From assembly GCF_010093345.1 (NCBI RefSeq), contig NZ_PDWT01000002.1, forward strand, positions 1 through 64,000: a stretch of 64,000 bases of DNA, written 5' to 3'. The notes beneath the pieces are model-generated. The model made no database searches, was not told the origin of the DNA, and saw only the letters and a program-made list of their open reading frames with translations. The position numbers and the translations under genes are program-made. Below are positions 1 to 64,000 of this stretch, piece by piece. Numbering within the stretch: the stretch's first letter is position 1; the number at the start of each line of letters is the position of its first letter. This DNA comes from Pseudoxanthomonas yeongjuensis. GTDB taxonomy: Bacteria > Pseudomonadota > Gammaproteobacteria > Xanthomonadales > Xanthomonadaceae.

Positions 1-50
1 GGGTGGGGCCGGGATGGTGAATCCCGGGGGCGTGCAGGGCCGCAGGCAGA

Positions 51-262
51 ACCACCTCTCCCCTTGTGGGAGAGGTCGACGCGCTTGCGCGGCGGGAGAG
101 GGGAGGCGGAGCGAGATTTCTCCCGGTAGCGTCGTACGATCCAGGCTCGGGAAACTGATCGAGCGGCAAGCAAGATCAAAAGCCGCACCCTCTCCCGGTC
201 TTCGACTGAAACATTCGAGGGCAGGCTCTTCGGCCACCCTCTCCCATAAAGGGGGAGGGTGA
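51..262. repeat. Dispersed ~200 bp GAGAGG-stem repeat, copy 1
   Basis: This gene-free stretch holds one copy of a repeat seen again near 10.4, 24.7, 24.9, 48.4 and 51.9 kb. It opens with a hairpin, CTCTCCCCTTGTGGGAGAG, followed by TCGACGCGCTTGCGCGGCGG. A variable middle contains AGATCAAAAGCCG, and the copy closes with a second hairpin, CCCTCTCCCATAAAGGGGGA. No plausible protein is encoded. It ends just before the methyltransferase gene. I infer a non-autonomous dispersed element or structured intergenic repeat. Confidence 0.7.
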
Positions 263-287
263 GCGGGGCGCCGCGTAGAATAGGCAC

Positions 288-1454
288 ATGAACAACGATC
301 TCCCCGCCGTCCATCTCAAGAACGCCTGGCGCTCCAGCCATCCCTGGATCTTCCAGAAACTGGTCGCCAAGCCCGAGCAGAAACCCAAGCCCGGGACCAT
401 CGTCGAGGTCATCGGCGTGGACGGCGAGTGGATCGGCCGCGGCTTCTACAACGGCCACTCGCGGATCGCCGTGCGCATCCTGGAAACGGACCCGGACGTG
501 CCGGTCGACGCGGGCTGGTTCTCGCGCAAGATCGCCGAAGCGGTGTCGCTGCGCCGCGACGTACTCAAGCTCGACGACGTCTCCAACGCCTGGCGCGTGG
601 TCCATGCCGAAGGCGATGGCCTGTCCGGCCTGGTCGTGGACCGTTACGACGACCTGCTGGTGGTCGAATTCTTCAGCGCCGGCATGTTCCGCCATCGCGA
701 GTGGATCTACGAGGCCTTGAAGGAACAGTTCCCGGGCGCGCGCTTCTACAGCTTCGCCGAGGAACACGTGCAGAAGCAGGAGAGTTTCGACTTCCGTGGC
801 ACCGAGCCGCCGGCGCCGGCGATCATCACCGAGAACGGCGTGCGCTTCCGCGCCGACCCGGCCGGCGCGCACAAGACAGGCTTCTTCGCCGACCAGCGCG
901 AGAACCGCGAATGGCTGTCGCACCAGGCCGCCGGCAAGCGCGTGCTCGACCTGTGCTGCAACACCGGCGGCTTCGGCGTGTACGCCAAGGTTCGCGGCGC
1001 TGAGGAAGTGGTCGGCGTGGATATCGACGAAGACGTGATTTCGATTGCCAAAGGCAACGCCAAGCTCAACGACGTGAAGCTGAAATTCGTGCAGGCAGAT
1101 ATCTTCCCGTGGCTGCGCGATGCCGGCAATGCGAAAGACCTGTACGACGTGGTGATCCTGGATCCGGCCAAGATGACCCGCGACCGCGAGCAGGTGATCG
1201 CCGCGCTGAAGAAATACCTCGACATGAACAAACTGGCGCTGGGCGTGGTGAAACCGGGCGGCCTGTTCGCCACGTTCTCCTGCACCGGCCTGGTCAGCGA
1301 ACAGGAATTCCTCGACATGCTGCGCCGCGCCGCCTACTTCTCCGGCCGCACCCTCCAGATCCTGAAAGTCTCCGGCGCCGGCGCCGACCATCCGTTCATG
1401 GCCCACGTGCAGGAGTCGCGTTACCTCAAGGCGGTGTTCTGCCGGGTGTTCTGA
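288..1454 (+). CDS. Class I SAM-dependent rRNA methyltransferase, RlmI family
   Basis: The 388-residue protein has the layout of the RlmI/RlmK cytosine-5 methyltransferases that modify 23S rRNA. An N-terminal PUA-like RNA-binding domain (about residues 1-75) is followed by a central region and a Rossmann methyltransferase domain. The SAM-binding motif VLDLCCNTGG lies near residue 219 and the acidic VVGVDID strand near 243. The catalytic-loop region reads LDPAKM near 291 where many relatives have DPP, and FSCTGL near 329 contains the Cys expected in the catalytic motif. The length is typical of the family. Family assignment is firm. The exact target base (C1962 for E. coli RlmI) is inferred only. 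It stands alone between repeats. Confidence 0.88.
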   Translation: MNNDLPAVHLKNAWRSSHPWIFQKLVAKPEQKPKPGTIVEVIGVDGEWIGRGFYNGHSRIAVRILETDPDVPVDAGWFSRKIAEAVSLRRDVLKLDDVSNAWRVVHAEGDGLSGLVVDRYDDLLVVEFFSAGMFRHREWIYEALKEQFPGARFYSFAEEHVQKQESFDFRGTEPPAPAIITENGVRFRADPAGAHKTGFFADQRENREWLSHQAAGKRVLDLCCNTGGFGVYAKVRGAEEVVGVDIDEDVISIAKGNAKLNDVKLKFVQADIFPWLRDAGNAKDLYDVVILDPAKMTRDREQVIAALKKYLDMNKLALGVVKPGGLFATFSCTGLVSEQEFLDMLRRAAYFSGRTLQILKVSGAGADHPFMAHVQESRYLKAVFCRVF

Positions 1455-1455
1455 C

Positions 1456-1644
1456 GTAGGAGCGGCCATGGCCGCGACCGGCCTTCAATGTCGCGTGGAT
1501 CACATCGTAGGAGCGGCCATGGCCGCGACCAGACCCCCAACGTCGCATGGATCACGCCGAAAGAGCGACGCGCCACGGATTGGATCGATGGCGCACGGGT
1601 CCATCGGCCGCCTGTGTTCCGGTCGCGGCCATGGCCGCTCCTAC
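1456..1644. repeat. REP cluster downstream of the RAYT gene
   Basis: Three REP units with the core GTAGGAGCGGCCATGGCCGC are visible: direct copies at 1456-1479 and 1507-1530, and an inverted copy at 1621-1644. Each can fold into a short hairpin around GCGGCCATGGCCGC. The 1507-1644 pair forms a module whose inner sequence (CCAACGTCGC and TGTTCCGGTC) recurs in the pair at 2185-2330 on the other side of the transposase gene. Confidence 0.85.
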
Positions 1645-2114
1645 AGCCAGACGGCATCCCAGTAGGGATAGTCGCCGATACGTTCCACTAATCCGCTACG
1701 CAGCGGGTTGGCGATGATGTATCGCGCCACAACCTGCATGTCTTCATCGCTGCGCAGTGCGCGATCATAGAATCCCCTTTGCCACACCGCGCCATGGCGA
1801 CCGAGGGCCGCATTGACCTGGCAGGCGCTGGCGCCCTTCAGCCTGGACACCAGCGTTTCCAGCCCCTCGGCTTCTCCGAGTTGAAGCAACCAGTGCGCAT
1901 GATCAGGCATGAGCACCCAGGCGAACAACGCCGCGTCGCCCAGTGTCGCCGGGTTGACGAAACAGGCACAGGCCGCTCGCGCGGCCGCCGGATTGGCGAA
2001 GACTGGGGCCCGAGCCACGGTCCTGGTGGTCAGGTGGTAAATCTGTTTCGGCAGGGAAACCCGGCCGCGACGTAGCGCGGCATGCCCCCTGCGAAGGGTC
2101 GCGTCCTTTTCCAT
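1641..2114 (-). CDS. REP-associated tyrosine transposase (RAYT, Y1 family)
   Basis: The 157-residue protein is a Y1/HUH single-strand transposase domain of the TnpA_REP type. The metal-binding HUH motif appears as MPDHAHWLL near residue 69. The catalytic-Tyr helix with its conserved tail appears as ARYIIANPLRSGLV near residue 131. RAYTs process REP sequences in the same genome, and this gene is bracketed on both sides by matching REP pairs. Its TAG stop codon lies inside the GTAG end of the downstream REP unit. The length matches compact RAYTs, and both catalytic motifs are intact. Confidence 0.88.
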   Translation of the reverse strand: MEKDATLRRGHAALRRGRVSLPKQIYHLTTRTVARAPVFANPAAARAACACFVNPATLGDAALFAWVLMPDHAHWLLQLGEAEGLETLVSRLKGASACQVNAALGRHGAVWQRGFYDRALRSDEDMQVVARYIIANPLRSGLVERIGDYPYWDAVWL

Positions 2115-2184
2115 GCGTGCATGTTGCGATCCCGATTTAGATCAAGCCATCGGCATGCCACGCCCCGTCGCGTAGGAAAACTCC

Positions 2185-2330
2185 GTAGGAGCGGCCATGG
2201 CCGCGACCCGAACCCCAACGTCGCGTGGACCGCACCGCAAGGGTGGCGCGCAATGAATGTTGGATATCTGACGCAGAGATCCGCCCCGCCGGGACGTCCG
2301 TGTTCCGGTCGCGGCCATGGCCGCTCCTAC
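2185..2330. repeat. REP pair upstream of the RAYT gene
   Basis: A direct REP unit (2185-2208) and an inverted one (2307-2330) enclose about 100 bp. The layout mirrors the 1507-1644 module. The outer end of the inverted unit supplies the stop codon of the neighbouring DUF488 gene. Confidence 0.8.
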
Positions 2331-2680
2331 GACAGCAAATAGTCGCGCAACGCCACCGCCTGGTTCCGTTCCTCGTCGCGCGCGCCGTAGACCAGGGTGA
2401 CGCGCCCCTGCTTCAGCCACTTGCGCAGTTCGGCGACCGCCTCGGGGTTGGCATCCAGCTCATGCGCGTAGCGCTTGCGGAATTCCTCCCAGCGTTCCGG
2501 CACATGGCCGAACCATTGACGCAATTCCGTGCTGGGCGCGATGTCCTTCAGCCACGCCTGTATCGCGATCTTCTGCTTGCTGACGCCGCGCGGCCATACC
2601 CGGTCCACCAGCAGGCGGATGCCGTCGTCGTCGGAAGCCGGCGCATAAGCGCGCTTGAGGCGGATATCGTGGCGACTCAT
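2327..2680 (-). CDS. DUF488 family protein (YeaO-like)
   Basis: This 117-residue soluble protein matches the DUF488/YeaO family through LLVDRVWPRG near residue 23, the WFGH...W motif near 56, and the C-terminal LVYGARDEERNQA. No enzymatic role is established for the family. GGAG sits seven bases before the ATG. The TAG stop comes from the GTAG end of the adjacent REP unit, which suggests that insertion of the REP set the present C-terminus. It is apparently a single-gene unit. Confidence 0.85.
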   Translation of the reverse strand: MSRHDIRLKRAYAPASDDDGIRLLVDRVWPRGVSKQKIAIQAWLKDIAPSTELRQWFGHVPERWEEFRKRYAHELDANPEAVAELRKWLKQGRVTLVYGARDEERNQAVALRDYLLS

Positions 2681-2788
2681 CGACGCACTCCGTATGAACG
2701 AGTACGGTTACCAGTGTAGCGCCGAAGACGCTACGCGGCCGCCGACGTCCGGCGCGGCCGCGAACGATGGCACGGGATTACTGTGGAA

Positions 2789-4210
2789 TCACGCGTCCTG
2801 CGCGCGCGCCAGCAGACTGCTGCGGCGTCCGTAGGCCAGGTAGGCGACGATGCCGATCGCGTTCCACAGCAGGAACCACAGCTGCGTCGTGCGCGGCAGG
2901 CTCCAGAACAGGTACAGGCAGCCGAAGATCGCGATCGGCGCGACCACCCACGCCAGCGGCGTGCGGAACACCCGCCTGCGCGACGGTTCGCGCTTGCGCA
3001 GCACCAGCAGGCACACCGACACGGCGATGAACGCGGCCAGGGTGCCGGCGTTGGCCAGCGCCGCGATCTCGTCCAGTCGCGCCACGCCGGCCAGCGCGGC
3101 GACCAGGATCGCGGTGAACAGCGTGGTCGCGATCGGCGTGCCGGTGCGCTTGCTCACCTTCGACAAACCGCGCGGCAGCAGCCCGTCGCGCGACATCACG
3201 AAGAAGATCCGGCTCTGTCCGTACAGGAACGCCAGCAGCACGGTCGGCAGGGCAACCACCGCGGCGATCGCGATGATCGTGGCCGCGTTGCCCTGGTTCA
3301 GTTCGCGCAGGATCAGCGCCAGCGGTTCGGGGCTGTTGCCGAACACGGTGTAGCTCAGCGCGCCCACCGCGGCCAACGCGACGATCATGTAGATCAGGGT
3401 GCAACCGACCATCGAGCCGACGATGCCGATGGAAAGATCCCGTTCCGGGTTCTTGGTTTCCTCGGCCGCGGTCGAGATCGCATCGAAGCCGTAGAAGGCG
3501 AAGAAGATGATCGCCGCCGCCGCCATCACCCCGCGTTCGACCCCATCGGTGCCCATCGATTTGACGAAGCCGAACGGCATGAACGGATCCAGCCGCGCGG
3601 CATCGAAATGCGGCAGCGCGATGGCCACGAAGATTCCCAGTGCGATCACCTTGACCACGACCAGCACCGCGTTCAAGGTGGCGCTTTCGCGCGTTCCCGC
3701 CATCAGCATGCCGGCGACCACGAACACGATGCCCACCGCCGGCAGGTTGATGAACCCGCCCGCATGCGGTCCCGCGGTCGCCCACAACGGCAGGTCCACG
3801 CCCAGGCCCTTGAGGAAGCCGACCGCGTAGCCGGACCAGCCGACCGCGACCGTGCTCACCACCAGCGAATATTCCAGGATCAGGCTCCAGCCCACCACCC
3901 AGGCCAGGATCTCGCCCAGCACGATATAGCTGTAGGTATAGGCGCTGCCGGCGGCCGGCATCATCGTGGCCATCTCCGCGTAGGCCAGCGCCGCGCAGGC
4001 GCAGACGATGCCCGCGACCGCGAACGACAGCAGCACCGCCGGCCCGGCCAGGTTGGCGCCGACCCCGATCAGGGTGTAGATGCCGGTGCCGACGATGGCG
4101 CCGATGCCCAGCGCGATCAGGTGCGGCCAGCTCAGGGTGGGCACCAGCCGCCGCCCCTCTTCGTGCACGGTGACCTGGTCGATCGATTTGCGCCTGAGCC
4201 AGGTTTGCAT
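2789..4210 (-). CDS. APC-family amino acid permease
   Basis: The 473-residue polytopic membrane protein is of the amino acid-polyamine-organocation superfamily, closest in pattern to the cationic amino acid transporter (YfnA/CAT) group. The first membrane segment carries the glycine-rich substrate-binding motif IGAIVGTGIYTLIG near residue 37. About twelve hydrophobic segments follow. FAFYGFDAISTAAEETKNP near residue 245 is the conserved loop of this group. It should import amino acids by H+ or Na+ symport or exchange. The substrate cannot be told from sequence. GGGAG lies five bases before the ATG. Confidence 0.87.
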   Translation of the reverse strand: MQTWLRRKSIDQVTVHEEGRRLVPTLSWPHLIALGIGAIVGTGIYTLIGVGANLAGPAVLLSFAVAGIVCACAALAYAEMATMMPAAGSAYTYSYIVLGEILAWVVGWSLILEYSLVVSTVAVGWSGYAVGFLKGLGVDLPLWATAGPHAGGFINLPAVGIVFVVAGMLMAGTRESATLNAVLVVVKVIALGIFVAIALPHFDAARLDPFMPFGFVKSMGTDGVERGVMAAAAIIFFAFYGFDAISTAAEETKNPERDLSIGIVGSMVGCTLIYMIVALAAVGALSYTVFGNSPEPLALILRELNQGNAATIIAIAAVVALPTVLLAFLYGQSRIFFVMSRDGLLPRGLSKVSKRTGTPIATTLFTAILVAALAGVARLDEIAALANAGTLAAFIAVSVCLLVLRKREPSRRRVFRTPLAWVVAPIAIFGCLYLFWSLPRTTQLWFLLWNAIGIVAYLAYGRRSSLLARAQDA

Positions 4211-4326
4211 GCGTGCTCCCGAAGATGCGATTGGAAAGGTGGGACATAGTGGCGCATCGCCCGCGGCGACGCGATGTGCAGTGCGGCGATCAGGTCATGC
4301 GAGGCGGATATGGCCCGGGCGAGCGG

Positions 4327-4770
4327 TCAAACCGCGGTGGACCGCTCGAAGAGGGCGCCCACGCTCGGCTTGCCCAGGGTCAGGAACGTGGCCACGCCGA
4401 GCGCCGTGCCGAAGGGAATCGACAGGCAGGAAATGCCGGCGACCACCTGGCAGAAGGTCCGCGACCGGCGTTGCCTGAGGTACTTGCCGGTGAGGAACTT
4501 GGCGATCGCCAGTCCCGCCCCGAACAGGAAGAACAGTCCACCGAAGATGCCGAACAGCCAGCCCGCCACCTGCGGCGGCATGCCTTCCGCATGCTGGCCG
4601 GCCTTCACCGCCGAAGAGAACACCGCGCCCATCATCACGCCCATGAACAGGTACATCAGCCCGAACAGGGAAAAGAACGCGCTGACGCCGGCGGAAATGA
4701 AATAACCGATGGAAAGCAGGCGCAGGTGTTCCGCATCGAGGATCGATTGCTTCGGGTCGGAATCGGTCAC
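4327..4770 (-). CDS. Small integral membrane protein, unknown function
   Basis: I chose the GTG at 4770 because AAGGAG lies eight bases upstream. The longer frame has no such site. The product is about 147 residues with an acidic N-terminus (DSDPKQSILDAEHL) and three or four hydrophobic segments (FISAGVSAFFSLFGLMYLF, GWLFGIFGGLFFLFGAGLAI and VAGISCLSIPFGTALGV). It resembles hypothetical xanthomonad membrane proteins, but I recognise no family function. It is followed on the same strand by the YCII gene. Confidence 0.7.
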   Translation of the reverse strand: MTDSDPKQSILDAEHLRLLSIGYFISAGVSAFFSLFGLMYLFMGVMMGAVFSSAVKAGQHAEGMPPQVAGWLFGIFGGLFFLFGAGLAIAKFLTGKYLRQRRSRTFCQVVAGISCLSIPFGTALGVATFLTLGKPSVGALFERSTAV

Positions 4771-4833
4771 GGCGGCCGCTCCTTGGGAATGGTCGGGAGG
4801 GTATAGGGATTCCGCACGCCGCACCCTGTGCGG

Positions 4834-5229
4834 TCAACGTTCGCCCGGGGTTTCGTTGGTCACCGCGTAGGCGCTGCCCTTCTGCGGATCTATCGGCCGG
4901 ATTTCATAGAACAGGCCAAACCGCATGCAAGGATTCTGCGCGGCGAGTTGCGCCGCTTCTTCCAGGCTGTGCGCCAGGATGAACCAGTAGCCGCCCACGA
5001 CTTCCTTGGATTCGCCGAAAGGCCCGTCGGTCAACACGCCTTTCCTGGAAACCGTCGCCCCCGGTGTGTCCAGCCGCTGCCCGGTCTTCATTTTCCCTTC
5101 CGTGATCAGTTGTTCCAGCCAGGCGTAGAACTCGTCGATCGCGACCTGGATGTCTTCGGGCGCGGCATCCCTGTCCCATTGGCCGCGGGAGAGGACGAGG
5201 AATTCGGAAGGGGGATTCTGTTCGGTCAT
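4834..5229 (-). CDS. YCII-related domain protein
   Basis: The 131-residue protein carries a YCII/DGPF-type ferredoxin-like fold domain. The diagnostic VLTDGPFGESKEVVGGY stretch (near residues 67-83) and FYAWLEQLITEGKMKTGQRL precede it. Such proteins are often annotated as PhnB-like or ECF sigma-associated (SigJ-type) DGPF proteins, and their activity is unproven. I took the internal ATG at 5229, with GGAAG about six bases upstream, rather than the long upstream frame, which has no family-like sequence. No sigma factor gene is adjacent here. Confidence 0.82.
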   Translation of the reverse strand: MTEQNPPSEFLVLSRGQWDRDAAPEDIQVAIDEFYAWLEQLITEGKMKTGQRLDTPGATVSRKGVLTDGPFGESKEVVGGYWFILAHSLEEAAQLAAQNPCMRFGLFYEIRPIDPQKGSAYAVTNETPGER

Positions 5230-5342
5230 GGGCAGCTTCCAGTGCATGGCATGGAGCGCATGGTAATGCGCATCACATGGGGCGGCCCACATCACCAGGA
5301 GATCGTCGGCCGGAGCGACGGCCCCCGGATGCGTTGTCCGCC

Positions 5343-6308
5343 TTATTCGAGCCCGATTCCCGGGTACCAGCCGCTTTTTGCCAGGAAGGTCCTGGCATCG
5401 TCCATCTCCAGTATCTCGCGCAGGGCCTGGCGCTTGTCCGGCGCATTGCGGTAGTAGGCCTTGGCGATCCGGTAGCCCACCCAGTAGCCGAGGTCGCCAG
5501 GGGTTTGCGGGGTGGCGTTGTAGGCCCAGTCGGACAGGTCGGTCCTGTCGAGGTCGGCGGCGAAGCGGGTCTCGATCTCCCGCTCGTGCCCGACCGCGGC
5601 GGCCGCATTGCGGGAATAGGCGGCCCGGCCGGCGGTGAGCTCGCCGACGAACTCGGCGATGCCTTCGAGCAGCGAGATCTCGAGCACCGTGGGCTTTTCC
5701 TTTTCGCTGAGCGCATGCGCCCGGACCTGCTGGACGTGGGCGTACTCGTGGGCGAGTACGCAGACGATGCGATCCTCGACGTCCGGATCGAGCCAGTCGA
5801 TCGCGCACAGCGCCTCGAGCCCGACCTGGATGCCGGTGTCGGGCGCGCCTATCGCCACCGGCTTGCCGCGGCCGATGGCGATGGTGACGGGTGGGAAGCG
5901 CGCTAGCGGGTACAGGCGTCCCAGTGTGCGCAGCGCGGTCTCCAGGCGTTGCTGCGCTCGCGGGAGGACGGCAAGGCAACGCTTGGCGTCGGCGTACAGC
6001 GACGGATTCGCGGCCAAGGCGTCGGCGATCCGCTGGCCGGAGATGTTGCGCAGCCTGGCGAACAGGTGCAGTCCTTCCGAACCCTGGTCGAGGTATTCGT
6101 GCTGGAGCTGTTCCGCGCTGGGGTGTCCGTTCGCGTTGTCGTAGATGCGGTAGAAAAGATCGACATCGCCGGTCTGGACGACGGCCTCGGCCGTAGCGGC
6201 GCTGGCGCTATCCGCCGCAGGAGCGTGCTGCGCCGGCACAGAGGTTGCCGCAAACGCAAGCGCGCAGGCTACGGCGCCAATCCCCATCTTCCTGATGCTT
6301 GTCTTCAT
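5343..6308 (-). CDS. Secreted DUF2268-like predicted Zn-dependent protease
   Basis: The 321-residue protein has an N-terminal signal peptide ending near AFAATSVPAQ. A zincin motif, VLAHEYAHVQQ, lies near residue 187, with a downstream glutamate in LLEGIAEFVGEL near 217. This is the HEXXH plus E arrangement of DUF2268-type predicted Zn-proteases. A C-terminal block (GYWVGYRIAKAYY) is also typical of them. It is probably exported to the periplasm or beyond. The substrate is unknown. It ends close upstream of the YCII gene on the same strand. Confidence 0.75.
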   Translation of the reverse strand: MKTSIRKMGIGAVACALAFAATSVPAQHAPAADSASAATAEAVVQTGDVDLFYRIYDNANGHPSAEQLQHEYLDQGSEGLHLFARLRNISGQRIADALAANPSLYADAKRCLAVLPRAQQRLETALRTLGRLYPLARFPPVTIAIGRGKPVAIGAPDTGIQVGLEALCAIDWLDPDVEDRIVCVLAHEYAHVQQVRAHALSEKEKPTVLEISLLEGIAEFVGELTAGRAAYSRNAAAAVGHEREIETRFAADLDRTDLSDWAYNATPQTPGDLGYWVGYRIAKAYYRNAPDKRQALREILEMDDARTFLAKSGWYPGIGLE

Positions 6309-6428
6309 GACGGTTCCATTGGTTGATGCACGACATACCGCGGCCGGGCAGGGCGGGTTCGTAACCGCGGGGAATGCGGCCTGCCGATGGACATCGCCAG
6401 CGCCCCGCGCCCGAATGTGCCGCGGGAT

Positions 6429-6575
6429 CTAGTCGTGGGCCGGATCCACGGCGGGGGCCTGCGCGGCTTCCGCCTTGTCCTCGTGCGCCAGACGCTTGCC
6501 GAATTCATAGCCGGAGCGCGCAAGGACGCAAAGAACCGCCACTGCCGCGAGTCCGATCAGGATTTTCTTGAGCAT
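6429..6575 (-). CDS. Small single-pass membrane protein (48 aa)
   Basis: This very short frame begins MLKKILIGLAAVAVLCVLAR, one hydrophobic helix preceded by two lysines. A charged, Ala/Pro-rich tail ends in DPAHD. GAGG sits about ten bases before the ATG. A clear start signal and a membrane-helix N-terminus argue that it is real. I recognise no family. It lies between two genes for exported proteins on the same strand. Confidence 0.5.
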   Translation of the reverse strand: MLKKILIGLAAVAVLCVLARSGYEFGKRLAHEDKAEAAQAPAVDPAHD

Positions 6576-6684
6576 GGTCGCAGCGCCTCGCCGGTGCCGT
6601 GGGAAAGCACGGCTTCGTGCGGCCAATCTATTGGAGGAGCGGGGCGGATTGATGTGCTCAAAGTAACGCCGCGCGGATAAGGCA

Positions 6685-7122
6685 TCAGGGGCCGGGGTCC
6701 GCGGCACTCCACTCCTGGACGGGCACGTCGGTGCGTTCCACGACGAGTTCTTCCATGATCTGCTGTTCCATCGCCAGTCGCTGCGTATTCCTGCCCGCTT
6801 GTTCCCTTGCCTTGGAAATCCGTTCCATGGCGCTGCCCGCATCGCGCCAGGCGATGGTGACCCGCAGGTCCCATTGCTCGTTGCCGGCGTTGAACTGCGG
6901 CCTGGACAGGCGCATCCAGAGCACATCGCCTTCCTTCATCCTGGCTTGCAGCAGTGGAACCCCGTTCTTCTCGAACAGGTCCACGAACTGCAGCTCCTTG
7001 CCGGGCTTGATCCAGTAAGTCCGCTCGATGATGAATGGAGCGCGCACCACCGGACCCTGTTGCGCGATCGCGCCCGGGGGCAGCAATGCAAGAGAAAGCA
7101 CGAGGGCGGTAATGAAGCGCAT
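6685..7122 (-). CDS. Secreted protein of unknown function (145 aa)
   Basis: The first 20 residues (MRFITALVLSLALLPPGAIA) form a clear signal peptide, so the mature protein of about 125 residues is periplasmic or secreted. It contains RTYWIKPGKELQFVDLFEKN and a WMRLSRPQF segment. This is reminiscent of dimeric alpha/beta-barrel-like small proteins, but I cannot name a family with confidence. AGGAG lies about ten bases before the ATG. The gene starts 20 bases downstream of an attC-like site in its own orientation, as expected for an integron cassette gene. Confidence 0.65.
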   Translation of the reverse strand: MRFITALVLSLALLPPGAIAQQGPVVRAPFIIERTYWIKPGKELQFVDLFEKNGVPLLQARMKEGDVLWMRLSRPQFNAGNEQWDLRVTIAWRDAGSAMERISKAREQAGRNTQRLAMEQQIMEELVVERTDVPVQEWSAADPGP

Positions 7123-7141
7123 GCGATGTCGTCTCCTGGGT

Positions 7142-7200
7142 ATCCGACGCCGAGTTTAGCCGAGCCGGGAAGCGGCCCAGGCTTGAATGAAGGGTCGGGC
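7142..7200 (-). other. attC-like integron recombination site
   Basis: Read on the minus strand, the site has an R''-like GCCCGAC, then TTCATTCAAGCC, a loop of about 20 bases, a partly complementary GGCTAAACTCGGC, and an R'-like GTCGGAT. The layout and inner arms match the sites at 37-40 kb. The outer boxes have drifted from RYYYAAC and GTTRRRY. Confidence 0.55.
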
Positions 7201-7282
7201 GCCGTTCCGTGCCGGCACGGCAGTCTCATCCAACCTGGACGTTTCCATATCCATCGCCTCACCGCCTGCGCAGTAGACCGTA

Positions 7283-7302
7283 GGGGTTCGCAGGCTCACC
7301 CC
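7283..7302. repeat. Short palindromic repeat, two copies
   Basis: GGGGTTCGCAGGCTCACCCC occurs here and identically at 7820-7839. It can fold with a GGGGT/ACCCC stem. Each copy lies just downstream of a minus-strand cassette-like gene (the VOC and S41 genes). Confidence 0.6.
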
Positions 7303-7313
7303 AACCCGTTCAT

Positions 7314-7694
7314 TCAGTCCCATTGCGTGGCGTTCTTCGGAAATCCAGGGCGCTGCACCCGCACCACGCAGAATCGCTGCCCGGTGGGGGCCTGCATCAC
7401 CACCCAGCGTTCCAGGCGATCGACCACTTGCGCGCCGAGTGCTTCCAGGCGCGCCACCTCGGCGGGAATGTCGTCGGTTTCGATGTCGATGTGAACCCGG
7501 CTCTCATGCTCGACGCGCTGGATCTGGACGATGGGCTCGTCGGGAGGCGTGGCCAGCATCCGGTAATTGCCGCGGGTCCCAGGATGGTCGGGATCTATCC
7601 CGCGACCCAGCGCGTCGGCCCAGAACCGGGCGGCCTGGTCGACATCCGATACGCGGCAATCGATCAAAAGAGCGCAAAGACGGGAGGAATGCAT
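7314..7694 (-). CDS. VOC (glyoxalase/dioxygenase superfamily) protein
   Basis: The 126-residue product starts at the ATG preceded by AGAGG with five bases spacing. The longer upstream frame lacks similarity. It shows the beta-alpha-beta-beta-beta pattern of the vicinal oxygen chelate fold. The N-terminal strand is LCALLIDCRVSDVDQAARFWADAL, read in two parts, and the C-terminal half has VHIDIETDDIP and QAPTGQRFCVVRVQ. VOC proteins include lyases, dioxygenases and antibiotic-binding proteins, and nothing here fixes which. It sits between two attC-like sites, so it is plausibly a mobile cassette. Confidence 0.8.
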   Translation of the reverse strand: MHSSRLCALLIDCRVSDVDQAARFWADALGRGIDPDHPGTRGNYRMLATPPDEPIVQIQRVEHESRVHIDIETDDIPAEVARLEALGAQVVDRLERWVVMQAPTGQRFCVVRVQRPGFPKNATQWD

Positions 7695-7739
7695 GGCAGC
7701 CTCTTTGGGTCTGCAGGTGGGGAGAGTATGCGCTGTGGC

Positions 7740-7814
7740 GGATAACGCCTGAATCAAGTTCGTGGGTTGGAGGGAACGAAGCGAACCCCGACATCGTCAC
7801 TTGAATTGATCCGA
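7740..7814 (-). other. attC-like integron recombination site
   Basis: On the minus strand the site runs TCGGATC, AATTCAAGT, a loop of about 40 bases, ACTTGATTCAGGC, GTTATCC. The AATTCAAG and CTTGATT arms pair, and TTCAGGCGTTA matches the R' side of the sites at 37-40 kb. It separates the S41 peptidase gene from the VOC gene. Confidence 0.6.
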
Positions 7815-7853
7815 ATGCTGGGGTTCGCAGGCTCACCCCAACCTATACGCTCG

Positions 7854-8828
7854 TCACTTCCGCGTAAGCGATGCTTCCGCCAACTCAAGCGCCTTGTCGA
7901 GCGCCTGCTCCGCAGGAACCTCCACATCCGGCTTGACGCCGGTCCCTTGCCAGTTGGTTCCGGTAATCGGGTTGACCGACCTGGACTCCGGAAGATCGAC
8001 AGCGAAGTGGGAATGGATACGACGATATTCAAATGGATTCGCGCCACCGCCTGTAGTTTCGCCGACAATCACGGCGCGCTTGAGTGCCTGAAGGTCGTAG
8101 GCCACCGACTCCGCCGCCGAAAAGGTCTTGTGCGAGGTCAGAATGTAGACGGGTTTGGTTGGGCCGAAACGACGACCCGGCACCCATGCCGGCGAAGTCG
8201 CATAAGCGTGCGTATCGGTTGGTCGATTGTAGCTGCCGCTAAGAGGGCTTCCGCCTTCGAGTAGATAGCCGGTCAACAGGTTGGCTGTTTCCGCCCCTCC
8301 GCCATTCTGGCGCAGGTCGATGATGAGCGCATCGCCTTGCGCGACAACCGTCATCGCCGCTGCGAACACATCGCCAGCCATCGATGGAGGCGGAAAAACG
8401 CGCAAGTCGAGAAGCATCACGTTGCCCGGCAAGCGCTCGATCTTTTCCACTCCGTGGTTGATCTGCGGCCCATACCATCGTTCCATCTCCGCCGCTGAAA
8501 AAGCCGCATCGCCATCCTGCTGCGGGATCGTTTTTTCGCTGTAGCTGAGGCCCAGGTGTCCATCCTTGGATATCGAACGCAGGAATGCCGTCGCCTCCCT
8601 GGCAAAGGAATCTCCATTACGCGGTTCTTTCCAGCGATCTCCGGACAGGCGAAGCGCTTTGGCTATCTCATGCGCCTTATCTTCATCCACGTAGCGCGAC
8701 TCGATGATGTCGGCCGCAGCGTTGATCACTTCGAGCTGCGCGGCTCGATCGAACACCTCTGCAGTTGCCGCGGTAGCTGGGAGCAATAGGAGAATCAACA
8801 GGATCGAGATGATTGGATGTTTGATCAT
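7854..8828 (-). CDS. Secreted S41-family peptidase
   Basis: The 324-residue protein has a signal peptide (ILLILLLLPATAATA) and then the IRBP/C-terminal-processing peptidase layout. The helical N-terminal part includes DIIESRYVDEDKA. The core includes GDALIIDLRQNGGG near residue 165. The catalytic Ser-containing motif TSHKTFSAAESVAYD lies near 230, and the VGETTGGGAN block near 255. No PDZ domain is obvious, as in short IRBP-type members. The enzyme probably acts in the periplasm or outside the cell. The substrate is unknown. Attc-like sites on both sides suggest that it arrived as a gene cassette. Confidence 0.83.
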   Translation of the reverse strand: MIKHPIISILLILLLLPATAATAEVFDRAAQLEVINAAADIIESRYVDEDKAHEIAKALRLSGDRWKEPRNGDSFAREATAFLRSISKDGHLGLSYSEKTIPQQDGDAAFSAAEMERWYGPQINHGVEKIERLPGNVMLLDLRVFPPPSMAGDVFAAAMTVVAQGDALIIDLRQNGGGAETANLLTGYLLEGGSPLSGSYNRPTDTHAYATSPAWVPGRRFGPTKPVYILTSHKTFSAAESVAYDLQALKRAVIVGETTGGGANPFEYRRIHSHFAVDLPESRSVNPITGTNWQGTGVKPDVEVPAEQALDKALELAEASLTRK

Positions 8829-8881
8829 GGTCAGCTCTCTTTTTTTCCGCCGAAGCAGCGGGCCAGCAATCCTTGCTTGCC

Positions 8882-8945
8882 GCCTCACGCCGGTCTGGTC
8901 AAGGCCCGACCGCGAAGCGGGGGTCGGGTCGGGTGATTGCCAGGT
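8882..8945 (-). other. Degenerate attC-like site
   Basis: On the minus strand an R''-like ACCTGGC is followed by AATCACCCGACCCGA, a CCCCGCTTCGCGG loop, GGGCCTTGACCAGACCGGC and an R'-like GTGAGGC. It lies immediately upstream of the S41 gene, where the left border of that cassette should be. It is weaker than the others. Confidence 0.4.
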
Positions 8946-9071
8946 GGTCGGGTATCCCGACAACCTAGCAAGGAACAAGCTTCGAAAGCGAGGCGTGGCC
9001 CAGTATCCGGGGTTGTGCACGGTGGAATGCCCAGGATCAACCCCTGAGACCGAGCCCGTTACACTGTCCTC

Positions 9072-10418
9072 ATGGATACGAATTCTCTCCTCATGATTCT
9101 GGCTGGCCTGGTCTTCGCGGCCATCGTTTTGTTGATCGCCCTGCTTTTGCGCCGCCCCGAACAGCGCATGGAGCTGGCCCTGCGCGAGGAGCAGCGCAAT
9201 GGCCGTGGAGAACTGCGCGATCAGCTCGACAGCCTGTCCAGACAGCAGGAAACCCGCATCGAGGGCTTCGGCCGCAATCTCGCCGACCTGTCCACCCGCA
9301 CCGACCAGCGCCTGGACCTGCTGCGCGAGGCGTTGGGCGAGGACGCGCGCAAGGGCCGGCTGGAAACCAGCGAGTCGCAGCAGCGCTTCGCCGAAATGCT
9401 CAGCCAGCGCCTGGGCGAACTCACCCAGCGCAACGAACAGCGCATCGGCGAGATGCGCGCCACCCTGGAATCGCGGCTCAAGGAACTGCAGGCCGACAAC
9501 GCCGCCAAGCTCGAACTGATGCGCGCCACCGTCGACGAGAAACTCCACGCCACGCTGGAAACGCGTCTGACCGAAAGCTTCGGCAACGTCACCGCGATGC
9601 TGGCGCAGGTGCACCAGGGCCTGGGCGACATGAACAAGCTAGCCGCCGACGTCGGCGGCCTGCAGCGCGTGCTCAACAACGTCAAGTCGCGCGGCGTGTT
9701 CGGCGAAGTGCAGCTCGCTGGCTTGCTCGAACAGGTATTCGCGCCCGACCAGTATTCCGCCAACGTCGCCACCGTGCCGGGCAGCAATGAGCGCGTCGAA
9801 TTCGCCGTGCGTTTTCCCGGCTCTTCCGCCGACTCGGTGGTGTGGCTGCCGATCGACGCCAAGTTCCCGCGCGAGGATTACGAACGCCTGCTCGACGCCC
9901 AGGAACGCGCCGACGTCGAAGCCGCGCGCGCCTCCGGCGAAGCGCTGGAGCGCCGCGTGCGCCTGGAGGCCACGCGCATCCGCGACAAGTACGTGTCGCC
10001 ACCGCACACCACCGAATTCGCGATCCTGTTCCTGCCCACCGAAGGCCTCTACGCCGAAGTGCTGCGCCGCCCCGGCCTGGTCGATGCCCTGCAGCGCGAC
10101 CAGCGCATCGCCGTGGCCGGTCCGACCACGCTGCTGGCGCTGATGACCAGTTTCCACATGGGCTTCCGCACCCTGGCCATCGAGAAGCGTTCCAGCGAAG
10201 TGTGGAAGACCCTGGGCGCGGTCAAGACAGAGTTCTCCAAGTTCGGCGACGTGCTCGATTCGGTGAAGAGCAAGCTCGATCAGGCCAGCACCCAGATCGA
10301 GAAGACCGGCGTGCGCACGCGGGCGATCGAGCGCAGGTTGCGTGACGTGGAGTCGTTGCCGAGCGAGGGCGAGCAGGGATTGCTGGGTGAGGCGGGTGGG
10401 GGCGACGAGGCGGAGTAA
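9072..10418 (+). CDS. rmuC: DNA recombination protein RmuC
   Basis: The 448-residue protein has an N-terminal membrane anchor (LMILAGLVFAAIVLLIALLL), a long charged coiled coil to about residue 200, and the RmuC nuclease-like domain. In the latter, SRGVFGEVQLAGLLEQV, PIDAKFPREDYERL and VAGPTTLLALMTSF are characteristic. RmuC limits certain rearrangements such as inversions at short inverted repeats in E. coli, probably through an endonuclease-like activity. This genome is rich in short inverted repeats. It is a single gene, with a repeat starting ten bases after its stop codon. Confidence 0.93.
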   Translation: MDTNSLLMILAGLVFAAIVLLIALLLRRPEQRMELALREEQRNGRGELRDQLDSLSRQQETRIEGFGRNLADLSTRTDQRLDLLREALGEDARKGRLETSESQQRFAEMLSQRLGELTQRNEQRIGEMRATLESRLKELQADNAAKLELMRATVDEKLHATLETRLTESFGNVTAMLAQVHQGLGDMNKLAADVGGLQRVLNNVKSRGVFGEVQLAGLLEQVFAPDQYSANVATVPGSNERVEFAVRFPGSSADSVVWLPIDAKFPREDYERLLDAQERADVEAARASGEALERRVRLEATRIRDKYVSPPHTTEFAILFLPTEGLYAEVLRRPGLVDALQRDQRIAVAGPTTLLALMTSFHMGFRTLAIEKRSSEVWKTLGAVKTEFSKFGDVLDSVKSKLDQASTQIEKTGVRTRAIERRLRDVESLPSEGEQGLLGEAGGGDEAE

Positions 10419-10428
10419 TCACCTCTCC

Positions 10429-10618
10429 CCTTGTGGGAGAGGTCGACGCGCATAGCGCGGCGGGAGAGGGGAAAACGGAGCGGGAATGTTTCCGACCGCA
10501 CCATACAATCCGGGCTCGGGAAACGGCTCGACCGACAGGCAAGGTCGAAACAAGCAAGATCAAAAGCCGAACCCTCTCCCGGCCTTCGGCCACCCTCTCC
10601 CGTAAAGGGAGAGGGAAA
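10429..10618. repeat. Dispersed ~200 bp GAGAGG-stem repeat, copy 2
   Basis: This has the same order as the copy at the left end of the window: CTCTCCCCTTGTGGGAGAG hairpin, GTCGACGCGC...GCGCGGCGGG, CAAGATCAAAAGCCGAACCC, and a closing CCCTCTCCCGTAAAGGGAGA hairpin. It fills the gap between convergent rmuC and mlaA, where its closing stem could also act in termination. Confidence 0.75.
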
Positions 10619-10623
10619 AGCGA

Positions 10624-11649
10624 TCAACTGCCCGGCGTCGGCAAAATATCCGGCATCGCGTCCATCGGCACGGTCGGATTTTCTTCCTCTTCCAGCAGGT
10701 ACTCGGGCAGGCTCTCGTCGCCCGACTTCTTGCGGTCTTCGCTGATCTGGTAGTTGCGGCGCTGCAGCCACGAATCGCGGAACAGGGCGTATTCGTCCAC
10801 CGCGCCCTCGCGCAGGGCGTCGATCGACAACAGCTGCGCGCGCACGTTGACCAGTTGCAGGCCCTGCAGGCCGAGGCGGACCTTGTCGTTCTCGACCTGG
10901 CGGATCGGCGACAGCGGCGCGTCGCCGACCAGGCCGAACACATCGCGGATGGTGCGCGGACCGAACAACGGCAGTTCGACGTAGCGCGAACGTTTCCAGC
11001 CCCACACCCCCAGGGTCTGGCCGAAGTCCTCGTTTTTGCGCGGCAGCTTCGCATCGCTGGCCGGATCGAAGATGCCGCCGATGCCCAGGGTCGAATTCAG
11101 CAGGAAACGGCCCAGCGACTGGGCCGCCTGCTTGGGCTTGCCCTGCAGCAGGCTGTTGAGCGTGGTGATCGGCTCGCCCAGGTTGCTGAAGAAATTGCTT
11201 ACGCCCAGGCGCACCGGACGCGGCACCACCTTGACGTAGCCCAGGGCCAATGGCCGGGCGATGGTCCGGTCCACCGCGTTGTTGAAGCGGTGGGTCTTGC
11301 GGTTGAGTTTTTCCCACGGGTCGTAGGACACCGGCATCTGCACACCGGGCGGCAGAGTCGGGTCGGCGACCGGGTTGTATTCGTTCTGGCCGTAGATCGC
11401 GGCGAAGTCATCTTCCGCGGAAGTCGCGTCGGCCTGCGCATTCGCGATCGGCGGCGCGACTGGCGATGCCTCGTCGGCGACCGGGACCGGGCCGGCTTCC
11501 GCCGGCGCGGCGGGCGTGGTTTCGCTGGTGCTTTCGCCGACCACCAGGGTTTCCGCCGGCGGCGCCTGCGCAGCGGTGTGCGGTGTGGACGCGCAGGCGG
11601 TGGCCAGCGCGGCGAGGACGGCAACAGTGGCGATGCGTAACAGATTCAT
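10624..11649 (-). CDS. mlaA: MlaA (VacJ) outer-membrane lipoprotein
   Basis: MlaA is the outer-membrane component that removes mislocalised phospholipids from the outer leaflet and hands them to MlaC. The 341-residue precursor has a lipobox LATAC with Cys19, then a low-complexity Ala/Pro region (to about residue 85). The MlaA domain has DPWEKLNRKTHRFNNAVD, SNFFSNLGEPITTLNSLLQG and GWKRSRYVELPLFGP as hallmarks. The C-terminal acidic extension (residues 310-341) is longer than in E. coli. It is the last gene of the mla operon. AGGGA lies seven bases before the ATG. Confidence 0.93.
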   Translation of the reverse strand: MNLLRIATVAVLAALATACASTPHTAAQAPPAETLVVGESTSETTPAAPAEAGPVPVADEASPVAPPIANAQADATSAEDDFAAIYGQNEYNPVADPTLPPGVQMPVSYDPWEKLNRKTHRFNNAVDRTIARPLALGYVKVVPRPVRLGVSNFFSNLGEPITTLNSLLQGKPKQAAQSLGRFLLNSTLGIGGIFDPASDAKLPRKNEDFGQTLGVWGWKRSRYVELPLFGPRTIRDVFGLVGDAPLSPIRQVENDKVRLGLQGLQLVNVRAQLLSIDALREGAVDEYALFRDSWLQRRNYQISEDRKKSGDESLPEYLLEEEENPTVPMDAMPDILPTPGS

Positions 11650-11665
11650 CCCGATTCCCTGGGTA

Positions 11666-11980
11666 CTACGTCGTGGGGGCCGCGCCGGGGAAGTCCAGCC
11701 CGGGCGTCAATCGATACGCGGCGCGCAGTTCGGACAGGCCGGCGGGCTCGCCTTCGATGCGGGGCGTGATTCCCGCCGCGCGCACGCGGGCGGCGAGTTC
11801 GGCCAACAATGCCAGCCCGGCACTGTCCACGGTAGTGACATTGGTCAGGACGATGCGTTGCACACCTGCCAGCGCTTTGCTGGCGATCGTCCATAACGCC
11901 GCCGCCGCATCGCGGCCGAGCGCCCCGGAAAACACCAGGGCGTCGCCATCGCGGTGGACCGTGGCCTCAGTTGCCGCCAT
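11666..11980 (-). CDS. mlaB: MlaB, STAS-domain subunit of the Mla ABC transporter
   Basis: The 104-residue protein is a single STAS domain. VHRDGDALVFSGALGRD forms the first strands, and NVTTVDSAGLALLAELA near residue 50 is the conserved STAS loop-helix. MlaB binds the ATPase MlaF in the cytoplasm and is needed for transporter assembly and activity. It overlaps the end of mlaD-mlaC by 14 bases and is followed by mlaA, so it is co-transcribed. Confidence 0.85.
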   Translation of the reverse strand: MAATEATVHRDGDALVFSGALGRDAAAALWTIASKALAGVQRIVLTNVTTVDSAGLALLAELAARVRAAGITPRIEGEPAGLSELRAAYRLTPGLDFPGAAPTT

Positions 11981-13031
11981 TGACCTGCATCTTGCCGGCG
12001 CGAAGGTCGGCGGCGACCTGGGCGATGGACTTCTGCCGCAGCGGGGCGTCGAACTGGTTCTTGAAGGTCTGCACGTAGGAAATGCCTTCGATCATCACGT
12101 CGAACGCCTTCCATTGCCCGCCCACGTTGCGGATCAGGTAGTCGACCGGGATCGGATCGCCGCCGTCGCGCAGCATCTCGCTGGAGACTTTCACGCCGCG
12201 GTTGCCGGGCAACGGCGATTCGGACTTGATGCGCACGCGCAGCTTGGTGTTGAAGTCCAGCAGCGAGGTGCCGTAGCGCGAGGTCAGGTTGTCGGCCAGG
12301 GCGTCGGCGAACAGCTTCACGTCGGCGTCCGAAGCGCCGCGCCCATGCACGCCCAGGACCAGGCGCGCGGCGTAGCCGCGGTCGAACATGCGGTTGAATT
12401 CGCTGGTGATGAACTGCTTGAGCGCCGCCGGATCCTTGCGGAATTCGGCGCGGCGCTGCTCCAGCGTGCTCAGGATGCGGGTGCTGCTGTCCAGCACGAC
12501 CTTGCTGGCGGAACCCTGCGCGGCGGGCGGGGCGCTGGCGTCGGCGCCGGCGTCGGCACCCTCGGCCGGCTTGCCGCCGCCGCTGAACATGTACTTGCCG
12601 ACCAGTTGCAGCAGGTCGACCGCGGGCTGGGTAAAGGCGATTTCTTCGCCGGGCTTCAGGGTTTCCGGATCGCCGCCCGGTGAGAGGCCAATGTAGTTCT
12701 CGCCCAACAAACCGCTGGTGAAGATGCCGGCCGAGGTATCGGCGGGCAGGTCCTTGTATTCATTGTTGATGTCGAGGGTGACGATGGAATCGAACTTCAC
12801 CGGGTCCAGCTTGATCCCGGCCACCTGGCCCACGACCACGCCGCCGATCTTCACCGGCGCCTGCGGGCGCAACTGGCCCAGGTTGCTGAAGCGCGCGGTC
12901 AGCTCGTAGCTGTCGCTGCCGAAGCCGAATTTCTTGTTGGTGGAAGCCAGCGCCAGCACCAGCAGCGAGGCCAGGGCCAGCAACAGGAAGGCACCGACGG
13001 CGAATTCAAGACGGGGTCCGCGGACGGCCAT
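11967..13031 (-). CDS. mlaD: MlaD-MlaC fusion: MCE protein with tethered lipid-binding domain
   Basis: One uninterrupted 354-residue frame carries two proteins that are separate in E. coli. Residues 1-165 are MlaD: a membrane anchor (VGAFLLLALASLLVLALAS) and an MCE domain with LTARFSNLGQLRPQAPVKI and VGQVAGIKLDP. A linker rich in Ala, Gly and Asp (about 150-178) leads to residues 180-354, which match MlaC. The matching blocks are LKQFITSEFNRMFD and, near the end, WKAFDVMIEGISYVQTFKNQ. The MlaC part has no signal peptide of its own. It does not need one, because MlaD places its C-terminus in the periplasm. No separate mlaC lies in the operon. Confidence 0.85.
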   Translation of the reverse strand: MAVRGPRLEFAVGAFLLLALASLLVLALASTNKKFGFGSDSYELTARFSNLGQLRPQAPVKIGGVVVGQVAGIKLDPVKFDSIVTLDINNEYKDLPADTSAGIFTSGLLGENYIGLSPGGDPETLKPGEEIAFTQPAVDLLQLVGKYMFSGGGKPAEGADAGADASAPPAAQGSASKVVLDSSTRILSTLEQRRAEFRKDPAALKQFITSEFNRMFDRGYAARLVLGVHGRGASDADVKLFADALADNLTSRYGTSLLDFNTKLRVRIKSESPLPGNRGVKVSSEMLRDGGDPIPVDYLIRNVGGQWKAFDVMIEGISYVQTFKNQFDAPLRQKSIAQVAADLRAGKMQVNGGN

Positions 13032-13034
13032 GGG

Positions 13035-13787
13035 TCAACTCCTGAACAACAAGGCGGAAAGGACGAAATTGAACATCAGCACCAGCAGCGAGGCGTTCAC
13101 TACCGCGCGGGTGGTGGCGACCGAGGTGCCCTCGATGGTGGGCTCGGCATGGAAGCCGACATAGGCGGCGACCAGGGCGCTGGTGCCGCCGAAGATCGCG
13201 GCCTTGAAGAACGCCTGGAGGAAATCGTCGGAGAAATCGACGCTGTCCTTCAGGGTCTGCCAGAAGGTGCCGGCATCGACGCCGATGACATGCACGGCCT
13301 CGAAGTAGCCGGCGGTGATGGCCAGGCTGCAGAAGAAACCGGTCAGCAGCGGCACGCTGATCACCGCCGCCCAGAACCGCGGCGCCACCGCCTTGGCGAT
13401 CGGGTCGATGGCCATCAGTTCCAGCGCCTTGATCTGGTCGGTGGCGCGCATCAGGCCCAGTTCGGCGGCGATGGAGCTGCCGGCGCGGCCGACGAACAGC
13501 AGCGCGGTCAGCACCGGCCCCAGTTCCCGGTACAGGCCCAGGCCGAGCAGGGCGCTGACCTGGCTGGTGGCGCCGTAGGTTTCCAGGGCGCGGTAGCCCA
13601 GCAGGGTCACCGAGAGGCCGACGAAGGCCCCGCCCGCGGCGACGATTGGTAGCGAACGTCCGCCGATCTTGTAGATTTCCCGCACAAGTTCGGCGAAAAA
13701 GTCCTTGGTCGGCTTCGAGGCGCGCAGCACCGACAAGGTGAACAGGCCGGCGCGGCCGAGCGAGCGGGTCGCGGTGACGAAGGGCAT
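13035..13787 (-). CDS. mlaE: MlaE, permease of the Mla ABC transporter
   Basis: The 250-residue inner-membrane protein of the MlaE/YrbE permease family has GRSLPIVAAGGAFVGLSVTL near residue 48. The diagnostic ELGPVLTALLFVGRAGSSIAAELG is at about 90-115, MRATDQIKALELMAIDP follows, and several membrane helices run to the C-terminus. With MlaF and MlaB it forms the inner-membrane complex that moves phospholipid between MlaC and the membrane. Its ATG overlaps the mlaF stop codon, and it ends three bases before mlaD. Confidence 0.94.
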   Translation of the reverse strand: MPFVTATRSLGRAGLFTLSVLRASKPTKDFFAELVREIYKIGGRSLPIVAAGGAFVGLSVTLLGYRALETYGATSQVSALLGLGLYRELGPVLTALLFVGRAGSSIAAELGLMRATDQIKALELMAIDPIAKAVAPRFWAAVISVPLLTGFFCSLAITAGYFEAVHVIGVDAGTFWQTLKDSVDFSDDFLQAFFKAAIFGGTSALVAAYVGFHAEPTIEGTSVATTRAVVNASLLVLMFNFVLSALLFRS

Positions 13788-14575
13788 CAGGCGGCCTCGG
13801 TCCGTGGGGTGGCGTCGAAGGCGATCGGGCCATCGGGTTCGCCGCGCAGGAACTGCCGCACCAGCGGATCGGTGCTGGCTTCAAGCTCGGTCGGGGTACC
13901 CGAAAACACGATCCCGCCATTGGCGATGACCACGGCGTGGTCGGCGATCGGCAGGGTCTCGTGCACGTGGTGGGTGACGATGATGCTGGTCAGGCCCAGG
14001 CTGTCGTTGAGGCGCTGGATCAGGCTCATGATCACTCCGCTGGCGATCGGGTCCAGTCCGGTCAGTGGCTCGTCGTAGATCATCAGTGGCGGGTCCAGGG
14101 CCAGGGCCCGGGCCAGGGCCACGCGCCGGGCCATGCCGCCGGAAAGCTCGCGCGGCCAGGCCTCGCCCGCGGCCAGCAGGCCGACAGCGTTGAGTTTGAA
14201 GTCGACGATGCGGCGGACCAGCGCCGCCGGCAATTTCGTATGCGTGCGCAACGGCAGGGCCACGTTCTCGGCCACGCTCAGGTCGGTGAGCAGGCCATTG
14301 CCCTGCAACAGCACGCCGATGCCCTTGCGCATCTCCAGCAGGTGGCGGGTGCCACGCGGCACCGGCTTGCCGAACACTTCCACGCTGCCCGCCGCGGGCG
14401 GCAGTTCGCCGGTCAGCGCCGCCAGCAGGGTCGACTTGCCGCTGCCCGACGGGCCCAGCACCGCGGTGATGCTGCCGCGCGGTACCGACAGGTCGATGTC
14501 GCGCAGGATCGTGCGCCCGCCACGGTCGAGGCGGAGCTTTGCAAGGCGCACGGCGGGCGAGTCGGGGGAGGGCAT
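13787..14575 (-). CDS. mlaF: MlaF, ATPase of the Mla ABC transporter
   Basis: The ABC ATPase of the Mla system is about 262 residues from the ATG at 14575. A GTG twelve codons upstream is possible, but the ATG start gives the usual family N-terminus. Walker A is GPSGSGKST, the signature is ELSGGMARRVALARAL, and Walker B is PLMIYDEPLTGLDP, with a switch His in IVTHHV. It heads the operon mlaF-mlaE-mlaDC-mlaB-mlaA and is divergent from recC. An AT-rich stretch between them (about 14620-14665) probably holds both promoters. Confidence 0.92.
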   Translation of the reverse strand: MPSPDSPAVRLAKLRLDRGGRTILRDIDLSVPRGSITAVLGPSGSGKSTLLAALTGELPPAAGSVEVFGKPVPRGTRHLLEMRKGIGVLLQGNGLLTDLSVAENVALPLRTHTKLPAALVRRIVDFKLNAVGLLAAGEAWPRELSGGMARRVALARALALDPPLMIYDEPLTGLDPIASGVIMSLIQRLNDSLGLTSIIVTHHVHETLPIADHAVVIANGGIVFSGTPTELEASTDPLVRQFLRGEPDGPIAFDATPRTEAA

Positions 14576-14751
14576 CGGCAAGGCAAACTCCAAAACACCG
14601 TAAAGGATCACCGGCGGTAGCTGAACAATATTGCACTGTCGAGTTTTATTTTAGGGACAATGCGGGACCCGTGCCGGCGAATTCGCCTTGATCGCGAGAC
14701 GCAGAGGGCGTGGTCGCGGCGAATGCGACGGGTCTGCGGCAAGATGGAGCA

Positions 14752-17700
14752 ATGCCCGCCCCTTCCTCCGACTTCCGCCTGTACCACTCCAATTCGCTGG
14801 AAGTGCTGGCCGGCCTGCTGGCCACCGAGCTGCGCGCGCCCGCGCCCGGGCAGTCGCTGCTGGCCCCGGACATCGTGTTGATCCCGCAGGTGGCGATGCG
14901 GCGCTGGCTGCAGGCGACGCTGGCGGCCGAACACGGCATCGCCGCCAACCTGGAGTTCCTGACCCCGGGTGAATTCGTCCAGCGTGCGCTGCAGGCCAAT
15001 GTCCCCGGCGACCACGACGACCTTGATGCGTCCGCCCTGCGCTGGCAGCTGTATGCGGCGCTCACCGTCCCGGCGATCCTGCGCGAACCTGCGATGCAGC
15101 CGCTCAAACGTTACCTGGACGGCGACAACGCGCTGAAGCCGTGGTCGCTGGCCGGCGAGTTGGCCTCGGTATTCGAGAAGTACCAGGCCTGGCGCCGCGA
15201 CTGGCTGCTGGGTTGGGAGGCCGGGCAGGCGCCGCGCGACCCTCAGGCCGTGCTGTGGCGGCACATCGCCGGCGGCCGCGCGCATCGCGCTCGGCGCATC
15301 GACGACTACCTTGCCGACTACGCCCACGACGCCCACGACGCCCACGACGCCCACGACGGCGCCGCGCCGCTGCCCGTCGGCCTGCCCTCGCGGCTGTTCG
15401 CCTTCGCCACCCTCAACGTGTCGCCGGATGTGCTGCGGGTCATCGCCACCCAGGCGCGGGTCGGCACGCTGCATTTCTACATGCCGACGCCGACGCGTTC
15501 GTACTGGGGCGACCTGCAGACACTGGGCGAACGGTTGCGCGCGCAGGCCGACGATCCGTTCGCCATGGTCGATGCGGACAATCCGTTGCTGCAGGCCTGG
15601 GGTGCGGCCGGTCGCGACTTCGTCGTCGTGCTCGGCAGCTACGAAGTGGTGCATCCCTCGGGCGAGATCGCCGCCTACGCCGATCCCGAGACGCGTGTCG
15701 ATGACAAGCCGGACAGCGACAGCCTGTTGCAGCGCCTGCAGCGCGACCTGCTGCATCGGCGTCCGCCACCGGCGATGGCCTGGCGTGAAAAAGTCGACGT
15801 GGACGATTCCAGCATCCAGATCCACGCCTGCCATACACGCCTGCGCGAAGTGCAGGTGCTGCACGACCAGTTGCGCGGCCTGCTTGAAGACCCGCGCTTC
15901 GATCCGCCGTTGCAGCCGCGCGAGATCGCGGTGCTGGCGCCCGATATCGATCCGTACGCGCCCTATATCGAAGCGGTATTCGGCGGCCTGGCCGGCACGG
16001 CCGATTTCATTCCCTATGCGCTGGCCGATACCAGTCCGCTGGCCAGCGAACCGTTGGCGGAAGTCTTCCTGCGCCTGCTTGCGCTGCCGATCTCGCGCTT
16101 CGGCCTCAACGAAATCCTCGACCTGCTGGCCTGCGCGCCCATCGCCAATGCCGCGGGACTCGACCCGCCTGCGCTGGAGCGACTGCATGGCTGGCTGTCG
16201 GCGGCAGGAGCGCGCTGGGGCATAGATGCGGGCCACCGCGAACGCCACCAGGCACCGCGCGACGACGCCTATACCTGGGCGTTCGCGCTCGACCGCCTGT
16301 TGCTGGGCCATGCCAGCGGCGGCGAAGGCGAGATCGCCGGCGTCGCCCCGTGGCCGGAGCTCGAAGGCAGTGGACTGGTGGCGTTGGATGCGCTGATCCG
16401 CTTGTTGCGCGTGCTGGCACGCAACGAGCGCGTGCTGGGTGAAGCGATGACGCCCGCGCAGTGGCGCGAACGCCTGCTCGGACTGCTCGAAGCGATTTTG
16501 CCGCAACCACCGCAGGCGCTCGCCGACCAGCGCGCGCCGGAACGCCTGCGCAACAGCATCGATGGATTCGCCGAGGCCGCACGCCGCGCCGGTTTCGATC
16601 AGCCGGTACCGCCCGAGGTGTTGCGCGCGCATTTCGCCGCCGAGCTGGCCGAAGCCGATACGCGCGCGCCGCTGCTGACCGGCGGGATAAGTTTCGGGCG
16701 CATGGTGCCGATGCGGCTGCTGCCGTTCCGCGTGCTCTGCGTGCTGGGCATGAACGACGGCGACTACCCGCGCCGCGATCCTGCCGCCGGCCTCAACCAG
16801 CTCACCGCCGAACTGGGAACCAGCAGGCGTCGCCATGGCGACCGTTCGTTGCGCGAAGACGACCGCTATCTTTTCCTGCAATTGTTCAGTGCCGCGTCCG
16901 AAGTGTTCTATCTCAGCTATCTTGGCGCCGATCCGCGCGACGGCAGCGCGCGCGAGCCGTCGGTGCTGGTCTCGGAACTGATCGATGTCGTCGCGCGTTA
17001 TCACGCTGACGTCGCAGCAGCCGGCAGGCAGCTGGTCGTGCATCATCCGCTGCAGCCGTTCGCGGCGGCGGCGTTCGGCGCCGTCGACGGAAAAGAAGAA
17101 GGCAGGACCGAGCCGCGTCGCTTCAGCTACCGGCGCGAATGGCATCCCGCAGCCGGGGCATTGCAGGAACAACGCAAGCCACCCGCGCGCTGGTTGGTCG
17201 ATCCGCTGCCGGCGGGCGAGGCGGTGGAATCGCTGTCGCTGGCCGAGTTGCGCGGCTTCCTGCGCGATCCCGCCGACGCCTTCCTGCGGCAAAGCCTTGC
17301 CCTGCGCCTGCCGCAAGTGGGCGACGCCGACGATGACCTCGATCCGCTCGCCGCGCCCGGCAGCGGCCTGGATCGCTGGAAACTGCAGCAGGCCGTGTTC
17401 GAGGCCTGCGTATCGGGTGCGGAAGACTATGCTTCGCTGCATCGCCAGCTGCGCGCGCGCGCGCTGTTGCCCTCGGGACCGCTGGGCGAGCGCCAACTCA
17501 AATTGCTGCGCGCGCAGGTGCAGCCGTATGCGGACGCGTTCGTGCAATGGCGCGGCGACCGTGCGCCGCAATCGCAGGCCTTCGATCTCGATCTGGGCGG
17601 CGTGCGCCTGCATGGCCGCATCGAAGACATTTATGCAACGGGACTGCCGCGGTTCCGCTACGACAAGTTGCATGGACCGTCGCAAATAGCCGATGGCCTG

Positions 17701-18144
17701 GACTGGCTGGTGATGTCGGCGCTGGGCAAGGAGTCGACCTTGTTCCAGTTCTACGACACCGGCGAAGGTGTCGGCCCGCTCGCACGCGGTCCTGCGGATC
17801 CCGAAGCCGCGCGCGCTGCCTTGCGTGCCCTGTTGCGGCTGCGTGCGCAGGGCCTGCGCGAACCATTGCCGTTCGGTCCGCGCGCCGGCTGGCTCTGGTA
17901 CGACGGCCAGCGTCGCCTTGAAGCCGGCGAGATGCCGCGCGCGAACAGCAAGACGCCTTGGGAGCGTGCCCGCGACCAGTGGCACGCGGAGCGCGGCTGG
18001 AGCGAGGGCGACACTCCCAGCGCGCGGTTGGCGCTGCGCGGACGCGACCCGTTCGCGGACGAAGAGCTGGGCGAGGAATTCCGCGCCGTCGCCGGCATCG
18101 TGTTCGATGCGGTGGTGCATGGGCGCGAGGGCGAAGGCGCATGA
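14752..18144 (+). CDS. recC: RecC subunit of exonuclease V
   Basis: The product is about 1130 residues, close to E. coli RecC (1122). RecC scaffolds the RecBCD helicase-nuclease and recognises Chi. N-terminal landmarks are LYHSNSLEVLAGLLATEL and IPQVAMRRWLQ. Middle landmarks are GRMVPMRLLPFRVLCVLGMN, DRYLFLQLF and FYLSYLGADPRDG. The C-terminal WWYDG-like block reads WLWYDGQRRLEAGEMPR. I prefer the ATG at 14752. GGAG is only two bases away, so a GTG 42 bases upstream remains possible. It carries a 9 bp tandem repeat encoding four AHD units near residue 191. It overlaps recB by four bases. Confidence 0.92.
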   Translation: MPAPSSDFRLYHSNSLEVLAGLLATELRAPAPGQSLLAPDIVLIPQVAMRRWLQATLAAEHGIAANLEFLTPGEFVQRALQANVPGDHDDLDASALRWQLYAALTVPAILREPAMQPLKRYLDGDNALKPWSLAGELASVFEKYQAWRRDWLLGWEAGQAPRDPQAVLWRHIAGGRAHRARRIDDYLADYAHDAHDAHDAHDGAAPLPVGLPSRLFAFATLNVSPDVLRVIATQARVGTLHFYMPTPTRSYWGDLQTLGERLRAQADDPFAMVDADNPLLQAWGAAGRDFVVVLGSYEVVHPSGEIAAYADPETRVDDKPDSDSLLQRLQRDLLHRRPPPAMAWREKVDVDDSSIQIHACHTRLREVQVLHDQLRGLLEDPRFDPPLQPREIAVLAPDIDPYAPYIEAVFGGLAGTADFIPYALADTSPLASEPLAEVFLRLLALPISRFGLNEILDLLACAPIANAAGLDPPALERLHGWLSAAGARWGIDAGHRERHQAPRDDAYTWAFALDRLLLGHASGGEGEIAGVAPWPELEGSGLVALDALIRLLRVLARNERVLGEAMTPAQWRERLLGLLEAILPQPPQALADQRAPERLRNSIDGFAEAARRAGFDQPVPPEVLRAHFAAELAEADTRAPLLTGGISFGRMVPMRLLPFRVLCVLGMNDGDYPRRDPAAGLNQLTAELGTSRRRHGDRSLREDDRYLFLQLFSAASEVFYLSYLGADPRDGSAREPSVLVSELIDVVARYHADVAAAGRQLVVHHPLQPFAAAAFGAVDGKEEGRTEPRRFSYRREWHPAAGALQEQRKPPARWLVDPLPAGEAVESLSLAELRGFLRDPADAFLRQSLALRLPQVGDADDDLDPLAAPGSGLDRWKLQQAVFEACVSGAEDYASLHRQLRARALLPSGPLGERQLKLLRAQVQPYADAFVQWRGDRAPQSQAFDLDLGGVRLHGRIEDIYATGLPRFRYDKLHGPSQIADGLDWLVMSALGKESTLFQFYDTGEGVGPLARGPADPEAARAALRALLRLRAQGLREPLPFGPRAGWLWYDGQRRLEAGEMPRANSKTPWERARDQWHAERGWSEGDTPSARLALRGRDPFADEELGEEFRAVAGIVFDAVVHGREGEGA

Positions 18145-21100
18145 ACATCGAGCGCGACCCCACCGCCGATTCCTATCTCGATATCGACCTCGACGGCGTG
18201 CGGCTGATCGAGGCCAGTGCCGGTACCGGCAAGACCTTCACTTTGGCCACGCTGGTCACTCGACTGGTGGTCGAACGCGGCCTCGCGCTGGGCCAGATCC
18301 TCGCGGTGACCTTCACCGAAGCGGCCACCCAGGAATTGCGCGCGCGCTTGCGCAAGCGCCTGGCTTTGGCCGCCGAGCTCGCGCAGGCGTTGCTCGCCGG
18401 CTATGCGCCAGCAGCCAGTGACGATCCCGAAACCGTACTCACCCTGCGCATCCTGCAGCGACAACTGGCGCGGGAAGACGCCGCCAGCCTGCATGCGCGC
18501 CTGCGCCGCGCGGAAAACGAGATAGACCTCGCCGCCGTGTTCACCATCCACGGCTTCTGCGCGCGCGTGCTTTCCGAATACGCGCTGCAGACCGGGCAGG
18601 CGTTCGATCCACCGGAGATGATCGGCAGCGAGCGCGAACTGCACGAAGAACTCGCCGCAGACCTGTGGCGCGCCCACGGCGCCAACGCACGCGATGCGGA
18701 ATTGTTGCAGGTGTTGTGGACATCTCCTGATGCGCTAACAAAGGATCTGGGTGTGCTGCTGCGCGCACGGGAGATAATTCCTGTCTTGCCAAAAGACAGT
18801 CCTGATCCGAGCGACCAACTCCAGCGCGCAGCCACGGAATTTAGAGCGGCATTCAGGGATCATGGACTTGCATTCTGGGAAAAATTGGAACGTGCGATTG
18901 CAAACAAGGTCCTGAATGGGAAGAGCTACCCATCTGATCTTCCAGCGAAACTTTGGTCGTCTGTAAATCATTGGTGCAGCATTGGCGCAGCTACTGATGG
19001 GATCGATAACCGACTGACACCAGCAACGCTGACACTAAGAACTAACAAAGGAAAGCAAGAGCAGACGCCTACATCTCCTTTTTGCGTTGCAGCGGAATCC
19101 TTACTCAATGTTCAGAAGGTCTACAAGCAATGGCTTGCTGAACAGGCACTGATCCTGCTGTACCGGATCCGCGACGACGCACGCCAGCGCCTAGCGCTAC
19201 TGAAGCAGACGCGCCGCCTGCAGACCTACGACGACCTGATCGACGATGTCGCCAATGCACTGGAAGGTGCGCAGGGTGCGGCGCTCGCGCGCAACCTGCG
19301 CAGCCAGTACGCCATCGCCCTGGTCGACGAATTCCAGGATACCGACGCACGCCAGTGGTCGATCTTCCGTCGCGTGTTCGGCAACGCGGATGACGGAACG
19401 AGCGCCGCCGCCGCGCCGCCGGCGTTGTTCCTCATCGGCGATCCCAAGCAGGCCATCTACGGCTTCCGTGGTGGCGATGTGCACGCTTATCTGGCCGCCG
19501 GGCGCGAAGCGATCGCCGCGCCGCCCCTGGCGCACAACTTCCGCTCGCGGCCCGGCGTGCTGCGCGCGATCGAGGCGCTGTATGCGCAGGCGGGCGAGCG
19601 CGCCTTCGTCGACGAGCGCATTCGTTTCCATGAAGTCTTCGCCGGTGCCGGCAATGCCGATGTGGATTACCAGCGCAGGGGCATGACCGCGCCAGCGCTG
19701 ACGGTCCGCGTGCTGGCATCGGGCGAACGCGGTGACAAGGGCCGGCCGGTCGCGTGGAGCGCACCGGAATCGCGACGCCACGCCACCGACGCTTGTGTGG
19801 CGGAGATCCACGCGGTGCTGTCCGACGCACGCAGCGACAACGCCATGATCCATGGCGAAGCGGTGCAGCCCGGCGATATCGCGGTGCTGGTGCGCAGCCA
19901 TGCCGAAGCCACGCGCATGCAGTTGGCGCTGTCCGCCGCAGGTATTCCCGCGGTGGCCGCCGGCAAGCGGAGCCTGTTCGAAACCGGACAGGCCGAAGAG
20001 TTGCTGGCGGTGTTCGAAGCCCTGCTGCAACCGGCCGACGAAAGCCGGCTGCGTGCGGCGCTGGCGACGGTGCTGCTGGGCGCGGACGCCGCCGGCATCG
20101 CGCGCCTGGACCATGACGATGCCTGGCGCAGCGAAAAGCAGCTGCTGGCGCTGGCCTGGCGCGAACGCTGGCAACGCCATGGCCCGCTGGCGCTGGTGTC
20201 CGACCTGTGCGCGGGCAACGCCGAACGCCTGCTCGCGCTCGACGACGGCGAGCGCCGACTGACCAACACCCTGCAGCTCGGCGAACTGCTGCAGGAAGCC
20301 GACGCGCGCGCGCTGGGAATGCACGGCCTGGTCGACTGGCTGCGCACGCATATCGCCGATGCCGATCCGAACGACGAGCAGCAGCTATTGCGCCTGGAAT
20401 CGGATGCGCGACGGGTGCAGATCCTGACCCTGCACAAGGCCAAGGGACTGGAATTCCCGCTGGTATTCCTGCCCTACATCGGCGTGGGCAGGAAGGACGA
20501 CAAGCCTGCGCGCCACTGCCAGGTGCCGGCCGCAGAGGGCCGCGTGCTGCACTGGAAGCTGGGCAAGGACGATGATTCGCAACGCTGGCAGGACGCGGTC
20601 CTGGCTTGGCAACACGAACAGCGTGCTGAAGACGCGCGCCTGCTCTACGTCGGCCTGACCCGCGCCAAGCAGGCGCTATGGCTGGCGACGGGCGATCTGT
20701 ACCAGGCCGATACGGCTGCGTTGGCGCCGATGCTGGCTGGACTGGATGCGTTGCGCGGACAGGCGGATATCGTTGTCGACGACAACCCGCCGGCGGGTTT
20801 GCCGTCGCCGCTGTCTCCGGAATCCAGCGCGGCCGTACCACCACCGCGCCAGTCGCAACGCAGCGTGCCGCGCGACTGGTGGGTGTACAGCTTCACCCAG
20901 CTCAGCAAGGCGGACGCAGGCGAACATGGGTCGAATGCGACCACGGCAGCGGCCATCGAACGCGGTGCCGAGGACGAGCCGGACTCCGTCGCCGCGGACG
21001 ATTTCGAAATGCCCGTTGCCTTCGACACGCGTTTCAGCGGCAGCCGCTTCGGTAATGTGTTGCACGAAGCGCTGGAGCACATGGATTTCGGTGCATGGCG

Positions 21101-21761
21101 CGACTGGCGTGAAGCGCAGGCGCCCGATGGGCAGGAAACCGCGCTTCGCGAGGCCTTGCGTGGCGGCGGCTATGCCGATGACGACCTGGACGATGGCGTC
21201 GCCGAACTGACCACGCTGGTCGGCCGCACGCTGACCGTGTCATTGCCGGAGGGCGGGACGCTCTCCGACCTGCCGATGGAGGCGCGTCGCGCCGAGCTGG
21301 AATTCCATTTCTCGCTCAAGCCGACCTCAGTGGACGCCTTGCTGGCGACGCTGCATGCGCATGGCGTGCTGCCGGAGCGCCGCGCCTTCGGCCTGCGCCG
21401 CCAGCTGGAAGGCCTGATGACCGGCAAGATCGACCTGACCTACCTGCACGACGGGCGCTGGTACCTGCTCGACTACAAATCCAATCGCTTGCCCGCCTAC
21501 GACGCCGCCAGCCTGCAGCAGGCGATGGCGCACAGCGAGTACGACCTGCAGGCGTTGATCTACACGCTCGCCCTGCATCGATGGCTGCGCTTCCGCCTGG
21601 ACGGCCGCTACGACTACGCGCGCGATTTCGGCGGCACGCGATATCTGTTCTGTCGCGGATTGGACCCGCGGTCCGCGACTGCCGACGGCATCCACGCGTG
21701 GAAACCATCGGTGGCGCTGGTCGATGCGCTCGACGCGCTGTTCGCGGGCGGTAGCGCATGA
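18141..21761 (+). CDS. recB: RecB subunit of exonuclease V
   Basis: RecB is the 3'-5' helicase and nuclease subunit of RecBCD, which processes double-strand breaks. The 1206-residue protein has Walker A ASAGTGKTFTLA near residue 25, Walker B ALVDEFQDTD near 392, IGDPKQAIYGFRGGD near 432, and the late helicase motif LTLHKAKGLEFPLVFLP near 762. The C-terminal nuclease domain has NVLHEALEH, GKIDLTYL and LLDYKSN near 1110-1116, so the catalytic residues are present. The start ATG overlaps the recC stop (ATGA). About residues 193-335 are encoded by DNA of clearly lower GC and different codon use. Confidence 0.95.
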   Translation: MNIERDPTADSYLDIDLDGVRLIEASAGTGKTFTLATLVTRLVVERGLALGQILAVTFTEAATQELRARLRKRLALAAELAQALLAGYAPAASDDPETVLTLRILQRQLAREDAASLHARLRRAENEIDLAAVFTIHGFCARVLSEYALQTGQAFDPPEMIGSERELHEELAADLWRAHGANARDAELLQVLWTSPDALTKDLGVLLRAREIIPVLPKDSPDPSDQLQRAATEFRAAFRDHGLAFWEKLERAIANKVLNGKSYPSDLPAKLWSSVNHWCSIGAATDGIDNRLTPATLTLRTNKGKQEQTPTSPFCVAAESLLNVQKVYKQWLAEQALILLYRIRDDARQRLALLKQTRRLQTYDDLIDDVANALEGAQGAALARNLRSQYAIALVDEFQDTDARQWSIFRRVFGNADDGTSAAAAPPALFLIGDPKQAIYGFRGGDVHAYLAAGREAIAAPPLAHNFRSRPGVLRAIEALYAQAGERAFVDERIRFHEVFAGAGNADVDYQRRGMTAPALTVRVLASGERGDKGRPVAWSAPESRRHATDACVAEIHAVLSDARSDNAMIHGEAVQPGDIAVLVRSHAEATRMQLALSAAGIPAVAAGKRSLFETGQAEELLAVFEALLQPADESRLRAALATVLLGADAAGIARLDHDDAWRSEKQLLALAWRERWQRHGPLALVSDLCAGNAERLLALDDGERRLTNTLQLGELLQEADARALGMHGLVDWLRTHIADADPNDEQQLLRLESDARRVQILTLHKAKGLEFPLVFLPYIGVGRKDDKPARHCQVPAAEGRVLHWKLGKDDDSQRWQDAVLAWQHEQRAEDARLLYVGLTRAKQALWLATGDLYQADTAALAPMLAGLDALRGQADIVVDDNPPAGLPSPLSPESSAAVPPPRQSQRSVPRDWWVYSFTQLSKADAGEHGSNATTAAAIERGAEDEPDSVAADDFEMPVAFDTRFSGSRFGNVLHEALEHMDFGAWRDWREAQAPDGQETALREALRGGGYADDDLDDGVAELTTLVGRTLTVSLPEGGTLSDLPMEARRAELEFHFSLKPTSVDALLATLHAHGVLPERRAFGLRRQLEGLMTGKIDLTYLHDGRWYLLDYKSNRLPAYDAASLQQAMAHSEYDLQALIYTLALHRWLRFRLDGRYDYARDFGGTRYLFCRGLDPRSATADGIHAWKPSVALVDALDALFAGGSA

Positions 21762-23575
21762 GCCTGCTCGACGACCTGTTCCGCACCGGCACCCTGCGCG
21801 TGCTCGATCACGCGCTGGCGCAGAGCCTGCGTCGCCTCGATCCGGCCACGCCGGAAGCCGTGCTCGCCGCCGCGGCGCTGGCTTCGTTCGCGGTGGGCCA
21901 GGGCAACGCCGCCTTCGATCCGGCCCGGCCGCAGCTGCTGTTCGATGCCGACATCGACTGGCCTGCGCCGCAGGCGTGGCTCGAAGCCTTGTCGGAGTCG
22001 CGCTGGGTCGACGCGCCGGATGCGGATTCTTCCGCTTCCAGCGACACGCCGCTGGTGCTGGAAAACGGATTGTTGTACCTGCGGCGCTATCGGCAATACG
22101 AATACCGGTTGGCGTTGCGCCTGCGGCAGATCGCGGCACGGGTTCCCGACGCGGGCGATCTCGCCGCTTTGGCGTCGCTATTTGCCGCGCTGTTTCCCGA
22201 GGCGCGCAACGGTGACGACTGCCAGGCGCACGCGGCGGCTTCGGCCTTGCTGCGCTCATTGTTGCTGGTCACCGGCGGTCCGGGCACCGGCAAGACCACC
22301 ACCATCGCGCGCCTGTTGCTGTTGTTGGTCGCACAGGCGCAGCGAGAGGGCGGACCACCACCCAGGATCGCGCTGGCCGCGCCCACCGGGCGTGCCGCCG
22401 AGCGCATGGCCGAAAGCCTGATTGCCGCGGTTTCGGTCTTGCGGCAGACGCCGGGGGTGGAGGTCGCGCTTTGCGATGCGTTGCCCACCCGGGCCAGTAC
22501 CCTACATCGCCTGCTAGGGACCATTCCCGACAGTCCACGTTTCCGTTTCGATGCCGGACATCCGCTGCCGTTCGACATCGTCGTGGTCGACGAAGCCTCG
22601 ATGGTCGACCTGCCGCTGATGTGCAAGCTGGTGGAAGCCGTGCCCGACGGGGCGCGACTGGTATTGCTGGGCGATCCCGACCAGCTGCCTTCGGTGGAAG
22701 CCGGCGATGTGCTCGCCGCGATCATGGGCGCGGCAAGCGACGACGACATCACCGGGGAAGCACTCGCACCCTTGCTGGGCGGCGGGCCGGCGAAAAGCCC
22801 GATCGATGCGCGTCCGCTAGCCGGACACCATGTGCGATTGCGGCGCGGCTACCGGCAGGCGGAATCCTTCAACCTGTCGCCGCTGGCGCTGGCCGTGCGC
22901 GAAGGCGATACCGACACCACGCTCGCGTTGTTGCGCGGCGGGCAACTGGCCGGGGTGCATTTCCACGAAAACCTGTTCGACCCGTTGCAGGCGCACCGCG
23001 AAGCCCTGCTCACGCATTGGCGCGCACTGGCCGATATCGACGATCCCGCAGCCGCGCTGGCACAAGCCGGCCGGCTGCGCCTGCTGACCGCCGTGCGCGA
23101 AGGAGCGCAAGGTGCGCGTGGGCTCAACGCGCGCATCGAGGAAGCGTTGGCGGCCCACCGTGGCCAGGCCCCCGCTTATTTCAATGGCCGCCTGCTGCTG
23201 GTGACCGAGAACAGCTACCGGCAGCGCCTGTTCAATGGCGACATCGGCATCTGCCTGCGTGGCGACAAGGGCGCGCCGGTGGCCTGGTTCCCAGGCGATG
23301 CCGAAACCGGGCCGCGTCCTTTCCATCCCGGCGCGTTGCCCGCGCACGAAAGCGCATTCGCCATGACCGTGCACAAGGCGCAGGGTTCGGAATTCGACAG
23401 CGTCTGGTTGCAGCTGCCGCGACAACCGACCCGCGTGCTTACCCGCGAACTGGTCTATACCGCGCTGACCCGCGCCCGCCGCGAGGTGCACGTCTGCGCC
23501 AGCGCCGAATCGCTGCGCCAGGCGCTGGCAAGGCGTGTAGAACGCATTTCCGGCCTTGCCGCGCGCTTGCGCTAA
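21758..23575 (+). CDS. recD: RecD subunit of exonuclease V
   Basis: The 605-residue RecD, the 5'-3' helicase of RecBCD, matches the E. coli length (608). The Walker A motif [17 protein letters not shown] is near residue 173. The DEAD-like [13 protein letters not shown] is near 277 and [17 protein letters not shown] near 305. The C-terminal helicase motifs [14 protein letters not shown] and [11 protein letters not shown] are near 535 and 566. The start overlaps the recB stop by four bases, so recC, recB and recD are translationally coupled. Confidence 0.95.
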
Positions 23576-23630
23576 CGGCGCCCGGCGGCCGCTGGGTTAC
23601 GATGCGCGTCCCCACAGGGAAGCAGATCCG

Positions 23631-24224
23631 ATGAGCGACACCCCCAAAAAACCCACCAAGGACCAGGCCGAAGCGGCGGTCCGCACGCTGCTGGCCTGGG
23701 CCGGCGAAGACCCGACCCGCGAAGGCCTGCTCGACACGCCGCGGCGCGTGGTCGATGCCTATGGCGACTGGTACAGCGGCTACAACGAGGATCCGCGCGA
23801 ATTCCTCGAACGCACTTTCAAGGAAGTGGCCGGTTACGACGAGATGATCGTGCTGCGCGACATCGAGTTCGAGAGCCATTGCGAGCACCACATGGCGCCG
23901 ATCATCGGCCGCGCCCATGTCGGCTACCTGCCCGACGGCAAGGTCGTCGGCATCAGCAAGCTGGCGCGCGTGGTCGAGACCTACGCCCGCCGTTTCCAGG
24001 TGCAGGAGAAGATGACCGCGCAGATCGCCAAGTGCATCCAGGACGTGCTGCAGCCGCTGGGCGTGGGCGTGGTGGTGGAAGGCGCGCACGAATGCATGAC
24101 CACCCGCGGCATCCACAAGCGCGGTGTCAGCATGGTCACTTCGAAGATGCTGGGCAGCTTCCGCGACGACGCCCGCACCCGCGCCGAGTTCCTGCGCTTC
24201 ATCGAGGTCAACAACAAGCGTTGA
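23631..24224 (+). CDS. folE: GTP cyclohydrolase I
   Basis: This 197-residue enzyme converts GTP to 7,8-dihydroneopterin triphosphate, the first step of folate (tetrahydropterin) synthesis. Zinc ligands appear in [11 protein letters not shown] and [10 protein letters not shown]. The conserved [16 protein letters not shown] and the C-terminal RAEFLRFIE complete the fold. The ATG at 23631 has AGGGA about ten bases upstream. Longer frames overlapping recD are not conserved. The start lies 55 bases after recD. Confidence 0.96.
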
Positions 24225-24226
24225 GT

Positions 24227-24285
24227 CCCATTGTGGGAGAGGGACAGGCCGCCGCAGGCGGCCAGGGAGAGGGGAGTAGAGACAG
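24227..24285. repeat. Partial GAGAGG-stem repeat
   Basis: A shortened element, CATTGTGGGAGAGGGACAGG followed by a GCCGCCGCAGGCGGC hairpin and AGGGAGAGGGGAG. It sits between folE and the DUF559 gene and resembles one end of the longer repeats downstream. Confidence 0.45.
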
Positions 24286-24294
24286 GGAGGTCTC

Positions 24295-24651
24295 ATGCAA
24301 GACAAAACCAAGCTGCTCATCCATGCCAAGCGCATGCGCCATTTGCCCACCGAGGCGGAGTCCACGCTCTGGCGGCAACTACGCGCAGGCCGGCTAGCCG
24401 ACTACAGGTTCAAGCGCCAGAAACCCATCGGCAATTTCATCGTCGATTTCGTGTGTTTCGCACAGAAGTTGATCATCGAGGTGGATGGTGGGCAACACGT
24501 GGATATGCAAGTACGCGATGAGGCTCGTACGGAGTGGCTGCAAGCGCAGGGGTTCCAGGTATTGCGCTTCTGGAATCACGATGTGCTGCAGCGCAAGGAT
24601 CTGGTGCTTGAGGAAATACTTCGCCGGCTGGAAGCAAGGGAGACGCGATAG
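24295..24651 (+). CDS. DUF559 endonuclease-like protein
   Basis: The 118-residue protein is of the DUF559 family, a Vsr-like restriction-endonuclease fold. The matching blocks are MRHLPTEAESTLWRQLRAGR, YRFKRQKPIGNFIVDFVCF, the acidic KLIIEVDGGQH and QGFQVLRFWNHDVL. The D...ExDG pattern is the predicted metal site. Members are often annotated as endonucleases, but biochemical proof is thin. It lies between a partial repeat and two full repeats, so its spread may be linked to them. This is inference. Confidence 0.85.
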   Translation: MQDKTKLLIHAKRMRHLPTEAESTLWRQLRAGRLADYRFKRQKPIGNFIVDFVCFAQKLIIEVDGGQHVDMQVRDEARTEWLQAQGFQVLRFWNHDVLQRKDLVLEEILRRLEARETR

Positions 24652-24654
24652 GAC

Positions 24655-25093
24655 CCACCTCTCCCCTCGTGGCGCCCGCAGGGTGTGCAGAGCTGAGAGG
24701 TCGACGCGCTTGCGCGGCGGGAGAGGGCAAAACGGAGCGAGGATATCTCCGATTGCGTCGAGCGTTCCAGGTTCGGGAGGAAGAATGATGGCGAACAAGA
24801 TCAAAAGCCGAACCCTCTCCCTCGGCGCTGTGCGCCTTTCCCTCTCCCATAAAGGGAGAGGGGAGAAGCTGCTGGCTTGACCCACCTCTCCCCTCGTGGC
24901 GCCCGCAGGGTGTGCAGAGCTGAGAGATCGACGCGCTTGCGCGGCGGGAGAGGGGAACGGAGCGAGGATGTTTTCGATTGCGCCGGGTGTTCCGGGTTCG
25001 GGAGGAAAGATGATGACGCCCAGGATCAAAAGCCGAACCCTCTCCCTCGGCGCTGCGCGCCTTTCCCTCTCCCGTAAAGGGAGAGGGGGGAGC
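24655..25093. repeat. Two tandem full copies of the GAGAGG-stem repeat
   Basis: This gene-free stretch of about 520 bases up to the transporter gene holds two successive copies (about 24655-24867 and 24883-25093). Both start CACCTCTCCCCTCGTGGCGC, contain GTGTGCAGAGCTGAGAG, GACGCGCTTGCGCGGCGGGA, GATCAAAAGCCGAACCCTCT and CTCGGCGCTG, and close with a GGGAGAGG stem. The middles differ by several substitutions, so the duplication is not recent. Confidence 0.8.
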
Positions 25094-25172
25094 CAAGCCT
25101 TTCCCTGTCTTTGACGAAGCGTCCGCGACCCGCACCCGCTAAACTGCGCAACCCCTGTCGACCCGTCCTACC

Positions 25173-26447
25173 GTGAACGCAGACTCCAAGCCCGCGAACA
25201 AGCGCACCGCCGCGCTGATCTTCATCTTCGTCACCGTGCTGATCGACGTGCTGTCGTTCGGCGTGATCATCCCGGTGCTGCCGGGGCTGGTGCGCCAGTT
25301 CACCGGCGGCGATTACGTGCAGGCCGCCTGGTGGATCGGTATCTTCGGCTTTCTGTTCGCCTTGATCCAGTTCTTCAGTTCGCCCATCCAGGGCACGCTA
25401 TCCGACCGCTATGGCCGACGCCCGGTGATCCTGCTGTCCTGCCTGGGGCTGGGCATCGACTTCGTGCTGATGGCGCTGGCCCAGTCGCTGCCGTGGCTGC
25501 TGGTAGCGCGCATCTTCTCCGGCATTTTCTCGGCCAGTTTCACTACCGCCAACGCCTACATCGCCGACGTCACCGCGCCGGAGAAGCGGGCCAAGGCATT
25601 CGGCATGATCGGCGCGGCGTTCGGGCTCGGCTTCATCATCGGCCCGGCGCTTGGTGGCTTCCTCGGCAGCTGGCATCTGCGCGCGCCGTTCTGGTTCGCG
25701 GCGGGGCTCGCATTGCTGAATTTCATGTACGGGTGGTTCGTGCTGCCCGAATCGCTGCCGAAGGAAAGGCGCACCGCGCGCTTCGACTGGGCGCATGCCA
25801 ACCCGGTCGGTTCATTGGTGCTGTTGAAGAAATATCCGCAGGTGTTCGGCCTGGCGGCGGTGGTGTTCCTGGCCAACTTCGCCCACTACGTGTATCCGAG
25901 CGTGTTCGTGCTGTTCGCCGAATACCAGTACCGCTGGACCGAGTTGCAGGTCGGCTGGGTGCTGGCGATCGTCGGCGTGTGCAGCGTCATCGTGCAGGCT
26001 GGCCTGATCGGTCCGCTGGTGAAGAAGCTGGGCGAACGCCGCGCCTTGCTGTTCGGGCTGGCCTGCGGCGTGGCCGGCTTCTGCATCTATGGCCTGGCCG
26101 AAGCGGGATGGATGTTCCTGATCGGATTGCCGATCAGCGCGTTGTGGGGCGTGGCCGGGCCGGCGACGCAATCGCTGATCACGCGCCAGGTCGATGCCGG
26201 CGCGCAAGGCCGGGTGCAGGGCGCGCTGATGAGCCTGGTCAGCTTGGCGGGAGTGTTCGCGCCGCTGGCGTTCGCGGGCACCTTCGGCTTGTTCATCAGC
26301 GAACGGGCGCCGGTGCACCTGCCGGGCGCGGCATGGTTCCTGGCTGCGCTGTTGTTGTTCGGCGCGTTCCTCGTCGGCTGGAGGTTCGCCCGCGAGACGC
26401 CCGCGCCAGTCGCATTGAAGGGCGTCGCGGATGGCATCGATGGATGA
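25173..26447 (+). CDS. TCR/Tet-type MFS transporter
   Basis: The 424-residue major facilitator protein has about twelve membrane helices. The motif between helices 2 and 3, GTLSDRYGRRPVILLS near residue 74, and the helix-5 motif GAAFGLGFIIGPALGG near 148 mark the TetA/TCR drug:H+ antiporter subfamily. The substrate is not known, and many such proteins are not tetracycline pumps. The start is a GTG. The end overlaps the start of the mutarotase gene by 17 bases, so the two are probably co-transcribed. Confidence 0.88.
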   Translation: MNADSKPANKRTAALIFIFVTVLIDVLSFGVIIPVLPGLVRQFTGGDYVQAAWWIGIFGFLFALIQFFSSPIQGTLSDRYGRRPVILLSCLGLGIDFVLMALAQSLPWLLVARIFSGIFSASFTTANAYIADVTAPEKRAKAFGMIGAAFGLGFIIGPALGGFLGSWHLRAPFWFAAGLALLNFMYGWFVLPESLPKERRTARFDWAHANPVGSLVLLKKYPQVFGLAAVVFLANFAHYVYPSVFVLFAEYQYRWTELQVGWVLAIVGVCSVIVQAGLIGPLVKKLGERRALLFGLACGVAGFCIYGLAEAGWMFLIGLPISALWGVAGPATQSLITRQVDAGAQGRVQGALMSLVSLAGVFAPLAFAGTFGLFISERAPVHLPGAAWFLAALLLFGAFLVGWRFARETPAPVALKGVADGIDG

Positions 26448-27276
26448 AGGCGAATTCCTGGGCCTGCCCGCGCTGCTGATCCGCACGCCGCAGGCCACCG
26501 CGGCCTTTTCGCTGCATGGAGGGCAGTTGTTGTCCTATGTGCCGGATGGATTCGTCGATCTGCTGTGGCTGTCGCCCGACAGCAAGCGCGCGCCTGATGC
26601 GATCCGTGGCGGGGTCCCGGTGTGCTGGCCGTACTTCGGTCGCCAGGGCCAGACGGACGATGTCCCGCAGCACGGCTTCGCACGCAATACGGCATGGACG
26701 CTGGTCGAGACAACGAATGGGTCGGACGGCGAAACCACGATCGAACTGTCCCTGCCGGAACACGCGGGCACGCCGCTGCGGCTGTCCCAGACCCTGCGCG
26801 TCGGCCGCGGCCTGACCCAGTCGTTGACCACGCGCAACACCGGGACCGCGCCGGTGGCGTTCACCCAGGCGCTGCACACTTATTTCCATGTCGGCGATGC
26901 GCAACGCGTGCAGGTCGGCGGTCTGGAGGGTTTGACCTACGCAGACAAATACGACGGTCGCGAATACCTGCAGGCCGGCGCATGGAGCCTGCGCGATCCG
27001 GGTCGCTGCGACCGCATCTACCGTCGCGCTGGTGGCCGTTACGTCCTGCACGACCCGGTGCTGCGTCGTCGCATCGAACTGCAGACCTCGGGCAGTCGTT
27101 CGCTGGTGGTCTGGAATCCGGGCGAACAGGGCATCGCTGCGATCGGCGATGCGCCGGCCGATGGCTGGCGCCATTTCGTCTGCCTGGAAGCGGCCAATGC
27201 GGGAGAGGATGTAATCGAGCTTGCGCCGGGCGAGACGCATACGCTGCGGCAAACCATCGAGGTCTCGCCTTTGTAG
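26431..27276 (+). CDS. D-hexose-6-phosphate mutarotase (YeaD-like aldose epimerase)
   Basis: The 281-residue galactose-mutarotase-like protein probably interconverts alpha and beta anomers of hexose-6-phosphates. Family blocks are HGGQLLSYVP, IRGGVPVCWPYFG near residue 53, QHGFARNTAWTLVE near 74, LHTYFHVGDA near 149 with the catalytic-type His, and LVVWNPGEQG near 225. The ATG at 26431 overlaps the transporter gene, and a second ATG nine bases on is possible. The TAG stop lies in the GTAG end of the following REP unit. Confidence 0.88.
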   Translation: MASMDEGEFLGLPALLIRTPQATAAFSLHGGQLLSYVPDGFVDLLWLSPDSKRAPDAIRGGVPVCWPYFGRQGQTDDVPQHGFARNTAWTLVETTNGSDGETTIELSLPEHAGTPLRLSQTLRVGRGLTQSLTTRNTGTAPVAFTQALHTYFHVGDAQRVQVGGLEGLTYADKYDGREYLQAGAWSLRDPGRCDRIYRRAGGRYVLHDPVLRRRIELQTSGSRSLVVWNPGEQGIAAIGDAPADGWRHFVCLEAANAGEDVIELAPGETHTLRQTIEVSPL

Positions 27277-27330
27277 GAGCGACGCGAGTCGCGAGCTTTT
27301 TCTTTCAGTCGCGACTCACGTCGCTCCTAC
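27273..27330. repeat. REP inverted pair
   Basis: GTAGGAGCGACGCGAGTCGC and its inverted partner GCGACTCACGTCGCTCCTAC enclose a T-rich centre. Together they form a long hairpin directly at the end of the mutarotase gene and supply its stop codon. Confidence 0.8.
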
Positions 27331-27350
27331 GCCATCGGTCGCAACACCCA

Positions 27351-27386
27351 AAAAGAAGGCCGCATCGCTGCGGCCTTCCTTTTTTC
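27351..27386 (+). terminator. Rho-independent terminator
   Basis: A GAAGGCCGCA/TGCGGCCTTC stem with a TCGC loop is followed by a run of six T. An A-run on the other side lets it serve the convergent PepSY gene too. It is the clearest intrinsic terminator in the window. Confidence 0.85.
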
Positions 27387-27401
27387 CATCTACTTCAACA
27401 T

Positions 27402-27851
27402 TCAATCATTCTCGACGTGCAGGATCCTGCCGTCCTTCGGATCCAGGCGGATCTCCACGTTCTTGCCGTCCTCGCGTTCGGCCTCGGCCTTCCACACGCC
27501 GTCATCGAAATCGACGTCGTGCACCTTCGAGTAACCTTCGGCGCTCAGCTTTGCTTTTACGTCGTCCTCGCTGAGCGTCGAGACCAGGGCCTCGGCGAAG
27601 ATCCTGCCGCTGGCAGGATCCACGCGCACGTCGACGCGGTTGCCGTCGGCGCTGGTGGCGTCGGTTTCCCAGGCGCCATCCTCGAAATCGAGGTCGTCGA
27701 TGCGGGTATAGCCTTTCTCGGTCAACAGGGCGCGCACCTGCGGTTCGGTCATCGTGTCGACGGAAGCATGCTGCCGCGCCATGGCCGCGCCGGAGACGAG
27801 CATCAGTGAAACGGTGGTGGCGGCAATCAGATTGTGCTTGAAGTTGCGCAT
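27402..27851 (-). CDS. Exported protein with two PepSY-type repeats
   Basis: The 149-residue protein starts at the ATG with AGGAG six bases upstream. A signal peptide ends near SGAAMARQ. Two homologous units follow, each with an 'LxxxGY.k..Dxdfddg.w..eA...dG..vd.r.DP..G.I' pattern: YTRIDDLDFEDGAWETDA with VDPASGRIF, then YSKVHDVDFDDGVWKAEA with LDPKDGRIL. PepSY-like domains occur in periplasmic proteins that inhibit or bind other proteins, and the role here is unknown. It shares the terminator with the mutarotase gene. Confidence 0.85.
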   Translation of the reverse strand: MRNFKHNLIAATTVSLMLVSGAAMARQHASVDTMTEPQVRALLTEKGYTRIDDLDFEDGAWETDATSADGNRVDVRVDPASGRIFAEALVSTLSEDDVKAKLSAEGYSKVHDVDFDDGVWKAEAEREDGKNVEIRLDPKDGRILHVEND

Positions 27852-27973
27852 GGATTGCTCCTGCATTCGAGGGAGCGTGGAGTGTGCGTGCGCGCAATGC
27901 ACTCGCGCATGAACTCACGGTCCGTCGACATTGCTGAAGCCAATGCCAACGCATCGATGCCGGCCAAGACCTC

Positions 27974-28068
27974 TGTAGGAGCGCCCATGGGCGCGAGTTT
28001 CTGATCCCCAAGGCCTCGCGCAACAAAAAAGGAAAACCTCGGAGCTCGCGACCGACGTCGCTCCCACA
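27974..28068. repeat. REP pair, divergent arms
   Basis: GTAGGAGCGCCCATGGGCGC (27974-27993) faces an inverted and diverged unit, GCTCGCGACCGACGTCGCTC, ending in CCCAC. It fills the gap between the PepSY gene and the end of the BenE gene. Confidence 0.65.
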
Positions 28069-28080
28069 GGAAAGGTTGAT

Positions 28081-29262
28081 TCATTTCTTCCAGCGCAACA
28101 CCAGCAAGGTCAGCACGCCGGCGAGCAGGCCCCAGAACGCGGAACCGATGCCGAACAGAGTCAGCCCCGAGGCGGTGACCAGGAACGCGATCAACGCCGG
28201 TTCGCGATCGCCGTCCTCGCGCAATGCCGCGGCCAGGCTGTTGCCGAGGGTGGCGAACAGGGCGATGCCGGCGATGGCCATGACCAGTTCCTTCGGGAAC
28301 GCCGCGAACAAGGCGGCTACCGTCGCCCCGAACAGGCCGACCAGCACATAGATGAAACCCGCCGACATCGCTGCCACATAACGGCGGTCGGGATCCTCGT
28401 GCGCTTCGCGGCCCATGCAGATCGCCGCGGTGATCGCGGCCAGGTTCAGGGCGTAGGCGCCGAACGGCGCCAGCAGCACGTTGGCCACGCCGGTCCAGCC
28501 GATCACCGGCGAGATCGGCACGTGGTAACCGGAGGCGCGGATCACCGCCACGCCCGGCACGTTCTGCGAGGTCATGGTGACGATGAACAACGGCAGGGCG
28601 ATGCCGAACACCGCCGCCAGCGACAACGTCGGCATGATGAACACCGGCCGGGCCAGCTCCAGTTGCAGATCGCCGGTGCGCAGCAGTCCCTGGCCGATGG
28701 CGAAGGCGATGCCGACCAGCAAGGTGACGATGACCGCATAGCGCGGCATCAGCCGGCGTCCGAGCAGATAGACCACGAACATGGTCAGGGCCATGCCCGG
28801 CCGCGTGTCCATGGCAACGAACACATCCAGGCCGAAACGCAGCAACACCCCGGCCAGCATGCCCGAGGCCAACGACACCGGAATGCGCCCGAGCATGCGT
28901 TCGAACACGCCGGAGAAACCGGCCGCGGCCATCAGCAGCGCCGACAGCACGAACGCGCCGATCGCATCGGACAACGGCAAGCCGGCGCTGCTGGTCATCA
29001 GCATCGCCGCGCCCGGCGTCGACCAGGCGGTCACCACCGGCATGCGGTAGCGCAGCGACAAGGCGATGCAGGTGATGCCCATGCCCAGGCCGAGCGCCCA
29101 CATCCATGAACTGATCTCCGCCTGCGACGCGCCCAGCGCCTGCGCGGCCTGGAACACGATCACCGCCGAACTGGTGAAGCCGACCAGCACGGTGACGAAG
29201 CCGGCGGCGATGGCGGAAAGGGAAAGGTCGCGGATGAAGTGGCGGGGTGGGTTCGAGGACAT
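28081..29262 (-). CDS. BenE-family benzoate/H+ symporter-like transporter
   Basis: The product is about 393 residues from the ATG at 29262. The longer frame runs through a REP element and is not credible. It has about twelve hydrophobic segments and BenE-family blocks: GFVTVLVGFTSSAVIVFQAA, VTAWSTPGAAMLMT near residue 84, and FGAYALNLAAITAAICMGREAHEDP near 290. The name comes from Acinetobacter BenE, a benzoate permease. No aromatic degradation genes are nearby, so the substrate is uncertain. Confidence 0.86.
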   Translation of the reverse strand: MSSNPPRHFIRDLSLSAIAAGFVTVLVGFTSSAVIVFQAAQALGASQAEISSWMWALGLGMGITCIALSLRYRMPVVTAWSTPGAAMLMTSSAGLPLSDAIGAFVLSALLMAAAGFSGVFERMLGRIPVSLASGMLAGVLLRFGLDVFVAMDTRPGMALTMFVVYLLGRRLMPRYAVIVTLLVGIAFAIGQGLLRTGDLQLELARPVFIMPTLSLAAVFGIALPLFIVTMTSQNVPGVAVIRASGYHVPISPVIGWTGVANVLLAPFGAYALNLAAITAAICMGREAHEDPDRRYVAAMSAGFIYVLVGLFGATVAALFAAFPKELVMAIAGIALFATLGNSLAAALREDGDREPALIAFLVTASGLTLFGIGSAFWGLLAGVLTLLVLRWKK

Positions 29263-29278
29263 GGCGATATTGTCGCCC

Positions 29279-29393
29279 GTAGGAGCGCCCCTTGGGCGCG
29301 ATGCTCTTGCGGGTGGCATGACGAAGAGCATCGCGCCCAAGGGGCGCTCCTGCGCGCCGCGCAAGAGCATCGCGGGCAAGGCCCGCTCCTACC
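29279..29393. repeat. REP cluster of three units
   Basis: A direct unit (GTAGGAGCGCCCCTTGGGCG) and an inverted unit with the same palindrome span 29279-29352. A third inverted unit, ending GCAAGGCCCGCTCCTAC, finishes at 29393. It lies between benE and the Hsp70-like gene. Confidence 0.75.
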
Positions 29394-29408
29394 CCGCCCG
29401 CAAGAGGG

Positions 29409-30761
29409 TTACAGGTGGCTTGCCAGCCCCGAAACCACGCCCAGCGACGGATCGCCGTGCACCAGGCGCGCATGCGGGAACGCATCGCGGACCACCGCCT
29501 GCACATACGGCGCGCGCGACATGCCGCCGGTCAGGAACACGCTGTCCGGCGGCATCGCCAGTTCCGCCGCGACTTCCTGCAGCAAGCGCGCCAGCCTGCC
29601 CAGGAAATCCACGCTGGCGGCGGTGAGGTCGGCGCGACTGGCCGCGACCGACAACGCCGCATCGATGTAATCCAGTTCGTGGCGGCTGGCCTGGTGTTCG
29701 CTGAGCCGCATCTTCATCGTTTCCACTCCGCGATACAGGCGCGTGGTGCCACCGTCCTGCTGCAGCGCCTGCAGGCGGCCGTTGTACGGCGCCGGGACTT
29801 CGCTGAAATCGCGCTTGTGGAACGCGCGCTGGCGCGGCATGTCCTGGACCATCGCCGCGTCGACGAAATGATGCGCGGGCACGCGGGTGTCGCCGCGGCC
29901 GAACAGCGGCATGAACTGGGCCATGCTCAGGGCCAGGTCCACGTCGGTGCCGCCATTGGGCAGGCCCCAGGCGCGATGGATCACCGGCATCTCGCTGCCG
30001 CCGACGTGGGCATGGGCGATGTCGGTGGTGCCGCCGCCGATGTCCACCACCAGCGTGGAATGACGGGTATCGCTGCCGGCGTGGTAGTGCAGCGCCGCGG
30101 CCACCGGTTCTTCCAGGAAATCCACGGCCTCGAAACCGGCGATCTGCGCCGCCTCGGCCAGGATGTCCAGCGCTTGCTCGCCGCCTTCCGGTCCCAGCGA
30201 ACTGCGGAACTGCACCGGTCGCCCGATCGTGGCCAGGCGCACGTCGATGTCCAACTGCTCGCTGGCCGCCATCCGGATGTGTTCCAGGATCTGCGCGGCG
30301 ATGCCGGTGATGGTCTGGCGCGCGCGCGGCAGCAGGTCGTAGCCGAGCATCGACTTCGGCGACTGGACCAGGTGGCCACTGCCTTCCAGCAGGTAACGGT
30401 CGATGGCTTCCTCGCCGAACACCGCGTCGTCGAGATCGGCTGCGGAATCCTCGGCTTCCTTCACCTGCGCTTCCAGCCACTGCCGGCGCACCACCTGCAC
30501 CGCATCGCGATACAGCTGCGCCTCGCTGCGCGGCATCGCCCCGCTGCGGGTCTGTTCCGCCTTGGCCGCACGCACCAGTACCGCCACTTCGCCTTCCAAC
30601 TCGCGGGTCAGGCGGAAATCGGCCGGGTCTGGCAGGGCGACGGGGAAGAACGCCGCGGTGCGGAACTGCGGCAGCCCGTTGAACTGGATGTGCTGCAGCC
30701 GGTCGCCCACGCGCGCGGCCGCCGCCGAATAGCTGGTGCCGAAGTCGATGCCGATTCTCAT
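29409..30761 (-). CDS. Hsp70-family protein (YegD-like)
   Basis: The 450-residue actin/Hsp70 ATPase begins with phosphate-1 MRIGIDFGTSYSAAA and contains phosphate-2 STLVVDIGGGTTDIAHA near residue 232, plus the adenosine motif FLTGGMSRAPYVQAV near 410. It matches the short Hsp70-like YegD group, which lacks the usual substrate-binding half. The function is unknown, possibly an ATPase with a special client. The ATG at 30761 lacks a recognisable Shine-Dalgarno sequence but is fixed by the conserved N-terminus. Confidence 0.85.
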   Translation of the reverse strand: MRIGIDFGTSYSAAAARVGDRLQHIQFNGLPQFRTAAFFPVALPDPADFRLTRELEGEVAVLVRAAKAEQTRSGAMPRSEAQLYRDAVQVVRRQWLEAQVKEAEDSAADLDDAVFGEEAIDRYLLEGSGHLVQSPKSMLGYDLLPRARQTITGIAAQILEHIRMAASEQLDIDVRLATIGRPVQFRSSLGPEGGEQALDILAEAAQIAGFEAVDFLEEPVAAALHYHAGSDTRHSTLVVDIGGGTTDIAHAHVGGSEMPVIHRAWGLPNGGTDVDLALSMAQFMPLFGRGDTRVPAHHFVDAAMVQDMPRQRAFHKRDFSEVPAPYNGRLQALQQDGGTTRLYRGVETMKMRLSEHQASRHELDYIDAALSVAASRADLTAASVDFLGRLARLLQEVAAELAMPPDSVFLTGGMSRAPYVQAVVRDAFPHARLVHGDPSLGVVSGLASHL

Positions 30762-30816
30762 GGGGGGAGGAAGCCTGCGCGGGGCCGGCGATTCTACGCG
30801 GTACCGGCGGAAACCC

Positions 30817-30891
30817 GTAGGAGCGGGCCTTGCCCGCGATGCTTTCGCGGGAGGCATAACGAAAAGCATCGCGGGCAAGGCCCGCTCCTAC
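30817..30891. repeat. REP inverted pair
   Basis: GTAGGAGCGGGCCTTGCCCG and its inverted copy CGGGCAAGGCCCGCTCCTAC form a 75-base near-perfect hairpin. The two arms also share GATGCTTTCGC/CGAAAAGCATC inside. It lies between the Hsp70-like gene and gltD. Confidence 0.8.
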
Positions 30892-30896
30892 ATGGG

Positions 30897-32354
<1,458 letters not shown>

Positions 32355-32357
32355 CTA

Positions 32358-32461
32358 GAAACGAGTGGAGAGGAACGAGAAACGAGTAGGAGCGGGCATC
32401 GCCATGATCTGCAGGAATTCGAGCGGCCCACACTCGTTCCTCGTTCCTCTCCACTCGTTCC
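32358..32461. repeat. Long imperfect inverted repeat between gltB and gltD
   Basis: Arms at 32358-32387 and 32432-32461 are 30 bases each and pair with only two mismatches. Each arm is itself built from GAACGAG/AACGAGT-like units. The 44-base loop includes GGAGCGGGCATCGCCATG. It differs from the REP families elsewhere. It could stabilise the gltB mRNA end or reduce read-through into gltD. Confidence 0.85.
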
Positions 32462-32466
32462 TCGCA

Positions 32467-36939
<4,473 letters not shown>

Positions 36940-37043
36940 CTTGTTGCCACCGGATAAGGCCGGCCGGCTCACGCCGGTCGGCGAAGTGACGGCGACACCG
37001 CACCCTGCGCAAGCGGCGCTACTGGAATGTCTCCGGAGACCCG

Positions 37044-37072
37044 ACTAAAGCATAGATGTTGCGGTGCCGCAA
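37044..37072 (-). promoter_or_regulatory. Predicted gltB promoter with overlapping palindrome
   Basis: On the minus strand TTGCGG and TTTAGT are spaced by 17 bases, a fair sigma-70 promoter about 105 bases before the gltB ATG. The -35 hexamer lies inside a perfect inverted repeat TTGCGGTGCCGCAA (37059-37072), which could be an operator. The regulator is unknown. Confidence 0.4.
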
Positions 37073-37151
37073 CACGGTTCGACACACGGTCCGGTAGTTA
37101 CATCGGCAACTGTTTTGCTTCCTGGGATTCGGTCAAGGCGGACAATCGATC

Positions 37152-37194
37152 CAGGGTCTAAATCAAGCCGGCAGGCTTGAACGAGTCGTCAGGC
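37152..37194 (-). other. Short attC-like site at the distal end of the cassette array
   Basis: On the minus strand GCCTGAC, GACTCGTTCAAGCC, a three-base loop, GGCTTGATTTA and a degenerate R' (GACCCTG). The R'' box and inner arms fit the array, but the R' side has decayed. It overlaps the end of the DUF4386 gene, which stops in its R'' box. Confidence 0.5.
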
Positions 37195-37887
37195 AGCGCC
37201 GGTCTTGGGTCGCCGTGCTCCCACCAGCAGCAGCCAGAGGCAGGTGCCGATCTCACCGACCGCGGCAGGCAAGCCCGCATAGTTCGAGACCAGCGTGTCG
37301 GAGTAATGCGGAACCAACAGCTCCCCGAACACGTTGACCATGTAACCAAGGCAACCCAGCATCAGCAGGAGGCCCAGGAGTTTCGGCAGGAAGCCGGATT
37401 TCAGCACCAGATAGCCGAAGGGAAGCAGCCACAGTCCCCAGAACAGGCGGGTGACCAGAAGTCCGTTGCCGTACGCCTCGAGCGACAGCTTGGCCATGGC
37501 CTGCAGCTGATCGGGAGCGAATGCCTGGCCGAAACGGGCGTCGGTCAACAATGCGAGCGCGTCCAGCCGATGGCCCACGCTGACCAGCGCGATCGGCACG
37601 CCCGCGACCGCAAGCGCCACCATCAGCGCGGCGGCGGTCGGGCTGGTGGAACGGAACAACCGGAAAAGAACCAGAGGCAACAGCAGGAACGCGACCTGCT
37701 CGATCATGAAGCTGGCGATGCCGGACCGGAACAACGATTCGTGCATGACGATGTTGCCGGCCGTCGCGGTCGGGTCGTTCGTCACGTTGATCTGCGAAGG
37801 CACGTAGGCCAGGCTGAAGATGCCTGTCGCCACGACGATGAGGTACAACAGCCCCGCCAGCCTGCTGACCTTGTTTTCATTGGTCAT
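37189..37887 (-). CDS. DUF4386 membrane protein
   Basis: The 232-residue integral membrane protein has the DUF4386 pattern. RLAGLLYLIVVATGIFSLAY is at the N-terminus, MHESLFRSGIASFMIEQVAF near residue 45, and FWGLWLLPFGYLVLKSGFLPK near 148, with about six hydrophobic segments. No function is known for the family. I chose the ATG at 37887, since the longer frame begins in attC-like sequence. The gene ends inside an attC-like site, and another lies 147 bases upstream, which makes it a gene cassette. Confidence 0.8.
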   Translation of the reverse strand: MTNENKVSRLAGLLYLIVVATGIFSLAYVPSQINVTNDPTATAGNIVMHESLFRSGIASFMIEQVAFLLLPLVLFRLFRSTSPTAAALMVALAVAGVPIALVSVGHRLDALALLTDARFGQAFAPDQLQAMAKLSLEAYGNGLLVTRLFWGLWLLPFGYLVLKSGFLPKLLGLLLMLGCLGYMVNVFGELLVPHYSDTLVSNYAGLPAAVGEIGTCLWLLLVGARRPKTGAA

Positions 37888-38033
37888 GAGATCGTCTCGC
37901 GAATAGCCGGAGCCTTCAGCGAAGTCATGGCGTTCCCTGTTCCCGGGCCGGAGGTCCAACCCACCTTAAACCCTGCGGCCACGAAAGCCGGGTGCTGGAA
38001 GTAATGGCGGATGGGCCATGGCGATTCCGTTTC

Positions 38034-38092
38034 GGTCTGCGCCCGGATCGGGCCGGCTGGTGGAGTGGGTCGGCTCGAATCAATCGTCGGAT
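38034..38092 (-). other. attC-like site
   Basis: On the minus strand ATCCGAC, GATTGATTCGAGCCGACCC, a short loop, GGCCGGCCCGATCCGGGC-like arm and GCAGACC. The TTGATTCGAGCCG half is well conserved, and the R' half is degenerate. Confidence 0.5.
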
Positions 38093-38233
38093 CCAGGCAG
38101 GCGCGCCTGCGACCCGGTCGGGCCCGGATAGGTGGATCACGTGCTTGCGGAAACCGATGGCCGTGCCCGTCATTGCGTCGCCTGCCACGAATGCAATCGG
38201 AAGCCCGGGCTCCGCGCCGGGGACGACAGTCGC
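38093..38233 (-). other. Putative cassette without a convincing gene
   Basis: These 141 bases lie between two attC-like sites. The only frame (87 aa on the minus strand, 38188-37925) runs through the next attC-like site and has an unconvincing Arg/Pro-rich composition. It may be a non-coding or decayed cassette. Confidence 0.4.
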
Positions 38234-38338
38234 CTTTAACGCGCGCGTACGCGGGAATTCAGCCGCAAGAACCGGATGTCGATACAGAACAGCTGCGAGA
38301 GTTGACGATGCGGCCCCGGCTCGAACGAATTGTCAGGG
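38234..38338 (-). other. attC-like site with long central loop
   Basis: On the minus strand CCCTGAC, AATTCGTTCGAGCCG, a loop of about 50 bases, CGGCTGAATTCCCGCG, then a longer spacer before GTTAAAG. The AATTCGTTCGAGCCG and CGGCTGAATT arms pair as in the other sites. The stop codon of the upstream cassette gene lies in the R'' box. Confidence 0.5.
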
Positions 38339-38824
38339 CTCGTCCGCCACGCGGGAAAAGAACGCGGTCCGCTGCATGGGAGTTCCATCCTCTTTGAAAT
38401 ACGTTTCGGTCTCGGTCAAGACCCCGCGGTCCGCGCCCACCGAAAAGACCCGCGTGGATCTTGGAACTCCCTGATAAACGATCTGCATTACGAGGACGTT
38501 CGGGGCGGGCATTTTTGCAGCGAGAACATCGACCCAGTAGGTGCCGGAAGCCCGCCCGGGCGTGCCGTCCAGAGACAGCGTGGACTGGGTGAGCATCTTG
38601 TTGTTGTTCTGGTCGATTATCTCGACGTGGGTCGTCCACTTCCCGCCAGGCGCATCGCGGAAATCGAGATGGACGCTCTTTGGCCGCGCTTCGGGCGGCA
38701 TCGGCAAGGTATCCACGTCCAGAGTCCATTGACCCACCAATGGTGATTCGGCCGGCGACGCGGCGAATGCCGGCGTGACTTGCAGCATGGCGACAGCCAG
38801 CGCCGCGATGAATGTCGTTTTCAT
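38333..38824 (-). CDS. Secreted cassette protein, unknown function
   Basis: The 163-residue product has a signal peptide (MKTTFIAALAVAMLQVTPAF, cleaved near AFAAS). The mature part begins PLVGQWTLDVDTLPMPPEAR and is beta-strand-rich, with GGKWTTHVEIIDQNNNKM and VFSVGADRGVLTETETYF. This suggests a lipocalin-like or beta-barrel fold, but I name no family. AGGGAGA five bases before the ATG is the strongest start signal in the array. attC-like sites lie on both sides. Confidence 0.72.
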   Translation of the reverse strand: MKTTFIAALAVAMLQVTPAFAASPAESPLVGQWTLDVDTLPMPPEARPKSVHLDFRDAPGGKWTTHVEIIDQNNNKMLTQSTLSLDGTPGRASGTYWVDVLAAKMPAPNVLVMQIVYQGVPRSTRVFSVGADRGVLTETETYFKEDGTPMQRTAFFSRVADEP

Positions 38825-38900
38825 GCTGTCTCCCTTGTGGGTTGGTCATTCTTGCTTTGATCATTTTTGGGCTGGCGGCGCGACCAATGCTGCGACAGAG

Positions 38901-38958
38901 CCCTGGCATCCGACACAGCCGACCGCGAAGCAGCTTCGGCTTGAATGGATTGTCAGGC
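38901..38958 (-). other. attC-like site
   Basis: On the minus strand GCCTGAC, AATCCATTCAAGCCGA, an AGCTGCTTCGCGG loop, TCGGCTGTGTCGGAT and a degenerate R' GCCAGGG. The R'' box and CATTCAAGCCGA arm are well conserved. Confidence 0.6.
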
Positions 38959-39168
38959 CTCTTGTTGCGCACGGTGGTGGGCGACAAGCGCGTTGGCGCG
39001 GCCGCGTCCGATCCGATGTCCGGACTTGAGAAAGGCGACCTGCTCCATGTGCTTCCTGTCCCGTACCGGATCGAGGAGTCCGAGCCAGTGCTTCACGGGC
39101 TTTCCATAAGTCTTTTCGATCGAAGGAAAGTAAGAAGCTGGTCCTTTGGATTTTTCGTCTGCTTCCAT
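38953..39168 (-). CDS. DUF4287 domain protein
   Basis: This 71-residue protein contains the compact DUF4287 pattern: YFPSIEKTYGKPVKHWLGLL followed by a Lys-Ser-Gly-His segment (FLKSGHRIGRGRANALVAHH). No biochemical function is established. It starts 36 bases after one attC-like site and ends inside the next, a typical cassette layout. Confidence 0.75.
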   Translation of the reverse strand: MEADEKSKGPASYFPSIEKTYGKPVKHWLGLLDPVRDRKHMEQVAFLKSGHRIGRGRANALVAHHRAQQEA

Positions 39169-39203
39169 GCGGTTAATCCAATCTGCGATGGTCTATGGAT
39201 GAG

Positions 39204-39262
39204 GCCTAACGCCTGAATTAAGCCGCCCTGGAGGTGGGTTCGGCTTGAATGAATGATCGGGC
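39204..39262 (-). other. attC site (well conserved R' side)
   Basis: On the minus strand GCCCGAT, CATTCATTCAAGCCGAACCC, a short loop, GGGCGGCTTAATTCAGGC and an exact consensus R' box GTTAGGC. It matches published Xanthomonas chromosomal-integron attC sequences in pattern, from memory. Confidence 0.75.
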
Positions 39263-39547
39263 ATCAAGTTTGCTGCTGAATACCTTGATTGCTATGAAAG
39301 AGCATAGCCAAGCTAAACCCGTGGAAAAGAATAAAGCAACAAATAAGATGAGCAGAGCCAGTTCGGGCAGGCCATGTGTTGGGAGATCATGGTCTGTGTG
39401 GGATGCGGCCAATCCGCACAACGCGAAGAAGGCAATACTGAAGCTTATCCAGAATGCCTTCCAAGAGCGATGCGCGGCGCAGGTCGCGATACAGAAGTAC
39501 ACGGTAAAGGCCAAGGAGATTATGAAGATAGAAAATTCCGCGCTCAT
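39218..39547 (-). CDS. Cassette-encoded membrane protein, unknown function
   Basis: The 109-residue protein has three or four hydrophobic segments (FIISLAFTVYFCIATCA, WISFSIAFFALCGLA and LALLILFVALFFSTGLAWLCS) and a short polar tail. I recognise no family. The ATG lies four bases after the R' box of the upstream attC with no Shine-Dalgarno sequence. The stop codon is inside the next attC. Its base composition is visibly more AT-rich than the flanking chromosome, which fits a cassette of foreign origin. Confidence 0.65.
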   Translation of the reverse strand: MSAEFSIFIISLAFTVYFCIATCAAHRSWKAFWISFSIAFFALCGLAASHTDHDLPTHGLPELALLILFVALFFSTGLAWLCSFIAIKVFSSKLDARSFIQAEPTSRAA

Positions 39548-39550
39548 TGA

Positions 39551-39610
39551 TGTCTACGCCTGAATTAAGCCGAACCTCAAAGCGGGTTCGGCTCGAATGA
39601 ATCGTTAGGT
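39551..39610 (-). other. attC site (well conserved R'' side)
   Basis: On the minus strand an exact R'' box ACCTAAC, GATTCATTCGAGCCGAACC, a CGCTTTGA loop, GGTTCGGCTTAATTCAGGC and R' GTAGACA (one base from GTTAGACA). The arms pair over about 20 bases with the mismatched bulges typical of attC. Confidence 0.75.
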
Positions 39611-39969
39611 CGCTCGCCCGCAATAGCGACTTGCCGCCGCTTTGGAAGGCTCGTGAGCGCCTTGGTATAGGACCATGCAATAAGCTCCTTAAGGTAATCG
39701 GCTGGAATTGTGCCGACATCCACGATTGTGACCCAACGGAACCTGGCCATATAACGGGCTGGCTTGATGCCAGGGACGTCCGTCAACTCCAGGAAGCGTT
39801 CTGGGGTGGCGCAGATACTGAAGCGCCACTTCTCCGGCTCACTGGTCTTGAAATAGGCGAACTGTTTGCCGCCGACAGAGTAGGCGAGAACGTTGCCAGG
39901 CGGCCCGAACAACTTCGAAGAGGCGCCGGGGTAGCGGCTGCAATGTTCTTTGACGGCGGCAACATCCAT
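39577..39969 (-). CDS. MmcQ/YjbR family protein
   Basis: The 130-residue protein is of the MmcQ/YjbR fold (double-wing DNA-binding-like). Matching blocks are VAAVKEHCSRYPGASSKLFG at the N-terminus, YSVGGKQFAYFKTSEPEKW near residue 33, and WVTIVDVGTIPADYLKELI near 79. Members are common in accessory DNA, and their role is unknown. I chose the ATG at 39969, 18 bases after the cassette border. The gene ends within the adjoining attC and is the first cassette of the array. Confidence 0.83.
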   Translation of the reverse strand: MDVAAVKEHCSRYPGASSKLFGPPGNVLAYSVGGKQFAYFKTSEPEKWRFSICATPERFLELTDVPGIKPARYMARFRWVTIVDVGTIPADYLKELIAWSYTKALTSLPKRRQVAIAGERPNDSFEPNPL

Positions 39970-39986
39970 TGGGCGCTTCCTGAGCG

Positions 39987-39993
39987 GCCTAAC
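39987..39993 (-). other. Left border of cassette array (GTTAGGC crossover site)
   Basis: On the minus strand GTTAGGC, the exact integron crossover box, lies at the last codons of the lipoprotein gene, whose stop TAG is part of it. No attI-like sequence or partner arm is evident, so the first cassette may have entered at a secondary site. Confidence 0.5.
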
Positions 39994-40315
39994 TGCAATT
40001 CGCGCTAGCGATCCTGCCTTCCGCATCCAGCACCAGGTTCAGCCGGCCGACGCGGAATTCCTTGGTGATGGGCTGTCCCTGGCGCAGCGTGCGTACCACT
40101 TCGGCGCCCGCCGCCTTGCGTGCGGCTTCCACGACCACGGCCGACGGCAACTGGCCGATGGCGTCGGAAGCCTTGCCAGCGTCGCAATGGGAAGGCGACG
40201 CGGGATCGGTCGCCGGTTGCGGCGGAACGGCCGCGGCTTCGGAGGTCGGAGCTTGGGCGCAGGCGGAAAGGGCGAGCGACAGGACTATGGCCGAAAGCAT
40301 CAATGATCTGGACAT
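39989..40315 (-). CDS. I78-type peptidase inhibitor-like lipoprotein
   Basis: The 108-residue precursor has a lipobox LALSAC with Cys19. The mature region has the I78-inhibitor pattern: HCDAGKASDAIGQ, ARKAAGAEVVRTLRQGQPIT, FRVGRLNLVLDAEGRIASANC. I78 inhibitors target serine peptidases such as elastase, and the lipoprotein would act in the periplasm. The last codons coincide with the GTTAGGC border of the cassette array, so the present C-terminus may reflect the insertion. It is a paralogue of the next gene upstream. Confidence 0.75.
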   Translation of the reverse strand: MSRSLMLSAIVLSLALSACAQAPTSEAAAVPPQPATDPASPSHCDAGKASDAIGQLPSAVVVEAARKAAGAEVVRTLRQGQPITKEFRVGRLNLVLDAEGRIASANCS

Positions 40316-40369
40316 TGGGGTCGCCTCTTCAGGGAAGGAAAAGCGCGCGTGTCCGGCGGCGGGTGTTGC

Positions 40370-40729
40370 TCAGCCGCAGCGGATCGCGGTGACCAGGCCG
40401 GCGTCGTCCAGGTCCAGGTTCAGACGATTGGCGTTGAACTCCAGGGTCACCGGTTGGTTGGGCTTGAGCGTGCGCGCGGTTTCCGCGCCGGCATCCTTGC
40501 GTGCCTGTTCGACATCGGCATCGGTCACTTTCTTGCCGATCGCCCATTGCGCCTGCGAATCGTCGCAGGCCGCCGCCGTCGCCGCCGGTTCGGAGGGGGC
40601 GGGTTGCGCGGCTTCCTCGGCGCGTTGTTCGGATTGCGCGGCTGCCTGTTCCTGCTCGTCCGGTTGCGGAGCGCAGGCGGCGAGGGCCAGGGTGAGCAAG
40701 GCGGCAACGGGCATCAGGAATCGGGACAT
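40370..40729 (-). CDS. I78-type peptidase inhibitor-like lipoprotein
   Basis: The 119-residue precursor has a lipobox LALAAC with Cys19, then a Glu/Gln/Ala-rich spacer, and then the I78 core: CDDSQAQWAIGKKVTDADVE, ARKDAGAETARTLKPNQPVT, FNANRLNLDLDDAGLVTAIRC. It is clearly homologous to the neighbour downstream, so the pair arose by tandem duplication, and the two are about 54 bases apart on the same strand. It is probably a periplasmic serine-peptidase inhibitor. The target is unknown. Confidence 0.78.
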   Translation of the reverse strand: MSRFLMPVAALLTLALAACAPQPDEQEQAAAQSEQRAEEAAQPAPSEPAATAAACDDSQAQWAIGKKVTDADVEQARKDAGAETARTLKPNQPVTLEFNANRLNLDLDDAGLVTAIRCG

Positions 40730-40818
40730 GCGGGGCTCCGTGGAATCGGTGGGATGGATTCAAGCATCCCGCATCCCGCATTCGCAAGGCGTTAACCGGC
40801 GGGATCCAGAATCCGGCG

Positions 40819-41940
40819 ATGCCGTCCTCCGCCCGCCGTTCCGCCACTGCATCCGCGCAAGAAGCGGCGTCCGGTGCCGCTGCGGCGCAGGCGGTGGAAG
40901 CCGGGCTGAGCTATGTCAGCGACGACGATCCCGGGATAAGCCGCCGCCGCGCGGGCAAGGGCTTCGCCTACCGCCAGCCGAACGGCGATGCGGTGCGCGA
41001 TGCCGCTACCCTGCAACGTATCCGCGCGCTGGCCATTCCGCCGGCCTATACCGAGGTGTGGATCTGCCGCAGCGCGCGTGGCCACCTGCAGGCGACCGGG
41101 CGCGATGCGCGCAGGCGCAAGCAGTATCGCTACCACGCGCAATGGAGCGCGATCCGCGGCGACGGCAAGTTCGATCGCATCGTCGCCTTCGGCAAGGCGT
41201 TGCCGAAGCTGCGCCGCGCCTTGCGCCGCGATCTCGCCTTGCCGGGCTGGCCGCGCGAAAAGGTGCTCGCCCTGGTCGTCGCGGTGATGGCCGACACCCT
41301 GGTCCGCGTGGGCAACGAAGGTTATGCGCGCGACAACAAGTCCTTCGGTCTGACCACGCTGCGCAACCGCCATGCCGAATTCGTCAGTGGCGGACGCGCG
41401 CGCCTGCGTTTCAAGGGCAAGGGCGGCCAGGACAACGACATCGCTCTGGACGACAGGCGCCTGGTCAAGCTGGTGCGTGGGGTGCAGCAACTGCCGGGAC
41501 AGTCGTTGTTCCAGTACCGCGACGACGAGGGCGCGGTGCAGCCCGTGGATTCCGGCGAGGTCAATGACTACCTGCGCGCCGCCATGGGCGAAAGCTTCAC
41601 CGCCAAGGATTTCCGCACCTGGGGCGGGACGCTGGCGGCGTTCCAGCGGCTGGCGGCGACGCAACTGCCGAAGAAGGCGAGCGAACGCGCCTTGAAGGAG
41701 CTGCAGAACGGAGTCGTCCGGTCGGTGGCCGCTGCGCTGGGCAACACGCCCGCGGTCTGCCGCAAGGCCTACATCGATCCCTGCACCTTCGCGGGTTGGC
41801 GCGAGGGCAGCCTGCAACGCGCGGCCAACGGTTCGCGCGGCGAGCGGCAATGGGAACAGGCCGCGCTCAGGTTCCTGGCGCGGTCGCACCGTACGCAGCA
41901 GGCATCCGCCCGCGGGAAAGCCAGGAAAAAGTCCACGTGA
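40819..41940 (+). CDS. DNA topoisomerase IB
   Basis: The 373-residue poxvirus/bacterial-type topoisomerase I relaxes supercoils through a 3'-phosphotyrosyl intermediate. N-terminal blocks are LSYVSDDDPGISRRRAGKGF and IPPAYTEVWIC. The catalytic domain has RVGNEGYARDNKSFGLTTLR, FRTWGGTLAAF and CRKAYIDP with the predicted active-site Tyr318. The length is usual for the bacterial family, and it is common in this bacterial group. It reads divergently from the lipoprotein pair. Confidence 0.92.
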   Translation: MPSSARRSATASAQEAASGAAAAQAVEAGLSYVSDDDPGISRRRAGKGFAYRQPNGDAVRDAATLQRIRALAIPPAYTEVWICRSARGHLQATGRDARRRKQYRYHAQWSAIRGDGKFDRIVAFGKALPKLRRALRRDLALPGWPREKVLALVVAVMADTLVRVGNEGYARDNKSFGLTTLRNRHAEFVSGGRARLRFKGKGGQDNDIALDDRRLVKLVRGVQQLPGQSLFQYRDDEGAVQPVDSGEVNDYLRAAMGESFTAKDFRTWGGTLAAFQRLAATQLPKKASERALKELQNGVVRSVAAALGNTPAVCRKAYIDPCTFAGWREGSLQRAANGSRGERQWEQAALRFLARSHRTQQASARGKARKKST

Positions 41941-42015
41941 TGGCGTCGCGCTTTCACCCGGCGTGAAGCGCCGGCACTGGAGACTGCGATTCCCCCCGCT
42001 GTGCTGGAGATCGAC

Positions 42016-42249
42016 ATGGCGCTGTGCGATGTCTGCGGCAACGACTACGACAAGGCCTTCACCCTTACCCAGGGCGACCGCAAGGGCACTTTCGATTCCT
42101 TCGAATGCGCCATCCACGCCTTCGCCCCGAAATGCGAGCACTGCGGCTGCATGATCATCGGCCACGGAGCAGAGAGCGGCGGCAGATTCTATTGCTGCGC
42201 GCATTGCGCGAAGAAGGCTGGAGTCACCGGCATCGACGACCGCAGCTGA
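42016..42249 (+). CDS. Small Cys-rich protein, probable zinc ribbon
   Basis: The 77-residue protein has four CxxC-like pairs (LCDVCGND, FECAIHAF, KCEHCGCM and YCCAHCAKK), an arrangement that should bind two zinc ions. GGAG lies seven bases before the ATG. A GTG fifteen bases upstream is less likely. Similar short proteins occur widely in bacteria as hypothetical metal-binding proteins. No function is known. Confidence 0.75.
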   Translation: MALCDVCGNDYDKAFTLTQGDRKGTFDSFECAIHAFAPKCEHCGCMIIGHGAESGGRFYCCAHCAKKAGVTGIDDRS

Positions 42250-42588
42250 GTCGACGGAGAACAGCATGGCGACCTGTAAGCCCGCAGCTCCAAAAGCAGC
42301 AGTGCCTTCAGCGCGTGGTGCTGCCGGTGATGGGCGGGCCGCGGGGGTGATCCGACTTGCGGCGACGGCACCACACGGGTGCCGTGGGCCGGGAAGGCAC
42401 GGTAATCACGGGCCCGGGGCCGAATGATTGCAGGCAAGCGACACCGTTGTTCAACACGCGATCAGTATCGGCCCTGCAACCATGCTCACGTCTTGCCCCG
42501 CTGCCGATTGATTCTGCGCGCAGTTTGGGTTCTGATCGGGTACCCGATGGAATCGGGTTTCTCTTTCCGGACCGCCAGGGACGCCGCC
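42250..42588. other. Intergenic region without recognised gene
   Basis: I see no credible coding frame here. The DNA contains a GC-rich palindromic patch around GGTGCCGTGGGCC and CACGGGCCCGGGG near 42375-42425. It should hold the promoter of the following lipoprotein-effector pair, but I could not pick out convincing hexamers. Confidence 0.4.
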
Positions 42589-43248
42589 ATGAAACAAACT
42601 CCGGTTATCGCACTTGGCCTGTTCCTGGTCCTTCTCACCACTTCCTGTGGATCCGCCGCCATGCACAACCCAAGCCCCGTCCGCTCTGTGGACGTCAAGG
42701 ACAACCAGCCGCCGCGCCCGCAGATCAGGCGCAACCCCAACCCCACCGCGTACGAAATCACGATGACGATCGAGAACGCGCCGGGACCGTTCGGCATCGT
42801 CAAGGCTGCGATGCAGTACGAGGTGCTCGATGAAAGCTGCTTACCCGACCTGGGCGGCATGGCCGGCACGAAGGCCAGCCTGCTGGAATGGGTTCCGGTC
42901 GAACTCAGCCATGTTTCCGGCAACACCTACCGCGGTGTCGTGTACGACAACCTGCTGGTCGACGAGGACTACTACGGCCTGGGCGTGTGCCACTGGTCGC
43001 TGGTGACCACCCAATTCAAGTTGCAGGCGGGAGTGGTGCAAGGGGAATCCCGCTTTTCCCACCACATCTTCCATGATGATCTAGTCAGAAAGGACAAGAT
43101 TCGAAGCTATTTCTGGAATGGGCGGTATCCGAAGGGAAAGCTTGAGGACATTCCTGTCTCCGGGGAAGAAGACATCCTGAAGTTCAAGCCAGAGGTACGT
43201 GACGAACTCTTCGTCCTGGCCTTCGATATCAGGAAGGTGACGCCATGA
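42589..43248 (+). CDS. Lipoprotein, probable immunity protein of the adjacent lipase effector
   Basis: The 219-residue precursor starts at the ATG with AGGGA eight bases upstream. A lipobox LLTTSC gives a lipid-anchored periplasmic protein. The mature part includes YEITMTIENAPGPFGIVKAA, YEVLDESCLPDLGG, WVPVELSHVSGNTYRGVVYD and DEDYYGLGVCHWSLVTTQF. Its stop overlaps the effector start (ATGA). In X-T4SS systems, effectors acting in the periplasm are encoded next to lipoprotein inhibitors (X-Tfi), and order, export and coupling all fit. Direct similarity to a named inhibitor could not be tested. Confidence 0.72.
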   Translation: MKQTPVIALGLFLVLLTTSCGSAAMHNPSPVRSVDVKDNQPPRPQIRRNPNPTAYEITMTIENAPGPFGIVKAAMQYEVLDESCLPDLGGMAGTKASLLEWVPVELSHVSGNTYRGVVYDNLLVDEDYYGLGVCHWSLVTTQFKLQAGVVQGESRFSHHIFHDDLVRKDKIRSYFWNGRYPKGKLEDIPVSGEEDILKFKPEVRDELFVLAFDIRKVTP

Positions 43249-44597
43249 GCATATCAACGCAAGCGCATGCCGCTCTTGCGGCCGATGCCTACAAGACCTA
43301 TCCCCGCGACCAATGGGACAAGGGTGTCGAGGTCGATGGTGTCCACTACAAGATCCTGGAGCAGGTCAGCGCATCCTCCGGTTACCAAGGCACGTTGTAC
43401 CAACGAACCGATACGGGCGAGATGGTCGTGGCCCATCGCGGCACCGAATTCGATCGCGAACTGGTGAAAGATGGCCTTCTCGCGGATGCAGGAATGGTGC
43501 TGGTTGGAGTGAACCGGCAGTCCGATGACGCGCTCGCCTTCGCTCGACGAGCGGCCGATCTCGCCAACGACATGAACACGGACAGGTGCCAAGTTCCCAA
43601 TATCACCATCACCGGCCACTCCCTCGGCGGCACGCTGACGCAGATCACCGCTTATCGGCTGGGATTGCATGGCGAAACCTTCGACGCCTATGGCGCCGCG
43701 GGTCTGGTTGCCGACCTTCCTGAAGGTGGCACCCAAGTCGTCAACCATGTCCGCGCCACCGACTTCGTCAGTGCCGCCAGCCCGCATTTCGGCGAACTGC
43801 GGGTCTACGCCGCGGCGCCGGACATCGATGCGCTGCGCGACAAGGGCTACGCCAACGACAGTCGCGTGCTCACCGACCTGCGCAATCCGCTCGGCGTCGC
43901 CTTCGGCATCGGCGTGGAAGCGCACTACAGCCGCAATTTCCTGGCGGGCAACGACCTGCTAGGCGAATCGGTGATCGGCGAGGCCAACCGCGCCCGCTAC
44001 GAGCAGTACCAGCTCATGGTCGACAAGTACCGCAACGACATCGGCCTGATCCACGGCACCCTGTCCCTGCCACGCAACGTGGTGGACGGAGTGATCGACA
44101 CCGCGCGCGACATCGTGCATGGGCGGCAATCACAGGACGCACCGGCGCCGGCGTTCGTCGCCGGCCAATGCGCACTGCCGGTGCCCGATCCCCGCCAGCC
44201 GGGACATCCGGACCATGCGATGTACGGCCAGATCCGCCAGGGCGTGCATGCACTCGACATCAACCAGGGCAAGGCGCCGGATGCGGCCAGTGAGCGCGTC
44301 GCCGCCAGCCTGCTGGTCCAGGCCAAGCGGGACGGACTGCAACAAGTGGACCACGTCCTGCGCAGCGTGCAGACCTCGCGTGCGCCCGAAGGCGAGAACA
44401 TCTTCGCCGTGCAAGGGTCGCCCAGCGATCCGGGCCACCTGCGCACGCACGTGAACAGCCGCTCGGCCCAGGACATGCCGGTGGAAGAGTCGTTCCGCCA
44501 GGTCGAGGCGCTCAACCAGCGACAGACGGAACCGCTGCAGGCACGGCAGCCTTCGTTCGATCAGCCGCAGCAGGTAGCATCCGGCTTGTCACGCTGA
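43245..44597 (+). CDS. Lipase-domain effector with C-terminal XVIPCD (X-T4SS substrate)
   Basis: The 450-residue protein has two parts. Residues 1-230 are a class 3 lipase-like alpha/beta hydrolase. The nucleophile elbow is TGHSLGGTLTQI with Ser126, and HRGTEFDREL lies near 64. The C-terminus from about 325 matches the XVIPCD recruitment domain of Xanthomonadales killing-T4SS effectors. The matching blocks are YGQIRQGVHALD, RDGLQQVDHVLRS, ENIFAVQGSPSDPGHLRTHV and MPVEESFRQVE, followed by a Gln-rich tail. It should be delivered into rival bacteria and attack phospholipids. No T4SS genes are in this window. Confidence 0.85.
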   Translation: MSISTQAHAALAADAYKTYPRDQWDKGVEVDGVHYKILEQVSASSGYQGTLYQRTDTGEMVVAHRGTEFDRELVKDGLLADAGMVLVGVNRQSDDALAFARRAADLANDMNTDRCQVPNITITGHSLGGTLTQITAYRLGLHGETFDAYGAAGLVADLPEGGTQVVNHVRATDFVSAASPHFGELRVYAAAPDIDALRDKGYANDSRVLTDLRNPLGVAFGIGVEAHYSRNFLAGNDLLGESVIGEANRARYEQYQLMVDKYRNDIGLIHGTLSLPRNVVDGVIDTARDIVHGRQSQDAPAPAFVAGQCALPVPDPRQPGHPDHAMYGQIRQGVHALDINQGKAPDAASERVAASLLVQAKRDGLQQVDHVLRSVQTSRAPEGENIFAVQGSPSDPGHLRTHVNSRSAQDMPVEESFRQVEALNQRQTEPLQARQPSFDQPQQVASGLSR

Positions 44598-44648
44598 TCC
44601 TCGACATCGATGCCGCGACCCTTCTCCACGCGGGAGAAGGATCGGGAT

Positions 44649-45701
44649 TCACGGCGCTTCGACGAACGGCGCGGTTTCCTCGCCCGCCGCCTCTACTTCC
44701 ACCAGCCGCGTCATCAACAGCGACAACGTGACCACGTCCTGGTGGTTGTGCGCGGCGACGCGGCGCAGGTTGCGCGTGGATCCGCCGCGCAGGTAATTCA
44801 GCCAGGCGGCGGGGGCCTCCGACCCGGGCAGGTCGTCCTCGCGCACGATGCGCAGCAGCTCGCGTTCGATCGTCGCCAGCCGGCAGTTTTCCCAGATGCC
44901 GCGATAGCGGCGGCGGGTGGGAAATAAGAGGTCGACGTGGTCCAGCGGCGTGATCGGATCTTGCTTGCGCGCCAGCCGGTAGCGGGTCTTCAGCAGTGGC
45001 GAGTCGTAGCAGCGGCCGTTGTAGCTGGACAGCACGGTGTCGGCGCGCAACCAACCGGTGAATGCGTCGAGCATCGCCGCTTCCGCACCGAGCGTGGAGA
45101 TCAGCAGCTGGCGCACGCGCAAACCATCCCCATGCCAGTCCGCCGCACCGATCATGAAGGCGCGGGTGCCGGTGCCGCCGGCGAGGCCGGTGGTTTCGGT
45201 GTCGAAGAACAGCAGGTTGCGCGGGTCGACCGATTCGCCGTGACGTTTGGCGAAGGCGAGCGACAGGTCGAAATCGGGCGCGGGCATCGGCAGATGGGTT
45301 TCGATCAGGCGCAGGCCGGGGGAAATTTCTTCGCCCGGGAGGTCGCGGTCGAGGGGTTTGCGTGGCGCAGCCGGAGAGGAAGTCTTCTCGCGAAGGCCTA
45401 GAAGTCGCCGCAATGTGTCGATCGATTGCGAAGCTGGCGCTTCTGCCCCCTCCCTTTCGCGTAGCGAAGGGGGGCTCGAAGCCGCCTCAAGCGGCTGAGG
45501 GGGAGGGGTGCCTTTGATCTTTCTGCTGCTGTTGTTGGTCAATAAAAGCGCGTCTTCGGAAGATTCAAAATCCAGATCAAGAGCATCCCTCCCCCTCAGC
45601 CGCTCGTCGCGGCTTCGAGCTCCCCTTGCTTCGCAAAGGGAGGGGGCAACAGCACCCGCCTCGCGCTTCAACGCCCGCAATTTCTCAAGAGAAATGCTCA
45701 C
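44649..45701 (-). CDS. mrfB: MrfB/YprB-like ribonuclease H-fold exonuclease
   Basis: The protein is about 350 residues from the GTG at 45701. The exonuclease core has LLFFDTETTGLAGGTGTRAF near residue 160, SSYNGRCYDSPLLKTRYRL, and a C-terminal HNHQDVVTLSLL, giving the DEDD acidic residues. In Bacillus, MrfA helicase and MrfB exonuclease repair mitomycin C damage, and the pair here has the same order. About residues 19-86, between SLEKLRALKRE and SIDTLRRLLGLRE, are encoded by a repeat element. So the N-terminal linker is unusually long. The start codon has a weak ribosome site. Confidence 0.82.
   Translation of the reverse strand: MSISLEKLRALKREAGAVAPSLCEARGARSRDERLRGRDALDLDFESSEDALLLTNNSSRKIKGTPPPQPLEAASSPPSLREREGAEAPASQSIDTLRRLLGLREKTSSPAAPRKPLDRDLPGEEISPGLRLIETHLPMPAPDFDLSLAFAKRHGESVDPRNLLFFDTETTGLAGGTGTRAFMIGAADWHGDGLRVRQLLISTLGAEAAMLDAFTGWLRADTVLSSYNGRCYDSPLLKTRYRLARKQDPITPLDHVDLLFPTRRRYRGIWENCRLATIERELLRIVREDDLPGSEAPAAWLNYLRGGSTRNLRRVAAHNHQDVVTLSLLMTRLVEVEAAGEETAPFVEAP
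45445..45647. repeat. 203 bp inverted-repeat element inserted in frame in mrfB
   Basis: Arms of about 64 bases (45445-45509 and 45584-45647) are inverted copies with some mismatches. They have GCCCCCTCCCTTTCGC outside and AAGCCGC...GCGGCTGAGGGGGAGGG inside. They enclose about 74 bases of more AT-rich sequence. The mrfB frame reads through the whole element without a stop. Confidence 0.8.
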
Positions 45702-45723
45702 GGCGCGGCCACCGGTGCATGGC

Positions 45724-45816
45724 GTAGGAGCGACGTAAGTCGCGAAGAACATCTTCCGTTCGGGCAAGGGGCGCTCCGAATGTGGGTCATTGTTTCGCGA
45801 CTTACGTCGCTCCTAC
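45724..45816. repeat. REP inverted pair
   Basis: GTAGGAGCGACGTAAGTCGC and its inverted copy GCGACTTACGTCGCTCCTAC span the gap between mrfA and mrfB. The centre carries a second short palindromic piece, GCAAGGGGCGCTCC. Confidence 0.8.
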
Positions 45817-45824
45817 GACGGAAA

Positions 45825-48266
45825 TCAAGCACGTTCGTTCTTTCCCAGCAGGCCCAGTACCTCCAGGGCCAGCGACTTCGGCGTCGCCAGCTGCTTGTCC
45901 TCATGCGCCGCCAGCACCGGCCCCACGCAGGCCGGACAACCGGCCACGCAATCACAACGCCCGACCAATTCGCGCGCGCGCTGCACCAGCTCCGCCTGTC
46001 GCTCCCACAGCGGTTCGCTCAAGCCCACGCCGCCGGGAAAGTTGTCGTACAGATACACGGTCGGCACGAACTGCTGCACTTCCACCATCGCAACCGCCTT
46101 GCCCGCATCGTCCTGCGCACGCCCATTGCCCTTGCCATCCTGCGTCGCGAACCACGCCCCATCGCCGTTGCCCACCGATTTCTGCAGATCGCGCGCATCG
46201 GCCATCACCGCCACCGTCGCCACCACATGCAATGCGTAGGCCGCGCCGAGGAAGCCATCCAGCGCGTCCTGCTTCGACGCGAATGACTTCAGCAACACCG
46301 CCTGCGGCAACTGCCACCACACCGCGGTGGTGTGCAGTTCCTGGTCGGGCAGGTTGACCGGTCCGTAGCCTATGTTCTCGTGCGTGTAGTAGCGGATCTT
46401 CTTGTAGCCGGCCACGCGCCGGACCACGTGCACTTCGCCGTGGTGGGAATCGCCATCGCCCGCGCCGCAACCGTCGAAGCGTTCCAGCACCTTGAGTTTG
46501 GTGAAATCGATACTGTCGGTGTAGTAATCGACATGGGTGCGGGTGACATAGGCCTTGCGCCCCTCCCAGTCCAGCCGTTCGACCTGATACGGCGTGCTCT
46601 GCACCATGTGGATCGCGCCTTCGTACAGGGTCAGCGCGGCGGCGGAGTAATCCACTTCGCACAGGATCACCTGGCGGCCGTCGGTCTTGTCCACGACCAC
46701 GAAGTTGCCGTCGGCCACCGAGCGCAAGCTCACCGCCTGCGCCGGATAGCTGTCGGCGATCCATTCCCAGCGCTCGCCTTCGCGATGCACCACTTCGGTT
46801 TCGGCCAGCGCTTCCAGATACACCGACGGATCGATGGGGCCGAAGGCTTCACCGACCAGGAACGGCAGTTCGAAGGAACCGCAACGGATGTGGTCGAACA
46901 GGATCAATGGTTGGTCCGGGGCGATGCGCGCGTGTTCCGGCGGCGCGTCGGCGAAGAAATCCGGGTGCCGCACCACGTATTGGTCCAGCGGTTGCGAACT
47001 GGCGACCAGTACACCGAGCGAAGGTTGCTGGCGGCGGCCCGCGCGGCCGAAGCGCTGCCAGGTCGCGGCCACCGTGCCGGGATAGCCGTTCAACACCACC
47101 ACGTCCAGGCTGCCGATATCCACGCCCAGCTCCAGCGCGGAGGTGGCGATGATGCCGTCGATGCGTCCGGCGCGCATGGCGCGTTCGGCTTCGCGGCGCT
47201 CGGTCGGCAGGTAGCCGCCGCGATACGCGCGGATCCGTGGCGGTTTGCGCGGGTCGTGGTCGAACACATCCTTCAGATACTTGGTCAGCACCTCCACCAT
47301 CAACCGGCTCTGCGCGAACACCAATGTCTTCAGCCCCGACTTGATCGCGATGCGGGCGATGCGGTTGCTCTGCGAACGCGCCGAGGCGCGCAGGCCAAGA
47401 TCGGCGTTGACCACCGGCGGGTTCCATAGCAGCACGTGCTTGTCGCCGGTGGGCGCGCCGGATCCGGTGATCGCGTGCACACGGTCCTCGATCAGCGCTT
47501 CGCAATGCGCCTGCGGGTTGCCGATCGTGGCCGAGCACAGGATGAATTGCGGTTTGACGCCGTAGAACGCGCAGATGCGCTTGAGCCGGCGCAGCACGTT
47601 GGTGACGTGGCTGCCGAACACACCGCGGTAGGTATGCACCTCGTCGATCACCACGTAGCGCAGGTTCTCGAAGAACTGCGCCCACTTGGTGTGGTGCGGC
47701 AGGATGGCCTGGTGCAGCATGTCCGGATTGCTGACCACGATGTCGCCATGCAGGCGGATCGCCTGACGCGCATCGCCGGGGGTGTCGCCGTCGAAGGTGA
47801 ACGCCTTCACCCCCAGCTCGCCGGCGCGGTTCAGCTCCAGCAGTTCGGCGACTTGATCCTGCGCCAGCGCCTTGGTCGGGAACAGATACAAGGCCTTGGC
47901 ATTGCCGGTCATCGCCGCGGCCACCACCGGCAGGGTGTAGCAAAGCGACTTGCCCGACGCGGTCGGGGTGACGATGGCCACGTGCTCGCCGGCCTGCGCC
48001 GCGCTCCACGCCTCGGCCTGGTGGCTGTAGAGCTGGTCGATGCCACGCGCCCGCAGCGCCGCGTTCAGTTGCACCGGCACGTCATCGGGAATCGGCGCGT
48101 AGCTCCCCTCGCGCCCGGGGATCATGAAATTGCCGGTGATGCGGTCGGCGTAGCGCTTCGACAGCCGGGCAGTCAGCAGGCCGCCGTCGCGGCTCATTCG
48201 CCCATCTTCGAGCGTTGAGAGCGCCCGCTCCTGGTCTTCGGTGCGTTTGGCGAGGGCGAAGGCCAT
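45825..48266 (-). CDS. mrfA: MrfA/YprA-like DEAD/DEAH-box helicase with C-terminal zinc site
   Basis: The 813-residue superfamily 2 helicase has a Q-like QLYSHQAEAW near residue 77, Walker A TPTASGKSLCY near 98, DEVH box VIDEVHTYRG near 205, and C-terminal helicase motifs DIGSLDVVVLNGYPGTVAATW and RFGRAGRRQQ near 400. The C-terminal MrfA domain ends with a four-Cys cluster CDCVAGCPACVGP. In Bacillus MrfA is a 3'-5' helicase working with MrfB in excision repair. It is upstream of mrfB on the same strand with a REP pair between. The first ATG is kept, and an ATG at residue 24 is possible. Confidence 0.88.
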   Translation of the reverse strand: MAFALAKRTEDQERALSTLEDGRMSRDGGLLTARLSKRYADRITGNFMIPGREGSYAPIPDDVPVQLNAALRARGIDQLYSHQAEAWSAAQAGEHVAIVTPTASGKSLCYTLPVVAAAMTGNAKALYLFPTKALAQDQVAELLELNRAGELGVKAFTFDGDTPGDARQAIRLHGDIVVSNPDMLHQAILPHHTKWAQFFENLRYVVIDEVHTYRGVFGSHVTNVLRRLKRICAFYGVKPQFILCSATIGNPQAHCEALIEDRVHAITGSGAPTGDKHVLLWNPPVVNADLGLRASARSQSNRIARIAIKSGLKTLVFAQSRLMVEVLTKYLKDVFDHDPRKPPRIRAYRGGYLPTERREAERAMRAGRIDGIIATSALELGVDIGSLDVVVLNGYPGTVAATWQRFGRAGRRQQPSLGVLVASSQPLDQYVVRHPDFFADAPPEHARIAPDQPLILFDHIRCGSFELPFLVGEAFGPIDPSVYLEALAETEVVHREGERWEWIADSYPAQAVSLRSVADGNFVVVDKTDGRQVILCEVDYSAAALTLYEGAIHMVQSTPYQVERLDWEGRKAYVTRTHVDYYTDSIDFTKLKVLERFDGCGAGDGDSHHGEVHVVRRVAGYKKIRYYTHENIGYGPVNLPDQELHTTAVWWQLPQAVLLKSFASKQDALDGFLGAAYALHVVATVAVMADARDLQKSVGNGDGAWFATQDGKGNGRAQDDAGKAVAMVEVQQFVPTVYLYDNFPGGVGLSEPLWERQAELVQRARELVGRCDCVAGCPACVGPVLAAHEDKQLATPKSLALEVLGLLGKNERA

Positions 48267-48658
48267 GGTGTGGATCCATGCGACAGGGGCTGAGGATTGG
48301 ACGCTGGGGGCTTCTCACCTGGTGAGATTGGGGCTGGTCTTCCACAGTCGAACAGCAGGCTTGATCCCTTCTCCCCTTGCGGGAAGAGGTGCCCGAAGGG
48401 CGGAAGGGGGGTGGCAGGCGAAGCCTGCTGCCTCTTGTCTCGACAGATCAAGCCTGTGGATGGGTCTCCTGCGTGGTTGAGTTCATCCCTCCGCTTGCCC
48501 CTCTCCCGACGCGCAGGCGCGTCGACCTCTCCCGCAAGGGGAGAGGTGTATTTCATGCGTCCGCCTGAAAGCTGGCCTCCCTACTTCCCGAAATTCCCGA
48601 GCAAACTGCCAACTGGAGATCTCCGGCAGGCGGAGCGGGGACGTCGCATCTACGCCTG
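48267..48658. repeat. Intergenic region with GAGAGG-type hairpin repeats
   Basis: This 392-base gap has no credible gene. It holds a hairpin element at about 48366-48412 (TTCTCCCCTTGCGGGAAGAG then GCCCGAAGGGC). An inverted fragment of the ~200 bp repeat lies at about 48491-48552 (CCCTCTCCCGACGCGCAGGC, then CGACCTCTCCCGCAAGGGGA). A single GTTGAG...GTCTCC stretch between them is unique. Confidence 0.6.
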
Positions 48659-49732
48659 CTACGGCGTTATCGCCACCTTCAACACCCCATCGCGCTGGTG
48701 GCTGAAGAGTTCGTACGCGGCCTCGATGTCGTCCAGCCTGTAGCGATGGGTGACCATGGCGCCCAGGTCGACTCGGCCGGACGCGATCACCGACATCAGC
48801 CGGCGCATGCGCTCCTTGCCGCCCGGGCACAGTCCGGTGACGATGCGGTGGTCGCCCAGGCCGGCGGCGAAGGCGTCCAGCGGAATGGTCAGGTCGCTGG
48901 AATACACGCCCAGGCTGGACAGGGTGCCGCCCGGGCGCAGCACGCGCAGGGCGGATTCGAAGGTCTTCTGGGTGCCAAGCGCCTCGATCGCCACGTCCAC
49001 GCCGCGGCCCCGGGTCAGCTGCATGATCTGTTCGACCACGTCGCCCTGGCTGGCATCGACCACATGGTCGGCGCCCAGCTTGCGCGCCATCTCCAGCCGC
49101 GCCGGCACCCTGTCCACGCCGATCACCAGGCTGGCGCCACTGAGCCGGGCGCCGGCGGTGGCGCACAGGCCGATCGGACCCTGCGCGAACACGGCCACGG
49201 TGTCGCCGATGCGGACCTTGCCGTTCTCGGCGCCGCTGAAGCCGGTGGACATGATGTCCGGGCACATCAGTACCTGCTCGTCGCTGAGGCCATCGGGCAC
49301 CGGCGCCAGGTTGGCCATGGCATCGGGCACCAGCACGTATTCGGCCTGGCAGCCGTCGATGGTATTGCCGAACTTCCAGCCGCCGATGGCCTTGAAGCCA
49401 TGCTCGGTGCCGGCGCCGTCCTGCGAATGCTGCCCGCACAGGCAGGCATTGCTCCAGCCGCTGGGGGTGATGGCTCCTGCGATCACCCGCTGGCCCTCGC
49501 GGTAGCCGGTGACCGCCGAACCGAGCTTCTCGATCACCCCGACCGGCTCGTGGCCGATCGTGAGGCCGCGGGCGACGGGATATTCGCCCTTGAGGATGTG
49601 CACGTCGGTCCCGCAGATGGTGGTCGTGGTCACCCGCAGCAACGCATCCAGCGGCCCGACCTCGGGAATCGGCTTGTCGTCCAGCACGATGCGGTTGGGC
49701 TCGACGAAGATCGCGGCTTTCATCATGGCCAT
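48659..49732 (-). CDS. Zinc-dependent secondary-alcohol dehydrogenase
   Basis: The 357-residue medium-chain dehydrogenase begins at the ATG with GGAG eight bases upstream. The long upstream frame is not conserved. The catalytic Zn ligand Cys is in TICGTDVHILKGEYP, with GHEPVGVIEKLGS after it. The NADP/NAD fold has VAVFAQGPIGLCATAGARL. The segment around AITPSGWSNACLCGQHS and GWKFGNTIDG replaces the usual four-Cys structural zinc lobe, as in Clostridium/Thermoanaerobacter isopropanol dehydrogenases. PDIMSTGFSGAE and GLCPGGKERM also match that group. It probably oxidises secondary alcohols or reduces ketones. It is a single gene. Confidence 0.87.
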   Translation of the reverse strand: MAMMKAAIFVEPNRIVLDDKPIPEVGPLDALLRVTTTTICGTDVHILKGEYPVARGLTIGHEPVGVIEKLGSAVTGYREGQRVIAGAITPSGWSNACLCGQHSQDGAGTEHGFKAIGGWKFGNTIDGCQAEYVLVPDAMANLAPVPDGLSDEQVLMCPDIMSTGFSGAENGKVRIGDTVAVFAQGPIGLCATAGARLSGASLVIGVDRVPARLEMARKLGADHVVDASQGDVVEQIMQLTRGRGVDVAIEALGTQKTFESALRVLRPGGTLSSLGVYSSDLTIPLDAFAAGLGDHRIVTGLCPGGKERMRRLMSVIASGRVDLGAMVTHRYRLDDIEAAYELFSHQRDGVLKVAITP

Positions 49733-50181
49733 GGGAAGCGCTCCGGATCCGGGGGACCAACACCCTATGCCTGGCGCCGTGACGACTTGTTGAGCGAGAT
49801 CAATTCGATGGCAATGCAACGAAGCCCGGCCAGCGGTTCGAACCGACGCCTTCCCGCGGCAACGGCCTGGACAGGCAATCGGGACAAAAGTCCATCGGGC
49901 AGTTCGATGCAGGAAGGATTCCGGTTTCCTGGGCGCGGGGCGACGCCAATTCGCCCGCGAATCCAGCGTCTCGAAGCAATGCGCACGCTCCTTCATGGGC
50001 ATGGTCCGTGCATGGAGGCCTGGTCGAGGCCGCTTTGTCTATATCTCGAGCGATATGCAGCGGCCTGGTTCCACGGGAACGAAGGATCGTGGAACATTGC
50101 CATCCACCGGCTGGCGCAATACGGCATCGACGGCCGAAAAAGGGACGCTGGTTAAACTGGCGTACCTCCGCGGACCTGCCC
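49733..50181. other. Intergenic region between divergent genes, no gene seen
   Basis: About 450 bases separate the dehydrogenase and the FAD-dependent oxidoreductase. Open frames on both strands here lack conserved patterns or good start sites. I see no REP units. The area should carry both promoters, but none is clear enough to call. Confidence 0.4.
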
Positions 50182-51846
50182 ATGCTCCGACTCAACAACC
50201 TGAAACTGCCGCTCGACCACGATGATTCGGCCCTGCAAGGCGCCATCCTTGCAGGGCTCGGCATCACCGCCGAAGAACTCACCGGTTACACCATCGCCAG
50301 GCGCAGCTACGACGCACGCAAGCGCGGCGCCATTTCATTGATCTATGCGCTGGACGTGGACACCACGCGCGAAGCCGACCTGCTGCAGCGCCTGCAGGCA
50401 GGCGATCCCGCGCTCGGGCGCACGCTCGCCCCGACGCCCGACACCACCTACCGGTTCGTCGCCCGGCCGGCGCCGGGCCCGGCACCGCGCCCGCTGGTCA
50501 TCGGCATGGGTCCCTGCGGACTGTTCGCCGGGTTGATCCTGGCGCAGATGGGCCTGCGGCCGATCATTCTGGAGCGCGGCAAGAACGTGCGCGAGCGCAC
50601 CGTGGATACGTTCGGGCTGTGGCGCAGGAAGATCCTCAATCCCGAATCCAACGTCCAGTTCGGCGAAGGCGGCGCCGGCACCTTCTCCGACGGCAAGCTG
50701 TACAGCCAGATCAGCGACAAGCGCCACTACGGGCGCAAGGTCCTGACCGAATTCGTCAAGGCCGGCGCGCCCGGGGAAATCCTCTACGTCAGCAAGCCGC
50801 ACATCGGCACCTTCCGCCTGGTGTCGATGGTGGAGAACATGCGCGCCGACATCGAGGCGCTGGGCGGCGAGATCCGTTTCTCGCACCGGGTCGACGACGT
50901 CCTGGTCGAAATGGATTCCTCCGGCACCCGGCACCTGCGCGGCGTGATCCTGGCCAACGGCGAGGAAATCCGCGCCGACCACGTGGTCATGGCCCTGGGC
51001 CACAGCGCCCGCGATACCTTCTTCATGCTGCACGAACGCGGCGTGTTCCTGGAAGCCAAGCCGTTCTCCGTCGGCTTCCGCATCGAACACCCGCAATCGC
51101 TGATCGACCGCGCGCGTTTCGGCCCGCAGGCCGGGCATCCGCTGCTCGGTGCGGCCGACTACAAACTCGTCCACCACTGCCGCAGCGGACGTTCGGTCTA
51201 CAGCTTCTGCATGTGCCCGGGCGGCACCGTGGTCGCGGCCGCCAGCGAAGCCGGGCGCGTGGTCACCAACGGCATGAGCCAGTACTCGCGCAACGAACGC
51301 AACGCCAACGCCGCCATCGTGGTCGGCATCACCCCCGAGGACTACGCCGAGTTCGATCCCAGCGGCAGCCCGCTGGCCGGCATCGCCCTGCAACGGCACT
51401 GGGAAGAACAGGCGTTCCGGCTCGGCGGCGAAAGCTACGACGCGCCGGGACAGTTGGTCGGCGATTTCCTGCGCAAGCGTGCGTCGACCGGATTCGGCAC
51501 GGTGCAACCTTCGTATACGCCGGGCGTGATCCTGGGCGACCTCTCGACCGCGCTGCCGCGCTACGCCATCGACGCGATCCGCGAGGCGTTGCCGGCGTTC
51601 GACAAACAGATAAAAGGCTTCGCCATGGAGGATGCGATCCTCACGGGCGTGGAAACGCGCACGTCCTCGCCGGTGCGGATGACCCGCGGCGTCGATGGAC
51701 AGAGCCTCAATACGCGCGGACTGTTTCCCGCGGGCGAAGGTGCGGGCTATGCGGGCGGGATCCTCTCGGCCGCGGTGGATGGGATCAGGGCGGCGGAGGC
51801 GGTGGCGATGGAGATGGTGGCGGCGGGTCAGGCACGCGCGATGTAG
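50182..51846 (+). CDS. FAD-dependent oxidoreductase (COG2509-type)
   Basis: The 554-residue flavoprotein has an N-terminal domain of about 85 residues (LRLNNLKLPLDHDD, YTIARRSYDARKRGAISLIY), then the FAD motif LVIGMGPCGLFAGLILAQMG and ILERGK. Conserved blocks are NVQFGEGGAGTFSDGKLYS near 170, MALGHSARDTF near 277, CMCPGGTVVAAASEAG near 345, and the C-terminal LFPAGEGAGYAGGILSAAVDG. The family is uncharacterised dehydrogenases of the BaiN/GidA-like flavoprotein superfamily, and the substrate is unknown. The inner ATG was chosen because the family N-terminus begins there. Confidence 0.86.
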   Translation: MLRLNNLKLPLDHDDSALQGAILAGLGITAEELTGYTIARRSYDARKRGAISLIYALDVDTTREADLLQRLQAGDPALGRTLAPTPDTTYRFVARPAPGPAPRPLVIGMGPCGLFAGLILAQMGLRPIILERGKNVRERTVDTFGLWRRKILNPESNVQFGEGGAGTFSDGKLYSQISDKRHYGRKVLTEFVKAGAPGEILYVSKPHIGTFRLVSMVENMRADIEALGGEIRFSHRVDDVLVEMDSSGTRHLRGVILANGEEIRADHVVMALGHSARDTFFMLHERGVFLEAKPFSVGFRIEHPQSLIDRARFGPQAGHPLLGAADYKLVHHCRSGRSVYSFCMCPGGTVVAAASEAGRVVTNGMSQYSRNERNANAAIVVGITPEDYAEFDPSGSPLAGIALQRHWEEQAFRLGGESYDAPGQLVGDFLRKRASTGFGTVQPSYTPGVILGDLSTALPRYAIDAIREALPAFDKQIKGFAMEDAILTGVETRTSSPVRMTRGVDGQSLNTRGLFPAGEGAGYAGGILSAAVDGIRAAEAVAMEMVAAGQARAM

Positions 51847-51852
51847 CCGGCA

Positions 51853-52036
51853 GTTTCCCCTCTCCCCTTGCGGGAGAGGGTGGCCGAAGGCCGGGAGAGG
51901 GCAGGCCGGAGCTAGTGGCAATCAATGGCTAGGCGATGTCGAGTGCGGGAAAGCCAAAGCCGAAAGCACGCCTCGCTGCGCTCGCCCCCCTCTCCTGCCC
52001 TTCGGGCATCCTCTCCCACAAGGGGAGGGAGAAATA
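51853..52036. repeat. GAGAGG-stem repeat, diverged copy
   Basis: The copy opens with CCCCTCTCCCCTTGCGGGAG, GTGGCCGAAGGCCGGGAGAG, and closes with CTCCTGCCCTTCGGGCATCC and a final CTCTCCCACAAGGGGAGG hairpin. The centre includes GCCAAAGCCGAAAGC instead of the usual AGATCAAAAGCCG. It fills the gap before the NYN gene. Confidence 0.6.
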
Positions 52037-52143
52037 ACCTGGTTGAACCAACAACGCTTTCATATCCGCCATGCAAGCATGTGGCTTGCACTGCGCGCAC
52101 AATCGCGCGCATACCTGTGACCGGACCGGACGGAGTTTCCACA

Positions 52144-52992
52144 ATGAAATCCAGAAACAACGGCAAGCCCGACAACGACGACGACCAGCCACGATTGGCG
52201 GTGCTGATCGATGCGGACAATGCGCAACCTTCGGTGATCGAGGGCCTGCTGGCCGAAGTGGCCAAGTTCGGCGTGGCCAGCGTCAAGCGCATCTACGGCG
52301 ACTTCACCAGCCCGCGCATGACCCAGTGGAAGGCGGCGTTGCTGCGGCATTCGATCAGCCCGGCGCAGCAGTTCGCCTACACCAGCGGCAAGAACGCCAC
52401 CGACAGCTCGATGATCATAGATGCGATGGACCTGCTGTACACGCAGCGCTTCGACGGTTTCTGCCTGGTCTCCAGCGACAGCGATTTCACCCGCCTGGCC
52501 CAGCGCCTGCGCGAGGAAGGCCTGACCGTGTACGGGTTCGGGGAAAAGAAGACGCCGGATCCTTTCGTCCGCGCCTGCGACAAGTTCATCTACACCGAAG
52601 TGCTGCGCACCGCGCAGGTGGTGAACGAAGCAGTCAAGCCCGCTCCTGCGAAACCGGCGAAGAAGGCGGCCAGGACAGTCGCGCCGAAACCGGTGCCGCA
52701 AGCCGCGCCTGCCGCTCCACCAGCAGCCGAGAACAAGGACAAAAGCGTCGAGCGCCTGCCGCTGGAACTGATCCGCCAGGCCATCGAGGAAGCCTCCGAC
52801 GACCAGGGCTGGGCCTTCCTCGGCAGCGTCGGCAGCTATCTCAACAAGATCCAGCCGGACTTCGATCCGCGCCTGTACGGACACAAGAAGCTGAGCGACC
52901 TGCTCAAGCACCAGTCCAGGCACTTCGCCATCGAGGAGCGTGCGGTCGCCGGCGGCAGCAACAAGATGATCTACATCCGATCGCTTGGCTGA
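52144..52992 (+). CDS. NYN-domain ribonuclease-like protein with OST-HTH/LOTUS domain
   Basis: The 282-residue protein has an N-terminal NYN (PIN-like) domain with the acidic site LAVLIDADNAQPSV near residue 19, TDSSMIIDAMDLLYTQRF and FCLVSSDSDFTRLAQRLREE near 117. A Pro/Ala/Lys-rich linker (about 175-205) leads to an OST-HTH/LOTUS domain (LPLELIRQAIEEASDDQGWA, KKLSDLLKHQ). NYN-LOTUS proteins bind RNA and are predicted or shown RNases (Limkain-b1/MARF1-like). GGAG lies nine bases before the ATG. The DUF938 methyltransferase starts 11 bases after its stop. Confidence 0.9.
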   Translation: MKSRNNGKPDNDDDQPRLAVLIDADNAQPSVIEGLLAEVAKFGVASVKRIYGDFTSPRMTQWKAALLRHSISPAQQFAYTSGKNATDSSMIIDAMDLLYTQRFDGFCLVSSDSDFTRLAQRLREEGLTVYGFGEKKTPDPFVRACDKFIYTEVLRTAQVVNEAVKPAPAKPAKKAARTVAPKPVPQAAPAAPPAAENKDKSVERLPLELIRQAIEEASDDQGWAFLGSVGSYLNKIQPDFDPRLYGHKKLSDLLKHQSRHFAIEERAVAGGSNKMIYIRSLG

Positions 52993-53003
52993 GCGCGGCG
53001 ACG

Positions 53004-53642
53004 ATGGAGACAGGAAAACCGTTCTCGCCTTCGTGCGAACGCAACCGCGATCCGATCCTGGAGGTGCTGCGGGTGCATTTCGCCGGGGGGCGCCACGTGC
53101 TCGAGATCGGCAGCGGCACCGGCCAGCACGCGGTGCATTTCGCTGCGGCGATGCCATGGCTGCAGTGGCAGTGTTCGGATCGCGTGGAGCACCTGCCGGG
53201 CATCCGTGCGTGGCTGGACGAGGCCGCGTTGCCGAACATGCCGGTGCCGGTCGAACTCGACGTCGCCCATGGTTCATGGCCGCCCACGGACTTCGACGCG
53301 GTGTTCACCGCCAACACCTTGCACATCATGGGCTGGGAGGAAGTGGAGGCGTTGTTTGTCGGCTTGGGGGAGAAGTTGGCGTTCGCAGCCGCAGCGGCCA
53401 CCTCTTTCACCCTGGCGATATATGGCCCCTTCAACTACGGCGGGGATTTCACCAGCGACAGCAACCGTGCATTCGACGCCTCGTTGCGTGCCCGCGATCC
53501 GCGCATGGGCATCCGCGATTTCGAGGCGGTGAATGGACTGGCGCGCGGGATCGGGCTCGAACTGATCGCCGATATCGCCATGCCGGCCAACAACCGCTGC
53601 CTGGTCTGGCGTCGCGGCACCGGGCCGCACGACCCAACATAG
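53004..53642 (+). CDS. DUF938 SAM-dependent methyltransferase-like protein
   Basis: The 212-residue protein has the DUF938 signature: FSPSCERNRDPILEVLRVHF at the start, the SAM-binding VLEIGSGTGQHAVHFA near residue 34, FDAVFTANTLHIMGWEEVE near 98, and YGPFNYGGDFTSDSNRAFD near 137. The target is unknown. It starts 11 bases after the NYN-LOTUS gene with no Shine-Dalgarno sequence, so translation may depend on that upstream gene. The pairing with an RNA-binding protein hints at an RNA-linked role, but this is only inference. Confidence 0.86.
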   Translation: METGKPFSPSCERNRDPILEVLRVHFAGGRHVLEIGSGTGQHAVHFAAAMPWLQWQCSDRVEHLPGIRAWLDEAALPNMPVPVELDVAHGSWPPTDFDAVFTANTLHIMGWEEVEALFVGLGEKLAFAAAAATSFTLAIYGPFNYGGDFTSDSNRAFDASLRARDPRMGIRDFEAVNGLARGIGLELIADIAMPANNRCLVWRRGTGPHDPT

Positions 53643-53675
53643 GATTTCCTTGATCCGCGGTTTCGTGCGAGCCTT

Positions 53676-53776
53676 GTAGGAGCGGGCCTTGCCCGCGATG
53701 CTCTTTCCGCGATCGGATCGAAAGGCATCGCTTCCGCGATCGGATCGAAAGGCATCGCGCCCAAGGGGCGCTCCTA
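53676..53776. repeat. REP pair with internal 27 bp tandem duplication
   Basis: GTAGGAGCGGGCCTTGCCCG faces inverted GCGCCCAAGGGGCGCTCCTA. Between them a 27-base unit beginning TTCCGCGATCGGATCGAAAG is exactly duplicated (53705-53731 and 53732-53758). The two REP arms belong to different palindrome variants. Confidence 0.8.
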
Positions 53777-53832
53777 CAGGGATGGGCTGAGACGTTACGA
53801 TGCGAGCCTCGTCGGGAAACCATGTGGTGTCC

Positions 53833-55737
53833 ATGTCCAAGCTGCCTGCCTTGCTGTTGTCGTCGCTGTTGCTGGTCATCGGCGTGGCGCATGCCGACGA
53901 GCTTCGTCCGCAGGCGGTGGTTGCCGACGTCGACTATCCGGGGACCCTGCAACTCAGCGTCGATGCCACCGACATCGCGCGCCGCATCTACCAGGTGCGC
54001 GAGCGCATTCCGGTGCGGGCCGGTCCGTTGAAGCTGTGGTATCCGCAGTGGATCCCGGGCAACCATGCGGCCACGGGGCCGATCAACCAGTTCGCCGGTT
54101 TGGTGATCAGCGGCAACGGCCAACGCATTCCGTGGCGGCGCGATCCGCTGGATGTATATGCCTTCGAACTGGAAGTGCCGGCGGGCGTGGATACGCTGGA
54201 AATCGAATTCCAATCGCTGTCGCCGACCGCCGCCGACCAGGGCCGGGTGGCGATGACCACCGAACTGATGTCGGTGCAATGGTCGCGGCTGCTGTTGTAT
54301 CCGGCCGGCTACGACGCGCGCCGGATCCGTTTCCAGCCCAACTTGCGGCTGCCGACGGATTGGCAGTTCGGCAGCGCGCTGGAGAGGACAGGAAGCGACG
54401 GCGACACGATCCGCTTCCAGCCGCTGGCCCTGGTCGACCTGGTCGATTCGCCGGTCTATGCCGGCCGCTACTTCAAGCGCTTCGACCTGGATCCGGGGGC
54501 GAAGGTCCCGGTGCATCTCGACGTGGTCGCCGATGCGCCGGAACTGCTTGAGGCAAAGCCCGAAATCCTCCAAGCGCATCGCGCACTGGTGAAGCAGGCC
54601 GATCGCGTATTCGGGACGCGCCCGTTCGCGCATTACGACTTCCTGCTGGCGCTGTCGGACCAGTTCAGCGGCATCGGCCTGGAGCATCACCAGTCCAGCG
54701 AGAACGGCACCTTCCCCGGCTACCTGACCGGCGATGCGCCGTTCACCGACAACTATCTCTTGCCGCACGAATACACCCACAGCTGGAACGGCAAGTCCGT
54801 GCGCCCGGCGACGTTGTGGACGCCGCACTACAACACGCCGATGCAGAACGACCTGCTCTGGGTGTACGAAGGCCAGACCGAATTCTGGGCCTGGGTACTG
54901 GCCGCGCGCGCCGGCCTGTACACGCCGCAACAGGCGCGGGAAGTGCTGGCCGCGACCGCGGCGACATTCGAACATCGCGCCGGCCGCGGCTGGCGCGACC
55001 TGCAGGACACCGTGTACCAGGGCATCGTCGATTTCAACGACGCGCCGCAGGCGTGGGAAAGCTGGCAGCGCGGCTACGACTTCTACGACGAAGGCATCCT
55101 GGTCTGGCTGGATGTGGATACCAGGCTGGACGAACTGTCGAAGGGGAAGCGTTCGCTGGACGATTTCGCCCGTGGCTTCTTCGGAGGCTACGAAGGCAAG
55201 CTGGAAGCACGACGGTATGGTTTCGGCGATGTGATCGGCGCGCTGGAAAAAGTGCAGGCGCACGACTGGGCCGGTTACCTGCGCGAGCGCATCGACAGCC
55301 ATGGACCGGGTGCGCCGCTGGACGGGCTGGCGCGCGCCGGCTGGAAGCTGGTCTATACCGACACCCCGAACCTGGCGATCGCCGATGCCGCGAGCGACGG
55401 CGAATACGACGACTTCCGTTTTTCGCTGGGCCTGAGCATCGCCAGCGACGAGGGCAAGGTCAACGAAGTCCTGTGGGGCGGTCCGGCGTATCGGGCCGGA
55501 ATCGCCAAGGACATGCAGGTGGTCGCGGTGAACGGAATCGCCTACAAGGCCGAGCGGCTGGGGCGTGCGATCGGCGCCGCGAAGTCGGGCAAGCAGGCGA
55601 TCGAATTGCTGCTGCGGCAGGGCGAGTCGTATCGCAGCGTCCGCATCGATTACCACGAAGGATTGCGGTATCCGCATCTCGAGCGCATCAATGGCACGGC
55701 CGATGGACTGCAGCGATTGCTGGCACCGCGCCGGTGA
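53833..55737 (+). CDS. Secreted M61-family peptidase with PDZ domain
   Basis: The 634-residue protein starts at the ATG whose product has a signal peptide (MSKLPALLLSSLLLVIGVAH). It matches M61 glycyl aminopeptidases. The N-terminal beta-rich region has LWYPQWIPGNHAATGPI. The zinc motif LLPHEYTHSWNGKSVRP lies near residue 310, with VYEGQTEFWAWVLA about 35 residues later giving the third ligand Glu. A C-terminal PDZ domain has ALWGGPAYRAGI-like residues (VLWGGPAYRAGIAKDMQVVA). It is probably periplasmic. Confidence 0.92.
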   Translation: MSKLPALLLSSLLLVIGVAHADELRPQAVVADVDYPGTLQLSVDATDIARRIYQVRERIPVRAGPLKLWYPQWIPGNHAATGPINQFAGLVISGNGQRIPWRRDPLDVYAFELEVPAGVDTLEIEFQSLSPTAADQGRVAMTTELMSVQWSRLLLYPAGYDARRIRFQPNLRLPTDWQFGSALERTGSDGDTIRFQPLALVDLVDSPVYAGRYFKRFDLDPGAKVPVHLDVVADAPELLEAKPEILQAHRALVKQADRVFGTRPFAHYDFLLALSDQFSGIGLEHHQSSENGTFPGYLTGDAPFTDNYLLPHEYTHSWNGKSVRPATLWTPHYNTPMQNDLLWVYEGQTEFWAWVLAARAGLYTPQQAREVLAATAATFEHRAGRGWRDLQDTVYQGIVDFNDAPQAWESWQRGYDFYDEGILVWLDVDTRLDELSKGKRSLDDFARGFFGGYEGKLEARRYGFGDVIGALEKVQAHDWAGYLRERIDSHGPGAPLDGLARAGWKLVYTDTPNLAIADAASDGEYDDFRFSLGLSIASDEGKVNEVLWGGPAYRAGIAKDMQVVAVNGIAYKAERLGRAIGAAKSGKQAIELLLRQGESYRSVRIDYHEGLRYPHLERINGTADGLQRLLAPRR

Positions 55738-55742
55738 GGTGG

Positions 55743-55822
55743 AGGGAGCGCCGTCCCGGCGCGAGCTCTTCGTATCGCATCAAGACAACAGCAGGAGCTC
55801 GCGGCGGGGACGCCGCTCCCAC
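55743..55822. repeat. REP pair, GGGAGCGCCGTCCC variant
   Basis: GGGAGCGCCGTCCCGGCGCG and inverted GCGGCGGGGACGCCGCTCCC define a second REP variant, seen again at 58985-59144. It sits between the M61 peptidase and transglycosylase genes. Confidence 0.75.
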
Positions 55823-55910
55823 GGTCTTGCCTTTCCAGGAAGAAGCGCTTCATCTGCCACTCAAGTTGGATTCTCCTACAATCGGGCGAGGCAACAAGGA
55901 GATCCGCATC

Positions 55911-57131
55911 ATGAAGACCCGGCTGGTGCTTGGTGTCGCATTGCTTGCGGTTGTGGGCGCGCCTTCAGCCCATGCCGATGAATTGGTTTTCAACGACTGC
56001 CTCGCCGGTCTGCGTGGTCAGGCGGCAGCGGCGGGGATTTCCGGCGGTTCCTTCGATACCTACACCCGTGACCTCGTGCCCGACATGGGCGTGCTGGAAC
56101 TGCTCGACGCGCAACCTGAATTCACCACCCCGATCTGGGACTACCTCGCCGCCCTGGTCGACGAGCAGCGCATCAGCGATGGCCAGGCGATGCTCGCGGC
56201 CCATGCGGCGACGCTGGCGCAGGTCTCGCAGCAATACGGCGTGGATCCGGCCACGGTGGTCGCGGTGTGGGGCGTGGAAAGCGATTACGGAAAGACCTTC
56301 GGCAAGCGGCCGCTGCTGGTGTCGCTGTCCACGCTGTCGTGCTTCGGCCGTCGCCAGGAATTCTTCCGCGGCGAATTCTTCGCCACGCTGAAGCTGCTGC
56401 AATCCGGCGATCTCAAGCCCGAGGGACTGACCGGTTCGTGGGCGGGCGCATTCGGCCATACGCAATTCATGCCGTCGACCTACCAGCGCATCGCCGTGGA
56501 CGGTGATGGCGATGGCCGGCGCGACCTGGTCGCCAGCATTCCCGATGCGCTGGCCTCGACCGCGAACTACCTGAAACAGGCTGGATGGCGCACAGGCGAA
56601 CCTTGGGGATACGAAGTGAGATTGCCCGCGGGTTTCGACGCCAGGCTCGCGGGCAGGAAGAACAAGCGCCCGTTGTCCGACTGGATCGCGCGTGGCGTGA
56701 CCCGTATCGATGGCGCTTCTATCCCGGCGGCCAACATGCAAGCCGGCGTGCTGCTGCCGGCCGGAGCGAACGGGCCGGCGTTCCTGGTGTTCCGCAACTT
56801 CGACGCGATCTATTCCTACAACGCCGCCGAAAGCTATGCGCTGGCCATCGCCACGCTGTCCGATCGCCTGCGTGGCGGCGGAGCGCTGGTCACGCCCTGG
56901 CCGACCGACGATCCGGGCCTGGGCCGTGGCGAACGCAGGCAGTTGCAGACCCTGTTGCTCGCGCGTGGCCATGCCATCGGCGAAGCCGACGGCATGATCG
57001 GTACGCTGACCCGACGCGCGATCGTGGTCGAACAGCAACGGCTCGGGATGCAACCGCAGGATGGGCGCGCGGGACGCAAGATCCTCGATGCGCTGCGCGA
57101 GCAGGGGCCACCCGTATTACCGCCACTTTGA
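55911..57131 (+). CDS. Lytic murein transglycosylase (MltB family) with peptidoglycan-binding domain
   Basis: The 406-residue precursor starts at the ATG with AAGGAG nine bases upstream. The signal peptide ends near PSAHADE. The SLT/MltB catalytic domain has VWGVESDYGKTFGKRPLL near residue 118 with the catalytic Glu, CFGRRQEFFRGEFFA, and GSWAGAFGHTQFMPSTYQR near 178. A C-terminal PG_binding_1-type domain (GERRQLQTLLLARGHAIGEA, GMIGTLTRRAI) is the wall anchor. It cleaves the MurNAc-GlcNAc bond with anhydro-product formation in the periplasm. Residues are intact. Confidence 0.93.
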   Translation: MKTRLVLGVALLAVVGAPSAHADELVFNDCLAGLRGQAAAAGISGGSFDTYTRDLVPDMGVLELLDAQPEFTTPIWDYLAALVDEQRISDGQAMLAAHAATLAQVSQQYGVDPATVVAVWGVESDYGKTFGKRPLLVSLSTLSCFGRRQEFFRGEFFATLKLLQSGDLKPEGLTGSWAGAFGHTQFMPSTYQRIAVDGDGDGRRDLVASIPDALASTANYLKQAGWRTGEPWGYEVRLPAGFDARLAGRKNKRPLSDWIARGVTRIDGASIPAANMQAGVLLPAGANGPAFLVFRNFDAIYSYNAAESYALAIATLSDRLRGGGALVTPWPTDDPGLGRGERRQLQTLLLARGHAIGEADGMIGTLTRRAIVVEQQRLGMQPQDGRAGRKILDALREQGPPVLPPL

Positions 57132-57151
57132 TGTTCGTGGTCTAGCGCATG

Positions 57152-57255
57152 CTCTTGTGGGAGCGGCGTAAGCCGCGAAAGGGAGCCTGCTAGCGCCGGG
57201 GTCAAGCGATGATTCGGTATCACCGCCTTCGCGGCTTACGCCGCTCCCACAAGAG
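57152..57255. repeat. REP inverted pair, GTGGGAGCGGCGTAAG variant
   Basis: CTCTTGTGGGAGCGGCGTAA and inverted TTACGCCGCTCCCACAAGAG are the outer ends of an extended pair. The arms continue through GCCGCGAA/TTCGCGGC. The pair fills the gap before the serine hydrolase gene. Confidence 0.8.
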
Positions 57256-57301
57256 CCGGCGCTGGCATACTCCGCTTATCCGATAATCTCAGGAAAAGCG
57301 C

Positions 57302-58981
57302 ATGCGTCTGCCCATCCTTTCGCTCCTGCTCGCATTCGGCGCGTCGTCGTCGGCCTTGGCCGCGACCCCGGCCCCGGCCCCCAAGGCCGATGTCGCCCGC
57401 TATGCCGAAGCATTGCTGGAACAGGCTTACCCCGATGCCCACGCGCCAGGCGTGGCGGTGCTGGTCGCGCGCGGCGACGAAGTGCTCTACCGCGGCGCGC
57501 GTGGCGCGGCCAGCATCGAACTCGACGTGCCGATGTCGCCCGACCAGGTGTTCCGCCTGGGCTCGATCACCAAGCAGTTCGCCGCCGCCGGCGTGTTGAA
57601 ACTGGCCGAGGACGGCAAGCTCTCGTTGGACGATCCGCTGATGAAATTCGTACCGGGTTACCCGGGCGGTGAAAAAATCACGGTGCGTATGCTGCTCAAC
57701 CACACCTCGGGGATCAAGAGCTATACCGACATTGTCGGGGTGATGGACGGCCCGATCCAGAAGACCGTCGGCACCGCGCAACTGATCGACACCTTCAAGA
57801 ACGAGAAACCGGACTTCGCCCCCGGCGAAGGCTGGAAATACAACAACTCCGGCTACGTGCTGGTCGGCGCGGTGATCGAGGCGGCCAGCGGCATGCCGTG
57901 GCACGCCTGGTTGAAGAAATCCTTCTTCGATCCTCTGGGCATGCAGCACACCGGTTACGGCGACGAAGCCGTGGCGGTGATCCCCGGCCACGTCATGGGC
58001 TACACCCTGAAAAATGACCAATGGGCGGTGGCCATGTACCTGAGCATGACCCAGCCGCACGCGGCCGGTGCGCTGGTGTCCACCGTCGACGACCTGTTGC
58101 GCTGGAACCGTGCGTTGCACGAGGGCAAGGTGTTGAAGGCCGACAGCTACCGGCAGATGATCACCCCGGTCGGCAAGGCGGCCGATGAGCATTACGGCTT
58201 CGGCATTTCCCATGAGGCCTTCCGCGGGACCGACATGCTGCAACATGGCGGCGGCATCTTCGGCTTCAGTACGTTCCTGCTCTACCTGCCCGTGGAAGAC
58301 CTGACCGTCGCCGTCCTCTACAACGCCGACAGTGGCCGGCCGCCGGGCATCGGCACCGGGACGTTGGCGCGCATGCTCGCGGCACAGGCCATCGGCAAGC
58401 CGTATCCACAGAAGAAGGCGATCGCGATCGATGCCGCCACGCTGAGGGAATACGAAGGCGTCTACCGCATCGACAAGGAGGCCGCGCGCGTGTTGCGCGT
58501 GGTCGACGGGAAGCTGACCTCGCAGCGCACCGGCGGGCCCGCCTATGCCTTGATCCCGATTGCGAAGGATGTGTTCCTGTTCGATGAGGGCCTGTCGCGC
58601 ATGACGTTCGAGCGTGATGCCGCCGGCAGGATCTCGGCCATGCGCTTCTTCGCCGATGACGAGGGCGAGGGGGACGTAGTGAGGCGCTCGGACGAACCGT
58701 TGCCGAGCGAGCGCGATCCGGTCGCGTTGCCGAAGCCGGCGCTGGAGCGGTTGGTCGGCAAGTACGCGCACCAGGGCATGCTGATGACGGTGGCGCTGGA
58801 CGGCGAAAAGCTCACCGCGCAGCTCGCCGGTCAGCCGGCTTTCGGGATTTTCGCCGAATCGCCGACGAAGTTCTTCTTCAAGGTCGTGGAGGCGTCGCTG
58901 GAATTCGCGCCGGGCGATGCGCCTGCTTCATCGGTGACGTTGCACCAGGGCGGGCAGGCGATCGAGTTCAAGCGCGAGTAA
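57302..58981 (+). CDS. Secreted serine hydrolase (beta-lactamase class C/penicillin-binding-like)
   Basis: The 559-residue protein has a signal peptide ending near ALAATPAPAP. The serine beta-lactamase-like fold has the nucleophile motif SITK in FRLGSITKQFAAAG near residue 86, the YxN motif in WKYNNSGYVLVGAV near 180, and HGGG in MLQHGGGIFGF near 315. The C-terminal third (from about 370) is a beta-rich extension (LREYEGVYRIDKEA, RLVGKYAHQGMLMTVALDGE) common in serine hydrolases. It is probably a peptidase or esterase rather than a resistance enzyme. The substrate is unknown. Confidence 0.9.
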   Translation: MRLPILSLLLAFGASSSALAATPAPAPKADVARYAEALLEQAYPDAHAPGVAVLVARGDEVLYRGARGAASIELDVPMSPDQVFRLGSITKQFAAAGVLKLAEDGKLSLDDPLMKFVPGYPGGEKITVRMLLNHTSGIKSYTDIVGVMDGPIQKTVGTAQLIDTFKNEKPDFAPGEGWKYNNSGYVLVGAVIEAASGMPWHAWLKKSFFDPLGMQHTGYGDEAVAVIPGHVMGYTLKNDQWAVAMYLSMTQPHAAGALVSTVDDLLRWNRALHEGKVLKADSYRQMITPVGKAADEHYGFGISHEAFRGTDMLQHGGGIFGFSTFLLYLPVEDLTVAVLYNADSGRPPGIGTGTLARMLAAQAIGKPYPQKKAIAIDAATLREYEGVYRIDKEAARVLRVVDGKLTSQRTGGPAYALIPIAKDVFLFDEGLSRMTFERDAAGRISAMRFFADDEGEGDVVRRSDEPLPSERDPVALPKPALERLVGKYAHQGMLMTVALDGEKLTAQLAGQPAFGIFAESPTKFFFKVVEASLEFAPGDAPASSVTLHQGGQAIEFKRE

Positions 58982-58984
58982 CCC

Positions 58985-59144
58985 GTGGGAGCGCCGTCCC
59001 GGCGCGAGCTCTTGCCTGCCTTGTCCCCCAAGGGGATTTCCTTCGGAGCGTAGGTCCGAGCTTGCTCGGACGCTTTTAACGTTGACGCCAGAGCATCCGA
59101 GCGAGCTCGGATCTACAAAAGTTCGCGGCGGGGACGCCGCTCCC
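58985..59144. repeat. Nested REP pairs of two families
   Basis: An outer pair of the GGGAGCGCCGTCCC type (58985-59014 and inverted 59121-59144) is interrupted by an inner pair. The inner units are GTAGGTCCGAGCTTGCTCGG (from 59050) and inverted CCGAGCGAGCTCGGATCTAC (ending 59116). The inner family is not seen elsewhere in the window. Confidence 0.75.
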
Positions 59145-59154
59145 GCATTTGCGG

Positions 59155-62100
59155 TCAGGCCGCCTGCACCAGCGGGATCTCGTGCGGGTTGTTCCACTTG
59201 GCCAGCAACGCCGCCTCGCGCGCCTTGGCGGTGTGCAGGTGCGCTTCCTTGACGTGGCCGTAGCCGCGGATGTGCTCGGGGATGCTGGCGATCTCCACCG
59301 CCAGGGCCAGGTTGTCGCCATTCAGCGCGGTCACCAGTTCGCCGATGGTCTTCTCGTAGTCGCCGATCAACCGGCGCTCGCCCTTGCGTTCCCCGGTGTA
59401 GCCGAAGATATCGAGCATGCCGCCGCGCAGGAACCGGAACTTCGCCATCAGCTTGAATGCGGTGAACACCCACGGGCCGAATTCCTGCTTGACCAGCCGG
59501 CCCTGCGCATCCTTCTTCGCCAGCAACGGCGGCGCCAGGTGGAAGTGCAGCTTGTAGTCGCCGTCGAACTGCTGCTCCAGCTTGCGCTTGAAATCGCCGC
59601 TGGTGTACAGGCGCGCGACTTCGTACTCGTCCTTGTAGGCCATCAGCTTGAAGAAATAGCGCGCCACCGCCTCGCTCAACGCGGTCGAACCGGGCGCGCG
59701 CATGTGCTCGGCATCGCGCACGCGGTCTACCAGCGCGTTGTAACGCTGCGCGTAGGCGGCGTTCTGGTATTCGGTGAGGAAGGCGATGCGGCGCTGGATC
59801 AGTTCGTCCAGCGAGCGCGACAGGCGCAGGTCGTCCAGCGGCAGGAAGGCGACATTGCCCTCGCCGTTCGCGTCCTGCAGGCCGCGCACTTCGTGTTCGT
59901 TGTCCGGCGTGCGCGGCGCGCTGGGGCTGGCCCATTCGCTGGTTTCCCATTCGCCGGGCGGCAGGATCTGCAGACCGTGCGGGGTGCGCTCGGATTCGGT
60001 CTGGGTGTTGCGGATCACCCCGGCCGCTTCGGCGACCGCGACCGGATTGACCACGGCCAGCCGGCCCCAGGCGAAGGCCTGGCGGTTCATCTCGATCGCC
60101 GCGCCGTTCAACTCCACCGCGCGCATGATCGCCTCGTAGGAAATCGGCACCAGTCCCTGTTGCCAGGCATAGCCGAGCATGAACAGGTTGGCGGCGATGG
60201 CATCGCCGAGCAGCGCCGTCGCCAGCACGGTGGCGTCCACCTGCAACGGTGCACGGCCACCGAGTGCCTGGGTGACCGCCGATACGATGCCGGCGGCGGG
60301 GAATTCCATGTCCGGGCGCGTGGTGAAGGTGCCGGGCATCGCCTGATAGGTGTTCAACACTACCTGCGAGCGTTCGCCACGCACCTTCGACAGCACCCAG
60401 TAGTCGTTGACCACGACCATGTCGCAACCCAGGACCACGTCGGCCTCGCCGGCGGCGATGCGCACCGCGTGGATATCTTCGGGCGTCCTGGCGATGCGGA
60501 TGTGGGTGGTGACCGCGCCGCCCTTCTGGGCCAGGCCGGTCTGGTCGAGCACGCTGGCGCCCTTGCCTTCCAGATGGCCGGCCATGCCCAGCAGCGCGCC
60601 GATGGTGACCACGCCGGTGCCGCCGACGCCGGTGATGAGGATGTTCCAGGGCTGTTCGAAATCGGCCTTGAACACGGGAGCCGGAATGCTCGCCAGCAGC
60701 TCGGCCGGATCCTTCTTCTTGCCCTTGCGCGGTGCGCCGCCGTGCACGGTGACGAAGCTCGGGCAGAAGCCATTGACGCAGCTGAAGTCCTTGTTGCAAT
60801 TGGACTGGTCGATCTCGCGCTTGCGCCCGAACTCGGTTTCCTTCGGCAGCACCGACACGCAGAAGCTCTTCACGCCGCAATCGCCGCAGCCTTCGCAGAC
60901 CAGGGTATTCACCATGACGCGTTTTTGCGGATCGACCAGCTTGCCGCGCTTGCGGCGACGGCGTTTTTCCGTCGCGCAGGTCTGGTCGTAGATCAGGATG
61001 CTGGTGCCCTTCACTTCACGCAATTGCTTCTGCACCTCGTCCAGGCGCTTGCGGTCGAAGAATTCGACGCCGGACGGGAAGATCTCCGGCTTGGACCACT
61101 TCTCGATCTCGTCGCTGACCACGACGATGGTTTGTACGCCCTCGGAGCGCATCATGTGCGCGATCTGCGGCACGCTCAGCGTTCCATCGACAGGCTGGCC
61201 ACCGGTCATCGCCACCGCGTCGTTGTAGAGGATCTTGTAGGTGATATTGACGCCGGTGGCGACCGACTGGCGGATCGCCAGCGAACCGGAATGGAAGAAG
61301 GTGCCGTCGCCGAGGTTCTGGAACACATGCCCGGTTTCGGTGAACGGCGCCTGCCCCGACCAGGTCACGCCTTCGCCGCCCATGTGGGTGAAGGTGTCGG
61401 TGTCGCGGTCCATCCAGGTGACCATGTAGTGGCAACCGATGCCGCCGAGCGCGCGCGAACCTTCCGGCACCACCGTGGAGGTGTTGTGCGGGCAACCGCT
61501 GCAGTAGTGCGGCACGCGCGGGAAATTGGCGCGCGGCAGCGCCATCTCGGCTTCCTTCTCCTCCATCCAGCGCAGGCGCTGCTCGATGGATTCAGTCGTG
61601 AAGAAACGCTGGATGCGCTTGCCGATGACACCTGCAATCGTCGCGGGCGTGAGCTCGCCGGTGGAAGGCAGGATCCATTCGCCGGCTTCGTCGTACTTGC
61701 CGACGATGGACGGCCGCGGCCCCGCACTCGCCGGCCAGTTGTAGAACTGCTCCTTCATCTGCCGCTCGATGAAAGCGCGCTTCTCCTCGACCACGACGAT
61801 GTCTTCCAGCCCGTGGGCGAAGTCGGCGATGCCGACCGGCTCCAGCGGCCAGGTCATGCCGACCTTGTACACGCGGATGCCGATGTCGGCGCAGGCGGCC
61901 TCGTCCAGGCCCAGGTATTCCAGCGCCTGCAGCACGTCCAGGTAGCTCTTGCCGGTGGTGACGATGCCCAGCCGCGCGCGCGGCGAATCCAGCACGATGC
62001 GGTCCACGCCATTGGCGCGGGCGAAGGCCTGCGCCGCCTTGACCGCATAACGGTGCAGGCGCATTTCCTGGTCCAACGGCGGATCGGGCCAGCGGATGTT

Positions 62101-62859
62101 CAAGCCGCCGTTCGGCATTTCGAAATCTTCCGGCAGCACGATCCGGCGCGCGAACGGATTCACTTCCACCGACGCCGACGACTCCACCGTCTCGGCGATC
62201 GTCTTGAAGCCGACCCAGCGCCCCGTGTAGCGGCTCATCGCCCAGCCGACCAGACCCAGGTCGAGGATGTCCTGCACGCCGGCCGGATTGAGCACCGGCA
62301 TCATGGCGCTGACGAATTCATCCTCGGAGCCATGCGGAAGCGTGGACGAGCGGCAGTTGTGGTCGTCGGCGGCCATCGCCAGCACGCCGCCATGCTTCGA
62401 GGTACCGGCGGCGTTGCCGTGCTTGAACACGTCGCCGCAGCGGTCCACGCCCGGACCCTTGCCGTACCACATCGAGTACACGCCCTCGACCTTGGCGCCG
62501 GGGAACAGGTTGGTCTGCTGGGTGCCCCAGACCATGGTCGCGCCCAGATCCTCGTTCAGTCCAGGAATGAATTTCACCTGCGCCTCGGCCAGGTGCTTCT
62601 TGGCCCGCCACAGCTCCAGGTCGAAACCACCCAGCGGCGAACCGCGGTAGCCGCTGATGAAGCCGGCGGTCTCCAGCCCCGCCGCCTGGTCGCGCAAACG
62701 CTGCATCAGCGGCAGCCGGACCAGGGCCTGGACCCCGCTCAGGTAGATGCGGCCGTCGGTGCGGGTGTACTTGTGTTCCAGCGAATAGTCGTTGTCCAGC
62801 ACCCCAATCTGCGGGGTGTTGGCGGACGAGGGGGAAGTGAGTTCGGCGGTGCTGGTCAT
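59155..62859 (-). CDS. Indolepyruvate ferredoxin oxidoreductase family protein, fused large form
   Basis: The 1234-residue protein is of the large fused 2-oxoacid:ferredoxin oxidoreductase family. The N-terminal TPP-binding parts include SGYRGSPLGGFDLELW near residue 50, MWYGKGPGVDRCGDVFKHGN and GIGCHYMVTWMDRDTD. A central ferredoxin-like cysteine cluster includes VCEGCGDCGVKSFCVSVLPK near 652 and SCVNGFCPSF. The gamma-type domain has GVGGTGVVTIGALLGMAGHL near 740. It decarboxylates arylpyruvates or related 2-oxoacids to acyl-CoA. The ATG at 62859 lacks a good ribosome site but is preceded by the regulatory region shared with the next gene. Confidence 0.88.
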   Translation of the reverse strand: MTSTAELTSPSSANTPQIGVLDNDYSLEHKYTRTDGRIYLSGVQALVRLPLMQRLRDQAAGLETAGFISGYRGSPLGGFDLELWRAKKHLAEAQVKFIPGLNEDLGATMVWGTQQTNLFPGAKVEGVYSMWYGKGPGVDRCGDVFKHGNAAGTSKHGGVLAMAADDHNCRSSTLPHGSEDEFVSAMMPVLNPAGVQDILDLGLVGWAMSRYTGRWVGFKTIAETVESSASVEVNPFARRIVLPEDFEMPNGGLNIRWPDPPLDQEMRLHRYAVKAAQAFARANGVDRIVLDSPRARLGIVTTGKSYLDVLQALEYLGLDEAACADIGIRVYKVGMTWPLEPVGIADFAHGLEDIVVVEEKRAFIERQMKEQFYNWPASAGPRPSIVGKYDEAGEWILPSTGELTPATIAGVIGKRIQRFFTTESIEQRLRWMEEKEAEMALPRANFPRVPHYCSGCPHNTSTVVPEGSRALGGIGCHYMVTWMDRDTDTFTHMGGEGVTWSGQAPFTETGHVFQNLGDGTFFHSGSLAIRQSVATGVNITYKILYNDAVAMTGGQPVDGTLSVPQIAHMMRSEGVQTIVVVSDEIEKWSKPEIFPSGVEFFDRKRLDEVQKQLREVKGTSILIYDQTCATEKRRRRKRGKLVDPQKRVMVNTLVCEGCGDCGVKSFCVSVLPKETEFGRKREIDQSNCNKDFSCVNGFCPSFVTVHGGAPRKGKKKDPAELLASIPAPVFKADFEQPWNILITGVGGTGVVTIGALLGMAGHLEGKGASVLDQTGLAQKGGAVTTHIRIARTPEDIHAVRIAAGEADVVLGCDMVVVNDYWVLSKVRGERSQVVLNTYQAMPGTFTTRPDMEFPAAGIVSAVTQALGGRAPLQVDATVLATALLGDAIAANLFMLGYAWQQGLVPISYEAIMRAVELNGAAIEMNRQAFAWGRLAVVNPVAVAEAAGVIRNTQTESERTPHGLQILPPGEWETSEWASPSAPRTPDNEHEVRGLQDANGEGNVAFLPLDDLRLSRSLDELIQRRIAFLTEYQNAAYAQRYNALVDRVRDAEHMRAPGSTALSEAVARYFFKLMAYKDEYEVARLYTSGDFKRKLEQQFDGDYKLHFHLAPPLLAKKDAQGRLVKQEFGPWVFTAFKLMAKFRFLRGGMLDIFGYTGERKGERRLIGDYEKTIGELVTALNGDNLALAVEIASIPEHIRGYGHVKEAHLHTAKAREAALLAKWNNPHEIPLVQAA

Positions 62860-62942
62860 GGCTGGCCCGGGGGTTGCGACGGCTGGCGGCGTCCGGGGGA
62901 AGGCCCGGCGCAAAGGTGCGAAATTGTAGCAGCGGGACATTT

Positions 62943-62958
62943 TGTGACCCTTATCACT
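62943..62958. promoter_or_regulatory. CRP/Clp-like site between divergent genes
   Basis: TGTGACCCTTATCACT fits the TGTGA-N6-TCACA binding pattern of CRP and of Clp, its xanthomonad relative, in 9 of 10 key positions. It lies 84 bases before the indolepyruvate oxidoreductase start and 67 bases before the TPR-like gene, so it could serve either. Confidence 0.5.
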
Positions 62959-63024
62959 CGATATTTGTGCGCTGCAGCGGTTACGATGACTTTGGGAAGG
63001 TAATTGCTGTTGAAGGGGAACCGC

Positions 63025-63654
63025 ATGACTTTGCAAAGATTGGTCTTGGCTGCTGCCTTGGCCCTGGCTGCATTTGCCGCACAAGCGCAGACGCTGACGA
63101 AGCCGAAAGAATTCTATTTCGACGAAGATCGCAACACCGCACGGTTGATCGTGGCCGTTGCAGGCGAGGGCGAGCCCTTGGCCGAGCAGTTGGTGAAACA
63201 GATCGAGCGCAATCGCAACCGGGTCGAGTCCACCGCGCAGCTCGCCCACGTGGCGATAGGCCAGGGCCGGATCGAACTGGGCGAGAAGCTTTACCAGGAA
63301 GCGCTGACCAGCACCGAAGGGCGCGGCACCCTGGGACGGGCGGTGCGCTGGAACTATGGCTGGGACCTTTACCGGCTGGACAAGAAACCGGCTGCCCTGG
63401 CGCAATGGACCGAACTGGCCAATGGCTTCGGTTCGCCGTCGTGGGTGCCGCCGACCCTGGCCCTGGTCCTGTGGGACCTGGATCGCAAGGCCGAGGCGGT
63501 GCAGTGGTATGCGGCCTCGGTGCGGACCGAACCCAGCCAGTGGAGCGATCCGGCCAATTTCCCCGCCCTGCTGCCGGGCTGGAGCGATCCGGAGCGCAAG
63601 CGCCTGGCCGAAGTGTTCGCCGCCTGGCAGGCCGATCCGCCCGCTTGGCCTTAA
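63025..63654 (+). CDS. Exported TPR-like protein
   Basis: The 209-residue precursor starts at the ATG with AGGGGA upstream and has a signal peptide (LVLAAALALAAFAAQAQ). The mature part is helical, with repeat-like units: ESTAQLAHVAIGQGRIELGE KLYQEAL and ALAQWTELANGFGSPSWVPP, then LWDLDRKAEAVQWYAASVRT. This suggests two or three TPR-type repeats. It probably acts in the periplasm. The role is unknown. It lies divergent from the oxidoreductase gene. Confidence 0.72.
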   Translation: MTLQRLVLAAALALAAFAAQAQTLTKPKEFYFDEDRNTARLIVAVAGEGEPLAEQLVKQIERNRNRVESTAQLAHVAIGQGRIELGEKLYQEALTSTEGRGTLGRAVRWNYGWDLYRLDKKPAALAQWTELANGFGSPSWVPPTLALVLWDLDRKAEAVQWYAASVRTEPSQWSDPANFPALLPGWSDPERKRLAEVFAAWQADPPAWP

Positions 63655-63729
63655 CGTCGTCGCGCATGACAGAATCGGGGACGTGGCGAACCTGGTCCAC
63701 GCCACGACCGCGATAGCGCACCCAGCACG

Positions 63730-64000
63730 ATGATCAGCAACGACCTGGATGTAACTCCGTACCGCGCGCGACTGCTCGGCCACGGCCGGGTGCAGATACC
63801 GCGATTCCTGCAGGAGCCTTCCGCCCAGCGACTGCACGACTGCCTGCGCAACGAAGTTCCGTGGAGCACCGCCGTCCGCAGCGACCGGCCCTCGCCGCCG
63901 GGTGCCGCCGGGCCCATGGCGCCCGACGGGCCGCTGCACCAGGACATGCTGCAATGCCTGTACGAGCGCGCGCGCGACGATTTCGAATTCGTCTTCGACC
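63730..64000 (+). CDS. N-terminal part of a probable 2OG-Fe(II) oxygenase
   Basis: The frame runs off the right edge, and 90 codons are visible. The N-terminus (LLGHGRVQIPRFLQEPSAQR, LHDCLRNEVPW) follows the pattern of 2OG-Fe(II) oxygenases of the prolyl-hydroxylase type, in which FL.P..A..L...L....W starts the fold. Metal ligands would lie beyond the window. No family function can be assigned from this part alone. Confidence 0.55.
   Translation, partial: MISNDLDVTPYRARLLGHGRVQIPRFLQEPSAQRLHDCLRNEVPWSTAVRSDRPSPPGAAGPMAPDGPLHQDMLQCLYERARDDFEFVFD

Follow-up and report, generated by a model that had tools for sequence, protein, structure and literature searches.

A dispersed palindromic element probably translated in frame within the predicted disordered tether of MrfB in Pseudoxanthomonas, a site apparently entered by several unrelated repeats

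A dispersed, REP-like inverted-repeat element has most probably entered the disordered tether of the putative nuclease MrfB in a stop-free frame; several Pseudoxanthomonas species have probably kept and translated it since their common ancestor. The case was found in the window, a 64,000-nucleotide stretch of the genome of Pseudoxanthomonas yeongjuensis (G000), and would constitute a defined instance in which dispersed structural or selfish DNA has become part of a protein, related species showing the site occupied, empty or exchanged. The parts of this best explanation that derive from sequence comparison are membership of the repeat family, the position in frame, purifying selection on both sides of the element and the exchange of its heads; the disorder of the tether is a prediction. 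The other named genomes are P. sacheonensis (G033), Pseudoxanthomonas sp. CF125 (G026), P. gei (G019), P. winnipegensis (G004) and P. spadix (G010). The features of the window are as follows:

44649..45701, minus strand: mrfB reading frame (GTG start at 45699-45701, stop at 44649, 350 residues)
45650..45701, minus strand: block 1, conserved N-terminal helix of MrfB, upstream of the element and conserved in orthologues (helix predicted at residues 4-13; mostly synonymous change)
45445..45647, minus strand: inverted-repeat element, 203 nt, read as about 68 residues of mrfB
45572..45646, minus strand: left arm with a long head, scoring 79.9 bits against arm model R1
45522..45571, minus strand: variable spacer separating the arms
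45447..45521, plus strand: right arm with a long head, scoring 76.1 bits against arm model R1
45402..45431, minus strand: block 2, second predicted helix, on the core side of the element (residues 90-99 of the MrfB protein, P0001)
44703..45212, minus strand: RNase_H_2 nuclease core of MrfB (residues 163-332 of P0001; Pfam E 1.6e-40)
45723..45817, no strand assigned: GTAG-type REP pair between mrfA and mrfB, with 24 nt arms that are 100% complementary; separate from the element
45825..48266, minus strand: mrfA-like helicase gene upstream of mrfB (Pfam DEAD, Helicase_C and MZB, the MrfA Zn-binding domain)

The sequence-only reading had described an inverted-repeat element at 45445-45647 that lengthens MrfB by about 68 residues without a stop and leaves the enzyme core untouched, and this description is borne out. 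The inner inverted repeat pairs 45467-45520 with 45574-45627 (54 nt, 87% complementary) and the outer arms pair 45428-45457 with 45635-45664 (30 nt, 83% complementary). As RNA, the 203 nt fold at -143.1 kcal/mol against a shuffle mean of -75.3 (sd 5.0, n=200; z -13.5), with 0 shuffles as good; the form in P. sacheonensis folds more weakly (-88.8 kcal/mol, z -4.4). Only one of the six frames across the 203 bases is stop-free, and it is the frame of mrfB, which is open from the GTG to the stop; the RNase_H_2 match lies downstream of the insert. A search for an Rfam family returned only microRNA hairpin models below the cut-off (best 68.1 bits versus 137), which reflect hairpin shape and no family.

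The gene is presumably mrfB, to judge from an RNase_H_2/DnaQ-like nuclease domain adjoining mrfA (Pfam RNase_H_2 and MZB, respectively); NCBIfam gave no family for MrfB at E<=1e-3. Other repeats are also present around the locus and in the genome: G000 holds 255 matches to the GTAG-type REP pattern at up to 2 mismatches and 73 to the CGTC-type pattern, and the ORFs upstream of mrfA (48300-48560) encode peptides such as SPLAGEVDAPARRERG and PPFGHLFPQGEK, which resemble another dispersed repeat. The MrfB of B. subtilis has a C-terminal TPR domain according to excerpts of PMC11194089, whereas Pfam lists none for the MrfB of the window.

The proposed genome search for further copies of the arms was successful. 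An arm sequence model, built from 16 copies of G000, G033, G019, G004 and G018 (counts in these genomes are thus not blind), finds 26 matches at E<=1e-3 in G000 and has matches in 11 of the 18 other genomes of the genus: 117 in P. winnipegensis, 80 in G018, 59 in P. spadix, 37 in P. sacheonensis, 35 in P. gei, 23 in CF125 and 11 or fewer in five others, with none in the remaining seven. Arms occur with long and short heads; the mrfB arms of G018 and G004 measure 78 and 57 bases, and since the difference of 21 bases is seven codons, the frame is kept. In P. spadix, arm matches recur at near-regular intervals of ~180 bases at G010:C22:85092-85871 and 120295-126015, which look like tandem arrays of the element.

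Eighty distinct places in 11 genomes were examined, mostly the best-scoring ones, which favours intact arms (places fetched twice were counted once). Four of them lie in mrfB (G000, G026, G033, G018) and one inside tsaB (G026), while each of the remaining 75 seemed to lie between genes or at the end of one, or could not be assigned; for these 75, an upstream coding stop lies within 600 bases at 72, within 100 at 51, within 50 at 33 and within 20 at 23. An open frame through the element was flagged at 15 places outside mrfB, and among the 12 inspected (L144, L179 and L216 left out) tsaB is clear and LipB of G002 possible, the rest being antisense frames or upstream of a likely start. At the LipB locus (L171), an element arm stands directly 5' of the conserved part and may be translated as the N-terminus. 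Within G000, mrfB is the sole clear in-frame place among 21. The loci tested include 22 two-arm elements, 20 of which have at least one stop-free frame of six, and all six frames are stop-free in 29 of 90 arms, both being bare counts that carry no conclusion.

The likeness in effect to the palindromic elements of Rickettsia, suggested from the sequence alone, is supported by in-frame copies in mrfB and in the tRNA-modification gene tsaB, and this second host gene strengthens the comparison. The tsaB of CF125 (L299, G026:C5:813263-814093; TIGR03725 E 4.2e-55) contains an in-frame copy of ~48 codons. The site is empty in G000, G019, G004 and G018, where the matched halves lie 6, 12, 3 and 6 bases apart, respectively; in G033 the halves are on two contigs and G003 gave no match. 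No target-site duplication was seen by eye at tsaB, the sole site compared with empty relatives, where the flanks have diverged, and no transposase or parent insertion sequence was identified for the element.

The mrfB insert falls between the conserved N-terminal helix and the nuclease core. AlphaFold2, supplied with 53 of the 96 orthologues described below, models the insert at pLDDT ~40 (below 50 at residues 19-64 and 69-87), predicts helices at 4-13 and 90-99, and assigns pLDDT 90 or more to 155 of 349 residues. The excerpted text of PMC11194089 reports that the N-terminus of B. subtilis MrfB is predicted to be unstructured and that, in an AlphaFold-Multimer model, its N-terminal helix docks into MrfA. 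By these models, the insert most likely lengthens the leash between the N-terminal helix and the nuclease core, and the predicted disorder of the tether is a likely reason for its tolerance.

Alignment of mrfB orthologues places the element among a minority of genes, as it is absent from most of them, and the insertion is not private to the genome of the window: forms of the insert are present in three sister species, and a related arm stands at a different point of the linker in two congeners that are more distant. The orthologue of G003 (a MAG, core 85% identical) has a linker of ~30 residues and no element. The expectation that the conserved sides would join naturally upon removal of the element needs correction, for L016, a close relative that lacks the element, has ~30 linker residues and G000 lacks ~12 core-side codons that its sisters keep. 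G000, G033 and G026 have a common long-head left arm. In the comparison set, whose dispersed copies come from genomes other than G004 and G018, this arm is closest to the mrfB arms of other species, including G018. The arms of G019 and G004 have short heads and are nearest to dispersed copies, one of the two in G019 being nearest to its tandem neighbour. The right arm of G000 is nearest to another G000 copy, and those of G033, G026 and G019 are 95-98% identical to dispersed copies.

Synonymous change (changes/sites) between G000 and G033 amounts to 3.0/18.2 in the left arm, 10.0/13.8 in block 1 and 76.0/178.3 in the core, and between G000 and G026 to 2.0/18.2, 11.0/13.8 and 86.2/175.7. The left arm is thus less diverged at synonymous sites than either block 1 or the core, which argues against simple descent of a tolerated passenger; the pattern would follow either from constraint on the DNA or from renewal of the arm through exchange with copies elsewhere in the genome. 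The spacer has changed about equally at synonymous (7.8/14.2) and non-synonymous sites (26.2/51.8). The insert is dynamic, two head types being exchanged in frame between sister species, and the arm of G004 and G018 may be either the same old insertion or a second one. The notion of a single insertion stands insofar as the element is a dispersed copy lying in frame, and fails as one clean and recent event, given the left arm shared by sisters, the lineage-specific right-arm type and the exchanged heads; moreover, in other members of the bacterial family, repeats of several unrelated kinds have come to lie at the mrfB site.

The evidence for this repeated entry comes from 110 mrfB loci (L013-L042, L051-L130) of the Xanthomonas family and its relatives, which gave 96 linkers after seven duplicate genomes (L051-L055, L061, L078) and seven loci without the searched start motif (L027, L033, L041, L066, L091, L096, L118) were left out; these linkers are not independent, many being from strains of the Stenotrophomonas maltophilia complex. 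The linkers range from 13 to 277 residues, and 18 of the 96 match one of five repeat patterns while 78 match none, a descriptive and not a blind count, as the patterns were written after several repeats had already been seen. The present element occurs in seven linkers (L013-L015, L017, L018, L020, L060), a GTAG-type REP in five (L062, L064, L065, L075, L085), and a GGGAGGGACTTCAGTCCC-type REP (L036, L110), a CGTC-type REP (L021, L022) and a Lysobacter hairpin (L097, L099) in two each. The five patterns had 0 matches in the same loci, whether in the stretch from 1500 to 250 bases before mrfB or over the opening 450 bases of the core, a control that omitted the 250 bases directly upstream of mrfB, where repeats occur in G000, L059 and L069. 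A pattern-free count gives perfect inverted repeats of at least 14 nt in 9/96 linkers versus 0/480 mrfA-side and 0/279 core windows; at a minimum of 12 nt the figures are 13/96 versus 10/480 and 1/279, and at 10 nt 31/96 versus 55/480 and 26/279.

The linker repeats also occur scattered through the genomes tested, with 118 matches in that of L110, 32 and 19 in G007 and G009, and, for L085, L075, L062, L065 and L064, 274, 374, 600, 29 and 66, respectively. The genome of L060 holds 50 element arms, and the GTAG pattern has 20 matches in G005 (L036), a count of the pattern and not of the exact L036 variant. The Lysobacter hairpin is rare, with 6 matches in each of two genomes, whose mrfB linkers hold 3 (Root690) and 2 (L. 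antibioticus 13-6), and 0 and 2 matches in two further Lysobacter genomes. Reversed-pattern controls gave 0 matches except for one in one genome. Taken together, the sequences indicate that the mrfB tether serves as a landing pad on which unrelated families of repeats have settled time and again in this group of bacteria.

One further locus, that of Luteimonas mephitis (L069), resembled a carrier of the present element by eye, but its R1 match falls upstream of mrfB and it was not counted; the matches of L059 and L062 likewise lie outside the gene, upstream and downstream of mrfB, respectively. Certain individual loci deserve mention. In Lysobacter sp. Root690 (L099), three of the six hairpin matches of the genome are inside one mrfB linker. 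The mrfB linker of Stenotrophomonas sp. MMGLT7 (L060) has two element arms in opposite order followed by a long in-frame Ala-Pro tandem repeat. L077 (JAHREJ010000024.1), titled Bacillus subtilis, encodes a Stenotrophomonas-type mrfB and looks like contamination or mislabelling.

The most likely mechanism starts from tolerance. The tether would accept inserts if only its two ends are important and the stretch between them serves as no more than a leash; the site would be reached often, though this is the less firm step, if the repeats favour DNA after stop codons, as the tether follows the stop of mrfA. Selection would then leave only open-frame inserts, and the arms would later be renewed by exchange with dispersed copies or by their reinsertion. 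The mrfB copies lie 178-213 bases after the stop of mrfA (in the clade of the window and G018), farther than most other places, and hence a stop-codon bias explains the hotspot at best in part.

Translation very probably runs through the element. Block 1 is upstream of it and, between the two carriers G000 and G033, its 10.0 synonymous changes compare with only 2.0 non-synonymous changes at 37.2 sites; since it is under purifying selection between carriers, translation must begin upstream and cross the element. This conservation, which extends across the family with mostly synonymous change between carriers, together with a frame that is open in all six Pseudoxanthomonas mrfB genes carrying an arm, makes it very unlikely that mrfB starts downstream and that the element is an untranslated leader, even though the element is close to the 5' end of mrfB and REPs at the N-termini of ORFs are, according to excerpts of PMC3733652, often outside the true gene. 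Skipping of the hairpin by ribosomes or its removal from the message, yielding a protein without the insert, can be credited with hardly any probability: it draws on the extreme stability of the hairpin only, while nothing in the six open frames forces skipping and heads of unequal length have been exchanged in whole codons. Equally improbable is a palindrome that arose by chance in a linker of low complexity, or an error of assembly. Short inverted repeats are indeed present in GC-rich linkers, as the 10 nt counts above illustrate, but the fold (z -13.5), the copies elsewhere in the genome and the insert forms in independently assembled genomes already refute this explanation.

A more serious rival, albeit an unlikely one, is that the insert has been domesticated and is kept for a function, either through a hairpin in the mRNA that determines the MrfA:MrfB ratio or shields the mrfA message, or through a longer tether of use to the enzyme pair. 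The very stable hairpin, the conservation of the arms at synonymous sites beyond that of the flanks and the unrelated palindromes in the same tether of other genera all speak for it. However, the hairpin of P. sacheonensis is much less stable, the spacer changes about equally at both classes of site, linkers vary greatly in length and most match none of the five patterns; besides, between species the mrfB right arms resemble one another no more closely than the dispersed copies do, so that a function specific to mrfB is not needed. Tolerance is accordingly favoured by the weaker hairpin of G033, the freely changing spacer and the 78 of 96 linkers without a recognised repeat. A related and similarly doubtful proposition is that the MrfB tether is a selected landing pad, in which unrelated palindromes are taken up and renewed as the hairpin or the long leash benefits the host or the repeats; if true, it could mean, for example, tuning of a DNA-repair nuclease for which hairpin-forming DNA could itself be a substrate. 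Since unrelated repeats have entered one tether repeatedly, tolerance and benefit can be told apart by direct test, and the case is relevant to the abundance of REPs that excerpts of PMC3733652 report for DNA-repair genes.

With respect to known systems, REPs and REP dimers (GTAG- and CGTC-tagged) are described in the excerpted text of PMC3733652 as short opposed palindromic arms, dispersed and mostly intergenic near gene 3' ends, with some inside ORFs, many of which are DNA-repair genes (recB is hit at roughly the same position in both X. campestris and X. oryzae); mrfB is not mentioned in those excerpts. The present element resembles them in its opposed palindromic arms, forming 22 two-arm elements, and in its dispersed and mostly intergenic location close to gene 3' ends, with 33 of the 75 places no more than 50 bases past a coding stop. 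It differs in having longer arms, and no conserved terminal GTAG or CGTC was seen by eye on 16 aligned arms. Furthermore, G000 has 11 Y1_Tnp (RAYT-like) matches, none of which is within 7 kb of 20 arm-match places (E<=1e-3; contig ends not considered). GTAG and CGTC REPs, as described there, do fit two of the repeat types in mrfB linkers elsewhere. Bacterial MITEs (PMC10969869, in part) are small, non-autonomous inverted-repeat elements that can be intragenic and open, and, compared by description, these and the intragenic enterobacterial repeats (excerpts of PMC2759123) share such properties with the element of the window, for which, in contrast, neither a target-site duplication nor a parent insertion sequence was identified.

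The closest parallel is provided by the Rickettsia palindromic elements (RPE; Ogata et al. 2000 and 2002, via excerpts of PMC10969869 and PMC3733652), which are in-frame palindromic repeats in unrelated genes, nearly half of them reported inside ORFs (PMC10969869). In-frame palindromes in Rickettsia and REPs inside repair genes are therefore already known from the excerpted sources, and the searched literature on Pseudoxanthomonas palindromes and on REPs in disordered linkers held nothing on point, although absence from print is not claimed. What appears new, as far as this literature extends, is that repeats of several unrelated families have entered one and the same protein tether in different members of a bacterial family. 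Compared by description, both systems comprise dispersed palindromic repeats of ~100-200 bp that lie in frame in unrelated genes, are absent from orthologues and add tolerated extra residues, here in mrfB and tsaB, two host genes only and hence a weaker case than that of Rickettsia. The present element belongs to other bacteria and has another sequence; moreover, nearly all of its examined copies look intergenic, and one tether takes several unrelated repeat families.
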